Origin: a virus
Reading direction: 5' to 3' (one strand)
Length of the DNA stretch: 25,461 nucleotides
Virus record (IMG/VR): IMGVR_UViG_3300048033_000704
Span: 1 to 25,461 of that record
A program made the translations under genes and the position numbers. The first letter of the stretch is position 1. Each line of letters begins with the position of its first letter. A model generated the notes under the pieces. That model was not told the DNA's origin. It saw only the letters and a list, made by a program, of their open reading frames with translations, and did not search any database. Positions 1-25,461 of the stretch are shown here, in pieces.

Positions 1-134
1 ATAAGGTATTAGATAAATTCTTTCGAGAACAATTCGATCCTTCAACTGGTTATTGGGTTCATCAGCATCCAGAGAGTTACAAACTAAAAGAGATTTACTA
101 TAGGTACTATCATGAAAAACAAAATAACAATTGA
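1..134 (+). CDS. 3' end of an unrecognised gene
   Basis: An open frame enters from the left edge (first full codon at base 3) and ends at TGA 132-134. About 43 residues are visible, rich in Tyr, Phe, Lys and Glu, and ending in an Asn run. I do not recognise it. Its last 23 bases overlap the next gene in another frame, a tight packing typical of phage operons. No start can be seen, so the gene is partial here. Confidence 0.5.
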   Translation, partial: KVLDKFFREQFDPSTGYWVHQHPESYKLKEIYYRYYHEKQNNN

Positions 135-363
135 TGGTTTGACTCCTCGCCAGGCTGAAATTTGCGATTTGCTATGGAACTGCAGTAGTGTTGATGAAGT
201 CAGATATCTTCTTGATTATGCTTTAGATGAAGAAGACAAATTGGCAGCACTTACATTGATTGAGATTATACATATGGAAGCTGCAGAACGAGATGGAGAA
301 CTTGAAGCAATTGCTCCACTTGTAGATAGAATGTTAACTAATGTAATTAATAAAGTGAAATAA
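112..363 (+). CDS. Small conserved phage protein of unknown function (83 aa)
   Basis: An acidic, mostly helical 83-residue protein with no signal peptide or membrane segment. The N-terminal phrase DGLTPRQAEICDLLW resembles small unknown proteins I recall from marine T4-like phages; this is memory of a pattern, not a search result. The ATG at 112 follows a weak AGG (101-103) and overlaps the end of the preceding gene, so translation may be coupled. A tRNA gene follows six bases after the stop codon. It lies in the early-type + strand block. No function can be assigned. Confidence 0.75.
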   Translation: MKNKITIDGLTPRQAEICDLLWNCSSVDEVRYLLDYALDEEDKLAALTLIEIIHMEAAERDGELEAIAPLVDRMLTNVINKVK

Positions 364-369
364 GTTTAT

Positions 370-445
<76 letters not shown>

Positions 446-940
446 TTATTCTATTATGTATCTTCTGATACCTAATGCTTTCCTAGCAGGGAAATATTCT
501 GCTGAAACTGAATCATCTTGGTTTCCACCTAGAATTAAGTAGTGTTCTTTACCGTCTATAATACTAGACATTAAGTAAAAACCTACGTGTCCTTCCCAAT
601 CAGAATTCCCTCTTGGGAATACCACAATATCTCCTAGCCCTGGTTCATTCACTGTTTCTCCCCATTGTAAGAATGATCTAGCGGTTAGGGGATATTGACT
701 TACTGAATCAGATCCTGGTATATTGTTTGCATGAAGTACAGCATTCACAAACGCAGCACACCATTCAGTTCTTGCTGGATCTACACCAAGGAATGCTCTA
801 AGCTCAGGATTATCATGTATTTCATGTTTACCCATTAGTTGAGTTGCAGAATGAACAGGACTTTCACTTGGAACTTCTGGCAATTGAAGTTCACATCCAG
901 CCAATAACATGGCAAGAGCAGAGGGAAACATTAGTCTCAT
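446..940 (-). CDS. Lipoprotein with a TIGR02594-type cell-wall hydrolase domain
   Basis: A 164-residue protein. The chosen start gives MRLM, a short hydrophobic stretch and a lipobox LLAGC with the lipidated Cys at residue 16, so it is probably anchored in a membrane facing the periplasm. The rest fits the TIGR02594 (CHAP/NlpC-like) family: EWCAAF with candidate catalytic Cys61, GDIVVF, GHVGFYL with His118, and LGGNQ with Asn140/Gln141. The likely role is peptidoglycan cleavage in lysis. A late-promoter box lies 8 bp upstream of this ATG, giving an almost leaderless mRNA. An alternative TTG start at 1000 adds 20 residues and has a GAGGAG at 1013-1018, but would bury the lipobox. The gene runs against its + strand neighbours and ends flush with the tRNA. 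Family call fairly sure; start less so. Confidence 0.82.
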   Translation of the reverse strand: MRLMFPSALAMLLAGCELQLPEVPSESPVHSATQLMGKHEIHDNPELRAFLGVDPARTEWCAAFVNAVLHANNIPGSDSVSQYPLTARSFLQWGETVNEPGLGDIVVFPRGNSDWEGHVGFYLMSSIIDGKEHYLILGGNQDDSVSAEYFPARKALGIRRYIIE

Positions 941-948
941 AACAACAA

Positions 949-956
949 TATTTATA
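949..956 (-). promoter_or_regulatory. T4-type late promoter for the lipoprotein gene
   Basis: Reads TATAAATA on the - strand, the box recognised by T4-type late sigma factor gp55. With T4 spacing (box at -13 to -6) the start site is about base 943, only three bases before the ATG at 940. The 13-mer TATAAATATTGTT recurs exactly at the late promoter at 11338-11345 (- strand). Confidence 0.7.
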
Positions 957-987
957 AAATAATACAATTTGATACAAATTATTTTTA

Positions 988-1042
988 CCTTTAGAATCAA
1001 TAGGTTACGTTTCTCCTCATCCTAAGCCATTGATTCTAAAGG
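988..1042. repeat. 13-bp inverted repeat (hairpin-capable)
   Basis: CCTTTAGAATCAA at 988-1000 is the exact reverse complement of 1030-1042. Inside it, TAGG (1001-1004) can also pair with CCTA (1021-1024). It lies between the late lipoprotein gene and the first strong + strand promoter. There is no run of T directly after it on the + strand, so it is not an obvious terminator. An operator or an RNA hairpin are both possible. Confidence 0.6.
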
Positions 1043-1046
1043 GATT

Positions 1047-1062
1047 TTTATTTTAAAATAAA
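1047..1062. repeat. 16-bp perfect A/T palindrome
   Basis: TTTATTTTAAAATAAA is a perfect palindrome 12 bp upstream of the -35 box of the promoter at 1075. It could be an UP-element-like A/T tract or a protein-binding site. Its base composition makes a chance origin possible. Confidence 0.4.
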
Positions 1063-1074
1063 TGCATTTTTTTG

Positions 1075-1103
1075 TGTACATCCTCAGAGAACGGTGGTAT
1101 AAT
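1075..1103 (+). promoter_or_regulatory. Early sigma70-like promoter
   Basis: TGTACA (1075-1080), a 17-bp spacer ending GGTGG, then TATAAT (1098-1103). It drives the gene at 1133, whose AGGAGA ribosome site is at 1120-1125. The spacer start TCCTCAGAG resembles those of the promoters at 1434 and 2641. Confidence 0.8.
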
Positions 1104-1132
1104 ATACCTATAATCAATGAGGAGAAACGATT

Positions 1133-1414
1133 ATGTTAACTAAATCTGAACTGAACCGCATGGCAACTCTGATGGCTAAAATGGAAGGTAATGACTTTTC
1201 AACAGTTGCATCTATGTACAAACAAGCTCAAGGCCTTCGCCAGAAAATGGCAGCTCAAGTTTTCAAAGTTGGTGATACTGTAAAATTTGAAGCTAAAGGT
1301 CGTGTTCGCGAAGCAGTGGTTACCAAAGTTAACCGTAAGACTATTGGAGTCAAAGAGAACCAAGGTCTTGGCTTTTCTTGGAAAGTATCACCTTCTCTAC
1401 TGAAAAAAGTTTGA
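1133..1414 (+). CDS. Small protein with KOW/SH3-like C-terminal half (93 aa)
   Basis: The N-terminal half (about residues 1-42) is helical and Met-rich. The C-terminal half (about 43-93) alternates short strands, starting FKVGDTVKFEAKGR and continuing with a basic VTKVNRKTIGV segment, as expected for a small KOW/SH3-like barrel that could bind nucleic acid or protein. The start is firm: AGGAGA seven bases before ATG, and a promoter at 1075-1103. It stands alone between two promoters, so it is probably an early monocistronic gene, perhaps one that acts on the host. The fold is inferred from the residue pattern only. Confidence 0.75.
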   Translation: MLTKSELNRMATLMAKMEGNDFSTVASMYKQAQGLRQKMAAQVFKVGDTVKFEAKGRVREAVVTKVNRKTIGVKENQGLGFSWKVSPSLLKKV

Positions 1415-1433
1415 AAAAAATGCACTTTAGGGG

Positions 1434-1462
1434 TTTACATTCCTAGAGACTTATGGTAGAAT
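1434..1462 (+). promoter_or_regulatory. Early sigma70-like promoter
   Basis: TTTACA (1434-1439), a 17-bp spacer ending ATGG, then TAGAAT (1457-1462). It precedes a GGAGA ribosome site (1481-1485) and the gene at 1493. The spacer start TTCCTAGAGAC parallels the promoters at 1075 and 2641. Confidence 0.8.
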
Positions 1463-1492
1463 ACCTTATAAATTGATGATGGAGAACTTGAT

Positions 1493-1792
1493 ATGACTAT
1501 GACAGCTCAACAAAAAGCAGATCGTTTGGCCCTTATTAAAAAGGTTGCTGAAAAACGTAATAGCGCTGTAGCCTTCAAAAAGAAACTTACTGCGCAAGGC
1601 TCTGTTGTCCGCCGGTGGACTGATGTTGAAGAAAAGCCTAAGCGTCAAGCTAAGCAAGATGCCTTTGATAAAGAAATTGCTAGCTATGATAGTGATAACA
1701 TCAATGCTTGGACTGATGCTTCTAAATACGCCAAAGAATATTATGGCGAAACTTTGCATTACACAACTAAATTTGATAACGATTGGGATTAA
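1493..1792 (+). CDS. Unrecognised small protein (99 aa)
   Basis: A highly charged soluble protein. Residues 1-60 are basic and probably helical (many Lys and Arg, with VRRWTDVEEKPKRQ). The C-terminal 30 residues are acidic and aromatic, with several Asp, Tyr and Trp. No signal peptide or membrane helix is present. It starts eight bases after GGAGA and directly follows its own early promoter, heading a run of five tightly packed small genes. I do not recognise the family, and the charge split is the only clear feature. Confidence 0.7.
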   Translation: MTMTAQQKADRLALIKKVAEKRNSAVAFKKKLTAQGSVVRRWTDVEEKPKRQAKQDAFDKEIASYDSDNINAWTDASKYAKEYYGETLHYTTKFDNDWD

Positions 1793-1794
1793 TC

Positions 1795-1962
1795 ATGAAT
1801 AAATCTGATGTTGCCTTTGGCGCATTCATGGGTTGCAGTGCTACGATTATTTTACTAATTGTAGCTTCAGCCTTCATTCCAACAAACTTTGAAAAGTGCA
1901 GTGAACGTTACAAGTCTGCTGATGAAGTAACTGAGTGCATGTGGTTATTGGAGAATAACTAA
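1795..1962 (+). CDS. Small single-span membrane protein (55 aa)
   Basis: ATG at 1795 follows the preceding stop codon by two bases, and TAA at 1960-1962 overlaps the next ATG (TAATG), so translation is probably coupled on both sides. Residues about 7-29 (AFGAFMGCSATIILLIVASA and a little beyond) form one hydrophobic span. A short tail follows with two Cys (C35, C48) and many charges, which might form a disulphide if periplasmic. There is no lipobox at the right place. Function unknown; inner-membrane location inferred. Confidence 0.65.
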   Translation: MNKSDVAFGAFMGCSATIILLIVASAFIPTNFEKCSERYKSADEVTECMWLLENN

Positions 1963-2330
1963 TGTCTATGCATATGATTCATGGAGTTCGTGTTCATGGC
2001 TCTAAAAAGAAACAAAACAAAAAGCCAGGTTGGAAACAGCGCGAAGCTGAACATCGAGCTTGGTTAATTAAGATGGGTGTCGATCCTGACGCAAAACCTA
2101 AGAAAAAGGAGTTTGTACCTTATGAACCGAAAGAACCCCAACCACGTCGCGAGACAAAGAATTATCCAAGCCTCTCGACGCAAAGCATACCTGGATCAGG
2201 TACGAAAAAAGAGTCTCCAGTCTACTCCGGAGACTACATCGTCGGAATCGCAACAATGCACAAGTCAAACCTCGTTCCTGTCGGAAGGGGAGATGATCCG
2301 AAACATTATGCGGCCATGAGACGTAGCTAA
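1962..2330 (+). CDS. Conserved basic phage protein with a 'HKSN' motif, function unknown (122 aa)
   Basis: The first half is strongly basic (SKKKQNKKPGWKQREAEHR and a second KPKKKEF patch). The middle is low complexity. The C-terminal third carries SGDYIVGIATMHKSNLVPVG and ends with MRRS. That C-terminal phrase recurs, as I recall, in small unknown proteins of many T4-like and T7-like marine phages, so this is a real conserved family without known function. The ATG overlaps the upstream stop codon by one base, and its own TAA overlaps another possible ATG at 2330. The basic half suggests nucleic-acid binding; that is inference. Confidence 0.75.
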   Translation: MSMHMIHGVRVHGSKKKQNKKPGWKQREAEHRAWLIKMGVDPDAKPKKKEFVPYEPKEPQPRRETKNYPSLSTQSIPGSGTKKESPVYSGDYIVGIATMHKSNLVPVGRGDDPKHYAAMRRS

Positions 2331-2362
2331 TGTCAATTCCACATATACGGAGAATTTATAGT

Positions 2363-2632
2363 ATGGAACTAAATCAAGATAATATGCTCGCTGCATTGCG
2401 AGAAGGTGAGTGTGAAGTAACCTTTACAAAAGTAAATGGTGACACTCGTGTGATGAAATGTACTTTGAACATGGATATTATCCCTCGGGCTAAAATGCCA
2501 AAAGGCGATAATGTACCAGAACTTCGCGAAGGTTTGGACTCAATCCTCAAAGCTATTCGAGTATTTGATACTGGTTTAGAAGATTGGCGTTCGTTCAAAG
2601 TAGAAACTGTGAAAAACTTTCAAAAAGTTTAA
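2363..2632 (+). CDS. SH3-like phage protein (DUF2693-type), 89 aa
   Basis: The core CEVTFTKVNGDTRVMKCTL, followed by a loop and a C-terminal VFDTGLEDWRSFKVETV strand, matches the small DUF2693-like SH3-barrel proteins common in T4-like phages; their role is unknown. I chose the ATG at 2363 because GGAG (2349-2352) sits 10 bases before it. An in-frame ATG at 2330 overlaps the preceding stop codon and would add 11 residues. It is the last gene before the next promoter. Family call from motif memory, moderately sure. Confidence 0.75.
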   Translation: MELNQDNMLAALREGECEVTFTKVNGDTRVMKCTLNMDIIPRAKMPKGDNVPELREGLDSILKAIRVFDTGLEDWRSFKVETVKNFQKV

Positions 2633-2640
2633 AATAACTG

Positions 2641-2669
2641 TTTACATTCTCAGCCACTTGTGGTAGAAT
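2641..2669 (+). promoter_or_regulatory. Early sigma70-like promoter
   Basis: TTTACA (2641-2646), a 17-bp spacer ending TGTGG, then TAGAAT (2664-2669). The spacer start TTCTCAGCC resembles the promoters at 1075 and 1434. It drives the gene at 2699, whose AAGGAG ribosome site is at 2685-2690. Confidence 0.8.
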
Positions 2670-2676
2670 ATAAATA
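2669..2676 (+). promoter_or_regulatory. Possible late promoter fused to an early promoter
   Basis: TATAAATA begins at the last base of the early -10 box. Late transcripts would start near base 2682, just before the AAGGAG ribosome site at 2685. The position is intergenic and correctly oriented, but an A/T-rich start region could give this by chance. Confidence 0.4.
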
Positions 2677-2698
2677 TATTCACTAAGGAGAAACAGCT

Positions 2699-3817
2699 AT
2701 GGCAGCTCGTAAAAAAGCTACAGTCCGCGCTAGGCCAAAGACAGGTCTAGCAGGAGCACCAATGAACCAAGGTTTTGAAGCTTTCAAGTACTATGTACAT
2801 ATGGAAGTTGATCGTAAAGAACTTACATCAATCACAAAGCCTTATGTAAAAGCTAACTTTTCTAAAGATGATGCTAAAGCTATTCTTGCTACGCCTGAAT
2901 ATAATTTTTATATGTTCACACATCACGCATCTGCAATTTATTGGACTAGCCTTGAATTGGAGTTGCCATCTAAATATTCCCATTCATTTAAACACATCAA
3001 CGATTTTTATTCGGGTTTAATTGAAAAGGGTAAACAAATCCTTGAGGAGAAAGCAGCTTCTGATCAGGCTGCGTCAAATGTTGTTGTGTTAACTCCTCAA
3101 CAGCGTCTCTTCAGCAAAATTCAAGATACTGTTATGACAGACTTGGATGAGCTGGAGGACGCATGGATCGCCGGCGAAGAGCCAGAATTTAATATGTACA
3201 ATTGCTTTAAGCTCCACGGTTTGAGTAATGCACACATTGCTCCTGTGTTGTCAAGACTTGAAGGTTGGCTATTAGATTTTGAAGACGCTTATCATAAACG
3301 ATGTGAACAGGCTGTTGAAGGTTACTCACATGTTAAGCGTACAGTTCTTCGCCGGCGGATCAAGTTGGTACAGGATATGATTGCTGATCTTGATCGAGTC
3401 AAAGCTTCTGCTAAAGCAACCCGTAAGACCCGTGCACCAAAACCAAGAGCTGCTGATAAGCAAGTATCAAAGCTTAAGTACCTGAAAGAAGATAACGAAT
3501 TTAAGATTACTTCTATTCTACCAATTACTATTGTTGGCGCAATGAGACTTTATGTCTTCAATGTCAAAACGAAAGAATTGACAGAATATATTTCAAGTTC
3601 TGCAAAGGGATTTGAAGTAAAAGGTACATCCCTACAAAATGTAGGAGAAGAGTCTCGTAAAATCAAACTAAGAAAGCCCGAAGAGATTCTTCCTATCGTG
3701 CAGACAAAAACTCCAAAGCAGGTTGATAACACATGGCAAACTTTGACTACAAAAACAAATTCACCAAATGGACGGCTCAACTCGGATTGTGTATTGCTGC
3801 GAGTGTTGGATCGGTAA
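2699..3817 (+). CDS. Conserved protein of marine T4-like phages, function unknown (372 aa)
   Basis: Starts with a basic tail (ARKKATVRARPK). A helical, acidic middle follows (about residues 40-235), then a second basic linker (KATRKTRAPKPRAADK, about 240-256). A well-conserved C-terminal domain follows, with VGAMRLYVFNVKTKELTEY, KGFEVKGTSLQN and RKIKLRKPEE. I recall this C-terminal domain from unknown proteins of cyanophages and relatives, usually ending with a TTKT.PNGR..D..LLRVL pattern, as here. The start is firm (AAGGAG eight bases upstream). The last 85 bases overlap the next gene in another frame. DNA or RNA binding is suggested only by the basic segments. Confidence 0.85.
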   Translation: MAARKKATVRARPKTGLAGAPMNQGFEAFKYYVHMEVDRKELTSITKPYVKANFSKDDAKAILATPEYNFYMFTHHASAIYWTSLELELPSKYSHSFKHINDFYSGLIEKGKQILEEKAASDQAASNVVVLTPQQRLFSKIQDTVMTDLDELEDAWIAGEEPEFNMYNCFKLHGLSNAHIAPVLSRLEGWLLDFEDAYHKRCEQAVEGYSHVKRTVLRRRIKLVQDMIADLDRVKASAKATRKTRAPKPRAADKQVSKLKYLKEDNEFKITSILPITIVGAMRLYVFNVKTKELTEYISSSAKGFEVKGTSLQNVGEESRKIKLRKPEEILPIVQTKTPKQVDNTWQTLTTKTNSPNGRLNSDCVLLRVLDR

Positions 3818-4257
3818 ACGCTCAAAGTATCACAAATATTACTGGTAGTGAATTTCAATGTTTAATTCAGAATGGATACTTTGAAGCTCGTTCAGATGGA
3901 TATGCTTCGGTTATGGGTGTTACTAATGTAGTACTCAATAGAACCGAAGATTCTCGGTATCCTGACGATATCTGTTCAGTAGTATATCAGGGTAGACAAG
4001 ACTCAAATGGTAATATGATTCGCAATCAATGTCAGTTTAGTTGGTATTGTGATGGAAAGTCGGATCGAATGATTAACGAAGAATTAGAAAATAAAGTTAA
4101 GATAGTGGTTCGTGAAACACTTGCTTTATGGTATAACAATATTGATATTACAGAAGGGGCAACACACTATCATGCTAACTATGTCAACCCAACCTGGGCA
4201 AAGACTCTCAACTACACTACACAAATCGGAACTCACAAATATTATCGTTGGAACTAA
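3733..4257 (+). CDS. Secreted SleB/CwlJ-type cell-wall hydrolase
   Basis: Residues 1-31 look like a signal peptide: basic start, hydrophobic LGLCIAASVGSV, and an NA|Q cleavage pattern. The rest is a compact Hydrolase_2 (SleB/CwlJ) domain: CLIQNGYFEARSDG with the presumed catalytic Glu51, NVVLNRTEDSRYPDDICSVV, CQFSWYCDGKSD, ATHYHANYVNP.WA and a final IGTHKYYRW. This family cleaves peptidoglycan, so it is likely exported to act in the periplasm during lysis. The whole signal peptide is encoded within the overlap with the preceding gene. gp33 follows seven bases after the stop codon. No other good start exists downstream. Family call is strong; role in lysis is inferred. Confidence 0.88.
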   Translation: MANFDYKNKFTKWTAQLGLCIAASVGSVNAQSITNITGSEFQCLIQNGYFEARSDGYASVMGVTNVVLNRTEDSRYPDDICSVVYQGRQDSNGNMIRNQCQFSWYCDGKSDRMINEELENKVKIVVRETLALWYNNIDITEGATHYHANYVNPTWAKTLNYTTQIGTHKYYRWN

Positions 4258-4264
4258 TTCCAGT

Positions 4265-4498
4265 ATGTTAGAAGGTAAGATACTCACAAAGAAACGTTTC
4301 TCTCAAATGGTAGAGAAAAAGGTAATGAAGTTTGAGTTACCTTATATGGATGCAATCTTAGAAGTATGCGAAGAGCTGGAATTTCCAGTAGAAGATGTGG
4401 CAAGGGTGATTACCCCTAACCTCAAAGAAAAAGTGACCGCGGAGGCTCAACGTCTTCGTATGATTAAAGACTCTAACACTGCAACCTTACCAATATGA
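4265..4498 (+). CDS. 33: gp33-like late transcription co-activator
   Basis: A 77-residue helical protein. YMDAILEVCEELEFPVEDVARVITPNLKEKVTAEAQ aligns in pattern with the T4 gp33 core, which begins YLEATTAFLEEN and ends with IIEKIQSEA. In T4, gp33 binds the RNA polymerase flap and the gp45 clamp to activate late promoters. It is shorter than T4 gp33 (112 aa), mainly at the N-terminus. The start at 4265 leaves seven bases after the SleB-like stop codon; a longer frame from 4112 exists but only antiparallels another gene's frame. It overlaps gp59 by four bases (ATGA). The 33-59-32 order is the T4 order and strengthens the call. Confidence 0.85.
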   Translation: MLEGKILTKKRFSQMVEKKVMKFELPYMDAILEVCEELEFPVEDVARVITPNLKEKVTAEAQRLRMIKDSNTATLPI

Positions 4499-5085
4499 TT
4501 ATGGAACCATACGACGCTTTTCGCTTTTATCAATCTATGAAGTTACATTTTGAATCTGATAGTTATGATGCTATCAAATACAATTATAAAACTTCTGTAA
4601 AGCCACAATCTTTTTGGAAACGAAAAGATAAGTATTTCTTTGCAAAGGTTGGTAAGAAATTTAATGATGTGCATGAGCTCATTAATTACTATGCGGCCCA
4701 CTTTATTCAAGACAAAACTTGGATTGGTGAAATGTTAGAAGATGAAGACATTTATAAGTCTTATCAGAAGCGTATGCAATCATTAGGTTATACATTCGAA
4801 AATGATATGTCCACTTTATCTGAACTTGGATCTTTTGATCAAGTATTGGAGTCAACAGATGGACATCCAAAAATTATCACTGCTTACCTTAGTGGTGATA
4901 TAAATATAGAGTCAGTAGTAATTCTGAATCAATTAACTAGATTCATGAATCGCGCTGATAAAGAAATAACCGAAACTATCGTGTGGCCAGATGTCTCACG
5001 TAAGATTCGTAAGTATTCACCTTTTGTTCAATATGATTTAGAAAAAGCTAAAAATATTGTGCTTAGGGTGTTTACACCAGAGTGA
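4495..5085 (+). CDS. 59: gp59-like loader of the gp41 helicase
   Basis: A 196-residue protein, close to T4 gp59 (217 aa). It opens with EPYDAFRFYQSMKLHF and later has HELINYYAAHFI, typical of the all-helical gp59 fold. In T4 it loads helicase gp41 onto gp32-coated ssDNA at recombination and replication forks. It starts within the gp33 stop codon (ATGA) and lies directly upstream of gp32, its binding partner. An ATG two codons downstream is an equal start candidate. The early promoter of gp32 is embedded in its last codons. Confidence 0.87.
   Translation: MIMEPYDAFRFYQSMKLHFESDSYDAIKYNYKTSVKPQSFWKRKDKYFFAKVGKKFNDVHELINYYAAHFIQDKTWIGEMLEDEDIYKSYQKRMQSLGYTFENDMSTLSELGSFDQVLESTDGHPKIITAYLSGDINIESVVILNQLTRFMNRADKEITETIVWPDVSRKIRKYSPFVQYDLEKAKNIVLRVFTPE
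4899..4906 (+). promoter_or_regulatory. Possible internal late promoter upstream of gp32
   Basis: TATAAATA inside gp59, about 250 bp upstream of gp32 and in the right direction. It would allow gp32 synthesis late in infection, as happens in T4. It lies in coding sequence, where such an 8-mer is expected by chance a few times in a window of this A+T content, so confidence is low. Confidence 0.3.
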
Positions 5086-5099
5086 TTTTGGTGTATAAT
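5071..5099 (+). promoter_or_regulatory. Early promoter of gp32
   Basis: TTTACA (5071-5076), a 17-bp spacer ending TTTGGTG, then TATAAT (5094-5099). The -35 box and much of the spacer lie inside the end of gp59. It gives gp32 its own strong promoter. Its spacer differs from the three early promoters upstream. Confidence 0.8.
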
Positions 5100-5105
5100 A
5101 GTTTA

Positions 5106-5158
5106 TATTATGTGACAGTGGATAATTCAGTAAATACAAAAACATACGGAGAAAATAT
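5106..5158 (+). promoter_or_regulatory. A/T-rich leader of gp32 mRNA
   Basis: About 53 unstructured, A-rich bases lie between the predicted start site and the ATG, ending with an ACGGAG ribosome site (5146-5151). T4 gp32 represses its own translation by binding such a single-stranded leader. I see no clear pseudoknot here, so autoregulation is inference. Confidence 0.4.
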
Positions 5159-6070
5159 ATGTCTTTTTCAAATCTAAAGCGTAACCGCGGTTCTATCGAT
5201 ACACTTACTAAAGCAGCAGAAGCTGCAGGTGGTGGTACCCAACAACAAAAATCTTATGCAGATGAGCGTTTGTGGAAACCAACAGTCGATAAAGCAGGCA
5301 ATGGTTATGCAGTAATTCGTTTCCTACCAGCACCCGAAGGCGAGGATCTCCCTTGGGTTCGTTATTGGGATCACGGTTTCCAAGGACCATCAGGTCGTTG
5401 GTACATCGAAAATTCTCTTACATCAATTGGTCAAAATGATCCAGTATCTGAAATGAACTCAGTGCTGTGGAATTCTGGTCGTGAAGAGGATAAGCAAATT
5501 GCTCGCGATCGTAAGCGTCGCTTGCATTATGTAGCAAATATTCAGGTTGTTTCTGATCCAGGTAATCCAGACAATGAAGGTAAGGTATTCCTTTATAAGT
5601 TTGGTAAGAAAATCTTTGATAAGATTATGGATGTTATGCAACCACAATTTGCCGATGAAGATCCAGTGAATCCATTTGATTTCTGGGAAGGTGCGAATTT
5701 CAAACTTAAGATTCAACAGGTTGCGGGTTATCGTAACTATGACAAATCTGAGTTTGCAAATGCCTCTGCTCTTTCTGATGATGACGAAAAGCTAGAAGGT
5801 GTTTATAATCGTTTGTATAGCTTGCAGGATTTCCTCGATCCTAAGAACTATAAAACTTACGATGAACTAAAAGCCAAGTTGAATGCCGTTCTTGGTCAAG
5901 AAAGTATGGTAATGACTACAGCTGAGTCGGTATCACTTGATGAACCAGCTCCATCTCGTTATGAACCAGTAGAAGCATCACCTGGTGTAACAAGTAACTC
6001 AGTATCAGAAACATCTGATGGTGAAGATGATACATTGAGTTATTTCCAAAAGTTGGCATCAGGCCAATAA
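5159..6070 (+). CDS. 32: gp32 single-stranded DNA-binding protein
   Basis: 303 residues, same length class as T4 gp32 (301). The N-terminal basic LKRNRGS corresponds to the cooperativity arm. The OB-fold core carries AVIRFLPAPEGEDLPWVRYW, DHGFQG.SGRWYIE, RKRRLHYVANIQVV, NEGKVFLYKFGKKIFDKI and FWEGANFKLKIQQVAGYRNYD. A Ser/Glu/Asp-rich linker leads to a short acidic tail. It coats ssDNA in replication, recombination and repair and contacts gp59. The T4 zinc ligands other than His are missing: His72 remains, but the positions of Cys77, Cys87 and Cys90 hold Ser86 and a Cys-free NDPVSEMN segment. It has its own promoter and ends at a strong terminator. Confidence 0.96.
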   Translation: MSFSNLKRNRGSIDTLTKAAEAAGGGTQQQKSYADERLWKPTVDKAGNGYAVIRFLPAPEGEDLPWVRYWDHGFQGPSGRWYIENSLTSIGQNDPVSEMNSVLWNSGREEDKQIARDRKRRLHYVANIQVVSDPGNPDNEGKVFLYKFGKKIFDKIMDVMQPQFADEDPVNPFDFWEGANFKLKIQQVAGYRNYDKSEFANASALSDDDEKLEGVYNRLYSLQDFLDPKNYKTYDELKAKLNAVLGQESMVMTTAESVSLDEPAPSRYEPVEASPGVTSNSVSETSDGEDDTLSYFQKLASGQ

Positions 6071-6073
6071 GAG

Positions 6074-6102
6074 AAAAGGGACCCTTCGGGGTCCCTTTTT
6101 TT
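6074..6102. terminator. Bidirectional intrinsic terminator
   Basis: GGGACCC, loop TTCG, GGGTCCC, extended by AAAA (6074-6077) pairing with TTTT (6096-6099) to an 11-bp stem, followed by more T on the + strand. The complementary strand also ends its stem in a T run. It sits between the stop codons of gp32 (+) and the tape measure (-) and should stop both. Confidence 0.93.
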
Positions 6103-6103
6103 A

Positions 6104-8305
6104 TCAGTATGAGAAGTTTACAAAGTCTCGTTTAAGGAAGTCATCAGGTGTAATACCTTGTTGGATAGTATAACTTGAAGTAGAAACATTGTTCGTATTA
6201 TTCGAAGAACTATTACTTCCACCTTGTATAATCATTGGTCCACCCATTCCACCATATTCACCAGCACCAGCAGCAGACTTAGCGTTCATAAGATCGTTGA
6301 TTGCCATTAGGACTTTACCTTGTGGAGAATCAAGAGGTGCTACAATCTCAGCACCGTGTAACATAGCTAATCCACCAGAAGCTGGGGCATTCATAAAGCC
6401 ACCTTTATTTGCTTGTGGAAGTTCAGCTAATTGGGCTCTAATAGCAGCAGCTTCAGCTTCAAAATCTTCTCTAGTATCATTAGTAAGAGGATTATCAAAT
6501 TGCTCAGCTGCTGGCAATGCATTTGCCGCAGCAGCTTCCATTGCTGCTAATTGATCTATCAACTCTGCTCTTTGATCTTCAATAGAATCAGGCTTCATCC
6601 ATTCGGGTAACATAGAAGTAAGTGAAGCTTTGATCTCTGCAAATGATGGCAAGAAATCAAATAGATCTGTAAAGAATGATTTTACTTTCTCAATAGTAGA
6701 ATCAAACAGTTGTTGGATTACACCCTTATCTTTTTCACCAGAAGACCAAGAGAACATATCAGTAAACCATGTTTTAACTTGGGTGAAAGCACCGGTGACA
6801 AACGTCTTAAGACTCCATGATCCATCTTCGCCAGTACCAGCTTCAGATCCCCATGTGAATAGACCTACAATCCAATCCTTTGCTGCTTTGAAAGCATCTT
6901 TAACTACTGTGGAAAGTTTGAATGGTTCTTCTGGATTTCCCCAGCCAAATAGACCTTGAATCCATGCAATTGCTTTATCAATTGGAGAATAGATTATATC
7001 AATTAATCCACCTTCACCAACCAAGCCATTCCACGCCTGTTGCATAGCTGCTACTGGATCAGTAAACAATCCTTGTAGCCATGTAATTGTTTTATCAATT
7101 GGGTCGTATAGTGTATCATATAATGAAAATGGTCTATCGGGATCTCCAATACCAAAGAGTCCTTGAACCCAAGCGATTGCTTTATCAATAGGTGCGGTGA
7201 TAACTCCTAAAATACCATCAGGGCCAATAAGACCCATAGCTAAAGATTCTAATGCCGCAACCGGGTCTGTAAATAAAGTTCCAATCCAATTGAAAGCTCC
7301 TTTGACCATATCAAAGATTGAGCCAATAGAATCACTAATTAATGTTGAAAAAGAAAATTCATTTAGAGTAGCTTCAGCATTTTCAAATCCAAACTTACCC
7401 GCAATCCAAGCTACGGCGCTCTTTAATAGGTCTAATGGATAACCAACAATAGTGGTTAATAATCCAGATATACCACCTTCGAGTCCACCCAATATGCCAT
7501 CTTCTTTGAAGCCATCAATTGCTCCTTGAATAGCACCAATGGCTCCAGTAATAATTGTAAATGGAAGAAATAGTCTGCCAAAGATTTTTACTAAACCACC
7601 AAACCGGCCAGCTAATGCTCCAATAAATCTGCCGACTTTTGAAACAGCTCGTATTATTCCTCGGACACCTTTTACTAATGAACCTACTAAACGAATAATA
7701 CGTCCACCAAATAATACAGCGACAGTGCCAACAATAGCAGCAACAGCTCCAATATTATCTCCAAGCAAAGCAAATCCTTCGCCAAAGTCTCCATCTAAAA
7801 ACATTTTGATAGAATCAACAATAGCAAATACACCATCAATTGCGGCTCTAACACCAGCAAATAGTGTTTCAGGATCCATGAACAATAATGCTGCAGCGCC
7901 AAGACCAGCTATTAGACCACCCGAAGGTTTCATAGCATCTAATTGTTTATCATAAGCATCTGCTAATCCATCAATACCAGATACAAGTTTAGATAAAAAC
8001 TCATTTGCTTCTTCTTGGCGTCTAGCATTTTCTCGATTTTCTTCTTCAGTTCCGGCTAATCCTTGAAGTGCGTCTAATTGTTCTCGAGCTAATTCCATTT
8101 GCTCTTCATTAGACGCACTATCAAGAGATATTTGAACTTGTGTTAAGGTTTCCCTCAATTTGGCAGAGTTCTCTGTACCACTTTTTTCTAAAGCAGTAAT
8201 ACTTTTATCGAGGTCACTTAAAGAGTCTTTTTGTTTTAACTCTTTATTTTGCTCTTGAATTGTAGCGGTCAATTGCTCTAATGAGCGACCTAGATCTTCT
8301 GCCAT
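6104..8305 (-). CDS. 29: Tail tape-measure protein (gp29-like)
   Basis: 733 residues. About residues 1-120 are a coiled coil rich in Glu, Gln and Lys. Hydrophobic segments follow (GGLIAGLGAAALLF, VAAIVGTVAVLFGG, FLPFTIITGAIGAIQGAI), then amphipathic Trp-rich repeats. Near the C-terminus GGFMNAPASGGLAMLHGAEIV matches the typical tape-measure end motif; the final part is Asn/Ser-rich. In the tail it sets tube length and sits in the lumen. It follows the two chaperone-like genes, the usual order. T4 gp29 is 590 aa; part of the excess is a 69-residue tandem duplication (listed separately). The ribosome site is weak, suggesting coupling to gp51. It ends at the shared terminator. Confidence 0.85.
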   Translation of the reverse strand: MAEDLGRSLEQLTATIQEQNKELKQKDSLSDLDKSITALEKSGTENSAKLRETLTQVQISLDSASNEEQMELAREQLDALQGLAGTEEENRENARRQEEANEFLSKLVSGIDGLADAYDKQLDAMKPSGGLIAGLGAAALLFMDPETLFAGVRAAIDGVFAIVDSIKMFLDGDFGEGFALLGDNIGAVAAIVGTVAVLFGGRIIRLVGSLVKGVRGIIRAVSKVGRFIGALAGRFGGLVKIFGRLFLPFTIITGAIGAIQGAIDGFKEDGILGGLEGGISGLLTTIVGYPLDLLKSAVAWIAGKFGFENAEATLNEFSFSTLISDSIGSIFDMVKGAFNWIGTLFTDPVAALESLAMGLIGPDGILGVITAPIDKAIAWVQGLFGIGDPDRPFSLYDTLYDPIDKTITWLQGLFTDPVAAMQQAWNGLVGEGGLIDIIYSPIDKAIAWIQGLFGWGNPEEPFKLSTVVKDAFKAAKDWIVGLFTWGSEAGTGEDGSWSLKTFVTGAFTQVKTWFTDMFSWSSGEKDKGVIQQLFDSTIEKVKSFFTDLFDFLPSFAEIKASLTSMLPEWMKPDSIEDQRAELIDQLAAMEAAAANALPAAEQFDNPLTNDTREDFEAEAAAIRAQLAELPQANKGGFMNAPASGGLAMLHGAEIVAPLDSPQGKVLMAINDLMNAKSAAGAGEYGGMGGPMIIQGGSNSSSNNTNNVSTSSYTIQQGITPDDFLKRDFVNFSY
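6863..7276 (-). repeat. Exact-register 69-residue tandem duplication in the tape measure
   Basis: Residues 344-412 and 413-481 align without a gap over 69 positions. Both open LFTDPVAA, both have PIDKAIAW(V/I)QGLFG at offsets 29-42 and P..PF near offset 47-50. A further, degenerate copy begins LFTWG at residue 482. The DNA unit is 207 bp (7276-7070 and 7069-6863). Confidence 0.85.
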
Positions 8306-8310
8306 ATTAG

Positions 8311-8499
8311 TTATCCACGCTTATTACGTTGTTTTATTCTTTCATTTTCTTCTTCAATAAACTGATTAAGTAGCATAACGTAAATTTCTCTCTCCCACGG
8401 TATCATCGAGTCAAGCTCCGTTAGAGAATATTTGTGGTGTTGCATCAAAGCAAAATTAGTCTTATAATAATTCTCTAATGAGTCATGTGAGAGAGCCAC
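8311..8499 (-). CDS. 51: gp51-like baseplate hub/tail assembly chaperone (62 aa), probable frameshift product
   Basis: A 62-residue helical protein with SLTELDSMIPWEREIYVMLL, followed by a charged EEENERIKQRNKRG tail. The IPWEREIY motif is typical of short gp51-like proteins of marine T4-like phages and of the 'T' part of G-T tail chaperones. The only in-frame start is GTG at 8499, overlapping the upstream TAG by one base. The nearest GGAGG is 19 bases away, too far for normal initiation. A slippery T6C run just upstream puts this frame in -1 relation to the gp26-like gene, so it is probably made as a fusion. The tape measure follows five bases downstream. T4 gp51 itself is much longer, so the name is positional. 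Confidence 0.75.
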   Translation of the reverse strand: MALSHDSLENYYKTNFALMQHHKYSLTELDSMIPWEREIYVMLLNQFIEEENERIKQRNKRG

Positions 8500-9206
8500 T
8501 AGAAAAAATTTGTTAGACCCTCCAAGGTCTGACTATTTTCTTCTTTACAACTTTTACAATTAAAATTTACCTCATGTTTCAGTCTTGGCATATCCTCAAA
8601 GTATTCAGAAATCTTCTTAAATTGAGATGATGTTAATGAATCAAGAAAGCCAATTACATCTTCAGCTTTTTCATCTTCAGTTGGATAAACATTTTCAGCA
8701 TCGTAAATAGATTCAATAGCACTTGCTACTGCAGCCATAGTTACTTCGCTTTGATCTCCACCCTGTTTACCAAGCTGCTTTTGAATTCCTTTTACTGTTG
8801 GGTATCTAAGTACAACACCAACACTATCAGTTAAAGCAACCTTTTCGTTTTTCTTTACTTCGCCTTGTACTTCAACTTCGTCAAGATTAATTTCTACTTC
8901 ATTTTTATGGTCACATGATTTGCATTTCAAATTAACCCTTGTGGTTTCACCCACTGATTTTCCACGAATCTTAAGAAAGACGTATTCTAAATCAAACATT
9001 GCAAGATCATTTGCTTGAATCTTGCCTTCAGTACAACCAGCAATAACATCGCGTAAAGCACGAATCATTTGCTGCTGATCTTTTGTTTCCATAGCCATCA
9101 TTAAAAGTTTTTCTTCTTTAACGAGGTATGGTCTATATTCCACTGTGTCACCAGAGCTAGGAATCCTAAGCTCGTATTTTGGTGAATCAATTCTAGGTAA
9201 AGCCAT
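8499..9206 (-). CDS. 26: gp26-like baseplate hub / tail chaperone protein
   Basis: 235 residues (T4 gp26 is 208). The N-terminal half has IPSSGDTVEYRPYLVKEEKLL, typical of the T4_baseplate (gp26) family. Two CKSC pairs, at Cys95/Cys98 and Cys217/Cys220, probably hold one zinc ion and tie the two halves together. It is needed for assembly of the baseplate hub in T4; its position before a short gene and the tape measure also matches the tail-chaperone slot of other phages. A good AGGAG (9214-9218) precedes the ATG. The final codons contain a slippery AAATTTTTTC before TAG, with a GGAGG upstream. Confidence 0.82.
   Translation of the reverse strand: MALPRIDSPKYELRIPSSGDTVEYRPYLVKEEKLLMMAMETKDQQQMIRALRDVIAGCTEGKIQANDLAMFDLEYVFLKIRGKSVGETTRVNLKCKSCDHKNEVEINLDEVEVQGEVKKNEKVALTDSVGVVLRYPTVKGIQKQLGKQGGDQSEVTMAAVASAIESIYDAENVYPTEDEKAEDVIGFLDSLTSSQFKKISEYFEDMPRLKHEVNFNCKSCKEENSQTLEGLTNFF
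8502..8523 (-). promoter_or_regulatory. Candidate programmed -1 frameshift site (gp26-like to gp51-like)
   Basis: On the - strand the zero frame reads ACA AAT TTT TTC TAG. Both A AAT TTT (8511-8505) and T TTT TTC (8508-8502) are slippery heptamers. A GGAGG (8523-8519) lies 10 bases before T TTT TTC, the spacing of the stimulatory SD of dnaX. Slipping by -1 avoids TAG at 8501-8499 and continues LVALSHDS into the gp51-like frame. No experiment is available here. Confidence 0.65.
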
Positions 9207-9223
9207 TATATACTCCTATTATA

Positions 9224-10219
9224 TTATCCAAAGAGTCCGCGTATACCGGACGAAATTCTGTTAGTCACACTATTAATGCCGCTAGCAATTCTACCACCAA
9301 TCTGAGCTGCTGGTTGATTTAATACACTGCCAATTGCACTTGTAATACCACCTGTAACATTATTTATTATTCCATTTACACCACCAGAAATGGTACCAAC
9401 AATCTGATTGAATCCACCAGTAATAGAATTGGTAACAGTATTAATTGCTGATGTAATTGGTCTTGTTACTGATGTAATAACTTCTCTGATAGATCCCGTA
9501 ATATTATTTTGAATAGAATCTAATGCGCCATTTAGTGAACCCTGCAGAGCATCTTTCAAATCATCAAGAGAATTAAAATTCAATTGGTTTGAAATATCTC
9601 CAAATGGACTAAATGGTAATGAAGAAATACCACCAGCCGGAATAGTCAACGCTGAGTTAAAATCTGGAATTGATGATATTGTTTCAAAGTTATTTGATTT
9701 GGTCGTATAGTCTTCGTATGTTAATGTTACTGTTAATCGCATAAGCTCATTTTCAGAACCATTATTTAATTCAATAGCATTAATAGTAATTGGGTAAGCT
9801 TTTGTTAAAGTTACCTGATGGATTTCATTATGATTTAAATTCAATACTGAAATAACTATGTCTTGAGCGTAATCATCTCTATAACCAATCTTATCATTCA
9901 CATCGTTAACTACGGTATTCAACCAAGCTTCCCAAAGCTTTTTAATATAAAAATCATTTGTAACGTAAAATGTTAATGTAACATCGTCATTGATATAACC
10001 ATAAGGTCTTTTGATTGCGTGACGAATCATTCCATGCTCAAATGTAGAAATTGAACGTCCAGGTAATTGCGCCGATTCGCATAAAGCATTTACGATTACT
10101 GGATCAGGAGTAATAGATGCCGGACCATTGAAGGTTACAGCAAAGAAATTGGTACGAGCAAATCCGCCCTGATTACCAACAACTGCTTTTATATCATCAA
10201 CTGGATTTTGAAACGGCAT
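9224..10219 (-). CDS. 54: gp54-like baseplate tail-tube initiator
   Basis: 331 residues, close to T4 gp54 (320). Residues about 15-180 form a tail-tube (gp19/gp54) type domain: FARTNFFAVTF, CESAQLPGRSISTF, DDVTLTFYVTNDFYIKKLWEAW and ELMRLTVTLTYEDYTT. This domain starts tube assembly on the baseplate. Residues about 218-327 are ten 11-residue repeats rich in Gly, Ile, Asn, Ser and Thr (listed separately), unlike the T4 protein. GAGG at 10225-10229 precedes the ATG; the gene is four bases from its upstream neighbour and probably coupled. It could instead be another tube-fold protein of the baseplate; gp54 fits length and place best. Confidence 0.75.
   Translation of the reverse strand: MPFQNPVDDIKAVVGNQGGFARTNFFAVTFNGPASITPDPVIVNALCESAQLPGRSISTFEHGMIRHAIKRPYGYINDDVTLTFYVTNDFYIKKLWEAWLNTVVNDVNDKIGYRDDYAQDIVISVLNLNHNEIHQVTLTKAYPITINAIELNNGSENELMRLTVTLTYEDYTTKSNNFETISSIPDFNSALTIPAGGISSLPFSPFGDISNQLNFNSLDDLKDALQGSLNGALDSIQNNITGSIREVITSVTRPITSAINTVTNSITGGFNQIVGTISGGVNGIINNVTGGITSAIGSVLNQPAAQIGGRIASGINSVTNRISSGIRGLFG
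9239..9568 (-). repeat. Ten 11-residue (33-bp) repeats in the gp54-like protein
   Basis: Residues 218-327 divide into ten units of 11 with no gaps, for example VTRPITSAINT, VTNSITGGFNQ, IVGTISGGVNG, IINNVTGGITS and SVTNRISSGIR. Ile/Val/Leu recur at positions 1, 5 and 8-9. Such hendecads usually form right-handed coiled coils. Confidence 0.8.
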
Positions 10220-10222
10220 GGT

Positions 10223-10813
10223 TTATCCTCTTGCTGCTTGTCTGGAATCTTTCCAAACGGCGCTTTTTGTAGATTTTCTAAACTGCTCTGTTGGTAGAAA
10301 TAAAGCCATTTCCCATACTGGAGCTTCAACCATAGCAACACGACCTTCAATTTGAGAATAAAGATAATGCTTAAAACATGGTTTGAAAAGTCTTAATTTA
10401 GACGCTGATTTTAATAAGTCATATCTCAATTTAAATCTAGTTGACTCATCGTACTTTTTATTATTGGTTAAATCAACTAAAGAATCAAATAAGCGAGCTC
10501 TCATAGCTAATGGAAGATAATGGAGATTCAATCCATAAAAACCACCTTTTACTGGCTCAACCATAATTGTTAATGGGAACACATCATAATATGGTAATGT
10601 TTCTCTATGTTTTGGATCGTAAAAGTACATGTACATAGATCCAATTCGAGCTTTATTTCTTTTTTCGAGAGATGGATCTTTAAGCAATGATCTTCTATTC
10701 ACCTTTATATTTTTCACTTCATTGCGAAACCACTGGCGTGACTGATCGGTGCGAGGTGTAACACCAGCACGAAAAGCTTTTGCTGCTAGGTTTGTGAAAA
10801 ATGATTCGGCCAT
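10223..10813 (-). CDS. T4-like virion/DNA-end protein, gp2-like candidate (196 aa)
   Basis: A basic 196-residue protein. The core RIGSMYMYFYDPKHRETLPYYD.FPLTIMVEP, then GGFYGLNLHYLPLAMRARLFDSL, is a motif I recall from conserved proteins of many T4-like phages, some labelled DNA end protector (gp2). In T4, genes 2 and 4 are neighbours transcribed away from gene 53, and here the same place is taken, which supports gp2: in T4 it caps the DNA ends in the head and protects them from host RecBCD. The match is by motif and gene order only. A late promoter (10841-10848) and AGTAGGAAC ribosome region precede the ATG. Confidence 0.6.
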   Translation of the reverse strand: MAESFFTNLAAKAFRAGVTPRTDQSRQWFRNEVKNIKVNRRSLLKDPSLEKRNKARIGSMYMYFYDPKHRETLPYYDVFPLTIMVEPVKGGFYGLNLHYLPLAMRARLFDSLVDLTNNKKYDESTRFKLRYDLLKSASKLRLFKPCFKHYLYSQIEGRVAMVEAPVWEMALFLPTEQFRKSTKSAVWKDSRQAARG

Positions 10814-10840
10814 AGTTCCTACTTCTTAGTTTGATAATAC

Positions 10841-10848
10841 TATTTATA
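10841..10848 (-). promoter_or_regulatory. T4-type late promoter
   Basis: TATAAATAGTATTA on the - strand, one base beyond the stop codon of gp4. The predicted start site is about 10835, giving a 22-base leader with AGTAGG before the ATG at 10813. It boosts the gp2-like, gp54-like, gp26/51 and tape-measure genes. Confidence 0.8.
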
Positions 10849-11301
10849 TCAACTAGTAAGAAGTTTCATACCTAATTGGCGTAAGGTATCTTCGGTCCAT
10901 ATTTCAAAATGATAGCCACGATCTTTTGCATATTTAGTTGCAGCTTTCCATTTTGCTTCGTTTTTGACATAGGTCATTACTTCAGTCAAATACTTTTTAG
11001 TCTGGCGCTTTGGTCTTGGAGGAGGAGCAGTTTGTTTCTTTGGTTTGATTTCAACTAAAACAGTTCTGCCATTTGAGAATTTTATTTTGAGATCAATGAA
11101 ATATCGATGAGCTCTTTTATCGGTAGGACATACATAAGGCACTACAACTTCTTCAGATGACCAACCAATTACGTCATCACGTTCTTCACACCACTTAAAA
11201 GCTTGTCGTTCCCAAAGAGATCTATAAGTTATATTCTTTGGATCACCCATATATTTCTTAGGCTTTTTAATTGTGTATTTACCTTTGTAAGATTTTGCCA
11301 T
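10849..11301 (-). CDS. 4: gp4-like head completion protein
   Basis: 150 residues, the same as T4 gp4 (150). Shared patterns: GKYTIKKPKKYMGDPKNITYRS at the start (T4: SGKW..KN.SKYRGDPKKITYRS), EVVVPY.C, RYFIDL, VEIKPKKQTAPP and EAKWKAATKYAKDRG. It seals the filled head before tail joining. The residues Glu31, Asp70 and Glu84-x-Lys86 form a PD-(D/E)XK nuclease-like set. I chose the ATG at 11301 because AAGG (11307-11310) precedes it and it matches the T4 N-terminus; an ATG at 11322 would add seven residues. Its late promoter overlaps that of the + strand operon. Confidence 0.92.
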   Translation of the reverse strand: MAKSYKGKYTIKKPKKYMGDPKNITYRSLWERQAFKWCEERDDVIGWSSEEVVVPYVCPTDKRAHRYFIDLKIKFSNGRTVLVEIKPKKQTAPPPRPKRQTKKYLTEVMTYVKNEAKWKAATKYAKDRGYHFEIWTEDTLRQLGMKLLTS

Positions 11302-11309
11302 CTTTGCCT

Positions 11310-11317
11310 TATAAATA
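11310..11317 (+). promoter_or_regulatory. Late promoter for the + strand baseplate operon
   Basis: TATAAATAATCATAA; with T4 spacing the start is about 11323, giving a 35-base leader with GAGG (11349-11352) before the ATG at 11358. It faces the - strand late promoter at 11338-11345. Confidence 0.82.
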
Positions 11318-11337
11318 ATCATAACTACATTTAACAA

Positions 11338-11345
11338 TATTTATA
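11338..11345 (-). promoter_or_regulatory. Late promoter for the gp4 operon
   Basis: TATAAATATTGTT on the - strand; predicted start about 11332, giving a 31-base leader to the gp4 ATG at 11301. The two start sites imply transcripts that overlap by about ten complementary bases at their 5' ends. Confidence 0.82.
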
Positions 11346-11357
11346 ATTGAGGCTCAT

Positions 11358-12107
11358 ATGGCGCTTAGATTTCCCAGCAATTTAAATAGTCACCCACATG
11401 TGACATTCACCGCTTATAATAAAGATGGTGGATCTATTGGTAGCTGCGCTCTTTATATGCCACCAGGTGTTTCATTTGCTGATGGCGCTGGTTATTCGAC
11501 ATTTGATATGGGTCCACTTGGAGCTGATATTGCCGCTGGTATTTCTGGCGGGTTAAACCAAGATGCTATTAGAAGCGTATTAGATAGTGCAACTAGTGCT
11601 GCTAATAGTAACTCTGATTTAAGAACCATTATGGCTGGTAAGATGATTCAAAATGCGGCAATGGTTCCTGGAGCAGATCGAGTTTCTGATATTTACCAAC
11701 AATCAAAATCTATTGCAATTAATCCAAATACTACTACTGCTTTTCAAAACATGAATATTCGTTCCTTTGTATTTAACTTTAAATTAGTTCCAGATAATCA
11801 AACTGATTCAAGAACAATTAAAGAAATCCAAAACTTATTTAGAGAACTTATGTACGCAGATACAGCAGGCCAGGGTTACTTATTGAGCTATCCCGCGAAA
11901 TGGAAGATTCAATTTAAAAATAGTAATGGTGATGTAAATCCGTATTATCCTAAAATTTATGAAAGCTATTTAACTAATCTTCAAACTTCATATAACGCAT
12001 CTGGTCATCTCCATCACAGAGACGATGCTCCAACCGAAGTTGATGTTTCACTTACTTTCCAAGAGACTCGTGTTCTTACACAAGCAGATATTAGAGGATT
12101 ATTATAA
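11358..12107 (+). CDS. 48: gp48-like baseplate tail-tube cap protein
   Basis: 249 residues. Near the N-terminus IGSCALYMPPGVSFADGAGYSTF; then a Gly/Ala-rich helical stretch; then a tail-tube-type half with NIRSFVFNFKLVPDNQTDSRTIKEIQ, LLSYPAKWKIQFK, NPYYPKIYESYLTNLQ and APTEVDVSLTFQETRVL. The last part has the strand and 'LTF.E' pattern of gp48/gp54/gp19 tube proteins. In T4, gp48 sits on the hub and, with gp54, starts the tube. It is shorter than T4 gp48 (364 aa). First gene of the + strand late operon; its TAA overlaps the next ATG. The 48 versus 54 labels of this gene and 9224-10219 rest on length and context. Confidence 0.7.
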   Translation: MALRFPSNLNSHPHVTFTAYNKDGGSIGSCALYMPPGVSFADGAGYSTFDMGPLGADIAAGISGGLNQDAIRSVLDSATSAANSNSDLRTIMAGKMIQNAAMVPGADRVSDIYQQSKSIAINPNTTTAFQNMNIRSFVFNFKLVPDNQTDSRTIKEIQNLFRELMYADTAGQGYLLSYPAKWKIQFKNSNGDVNPYYPKIYESYLTNLQTSYNASGHLHHRDDAPTEVDVSLTFQETRVLTQADIRGLL

Positions 12108-12880
12108 TGCCTCATTATTTTAAAAACTTCCCATTAACGTCTTATAATTTTCAAGACGATCCAAATTCAAGAACCTTGGTTGTTGATATTTTTCGTAATA
12201 TTCGAGCCGATATTAAAATTGATGACGCGATGGCTTATACATTGTATGAAATTCAAGAGAATGAAAGACCCGATCAGATTTCTCAAATGTTCTATGAAAC
12301 GCCAGAATATTTTTGGACCTTCTTTATTATTAACGAACATTTGTGGGAAGGTTTGCGCGCTTGGCCAAAAGAGTATAATGAGCTTCAAGATATTATTGCT
12401 GAAAAATATACAAAAACATTTATTACTGGATATAGAGAATCCGGTATGACAGGTACAAATCATTTTGTGCTCGACCAAGAATGGGTTGTTGGAGAGCAGA
12501 TTGTTGGTAATAACTCTGGCCACACTGCTACTATTTCAGAAATTGATACGTTTATGAATCGCCTTGAAATTACAAATGCAACAGGTAACTTTAGTAACGA
12601 TACTCAGATTAATGGTCAAACGTCTGCTGGTAGATGGGTTAGAACTGCTGTTTATGATTTTTCGGTTGAAGATCAAATAAATGCTGCCCATCATTACGAA
12701 GACATCGATGGGATGGAAATCCCAAGAACTATTTTCTCTAAAGGTGAAACTGAAGTATTTGAAGTTACTCATCGCGAATACGAAGAAAGACTTAATGATT
12801 CAAAGCAACAAATCAAAGTTTTGAAAAAAGGATTTGTTGAAGATTTTGCTAGAGCTTATAAGAAGTTAATTAATCAATGA
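12107..12880 (+). CDS. 53: gp53-like baseplate wedge protein with an inserted beta domain
   Basis: 257 residues versus 196 in T4. The N-terminal 110 residues are typical gp53: NFPLTSYNFQDDPN, VVDIFRNIRADI, AYTLYEIQENERPDQISQMFY.TPEYFWTFFIINE and LRAWPKEYNEL. Residues about 120-178 form an extra small beta domain (VGEQIVGNNSGHTATISE, NRLEITN..G.F, INGQTS). The C-terminal part resumes with YEDIDGMEIPRT and a helical end that in T4 clamps the wedges together. Start overlaps the upstream stop codon by one base (TAATG); the end overlaps gp27 by four (ATGA). Confidence 0.9.
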   Translation: MPHYFKNFPLTSYNFQDDPNSRTLVVDIFRNIRADIKIDDAMAYTLYEIQENERPDQISQMFYETPEYFWTFFIINEHLWEGLRAWPKEYNELQDIIAEKYTKTFITGYRESGMTGTNHFVLDQEWVVGEQIVGNNSGHTATISEIDTFMNRLEITNATGNFSNDTQINGQTSAGRWVRTAVYDFSVEDQINAAHHYEDIDGMEIPRTIFSKGETEVFEVTHREYEERLNDSKQQIKVLKKGFVEDFARAYKKLINQ

Positions 12881-15099
12881 AGCAATCAGGTTTACATCCT
12901 ACTAACTCTACAGGTGTAGGTAATCCCGGTGCTTTTCGAATGGAGATCAAAATCTATTCGGCAAGTGGCGAAGAAAGAGATATTACTCAACTTGTAGATA
13001 CATTTGAAGTCACTGAATCTGTTTTCCAACAAGCTATGATTGGAGAATTTAGAATCGTTGATGGCGTCAACTTGTTTGAAGAATTAAATATTACTGGTAA
13101 CGAAAGATTATCTGTAGTTCTTCGCAAACAATTAGATGGTCAAGGTCAAGCTGAAGACATGCAGTCTGATTGGTATATTATTGATATACCTTTATTTGCA
13201 AGACCTAAGCCAGATGTTCAAGCATATACTTTACGGTGTGTTTCTGCATTTGGACTTGTTTCTAAGATGAGACGAGTAACTCATGTAATGAAAGGTCCAC
13301 CTTCAGATATTCTAAAAAGATTATACGAAGAATGTGGTGTTGATGATTTAGATAAAACTCTTGTTGATTACAATGATTTTTTAAGACCAGACAATAATTC
13401 ATTTAAGCTTTTAGTTGGCGATAGTACATCAACTGGTGTAATGACTTATATTCCAACTAAGCAAACATACTCAGAAGCTATTATGCAAATGCTGTCAAAG
13501 ACAGCAGCGCCAAATGGTGCGCCATTCTTCTGTTATGAAACTTTCATTGGTGGTAACTCAGTTTTAAATTCATATAATAATATGATTACAACTGAGATTA
13601 CAGATACATATACACAATCATTTTTCTTAAGAGCTGATGCAATGACAGAAGCATCTTTTGAAGAGCAAAGATTGCGTGTTTTAGAAATTTCATCTAATCT
13701 TGGATTCTCTCCATATAAAGGTTTTCGTGATGGTTCATACACAACACGTACTCATATTTTAGATTGGACTTCAAAGTCTTATCAACTTCAAGATTTTAAT
13801 GCAATGAGAGACGACATCCAAACTATGGACAAAGATCTTGTAATGCATCCAGATTTTTCTGTATCAGGAATAGATTATACAAATTCTCCTGATATGCATA
13901 ATCTATTTTATGCTGTAAATAGACAAGCAATGTCTGATAAAGACGAAGTAAATATTCATATGCATATGCCATATGTCGGTGCAAAGAAAAGATCGATTAT
14001 TTCTAATCTTGGCCAAATTGAGCATATGGTTAAAGTTCACGGTGATCCAAGATTACTTCCAGGCCGTCAGATTGGATTAGTGATTCCAAGATCTGGTTCT
14101 GAAAAAGCTGACCAAGATGAAATGCTTTCTGGTCGCTATTTGATTGTATCTTCAATTCATACATTTGATAACACTGGTTATCATACACGTCTTAAATTAG
14201 CTCGGGATGGCATTGATAGAGGTGGCTTGCAATATAGACCAGTTGAAGGTGTACCGGATGTTCGTTATGGTGATGAAGCTTTTGACGTTACTCCTCAAGT
14301 TACAAATGTAATTGGTCAAAACCCAGCTGGTGATGATGGTGGATTGCAGCAACAAGGACCTATTGCGACTGAAGTTATTCCAGGTTATGGGCCTGGCGAA
14401 GTTGATCCAGCGTTAGCCGCGGCAGTAGCAAATTCAGCTGCTGTAACTGGTGATAATGCTCAAAGACAAGCTGAAGCTAATGGTAATTCAGCAGCATCCG
14501 TCGCGGGTGATGAAACTGGATCTGCGTCAGGTCAAGATTTTAATCCTGGTGATATTGATTCCGGAGAAGCTCCATCTACTTCTCAAACTGTTCAAGGGAC
14601 AGTAGTCTCAGATGATCCAGCTTCAGTGATTGCAGAAGTAATTGATTTTGGTCCAGGCTATAATATTGTAAGACTTGGTGATGGACGGGTTGTAAGACGC
14701 CAAGGTGCTCGTAACTGGAGAAATCACAATCCAGGAAATATTGAAGAAGGTGGGTTTATGCAAGCCCGAGGTTCTCTGGGTGGTGATCCTAGATTTGCTA
14801 TCATGCCATCTTATTCTGCAGGTAGACAAGCTAAATACGATCTAATATTTACTACATCTAGCTATAAAGATCTTCCAATTTCTTCAGCTATTGCTAGATA
14901 TGCTCCAGCATTTGAAAATAATACTCAATCTTATGCTAGACAAGTAATTTCTTCAGCAGCAGTTCCAGCTGATCGTGGTGGACCAGACGCAAAAATGAAA
15001 GATACCAATGAAGCCGAGCGTCAAAGAATTCTTGATGCTATGGAAAAAGTTGAAGGCTTTAGAGTTGGCACTGTGACTGAATTAACGGGATATAACTAA
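12877..15099 (+). CDS. 27: gp27-like baseplate hub protein with fused C-terminal cell-wall-type domain
   Basis: 740 residues, nearly twice T4 gp27 (391). Residues about 20-450 fit the hub: MEIKIYSASGEERDITQLVDTFEVTE, GEFRIVDGVNLFEELNITGNERL, late HGDPRLLPGRQIGLVIPRSG and SGRYLIVSSIHTFDN.GYHTRLKL. This trimer carries the gp5 spike. Residues about 460-590 are a low-complexity Ala/Gly/Asp/Gln linker. Residues about 595-735 are another domain with RNWRNHNPGNIEEGGF (613-627), FAIMPSYSAGRQAKYD and PISSAIARYAP; RNxNPGNI domains occur in phage virion proteins and putative peptidoglycan hydrolases. A wall-degrading role at the tail tip is inferred. Overlaps gp53 by four bases and gp5 by one. Confidence 0.85.
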   Translation: MKQSGLHPTNSTGVGNPGAFRMEIKIYSASGEERDITQLVDTFEVTESVFQQAMIGEFRIVDGVNLFEELNITGNERLSVVLRKQLDGQGQAEDMQSDWYIIDIPLFARPKPDVQAYTLRCVSAFGLVSKMRRVTHVMKGPPSDILKRLYEECGVDDLDKTLVDYNDFLRPDNNSFKLLVGDSTSTGVMTYIPTKQTYSEAIMQMLSKTAAPNGAPFFCYETFIGGNSVLNSYNNMITTEITDTYTQSFFLRADAMTEASFEEQRLRVLEISSNLGFSPYKGFRDGSYTTRTHILDWTSKSYQLQDFNAMRDDIQTMDKDLVMHPDFSVSGIDYTNSPDMHNLFYAVNRQAMSDKDEVNIHMHMPYVGAKKRSIISNLGQIEHMVKVHGDPRLLPGRQIGLVIPRSGSEKADQDEMLSGRYLIVSSIHTFDNTGYHTRLKLARDGIDRGGLQYRPVEGVPDVRYGDEAFDVTPQVTNVIGQNPAGDDGGLQQQGPIATEVIPGYGPGEVDPALAAAVANSAAVTGDNAQRQAEANGNSAASVAGDETGSASGQDFNPGDIDSGEAPSTSQTVQGTVVSDDPASVIAEVIDFGPGYNIVRLGDGRVVRRQGARNWRNHNPGNIEEGGFMQARGSLGGDPRFAIMPSYSAGRQAKYDLIFTTSSYKDLPISSAIARYAPAFENNTQSYARQVISSAAVPADRGGPDAKMKDTNEAERQRILDAMEKVEGFRVGTVTELTGYN

Positions 15100-17267
15100 T
15101 GGCTATGTTTAATAATAAAGATGGATTTAAGTCAACTGATTTTAATTGGTTTACTGGTGTAGTTGAAGATCGTCATGATCCTTTAGTACTCAATCGCGTA
15201 AAAGTTCGTTGCTTTGGTTGGCATACAGAAAATAAAAGAGCATTACCTACAGAAGAATTGCCTTGGGCATCTGTTCTAATGCCTACAACTTCATCTGGTA
15301 CTTCAGGTGTCGGTGAAGGTACTCACGGACTTGTTGAAGGTTCATGGGTTATGGGATTCTTTAGAGATGGTAATGATGCTCAAGATCCAGTAATCATGGG
15401 TACTATTATGGGTACCAATACTGAAGGTGCTGAACCAACAACTGGATTCAATGATCCATATGGAGTCTTTCCAAGAGAAGCTGGCACCGACGCAGGCACA
15501 AGAGCATTAGGTCTTGATTCTGAAAGAGTTCGTCCTGTTGGAGCTACAGAACCTGAAGATGCGTATGCACCGCAATATCCATATAACAAAGTTCGTTTAA
15601 CTGAATCAGGCCACATCGTAGAATTTGATGATACACCTGGAGCAGAACGTATTAATATAAGACATCGTACTGGATCATTCATTGAATTAAGACCTGATAC
15701 ATCTATGCGAACTCGTTCAAAAGAACGATTTGATGCTATGACTCAATGGACGGTTACGGTGACTGGAGATGCTACCGTAAATGTTGGTGGAAGTATGTCT
15801 ACTACAGTTCAAGGTAATATGACATCTTCAGTTGCTGGTAATTCTTATATTGACACAAAGGGTAATGTTACTTCTCGTGTTTCTGGTTCTCATTATGGTT
15901 ATGTACAGGGTTCATCGATTCTGCAAACAACTGGTAATATTAATGTTAAGACAACAGGTAACCTAACTGTTGATTCTGCTGGTAAGATTGATTTTAGATC
16001 TGATGGTCCATTCTCAATTACAGCACCTTCAATGACTATTGACTTACAAGAAGACTTATCAATTGTTGGTACTAATATGATTACTGATATGTCTGCCACT
16101 ATAGTAACGCAAGTTCCAACTCTATCAATGATTACTGATGTAACCAGAATTGATGCAACACAATCACTAGATCTTCATACTGTCGCGTTAACAGCAATGG
16201 GTGTTGCTACAATGGAACTTGGAACTTCGGCATTTGATTTGAATGCTGTAGCATCTGCATATATTAATGCCGGAGAATCTATTGATATTTCTGCTGGATC
16301 TGAAATGAATCTTGTTACAGCTACTATGCAAATAGATGCTGATGCTGAAATGAGTTTAGCTTCGCCAACAATGAATTTAGATGCAGATGGTACAATGAAT
16401 ATTGCCGGTGGAACAACTAATCTTGGTTCTTCTGGAACAACAATTATTAAATCTTCTTTCCTTGACTTGAATCCAGGTGGTACTATGTCTCCTGGTTCTG
16501 CATTCTCACCAGATGACGCGCCTGAAATTCCTGATATTCCATTGGTTCCAGCTCCAACTTCTCCGAATGCTCTTCCAGCCGTTGGATTCGACGCGCTTGA
16601 ATCCGCTCCATTTGAAGTACAAATTGACGAAGCAGATACTGATATTAGTTTTCCAACTCCAAAGTACTCAGCAATTACTCCAGATGGAACAGCAGCTTAT
16701 TCCCAACAGGTACTTAATTTAACAAGTACCGGCCGGGCTGGTATTTCTGGATATTCCGGTACTGGTCTTCAAAGCAAAACTTCAGATACAACTAATCCAG
16801 CAATTGATGGTAAGATTATTTACCAAGATGATGCTGGAACAACTGTAAAATATACAAATGCTCATGCGACTCGAAATAAAGAAATTGTATCAGCACTCGA
16901 GCAAATTATTATTACTGCTTGTAAAAATAGCGGACTATCTGCGGAAATATTCTCAGGTGGTATGACTTCACAAAGAAGAACTGGTTCTGATAGACACTTA
17001 AATGGATTTGCGGCTGATGTGCATCTATTTACTTCTGAAGGAAAAAGATTGAACGTTCAATCTCAAGAACTTCGCGATTGGTGTCAACAAGCTAAAAACG
17101 CTGGTGCTACAGCAATTGGTGCTGGCGTTGGTTATATGGGCAATGTAGGTGTTCACTTAGATATTTCTGCCGGTAATACTGTTCCAGTAGGTTCTGCTAA
17201 ATATTGGGGAGCTGCTGGTAGATCTGCTAATGCCCCTCAATGGTTAATCAATATTATGACTAGCTAA
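15099..17267 (+). CDS. 5: gp5-like central spike with C-terminal M15-type peptidase domain
   Basis: 722 residues. Residues about 10-130 are the OB fold of gp5/VgrG (FTGVVEDRHDPLVLNRVKVRCFGWH, WVMGFFRDGNDAQDPVIMGT). Residues about 185-470 are short beta repeats (TVTGDATVNVGG, MTSSVAGN, GNINVKTTGNL) that form the needle. The lysozyme domain that T4 gp5 carries between these parts is absent. After a Pro-rich linker, residues about 575-722 look like a zinc peptidase of the M15 type: SGGMTSQRRTGSDRHLNG, with His633, Asp640 and final HLD His686/Asp688. Such enzymes cut peptidoglycan cross-links. Start overlaps the gp27 stop codon. T4 cleaves gp5 after its lysozyme; no such site is expected here. 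Confidence 0.88.
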   Translation: MAMFNNKDGFKSTDFNWFTGVVEDRHDPLVLNRVKVRCFGWHTENKRALPTEELPWASVLMPTTSSGTSGVGEGTHGLVEGSWVMGFFRDGNDAQDPVIMGTIMGTNTEGAEPTTGFNDPYGVFPREAGTDAGTRALGLDSERVRPVGATEPEDAYAPQYPYNKVRLTESGHIVEFDDTPGAERINIRHRTGSFIELRPDTSMRTRSKERFDAMTQWTVTVTGDATVNVGGSMSTTVQGNMTSSVAGNSYIDTKGNVTSRVSGSHYGYVQGSSILQTTGNINVKTTGNLTVDSAGKIDFRSDGPFSITAPSMTIDLQEDLSIVGTNMITDMSATIVTQVPTLSMITDVTRIDATQSLDLHTVALTAMGVATMELGTSAFDLNAVASAYINAGESIDISAGSEMNLVTATMQIDADAEMSLASPTMNLDADGTMNIAGGTTNLGSSGTTIIKSSFLDLNPGGTMSPGSAFSPDDAPEIPDIPLVPAPTSPNALPAVGFDALESAPFEVQIDEADTDISFPTPKYSAITPDGTAAYSQQVLNLTSTGRAGISGYSGTGLQSKTSDTTNPAIDGKIIYQDDAGTTVKYTNAHATRNKEIVSALEQIIITACKNSGLSAEIFSGGMTSQRRTGSDRHLNGFAADVHLFTSEGKRLNVQSQELRDWCQQAKNAGATAIGAGVGYMGNVGVHLDISAGNTVPVGSAKYWGAAGRSANAPQWLINIMTS

Positions 17268-17279
17268 AGGAGATTATAA

Positions 17280-17582
17280 ATGCCTGCTGTTGTAAGAATT
17301 GGAGATTCATTAAGTACAGGTCACGCGTGCGCAGGTTCTACAAACTTAGGTGGCGCAAATCAAGGAACTGTATCAGTAAACGGAATTTTAGCTGCAGTTG
17401 TTGGTGCTCCAACAGTAGCGCATCCATTTCCACCAAGTCCTCCCTGTGCTCCACATGTAGCTAATTTAAATGCAGGATCCGGCACCGTTAATGTAGAAGG
17501 AAAACCTTTAGGTAGAGTAGGAGATTCAGCAGATGCTGGAGCAATGACTTCGGGATCTGGTAACGTAAACTGCGGTGGATAA
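17280..17582 (+). CDS. 5.4: PAAR-domain spike tip protein
   Basis: A 100-residue protein of PAAR type. It starts VVRIGDSLSTGHACAG, has GTVSVNGILAAVVGAPTVAH, PPCAPHVA and GTVNVEGKPLGRVGD, and ends GNVNCGG. The His and Cys residues in GHAC, PPCAPH and NCGG are candidates for the zinc or iron site at the needle point. T4 gp5.4 caps the gp5 needle in the same way. AAGGAG (17268-17273) is six bases before the ATG, just after the gp5 stop codon. Function as the sharp tip that first breaches the outer membrane is established for the family. Confidence 0.93.
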   Translation: MPAVVRIGDSLSTGHACAGSTNLGGANQGTVSVNGILAAVVGAPTVAHPFPPSPPCAPHVANLNAGSGTVNVEGKPLGRVGDSADAGAMTSGSGNVNCGG

Positions 17583-17584
17583 GG

Positions 17585-17592
17585 TATAAATA
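17585..17592 (+). promoter_or_regulatory. Late promoter of gp25, predicted leaderless start
   Basis: TATAAATAATACT immediately before ATG 17598. With T4 spacing the first transcribed base is the A of that ATG. It lies in the 15-base gap between the PAAR gene and gp25. Confidence 0.65.
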
Positions 17593-17597
17593 ATACT

Positions 17598-18047
17598 ATG
17601 AGTACAGAAATTCTATCAGACGCAAATCCATCTAGAGTCGGGGTAACTGCAAAAGTTATGGCCCGTGTAAAGCCATACACTGATTTAGATTTGCGTTTCA
17701 AACCACACCCAAACTTTGGTGATGTGGTTCCATTAAAAGATATTGCTGCGATTAAAAATTCTATTCGCACTATTTTACTAACAAATAAAGGTGAAAGACC
17801 GTTTCAGCCAAACTTTGGTTGTAATATTACTGGTTATCTTTTTGAGCAACCAGATCCTATTACATTATCTTTTTTACAAGACGAAATTAAAGACGCAATT
17901 GGACTATATGAACCTCGTGTAATTACATCTGATGTTAAGGTTCAAGATAATACTGATGCCAATGCACTATTTGTTTCAGTATCATGCATCTTGGTATCAA
18001 CACAACAAGAAATAGATGTTGAATTATTTTTAGAGAGAACTCGATAA
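17598..18047 (+). CDS. 25: gp25-like baseplate wedge protein
   Basis: 149 residues (T4 gp25: 132). YTDLDLRFKPHPNFGDVVPLKDIAAIKNSIRTILLTNKGERPFQPNFGCNI is a textbook gp25/GPW start, including the K-G-E-R-PF.P.FG core; the C-terminal part has YEPRVI.SDVKV and ends with strands. It joins the sheath to the wedge and is needed for sheath polymerisation. The nearest AAGG is 13 bases before ATG, a poor ribosome site, matching the predicted leaderless late mRNA. gp6 starts on the base after its stop codon. Confidence 0.96.
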   Translation: MSTEILSDANPSRVGVTAKVMARVKPYTDLDLRFKPHPNFGDVVPLKDIAAIKNSIRTILLTNKGERPFQPNFGCNITGYLFEQPDPITLSFLQDEIKDAIGLYEPRVITSDVKVQDNTDANALFVSVSCILVSTQQEIDVELFLERTR

Positions 18048-19898
18048 ATGGCACAAATTAAGAACGTAACAGAACTTGATTTCGATCAGATTAAAACTAA
18101 TCTGAAAGTCTTTTTAAGTTCTCAAGATAAATTCAACGATTATGATTTTGATGGCGCAGGCATGAATGTCTTATTAGATGTTCTTGCTTATAATACTCAA
18201 TATAACTCACTTCTTGCTCATATGTCAATGAATGAAGCGTTTTTAGATTCTGCTCAAATTAGATCTAATGCTGTATCACATGCAAAGAACTTAGGTTATA
18301 TACCGCAATCTAGAAGAGCAGCAGAAGCTAAATTAAAAGTAACTGTAACAGGTGATGCTGATTCTCCAGCTCAAATCTCTATTCCAAAAGGATTCACGTT
18401 TACAGGTCAAATTGGATCCAGTACTTATACATTTGTTGCAAATAATAATTTTACTGCTACCAAAAGCTCATTTAATAATCAATATGTGTTTAGCGAAATT
18501 TCAGTGTATGAAGGTAAATTAGTAAATCTTACTTACCGTGTAGATAATAAAGAAGACTTTCAAAAATTTAGAATTGCTGATCCAAATGTAGATACATCAA
18601 CAATGGTTGTTAGAATTAGAAATTCTTTAACATCTAATGAATATACAACTTATAGACATTATAATAATATTTTAAATGTTGATAGTTCTTCAAGAGTTTA
18701 TTTTCTTCAAGAAAATGGTAATGGCCAATACGAATTTTATTTTGGTGATAATGTATTAGGCAATAGACCAACAACAGGCCAAATTGTTGAATTGACATAT
18801 ATTTCAACAAATGCCAAAGAAGGAAATGGCGCTAAAACATTTAGCGCAAACGCTGCAATTGCTGGATTTACTTCAATATTAGTAGAAAATGCTGCTGGGT
18901 TTGTAAAAACAATTTCTGGTACAGAAAAAGAAACAATTGATTCGATCAAGTTTAATGCTCCAAAATTATTTGCAGCTCAAGATAGAGCTGTCACTGCAGA
19001 AGATTATAGATCTATTCTTTTAGCCAATTTTGATTATATTGAAGATATTTCTGTCTGGGGTGGAGAATCAGCATCACCTCCAGTTTATGGTAAAGTTTAT
19101 ATTTCAATTAAACCTGTTGATGCAGAAGTATTAACTGACGCTACTAAAAATAGTATTGCAAGATTCTTAACAAATAAAAACGTTGGATCTATTACTGCTG
19201 AAGTTGTTGATCCGGATTATACTTATATTAATATTGATGCATTCTTTAAATATAATCCCAATGAAACTGCGCGCACTCAAACACAACTTGAGTCAGCCGT
19301 AAAAGCTGCTATTGAAAATTATAATGATACAGTTTTAGAAAAATTTGATGGTGTATTTAGACAATCAAAAGTATTAAGATTAATTGATGATGTAGATCAA
19401 GGAATTTTAAACTCAACAATTAGAATTAAGTTACACAAGCATGTATCCCCTATTTCAGGACTTACATCTTCTTATAATATGCAGTTTTCTGCTCCAATTT
19501 ATATTTCTGATTCTGATGAATCAGTATTAACCACAAGTGAATTTACAGTAAATAATACTCAAGTTGTTGCAACAGATGTTCAAATTGTTGGATCACCAAA
19601 TAGATCTATCAATATTGTTTCGGCAAGTACTTCAAATATAATTTTAGCTAATGTTGGTACAATATATCCTGCCTCAGGAAAAATTGAAATTCCTTCGTTA
19701 AAAATTGATTCGACCAGTATTGTTAAATTTTACGTATCTTCAGAATCAAATGATGTTGCTCCTAAGTTTAATCAACTTGTAAAAATTGAAGTTGATGATC
19801 CAGAAGATACAATTAGTGTTACTGGTGAAATTGACACAATTGCTACACAAGGCTCTACGGGCGCATCAACTTATACAACTTTTGCAAGACACGATTGA
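18048..19898 (+). CDS. 6: gp6-like baseplate wedge protein (J-like)
   Basis: 616 residues (T4 gp6: 660). The N-terminus is typical: DFDQIKTNLKVFLSSQDKFNDYDFDGAGMNVLLDVLAYNTQYNSLLAHMSMNEAFLDSAQIRSN, then YIPQSRRAA. The middle has FYFGDNVLGNRP and the J-like helical core with FNAPKLFAAQDRAVTAEDYRSIL. The C-terminal part has repeated beta strands. In T4 a gp6 dimer with gp7 makes the wedge ring that changes shape when the sheath contracts. It begins directly after gp25 with no gap, so translation is probably coupled. Confidence 0.96.
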   Translation: MAQIKNVTELDFDQIKTNLKVFLSSQDKFNDYDFDGAGMNVLLDVLAYNTQYNSLLAHMSMNEAFLDSAQIRSNAVSHAKNLGYIPQSRRAAEAKLKVTVTGDADSPAQISIPKGFTFTGQIGSSTYTFVANNNFTATKSSFNNQYVFSEISVYEGKLVNLTYRVDNKEDFQKFRIADPNVDTSTMVVRIRNSLTSNEYTTYRHYNNILNVDSSSRVYFLQENGNGQYEFYFGDNVLGNRPTTGQIVELTYISTNAKEGNGAKTFSANAAIAGFTSILVENAAGFVKTISGTEKETIDSIKFNAPKLFAAQDRAVTAEDYRSILLANFDYIEDISVWGGESASPPVYGKVYISIKPVDAEVLTDATKNSIARFLTNKNVGSITAEVVDPDYTYINIDAFFKYNPNETARTQTQLESAVKAAIENYNDTVLEKFDGVFRQSKVLRLIDDVDQGILNSTIRIKLHKHVSPISGLTSSYNMQFSAPIYISDSDESVLTTSEFTVNNTQVVATDVQIVGSPNRSINIVSASTSNIILANVGTIYPASGKIEIPSLKIDSTSIVKFYVSSESNDVAPKFNQLVKIEVDDPEDTISVTGEIDTIATQGSTGASTYTTFARHD

Positions 19899-19907
19899 TA
19901 GGTTCTC

Positions 19908-21983
19908 ATGGCTGATAAAGATAACATTCAATCGCCTAGCGTAGAAAAATTAATTCCTCAACAAATTGTTGGGGATTCTCAAGCGCTTATTGAATTTTTA
20001 AAAGAATATTATAAATTTCTAAATCAAGATAATGAGCCTATTGATGTTGTCAATAAAATCATTGAAAATAAAGATTTAGATGATGCTGTAGATTCATATA
20101 TTGATATGATTCGTAAAGAACTCGGATATGGAATGGCCCGAGATCTTGAAGCTAATAAAATAAATCTGTATAAACATATTGGAGAGTTCTATAGATCAAA
20201 AGGATCTATTGATTCTTTTAAGCTTCTTTTTAGATTATTATTCAATAAAAATGTAGAAGTTTCTTTACCTAAAGAGCAAATTCTTGTCGCTTCTGACGGC
20301 CGGTGGATTCAACAAACATCTTTATTTGCTCAAATCACATCAGGTAATGCGTTTGATTTAGTAAATAGTTTTGTTGATCTCAACAATTTAGATGGCTCTT
20401 TAGTAAGAGTTGAAATCGAACGCGTAAGAAAATATAACGATTCTGGAATTTATGAGCTAGTTATTTCTCGACTTTTTGTTGGAGAGATAAGCCAGGGAGC
20501 AACATTTACTGAAAACTCTATAACTGGAACAATTGTTAATTCTTTATCAGATTATTCTATTAATTATTCTGGACAAACAAATTTTAAAGTAGGTCAGCTT
20601 TTAGATGTAATAAGCGGATCTACATCTGGAACTAAAGTTAAAATTACGTCAGTTAATAATACAAATGGTATTATTTCTCTAGAGTTTTTAGATTTTGGAG
20701 TTGATTATCCTTCATCTCTTACTCTACATATATCTGTAGACACTAATTCTTTAAATAATGGAACTCTGATAGGTACTGTAATCACAGATACCAGTGCATC
20801 AAATATAGATGCCTTAAAGTTATCTGATCCAGAAAAAGCTATCGTAACATTTACCGATACAGCAGTTTCTAGATATGCTGGAACTTATTCTACAAACAAA
20901 GGATTTTTATCAGACGATATTTATCTTCAAGATAATTACTACTATCAGCAATTCTCATATGTTATTAAAGCTGATGAGCAATTCTCACAATATGAAAAAA
21001 TAGTAAAACAAACAATTCATCCAACCGGAATGATTATGTTTGGTGAGTTTGAAATAACAAATGAAATTGATGCAGCAGCAGCAATTGAGCTTCTCGGCAG
21101 ACTATACCGCGGCAATTATCAAGATGTTGTTCGTACAGATCAGGAAATTACTGATTTTACAATTATTAAACCAATTCCTGTTGATGGTGAAATTGCAACG
21201 ACTTCTCAATTTGTATATTATGAATTTACAAAACCTCTTGAAGATGAAGTATTCACTCCAGATGATGATTTTTACGAATTAACAAAACCTCTGCAACATC
21301 AAGTTCTTACTCCAGAACAAGTTGCTAAATCATCTTCGAAACCATTTTATAATAGTGTACACATAGACGACGATCCAGTATTTGAAGATTTTGAAACAGT
21401 TTACGCAACTGAATATTTTGCGGAAGAATATTCAGAAGGTTTATCAGTAGATAGATCTCGTGGATTCTATTGGGAATTAACTAAACCAGTAGTAGAAGAA
21501 ATGATTACTTCTGAAACAACAGATTATGAATTTACAAAGTCTATTGAAGAAGAAATGATTACTTCTCAGACTGTTGATTATGAGTTAACTAAGCCTTTAT
21601 TTAGCTTTGCTGATGTAAATAATGAATCTGTTGATAGATACATAACAAAACCATTTGAAGAAAATTCTAATATTTTAGAAAATTATGATAATACTTTAAG
21701 TAAACCATTTTCAAATAGTATTATTGGATCTGATAGCTATAATCCAACGCTGATTAAACCTTTCTTAGAGCAAATGACTACTTCAGAAGTAAGTCCTATT
21801 TTTAGTATAGATAAAGGTATTAGCGAAATTATAGTTTCGGTTGAGAATAGATCTCACCATATTTCAAAACCATTAGCGCAAGAACATATAAATAATACTG
21901 AGTTTGGAACGGTCGAGATCAATCCATATTCAGCTTTTTACTTTAGCGAAAGCTATGTCGAAGGTCATACGGCCTTTTCATAA
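19908..21983 (+). CDS. 7: gp7-like baseplate wedge protein with C-terminal 'KP' repeats
   Basis: 691 residues versus 1032 in T4 gp7. The N-terminus has LIPQQIVGDSQALIEFLKEYYKFLNQ, then LEANKINLYKHIGEFYRSKGSIDSFKLLFRLLF, which resembles the P2 gpI-like core that in T4 belongs to gp7. Small beta domains follow (VGEISQGATFTENSITGTI; QLLDVISGSTSGTKVKITS). Residues about 437-668 carry a degenerate repeat with TKPL/SKPF-type centres. The place directly after gp6 supports gp7. It has its own GATAGG just upstream. The repeat tail is not seen in T4. Another possibility is a separate long wedge-linked protein with gp7 missing. Confidence 0.68.
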   Translation: MADKDNIQSPSVEKLIPQQIVGDSQALIEFLKEYYKFLNQDNEPIDVVNKIIENKDLDDAVDSYIDMIRKELGYGMARDLEANKINLYKHIGEFYRSKGSIDSFKLLFRLLFNKNVEVSLPKEQILVASDGRWIQQTSLFAQITSGNAFDLVNSFVDLNNLDGSLVRVEIERVRKYNDSGIYELVISRLFVGEISQGATFTENSITGTIVNSLSDYSINYSGQTNFKVGQLLDVISGSTSGTKVKITSVNNTNGIISLEFLDFGVDYPSSLTLHISVDTNSLNNGTLIGTVITDTSASNIDALKLSDPEKAIVTFTDTAVSRYAGTYSTNKGFLSDDIYLQDNYYYQQFSYVIKADEQFSQYEKIVKQTIHPTGMIMFGEFEITNEIDAAAAIELLGRLYRGNYQDVVRTDQEITDFTIIKPIPVDGEIATTSQFVYYEFTKPLEDEVFTPDDDFYELTKPLQHQVLTPEQVAKSSSKPFYNSVHIDDDPVFEDFETVYATEYFAEEYSEGLSVDRSRGFYWELTKPVVEEMITSETTDYEFTKSIEEEMITSQTVDYELTKPLFSFADVNNESVDRYITKPFEENSNILENYDNTLSKPFSNSIIGSDSYNPTLIKPFLEQMTTSEVSPIFSIDKGISEIIVSVENRSHHISKPLAQEHINNTEFGTVEINPYSAFYFSESYVEGHTAFS
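21217..21911 (+). repeat. Degenerate 'xKPx' peptide repeat array in the gp7-like protein
   Basis: About eleven copies of a short unit with centre (T/S/I)KP(L/F/V), for example YYEFTKPLEDEV, YELTKPLQHQV, WELTKPVVEEMITSE, YEFTKSIEEEMITSQ and YELTKPLF. Spacing is about 16 to 32 residues. A pair at 21472-21590 is closely alike (EEMITSETTDYEFTK and EEMITSQTVDYELTK). Confidence 0.75.
21887..21894 (+). promoter_or_regulatory. Possible internal late promoter
   Basis: TATAAATAATACT, the same 13 bases as the gp25 promoter at 17585, lies within the end of the gp7-like gene and about 110 bp before the next gene. It is in coding sequence, so chance is possible. Confidence 0.35.
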
Positions 21984-22004
21984 AAACCAAGGAGACATTT
22001 AAAA

Positions 22005-22448
22005 ATGTTAATGCAAGAAAACCTCAAGGCACGTGGTCAAGTATCAGTCGAGATCCTTGATGAAACCGGTGCCTTAAAAGAAAAAATTCATATTCCAAAC
22101 CTAGTTGTTCAGGTTGGTCGTAACTATATTGCTGAACGTATGGCAAATACAGACGATGCTGTTATGTCACATATGGCTACTGGTACGGATAACACAACCC
22201 CAGCGTCTGGTGATACTGCACTAGGTACTGAAAATGGTCGTGTTACTCTTGACTCAACCGTTGTAAATGCTAACGTTGTTACTTACACAGCAACATTTGC
22301 TCCAGGTACTTCTACAGGTGCTTTAGTTGAAGCTGCTATTTTGAATGCTTCTTCTTCTGGTACTATGCTTTGCCGTACAACTTTTGATGTTGTTAACAAA
22401 GCTGTAGCTGATACTATGATTATTACTTGGGCTATTACAATCTCTTAA
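22005..22448 (+). CDS. Small virion/tail-fibre-associated beta protein (147 aa)
   Basis: A beta-rich protein: GQVSVEILDETG.LKEKIHIPNLVVQVGRNYIAERMA, then MSHMATGTDNTTPASGDTALGTE, then TYTATFAPGTSTGALVEAAILN. This layout recurs in small tail or fibre-linked proteins of many phages; none has a well-defined role that I know. CAAGGAG (21988-21994) precedes the ATG. Its place between the gp7-like gene and gp8 suggests a virion part attached to the baseplate. Codon use is a little less A/T-rich than its neighbours (more C at third positions), which may reflect high expression. Confidence 0.7.
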   Translation: MLMQENLKARGQVSVEILDETGALKEKIHIPNLVVQVGRNYIAERMANTDDAVMSHMATGTDNTTPASGDTALGTENGRVTLDSTVVNANVVTYTATFAPGTSTGALVEAAILNASSSGTMLCRTTFDVVNKAVADTMIITWAITIS

Positions 22449-22472
22449 TAAACAAAAAGAGAAGATTCATAC

Positions 22473-24440
22473 ATGACTGCTGTTGTTACTTCACCATTCC
22501 ACACTAGTGTTGCAAACTCTATTTATGAAGAAATTCAAAATAGAGGCGCAATCTATCATTATTTTGTTGGACAAATTCTAGAGTGGGATGATGAAACTAA
22601 TCCTCCGCTTCCTAATGCTTCACCCGTTTATGAAAATAGTGTTAGAAATAGTATTGTTCAAACTAAACAAATCCAGATTAATGACGTAATTAAAGTTGTT
22701 GCAAGAGTCGATTGGGAAGCTCAAACTGTATATGATATGTATGATGATACGTATACACAAGATAATTTATCTTCTTCTGGGGCTTCGTCATTAAAAGAAT
22801 CTAGGTTCTATGTTATTACACAAGACTTTAACGTTTATAAGTGTATTTACAATAATGGAGGAGCACCATCTACAGTTGAACCATCAGGTACTAGTGCTAA
22901 TTATTTAGAAACCTCTGATGGCTACGTTTGGAAATTTTTGGCATTTATTCCATTAGGTTTAAGAAATAAATTCTTAACTGCCGCTTTTATGCCAATTACT
23001 AGATCTATTAAAAATAGATATTATTCTGAAGGTACTATTACAGGATATAATATTTTAGATGGTGGTCAAGACTATGATCCAAACGAAACTTACACACTAG
23101 TAACTGGTGATGGATCAGGTCCATATGCTAAAAGATTATCTTCAATAGTGACATATGTTGTTGAATATAAAGAAGGAACTAACTATAATGGTTTTGGAAA
23201 TAAGTTTTATTTAAATAACTCAGTTGCTCCAGAATTATACTTAGTTGAAGGTAATACTTATAGATTTGATCAGTCTAAACCAAATAATGCTGGTACAACT
23301 ATTAAGTTTTCATTAACTAACGACGGCATTCATCACAGCGGAACTGAATATACAACAGGTGTAACTTATGTTGGAACACCTGGTACTACAGGAGCATACA
23401 CTGAAATAACCGTTTCTGAAGGTGTTGCTGATCTTTATTATTATTCTGAAGATGATGCGTATGCAGGAGCTCAAGCTTACACTATTACAAATGCTGGTCT
23501 TGAAGGACAAGCAAATATTCAGCCAGTCATTGAAAATGGTGTTATTACTGGTTTAAGAATTATCGATGGTGGATTTGGTTATAACACCGCAGCTCTTAGT
23601 GTTCAAACAGATCCATCTGATCCAGGAACCGGCGCATCAGTCACTCTTAATCTTTCTGAAGGTGATTTAGATACACAACAGTCTAACGTTGAACTTTTAG
23701 CTGTTGATGGAGAAATTTCTTATCTTGTCATTGAAAACGGCGGATCAGGTTATACTAGCGCAACAATTACAATTACTGGTGATGGTACTGGAGGAGACTT
23801 TGATGCTGTGTTAGACGCTAATGGCACTGTGACAGGCGTTACTATTAACAACCAAGGTGCCGGATATAGTCGTGCAGACGTTACTATTACTGGTGACGGT
23901 GTAGATGCAGTGGCCAGAGCGATTATTGCTCCAACTGGTGGTCATGGATCAAATGCTCCAGAAGAATTATTAGCGGATACTTTATGTTTTTATACTAACT
24001 TTGAAAATGAAGCAATTCAAAATCTTCAAGTAGATAACGAATATCGCCAAATTGGCATTTTAAAAGACGTAACAGATTTTGGATCAATATATAATAAGTT
24101 TAATAACGAACTTGGTTCAGCATGTTATGCAATTACAGGAACCTTTTTAGAATCTAACTTTGTTGAAGATTCAGATATAGCTACAAGTGATGATTCAAAA
24201 ACTTTAAGAATTGTTACTTCTAATGATAATTCAATGTTAGTTCAGTCTTTAGATGGAACCGTTCCTGAAATTGGAGATGTATATAATAACGCTGCTGAAT
24301 CATCATCATTTACAGTGACATCAGTTACAGATCCAACTATTAATAAGTTCTCTGGAAATATGCTATACGTTGATAATAAACAAGCGTTTACTCCTTCTGG
24401 AGAGCAGAATGTTGTATTTAGAACATTCATCAAATTTTAA
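22473..24440 (+). CDS. 8: gp8-like baseplate wedge protein with large inserted beta domains
   Basis: 655 residues, about twice T4 gp8 (334). Residues about 1-185 are clear gp8: YHYFVGQILEWDDE..PP, ESRFYVITQDFNVYKCIYNNGGAPSTVEPSG and TSDGYVWKFLAFIPLG. The gp8 fold resumes at about residue 500 (FYTNFENEAIQNLQVDNEYRQIGILKD, GSACYAITGTF) and ends VVFRTFIKF. Between them lie a cupredoxin-like beta domain (about 243-340) and repeated GGxGY units. In T4 a gp8 dimer bridges gp7 and gp10 in the wedge. A GAGAAG element (22461-22466) precedes the ATG. The core call is secure; the insert makes a longer, surface-exposed wedge arm. Confidence 0.92.
   Translation: MTAVVTSPFHTSVANSIYEEIQNRGAIYHYFVGQILEWDDETNPPLPNASPVYENSVRNSIVQTKQIQINDVIKVVARVDWEAQTVYDMYDDTYTQDNLSSSGASSLKESRFYVITQDFNVYKCIYNNGGAPSTVEPSGTSANYLETSDGYVWKFLAFIPLGLRNKFLTAAFMPITRSIKNRYYSEGTITGYNILDGGQDYDPNETYTLVTGDGSGPYAKRLSSIVTYVVEYKEGTNYNGFGNKFYLNNSVAPELYLVEGNTYRFDQSKPNNAGTTIKFSLTNDGIHHSGTEYTTGVTYVGTPGTTGAYTEITVSEGVADLYYYSEDDAYAGAQAYTITNAGLEGQANIQPVIENGVITGLRIIDGGFGYNTAALSVQTDPSDPGTGASVTLNLSEGDLDTQQSNVELLAVDGEISYLVIENGGSGYTSATITITGDGTGGDFDAVLDANGTVTGVTINNQGAGYSRADVTITGDGVDAVARAIIAPTGGHGSNAPEELLADTLCFYTNFENEAIQNLQVDNEYRQIGILKDVTDFGSIYNKFNNELGSACYAITGTFLESNFVEDSDIATSDDSKTLRIVTSNDNSMLVQSLDGTVPEIGDVYNNAAESSSFTVTSVTDPTINKFSGNMLYVDNKQAFTPSGEQNVVFRTFIKF
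23521..23941 (+). repeat. Three GGxGY beta repeats inside gp8
   Basis: Units of about 40-45 residues: GVITGLRIIDGGFGYNTAAL, EISYLVIENGGSGYTSATIT and TVTGVTINNQGAGYSRADVT; the last two continue ITGDG. A distant fourth unit (TGYNILDGGQDYDPNETYTL, then VTGDG) lies upstream at about 23038-23112. Such units occur widely in phage structural proteins. Confidence 0.75.
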
Positions 24441-24442
24441 CT

Positions 24443-24450
24443 TATAAATA
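24443..24450 (+). promoter_or_regulatory. Late promoter between gp8 and the DUF4815 gene
   Basis: TATAAATAGTTCTA, two bases after the gp8 stop codon. The predicted start is about 24456, giving a 30-base leader to ATG 24486. TATAAATAG is shared with the promoter at 10841-10848. Confidence 0.8.
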
Positions 24451-24485
24451 GTTCTATAGAAAAACTTAACAGAGTGTAGTAAGAA

Positions 24486-25461
24486 ATGACAATAAATTTT
24501 AATACAGATCCTTATTATGATGACTTCGATGAAGCAAAAGATTTCTATAGAATTTTGTTTCGTCCTGGTGTTGCTGTACAAGCTCGTGAGCTTACTCAAA
24601 TTCAAACAATTCTGCAAAAACAGGTAACCAGAATTGGAGACCATTTATTTAAAAATGGTACGCAAATTATTCCTGGATCTGTAAATATTGATAATGAAGT
24701 TCATTTTGCGAAACTAGACTCTACGTTTAATTCTGTTGAGGTTACTACTTATTTAAGTAATTTCCAAAATATGATTATTACTGGTGTAACATCTGGCGTT
24801 ACAGCTGTTGTTTTAGATTCATCTGAATGTAATTGTGTTATCGATGACACTGTTCCAACTCTTTACTTTAAATATGAATCTACTGCAGCTGACGGAGAAA
24901 CAAAACGCTTTTTACCAGGTGAAGTCTTAACTGCATATGCTGCAGATAACACTACTGCAAAAAACTATAGACTTACTTCAGGATTGTCTGAAAATCTATC
25001 TGTTACTATTTCAGCACCAGTTGGAAACACCACATATACTAATAACGAATCTACTGATGTTATTGGTAAAGGGTTTGTTGTTGAAGTAAAAGAAGGTATT
25101 TACTATATTGACGGTCTTTTCGTTCGTAACGACGAATTGCATTTATATATTGGTAGATTCTCTAATAATCCTACTGCTCGAGTTGGTTTCAAAGTAGTAG
25201 AAGAAACAGTTACTGCAGAAGATGATACTACACTTTTAGATCCTGCACAAGGTACGTATAACTATACAGCTCCTGGAGCCCATAGATACAAAGTTTCTTT
25301 GGAGCTTACAGAGCTACCTCAAGAATCTTCTGGCGCAGACAATATTAAATTTATTGAACTTATTCGTCTTAAAAACGGCCAAGTTCAAAGCAAAGTTTCA
25401 AGAACTTCTTATGCAGAACTTGAGAAAGCTATGGCTCGTAGAACTTACGATGCTAATGGTC
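24486..25461 (+). CDS. DUF4815-type virion structural protein, N-terminal part
   Basis: Open to the right edge, 325 codons visible. It starts NFNTDPYYDDFDEAKDFYRILFRPG, followed by VAVQARELTQIQTILQKQ and RIGDHLFKNGTQIIPGSV, the hallmark of DUF4815 proteins in marine T4-like phages. Later parts are beta-rich with a short GVTSGVTAVVLD unit and GIYYIDGLFVRND. These large proteins are thought to be part of the tail or baseplate periphery, in the place of T4 gp9/gp10. The ribosome site is weak (GTAAGA just before ATG), but a late promoter lies 36 bases upstream. The C-terminus is cut by the window. Confidence 0.85.
   Translation, partial: MTINFNTDPYYDDFDEAKDFYRILFRPGVAVQARELTQIQTILQKQVTRIGDHLFKNGTQIIPGSVNIDNEVHFAKLDSTFNSVEVTTYLSNFQNMIITGVTSGVTAVVLDSSECNCVIDDTVPTLYFKYESTAADGETKRFLPGEVLTAYAADNTTAKNYRLTSGLSENLSVTISAPVGNTTYTNNESTDVIGKGFVVEVKEGIYYIDGLFVRNDELHLYIGRFSNNPTARVGFKVVEETVTAEDDTTLLDPAQGTYNYTAPGAHRYKVSLELTELPQESSGADNIKFIELIRLKNGQVQSKVSRTSYAELEKAMARRTYDANG

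Follow-up and report, generated by a model that had tools for sequence, protein, structure and literature searches.

A T4-Like gp5 Spike That Lacks the Internal Lysozyme and Ends in a Predicted M15/LAS-Type Domain in a Marine-Type Viral Contig

Wall-Cutting Domains on Phage Spikes and Hubs

The spike of phage T4 is usually described through its built-in lysozyme, and when the T4 sheath contracts, the hub-spike complex is pushed across the outer membrane. Predicted wall-cutting domains occupy several other positions on related puncturing proteins. The gp5 of Caulobacter phage Cr30 keeps the internal Phage_lysozyme2 domain and has an M15-like domain at its C-terminus, while the gp5 of Pseudomonas phage pf16 has the C-terminal M15-like domain only. 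In the Methylophilales phage Melnitz (L034:4625-7668), two genes make up a split gp5, and both products have an M15-like domain at their end: a VanY-like one in the OB-fold protein and another in the needle protein. The main text of the Melnitz paper mentions no peptidase. M15-like domains of the Melnitz type are also located at the needle tip in PA5oct (found by tblastn), Milchi, and Vibrio phage 1.244, where they are part of the PAAR tip protein rather than of gp5. Neither a lysozyme nor an M15 domain was found in the gp5 proteins of HTVC008M (350 aa) and Mosig (361 aa), including by Pfam, or in that of DLP_6 (305 aa). In the part of the literature that was searched, we found no description of an M15 domain on gp5.

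The nearest experimental precedent for a two-enzyme complex is the hub protein gp15 of the Anabaena myophage A-1(L), which carries glycan-cutting and peptidase domains that are both active in vitro, on the host's cells (PMC10966104). As discussed below, the locus described here resembles A-1(L) in having a glycan-cutting and a peptide-cutting domain on the tail hub complex, but both domains of A-1(L) are on the hub protein, whereas this locus has one on the hub and the other on the spike.

The Baseplate Cluster and the gp5 Spike

The locus was found in the IMG/VR virus record IMGVR_UViG_3300048033_000704, of which positions 1 to 25,461 were analysed (hereafter the window; all 25,461 nucleotides). 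The right half of the window is a T4-like baseplate cluster that includes a tail-tube cap gp48/54-like gene, gp53, a gp27-like hub, gp5, PAAR, gp25, gp6, and more wedge genes. By gp6, the closest isolates are the Methylophilales phage Melnitz and the Pelagibacter phages Mosig and HTVC008M, at ~38% identity, and the virus is therefore a marine-type T4-like myovirus. The gp5 gene sits between gp27 and PAAR/gp25, as it does in T4, and the PAAR-motif protein that follows it (17280..17582, + strand; PF05488, 4.2e-6) is a candidate needle-tip cap.

The gp5 gene (15099..17267, + strand) is an intact open reading frame of 722 aa. The protein matches phrog_430, "baseplate hub subunit and tail lysozyme" (4.8e-81), which covers the N-terminal OB-fold region at residues 12-131 (15132..15491, +); the OB fold is also recognized by Gp5_OB (PF06714, E = 1e-24, residues 45-137), above the cut-off. 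The needle, or triple β-helix repeats, follows straight after the OB fold at about residues 151-463 (15549..16487, +) and matches phrog_27932 over residues 152-429 (3.8e-18) and Gp5_trimer_C (PF22178) at 5.5e-5, which is below the cut-off of that model. When the protein is aligned to the gp5 of Aeromonas phage Aeh1, residues 10-185 and 151-344 pair with Aeh1 residues 2-179 and 399-603, respectively, and nothing in the window protein corresponds to the lysozyme stretch of Aeh1 (about 144-398). The ~250-residue internal lysozyme is absent from this gp5, and the OB fold passes straight to the needle, as the original prediction had stated. A Pro/Ser/Thr-rich linker, which was likewise anticipated and can be read directly from the translation, spans about residues 464-569 (16488..16805, +) and leads into the C-terminal domain.

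The comparison with T4 can be summarized as follows. The gene order gp53-gp27-gp5-PAAR-gp25-gp6, the OB fold, and the triple β-helix needle are common to both. On the other hand, this gp5 has no internal lysozyme, has an added C-terminal M15-type domain, and is accompanied by a putative glycosidase on the hub instead. The loss of the lysozyme alone is not special, since the gp5 proteins of HTVC008M, Mosig, and DLP_6 have neither enzyme. As in the window, the gp5-type spikes of Cr30, pf16, and Melnitz bear a C-terminal M15-like domain, but it is of another, distant type; in addition, Cr30 retains its lysozyme, and the split Melnitz gp5 has a further M15-like domain behind its OB fold.

Other genes of the window were also noted. 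A Cell Wall Hydrolase gene (Hydrolase_2, 3733-4257, +; PF07486, 4.9e-21) is a candidate lysis enzyme and is likelier to have this role than the spike domain. A role of the spike M15 domain in lysis was considered and rejected; the domain is fused to the spike, and because the window has this separate candidate, lysis does not require the spike domain. A CHAP-like domain is encoded at 446-1000 on the - strand (PF05257, 2.3e-5, just under the cut-off), adjoining a tRNA-Asn gene at 370-445, and a TnsA-like endonuclease N-terminal domain is encoded at 10849-11337 (-; PF08722, 2.9e-17) in what is possibly a T4 head-completion gene.

The C-Terminal Domain and Its Sequence Family

The C-terminal domain of gp5, residues 570-722 (16806..17264, +), is a predicted M15/LAS zinc-peptidase domain, as indicated by alignments, an AlphaFold2 model, Foldseek, and a PDB profile search. 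Library profiles (Pfam, PHROG, and NCBIfam) run on the domain alone returned 0 families, with no curated M15 profile above the cut-off. A Peptidase_M15 profile search had been put forward as a check in the original prediction, and on this domain no M15 Pfam model reaches its cut-off. Weak matches to the Pfam M15_3 model (PF08291) were obtained for 3 of 42 relatives, the best at 0.046, and no PHROG or NCBIfam model for the family was found. Since none of these three curated libraries covers the domain, membership in M15 rests on profile, motif, and fold. A phmmer search of the PDB with the single domain gave one chance fimbrial match only. On the other hand, a profile built from an eight-sequence alignment of the domain, described below, matched only M15C L-Ala-D-Glu peptidases in the PDB, namely Ply500 (E = 0.007), LysB4, 8q2g, and 23ri.

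Relatives of the domain have been collected in two ways. Searches of phage records with tblastn tie the domain to virion proteins of OLIVR1, a Rhizobium phage, and phiM6, and an alignment of eight sequences keeps R592, S619-G620, G629, R632, H633, G636, A638, D640, G648, G674, M680, H686, and W703. Further relatives were fetched from IMG/VR by a degenerate DNA pattern encoding TGSxRHxxGxAAD; at least 80 loci matched, and the reading frames at the matches carry the same domain. The resulting 42-sequence domain alignment contains relatives at 24-86% identity. Since the pattern encodes part of the motif, the conservation of H633 and D640 is by construction in the pattern-fetched relatives. Outside the search pattern, H686, R592, S619-G620-G621, G674, Y679-M680, and W703 are invariant or nearly so in the 42 sequences. 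The conservation of the ligands in these 42 relatives is far beyond chance.

The family is distributed over several kinds of virion proteins. Six other spikes (L064, L068, L074, L080, L111, and L134) have the domain near the C-terminus, whereas in L075 and L126 it directly follows the OB fold, in the lysozyme slot, where Melnitz also has an M15-like domain. The family shares one protein with Phage_lysozyme2 in RHph_I42 and TM30 and with Hydrolase_2 in phiM6. In a tree of the 42 domains, the spike-borne copies group together, a pattern compatible with a single origin or several origins. Three further loci have been noted. A single protein at L112:3922-5992 (+) pairs the two enzymes independently, with matches to this M15-type family and to the Enc34-type profile (5.8e-9); one protein at L204:1966-4188 (+) combines an Enc34-type domain with a VanY-like motif recognized by eye (SLHESGVAIDV...WHLEP); and virion structural proteins of Phrog_11190, about 900 aa long, end in the domain (L084:6779-9502, -).

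Predicted Fold and Metal Site

The AlphaFold2 model of the domain, calculated from the 42-sequence alignment, has a pLDDT of 93.7 and a pTM of 0.90, and a structure prediction of this region, also suggested in the original prediction, is thus confident. In a Foldseek search of the PDB, the best 45 matches are LAS/M15 zinc peptidases or Hedgehog without exception and include MepA, LysECD7, ChiX, Hedgehog, the RB49 endolysin, Ply500, and LysB4. The best PDB match has an E-value of 1.4e-3, none is below 0.001, and probabilities reach 1.00; the fold call therefore rests on the probability and the uniform list, because the PDB E-values sit just above 0.001. In a viral structure library, some of the matched proteins bear the names Peptidase M15A and Murein endopeptidase K. 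The domain is thus predicted to have the LAS fold, and the claim that gp5 ends in an M15/LAS-type domain agrees with the PDB profile matches, the model, and the best 45 Foldseek matches.

The predicted metal site consists of His633 and Asp640 in the motif HLNGFAAD (16995..17018, +) and His686 (17154..17156, +). All three residues are at the positions given in the original prediction and are invariant in 42 of 42 sequences, following the H-x6-D plus third His pattern of M15/LAS enzymes; the HLNGFAAD motif falls within the search pattern that fetched many of these sequences, while His686 is in no search pattern. R592, G621, G674, M680, and W703 are conserved beside the ligands in these 42 diverse virion-type proteins. 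The HLD signature that was originally pointed out holds for its His, which is invariant, and fails for its Asp, which is Asp in 29 of the 42 sequences and Gly in 13.

In VanX or M15C enzymes, a Glu/Asp near the third ligand is the general base. In the window domain, no Asp/Glu is present at -3 from the third ligand; this position is Val here and variable in the family. The H-x-H of MepA is also absent from the domain. However, the missing acid at -3 and the missing H-x-H do not exclude activity, because MepK of E. coli K-12, an annotated peptidoglycan L,D-endopeptidase, is also without an acid at -3, and the YcbK paper describes a relative without H-x-H (PMC3927764). Kinship to MepK beyond the motif spacing is not claimed; hhalign against MepK alone is weak (probability 6%), and a search of the PDB with MepK returned leucine-rich repeat noise only. 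In summary, the domain resembles Ply500, LysB4, LysECD7, MepA, and MepK in its ligand pattern, predicted fold, and, for the family, PDB profile matches, and differs from them in falling below the M15 Pfam cut-offs, in lacking the acid at -3 and H-x-H, and in its location on a virion spike.

The Hedgehog proteins are an example of a LAS fold for which peptidase activity is not proven (PMC4102407). By comparison, the spike domain could have kept the LAS fold, and perhaps the zinc, while being non-catalytic, in which case it would bind peptidoglycan or a periplasmic partner and anchor the tip. The prominence of Hedgehog domains among the fold matches and the lack of an acid at -3 from the third ligand speak for this reading, which we nevertheless consider unlikely. 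Across 42 sequences with identities as low as 24%, none of the three ligands changes, a pattern consistent with selection on the metal site; MepK is likewise without the acid; and relatives of the domain occur in proteins that also bear other wall hydrolases. It is very likely that the spike carries a peptidase domain, and we infer zinc binding and catalysis from the ligand pattern and the predicted fold.

The Hub and Its Enc34-Type Extension

The gene upstream of gp5 encodes a gp27-type hub of 740 aa (12877..15099, +; phrog_350, 4e-43 over residues 16-448), and its stop codon shares one base with the gp5 start. The hub has a C-terminal extension of about 160 residues (579-740; 14611..15096, +), which is a predicted Enc34-type glycosidase domain. 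The extension matches the endolysin family phrog_873 (3e-11) and is 45% identical to the endolysin of Acinetobacter phage Ab1-TPeters. In the PDB, its profile matches the Enc34 endolysin (7q47, E = 1e-12) and Gp29 (9vvp, 1e-16).

The catalytic residues of the Enc34 endolysin are Trp, Tyr, and Glu (PMC8943055; the residue numbers in that paper are one lower than the gene numbering). In the alignment, their equivalents in the hub are Tyr675, which replaces the Trp, Tyr686, and Glu726. The RNxNPGN motif is also common to the hub extension and the Enc34 endolysin (PHA02564; PDB 7q47), whereas the window version is fused to a baseplate hub rather than being a lysis endolysin. The AlphaFold2 model of the extension has a pLDDT of 89.5; the best 50 Foldseek matches contain no lysozyme-fold match, and Enc34 was not recovered. 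Since Foldseek found no lysozyme, the assignment rests on the sequence profile and the catalytic positions, which provide strong indications that the extension is a putative Enc34-type (PHA02564) glycosidase of the lysozyme superfamily. An Enc34-type extension is present in every related locus with a readable hub end.

This extension bears directly on the idea, put forward in the original prediction, that muramidase chemistry has been replaced by peptide cleavage and moved from mid-protein to the C-terminus. A complete replacement in the particle would be in line with the missing lysozyme of gp5 itself, but it is very improbable, given that an Enc34-type hub domain with conserved catalytic positions occurs in all relatives with a readable hub end. 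The adjacent hub ends in such a domain with its Glu, Tyr, and aromatic positions kept, and thus glycan cutting appears to have been relocated to the hub and not lost. Nor does a move within gp5 describe the change, for M15 is a different fold and not a moved lysozyme, and the two enzymes occur together in Cr30, both are missing from the gp5 of HTVC008M, Mosig, and DLP_6, and an M15 domain occupies the lysozyme slot in L075/L126 and Melnitz. Overall, the observation made at gp5 has been confirmed, and its interpretation is partly supported.

A Proposed Two-Enzyme Puncturing Complex

Based on these results, we consider it probable that the hub and the spike together make up a puncturing complex with two enzymes, in which the hub provides a glycosidase and the tip of the gp5 needle an M15 peptidase. 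The proposal builds on the order of the domains, the missing lysozyme, the conserved ligands, the LAS fold predicted for the gp5 domain, and a hub domain in which the catalytic positions are kept. By analogy with T4, sheath contraction would carry the needle across the outer membrane. The C-terminal Enc34-type glycosidase of the hub would then cut glycan strands, and the M15/LAS peptidase, held on the flexible gp5 linker next to the PAAR-capped tip, would cut peptide stems or cross-links. Together, the two enzymes may breach the peptidoglycan locally to let the tail tube through. Within this model, we infer the peptidase activity, the bond that is cut, the trimeric display of the domain at the tip, and the timing.

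T4 gp5 is itself cut during maturation or assembly, and by extension the domain might act on protein rather than peptidoglycan, processing the spike (whose long linker could serve as a substrate) or clipping an envelope protein, but there is very little chance that this is so, as the nearest solved relatives cut peptidoglycan peptides and members of the family are found next to glycosidases in virion proteins, tape-measure-like ones among them.

The two-enzyme complex can be placed in a wider proposal, to which we give somewhat less than an even chance of being correct in full. According to this proposal, the domain represents an uncatalogued M15/LAS subfamily with the signature SGGQ...RTGSxRHxxGxAAD...GxGYM...H, which phages would use as an interchangeable entry module, placed on spikes and other tail proteins as well as on tape-measure-like proteins. 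In this lineage, it would be one of the two enzymes of a split puncturing device, the other being the relocated hub glycosidase, and it may use a non-standard catalytic base. The unnamed M15/LAS subfamily is the newest element of the finding.

Implications for Phage Entry

Viral contigs commonly encode this M15-type family, which has no PHROG or NCBIfam model and only stray weak Pfam matches; for this reason, its proteins are annotated as "tail lysozyme" or "hypothetical". In the window, the lysozyme slot of the spike is empty, a glycan-cutting candidate is on the hub, and a predicted peptide-cutting domain is at the tip. Other phages cover nearly all the other arrangements, with neither enzyme, both enzymes, M15 in the slot, or M15 on PAAR. 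These varied arrangements suggest that the puncturing frame is fixed while the entry enzymes on it can be exchanged as modules.

Follow-up and report, generated by a model that had tools for sequence, protein, structure and literature searches.

A predicted Enc34-type peptidoglycan hydrolase domain at the C-terminal end of the gp27-type baseplate hub of a T4-like phage tail

The window, that is, the whole stretch of DNA analysed here, is a 25,461-base IMG/VR virus record with a T4-like run of baseplate genes, in which the baseplate hub protein continues beyond its gp27-type fold into a flexible linker and an extra C-terminal domain. Judged by sequence profiles and a structural model, this domain is a member of the Enc34-type (PHA02564) family of peptidoglycan hydrolases, which have a permuted lysozyme-like fold. 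It is probably a peptidoglycan glycosidase of that type, most likely an N-acetylglucosaminidase, and is predicted to act at the tail tip as a virion-associated lysin. The features on which this reading depends are the following:

446-1000, minus strand: other wall-hydrolase-like ORF, 184 aa (TIGR02594, E 1e-20, above the cut-off)
3733-4257, plus strand: other wall-hydrolase-like ORF, 174 aa (Hydrolase_2, E 5e-21)
12107..12880, plus strand: baseplate wedge subunit, gp53-type, upstream of the hub (phrog_232, E 5e-26)
12877-15099, plus strand: hub-enzyme ORF, 740 aa
12877..14220, plus strand: gp27-type hub, residues 1-448 (phrog_350 and model match to T4 gp27)
14221..14637, plus strand: Gly/Ala-rich linker, residues 449-587, 139 aa (composition and lowest regional conservation)
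14638..15069, plus strand: Enc34-type hydrolase domain, residues 588-731, with a beta-hairpin (588-609) and a helical core (610-731), predicted from profile and model
14710..14742, plus strand: RNWRNHNPGNI, residues 612-622
14899..14901, plus strand: Tyr675, at the Enc34 Trp79 position (alignments)
14932..14934, plus strand: Tyr686, at the Enc34 Tyr95 position (alignments)
15052..15054, plus strand: Glu726, at the position of the catalytic Enc34 Glu131 (invariant in the 10-row and 85-row alignments)
15099..17267, plus strand: gp5-type spike, 722 aa (Gp5_OB, E 1e-24)
16701..17264, plus strand: tentative M15-like peptidase domain at the gp5 end, residues 535-722, 188 residues (motif)

From the perspective of gene order, the hub ORF lies in a gp27-like neighbourhood, with the phrog_232 wedge gene upstream and the Gp5_OB spike gene downstream; the sequence reveals that the stop of the wedge gene (12107-12880) overlaps the start of the hub ORF, whose own stop overlaps the start of gp5. 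Over residues 16-448 the protein matches phrog_350 'tail protein' (E 4e-43), and a model of residues 1-470, built from 68 hub sequences (pLDDT 85.4), finds T4 gp27 (1k28_D) as its best structural match, with Z 26.8 and rmsd 3.2 over 341 aligned residues. Behind T4 gp27, the model also matches other contractile-system hubs, including VgrG (4mtk_A, over its residues 5-351 of 627). The profile of the same 68-hub alignment retrieves no hub chain from the PDB, its best match being unrelated (E 0.7), a result to be read with the caution that distant kinship may escape a sequence search, and the name gp27 therefore rests on fold and gene order. The gp27-type hub proposed in an earlier sequence-only reading is borne out by the phrog_350 match and by the model. 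That reading had also described a Gly/Ala/Gln linker, of which the richness in glycine and alanine stands (20 G, 20 A, 15 V, 13 D, 11 Q and 11 P) while glutamine, merely equal in number to proline, does not. Within the linker, at residues 462-470, the model pLDDT falls below 50.

The family assignment of the domain beyond the linker is based on sequence and fold jointly. As a single sequence, the domain alone matches PHROG 873 'endolysin' (E 3e-11) and, in the PDB, 9vvp (Gp29, E 2.3e-5) and 7q47 (E 0.0033), the latter being the catalytic domain of the endolysin (ORF39) of Hafnia phage Enc34 (PMC8943055). These matches extend beyond RNWRNHNPGNI, the mark by which the extra domain had originally been recognised, and confirm its presence; its limits had to be redrawn, the folded unit covering about 588-731 and the remainder being chain end. 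A scan of viral contigs with the pattern RNNNPGN gave at least 600 matches and at least 362 confirmed relatives, the best 80 of which were kept, and among the sequences collected the domain is present in 126 ORFs. The resulting alignment contains 84 rows plus the window (85), leaving out the window copy L001, the annotated phage records L034-L042, minus-strand hits, spans of less than 90 residues and duplicates. Its profile matches 9vvp with E 3e-33 and 7q47 with E 6e-30, in the latter case over profile positions 18-138 of 144 and covering the Enc34 catalytic Glu, so that the match over the whole catalytic domain by which membership of the Enc34-type (PHA02564) family is defined is present. 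The invariant columns are, in hub protein numbering, R615, N616, N618, P619, G620, N621, G649, A652 and E726; the conservation of the RNxNPGN stretch is partly circular, because the loci of the main scan were picked by RNNNPGN. E726 lies outside that pattern, and the one other pattern that covered it added nothing but close relatives. The extra domain has no Pfam or NCBIfam match at E<=1, and 10 pattern matches in bacterial genomes yielded 0 confirmed relatives. Two other affiliations were considered. The Pae87/Muramidase family PF11860 is ruled out as the identity of 7q47 or of the domain, as 7q47 is the Enc34 endolysin, a member of a different family, and PF11860 is not matched at E<=1. A tape-measure origin is not claimed, because phrog_2276 contains the domain itself, and PHROG labels of that kind stem largely from it.

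The predicted structure agrees with this assignment. An AlphaFold model of residues 583-740 reaches pLDDT 95.5 and pTM 0.90, and in a Foldseek search of the PDB its sole match at E<=0.001 is 7q47 (E 2.8e-4, probability 1.00, TM 0.53). A VIA structural search likewise places 7q47 on top (Z 10.1, rmsd 2.5, 112 residues); the next row has Z 7.5, and the rows below the first (ABC transporters, endonuclease VIII, topoisomerase VI and others, Z 5.5-7.5) are taken as background. The Foldseek TM of 0.53 is modest and, for mostly helical models, Z below about 13 may reflect a common arrangement according to the aligner's own caution, which is why the case for the family relies on sequence and fold together. 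The fold comparison that had been suggested as a check on the earlier reading thus retrieved no confident non-lytic fold, its best match being the Enc34 catalytic domain.

Regarding the likely chemistry, the catalytic domain of Enc34 ORF39 is described as a permuted lysozyme-like alpha-lobe, and the protein as muralytic on Gram-negative cells with a permeabilised outer membrane; Glu131 occupies the position of the catalytic glutamate in related enzymes, and Trp79 and Tyr95 are further signature residues (PMC8943055). This set of residues is found in the hub-borne domain as E726 (Glu131), Y675 (an aromatic swap for Trp79) and Y686 (Tyr95), and an aromatic residue is retained at the Trp79 position in the rows of the 10-row alignment, one of which is M4Lys, the BSPM4 endolysin. 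The numbers are those of the paper; in the 7q47 chain the same residues are 132, 80 and 96, that is, the paper's numbers + 1, as read from the alignment. On the basis of structure and catalytic residues, the Enc34 authors group the family with the GH73/GH23 glycosidases and argue for N-acetylglucosaminidase activity (PMC8943055). M4Lys of phage BSPM4 degrades peptidoglycan, and its products were read as those of an N-acetylglucosaminidase with signs of an endopeptidase, although one legend says N-acetylmuramidase (PMC7143992). By analogy with these enzymes, the hub-borne domain is most likely an N-acetylglucosaminidase, a prediction in which the exact bond is uncertain. The wall-related role suspected earlier is in this way substantiated and taken further, since the family includes the muralytic Enc34 ORF39 (PMC8943055) and M4Lys (PMC7143992).

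The neighbouring spike differs from that of T4 in its lytic equipment. A blastp comparison with Aeh1 gp5 strongly aligns two pieces of the window gp5, residues 10-185 with Aeh1 2-179 and residues 151-344 with Aeh1 399-603, skipping the Aeh1 lysozyme between them; the T4-type lysozyme insert between the OB domain and the beta-helix is absent from the window gp5, and these flanking pieces rule out a T4-type GH24 lysozyme as its enzyme. A single-sequence search of 7,903 ORFs with the Aeh1 lysozyme gave none at E<=1, in a search that could miss a diverged lysozyme. At its C-terminal end, the window gp5 contains the Zn-site motif HxxGxAxD...HxD (SDRHLNGFAAD ... VHLD), and the H, G and D of the first motif are invariant in 7 aligned gp5-end rows. 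The profile of this end matches the L-alanyl-D-glutamate peptidase 2vo9 weakly (E 0.052), and a Pfam search with the window's own domain gives nothing at E<=10. Of the peptidase proposed for gp5 in the sequence-only reading, the motif is therefore clear while the family support falls short, and the gp5 end is tentatively regarded as an M15-like putative peptidase. Varied lytic domains are frequent on gp5 within the sample surveyed with Pfam: among 67 ORFs of at least 400 aa, taken from 132 distinct complete gp5 after merging near-identical N-termini, GH19 occurs in 7, M15_3 in 6, M15_2 in 4, CHAP in 3 and NlpC/P60 in 1. The window clade was represented in this set by the window, L030 and L032. 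T4-like gp5 ORFs with lytic domains include L253 4188-7280 (1031 aa, GH19) and L260 4228-7035 (936 aa, CHAP).

The distribution of the hub-enzyme fusion was followed in samples of hubs and gp5 proteins drawn by similarity to the window proteins, among the matches listed, which do not constitute a census. In these, 13 of 93 distinct complete hub ORFs (>=380 aa) carry the Enc34-type domain; all 13 are 740 or 743 aa long, none is truncated, and all are close relatives of the window, with 66-97% hub identity to it where listed. Hubs lacking the domain (80 of the 93) measure 424-714 aa. A gp5 with the window's M15-like end accompanies the fused hub consistently: this end is found on 16 of 132 distinct complete gp5 among the matches listed, and on 14 out of 14 in the de-duplicated loci where a complete gp5 accompanies a hub, or the end of one, that bears the domain. 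The Enc34-type domain is found on just one of these 132 gp5, that of L078. There, a plain hub of 442 aa is followed by a gp5 of 626 aa ending in the Enc34-type domain (phrog_430, 7e-59; phrog_873, 3e-20), and the next ORF (5487-7082, 531 aa) ends in an M15 peptidase, a distant counterpart of the window's gp5 end (VanY, 1.1e-5, and Peptidase_M15_3, 5.5e-5, both just above the cut-offs). Ahead of its M15 part, this 531-aa ORF shows a weak tape-measure-like match (phrog_1272, 6e-6). In Pelagibacter phage HTVC008M the hub, at 445 aa, is plain and gp5, at 350 aa, is short. A hub without the enzyme also occurs at L130 (1743-3491, 583 aa), which is 58% identical to the window's hub and ends in an Ala/Gly-rich tail, and whose gp5 has the M15-like end; it represents either the state preceding the gain of the domain or a loss. 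Another hub, L162 4706-6847 (714 aa), bears a different C-terminal extension of ~270 residues, seemingly two related repeats, for which no Pfam or PHROG family was found beyond the hub.

In a collection of 50,697 phage records, the 740-aa query reaches 3 records at 1e-5, and in all of them the match is confined to the extra domain. The hub part alone reaches 218 records at E<=10, weakly (E 2e-5 to 0.6 among the 25 matches listed), and a diverged fused hub among isolates could therefore be missed.

Comparison of the window with L030 gives an identity of 79% for the enzyme part, 68% for the hub and 50% for the linker, and the enzyme part (dN 0.19, dS 1.0) is under purifying selection. Across 8 closer relatives, the hub is conserved above the enzyme in 6, equally in L003 and below it in L002; among the more diverged of them, the linker ranks lowest or close to lowest in conservation. 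Given this selection and the 13 distinct complete ORFs that carry it, the fusion does not stem from a single assembly error. A quick tree of 90 domains, built from few columns and with 41 of 87 inner branches open, unites the hub-borne copies (11 rows, of which L032 is a fragment) in a single clade with an SH-aLRT of 99; the L078 gp5 copy falls outside it. This clade is nested, with modest support (87), in a 50-row group with the L078 gp5 copy and a protein of Acinetobacter phage Ab1-TPeters encoded between tail tube and hub genes. A separate 35-row group (support 99) includes the BSPM4 and BcepGomr endolysins, EcoDS1 gp16, D6 Sit and a protein of a tailless Vibrio phage. The simplest reading of this topology would be that the domain was recruited once onto the hub and separately onto gp5 in L078; a single shared fusion event is tentatively rejected, since the hub-borne clade excludes the L078 gp5 copy, and the number of events is itself tentative owing to the few columns and the open branches. 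In the tailless Vibrio phage 10N.239.311.D05_PE001 (L042, Vinavirales) the domain occurs as a small protein, and it thus crosses virus realms.

Compared with the Enc34-type endolysins (Enc34 ORF39, 7q47, and BSPM4 M4Lys), the hub-borne domain shares the fold, the RNxNPGN stretch, the catalytic Glu and the second Tyr; it differs from Enc34 by its Tyr in place of Trp79 and by an additional N-terminal beta-hairpin. Those endolysins carry a C-terminal membrane domain, whereas the window's domain forms the C-terminal end of a baseplate hub. The same domain occurs in large virion or injected proteins, namely EcoDS1 gp16 (Kayfunavirus), D6 Sit, the 697-aa protein of Ab1-TPeters and 9vvp Gp29, but these carriers are internal-core, injection or tail-region proteins and not hubs. 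The T4 gp27-gp5 device (1k28) shares the hub fold and the hub/spike gene neighbourhood with the window; in T4 the GH24 lysozyme lies within gp5 and gp27 carries no addition, while the window has a gp5 without that insert and an unrelated enzyme on the hub. A hub-borne lytic domain as such is not new, because the hub gp15 of cyanophage A-1(L) contains a lysozyme, an endoglucanase and a peptidase domain, with assays showing activity of the latter two (PMC10966104). In A-1(L) all these domains are gathered on one hub, whereas in the window the Enc34-type domain is on the hub and the M15-like one on the spike. What differs is the enzyme family, the T4-type hub and the missing spike lysozyme; the combination of a T4-type hub with an Enc34-type domain was not found among the listed publications on gp27, hubs and lysozymes, which is no proof of its absence in print. 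L078 resembles the window in that neighbouring genes of a T4-like tail tip encode an Enc34-type domain and an M15 peptidase, with the glycosidase on gp5 and the peptidase on the next ORF instead of on hub and gp5, respectively.

These elements suggest how the tail tip may work. In VgrG, the gp27-like fold runs directly into the gp5-like part, so the gp27 fold is expected to point its C-terminal end towards gp5. By analogy with T4, the hub would be trimeric and form a 3:3 complex with gp5, and three enzyme copies would hang from it via the flexible linkers, beside the gp5 spike. Sheath contraction would push the spike through the outer membrane, after which the tethered enzymes could reach the peptidoglycan; the hub enzymes would cut the glycan strands and the M15-like gp5 ends the stem peptides, allowing the tube to pass. 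The hub-borne enzymes would thereby replace the T4 lysozyme missing from the window gp5.

Other roles have been weighed against this one. The L130 hub counts against a tail-tip lysin, being 58% identical and yet devoid of the domain, and another tail lysin may exist elsewhere in the genome, because the record is a 25-kb piece. It could be that the domain keeps the fold and mainly binds peptidoglycan or positions the tip, cutting being left to the peptidase-like domain of gp5 or to other lysins. The replacement of Trp79 by Tyr675 would be compatible with such a role, as would the fact that muralytic activity in the family is known from Enc34 ORF39 and M4Lys only (PMC8943055, PMC7143992), both endolysins. 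Nevertheless, E726 is invariant in 85 rows despite lying outside the main-scan pattern, and the Trp79 position stays aromatic in the 10-row alignment, making a mainly binding role improbable. Less credible still is a domain acting mainly as a late endolysin from within, freed, for example, from the hub by linker cleavage. That the characterised relatives are endolysins (PMC8943055, PMC7143992) and that T4 gp5 matures by proteolytic cleavage (PMC7650644) speak for it, but the domain sits on a baseplate protein within the baseplate gene run, the tree sets the hub-borne copies apart from the group of named endolysins (their own wider group being weakly supported), and the window contains the two other wall-hydrolase-like ORFs, 446-1000 and 3733-4257.

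Regarding these two ORFs, that at 446-1000 has a CHAP match just under the Pfam cut-off, matches the end of phrog_1259 'baseplate hub subunit and tail lysozyme' and shows by eye a lipoprotein-type signal (LAGC), suggesting a possible exported or lipid-anchored wall hydrolase, and that at 3733-4257 overlaps the end of the preceding ORF and has by eye an N-terminal signal sequence, as in a likely exported cell-wall hydrolase. A last alternative concerns the bond and not the role: the domain might be a true Enc34-type enzyme acting as a muramidase or as a stem-peptide endopeptidase, which would leave the tip with a muramidase or with two peptidases. The M4Lys products that hint at an endopeptidase and the legend naming an N-acetylmuramidase (PMC7143992) point in this direction, against the argument of the Enc34 authors for a GH73/GH23-like N-acetylglucosaminidase (PMC8943055), and this option is considered unlikely. 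The preferred reading remains that of a hub-borne glycosidase acting as a tail-tip lysin.

If this reading is correct, the extension of a core T4-like baseplate protein, left without a Pfam or NCBIfam match at E<=1, would gain a concrete function; the domain would also be a compact candidate enzyme from a family with few characterised members. The results indicate that a T4-type contractile tail may carry its wall-cutting tool on the hub and not on the spike. In a broader proposal, to which about even chances are given, the tail-tip glycan cutter of this lineage of T4-like phages would have its place on the hub, the gp5 lysozyme insert being absent and an unrelated permuted lysozyme-like glycosidase being tethered to gp27, and would be paired with the gp5 peptidase, so that up to six enzymes at the tip would cut both glycan and peptide bonds; selection would keep the enzyme pair and not the carrier, since L078, from another lineage, has the same pair shifted by one gene (glycosidase on gp5, peptidase on the next protein). 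Such an arrangement would allow a simple test of whether glycan and peptide cutting are both needed at the tip.
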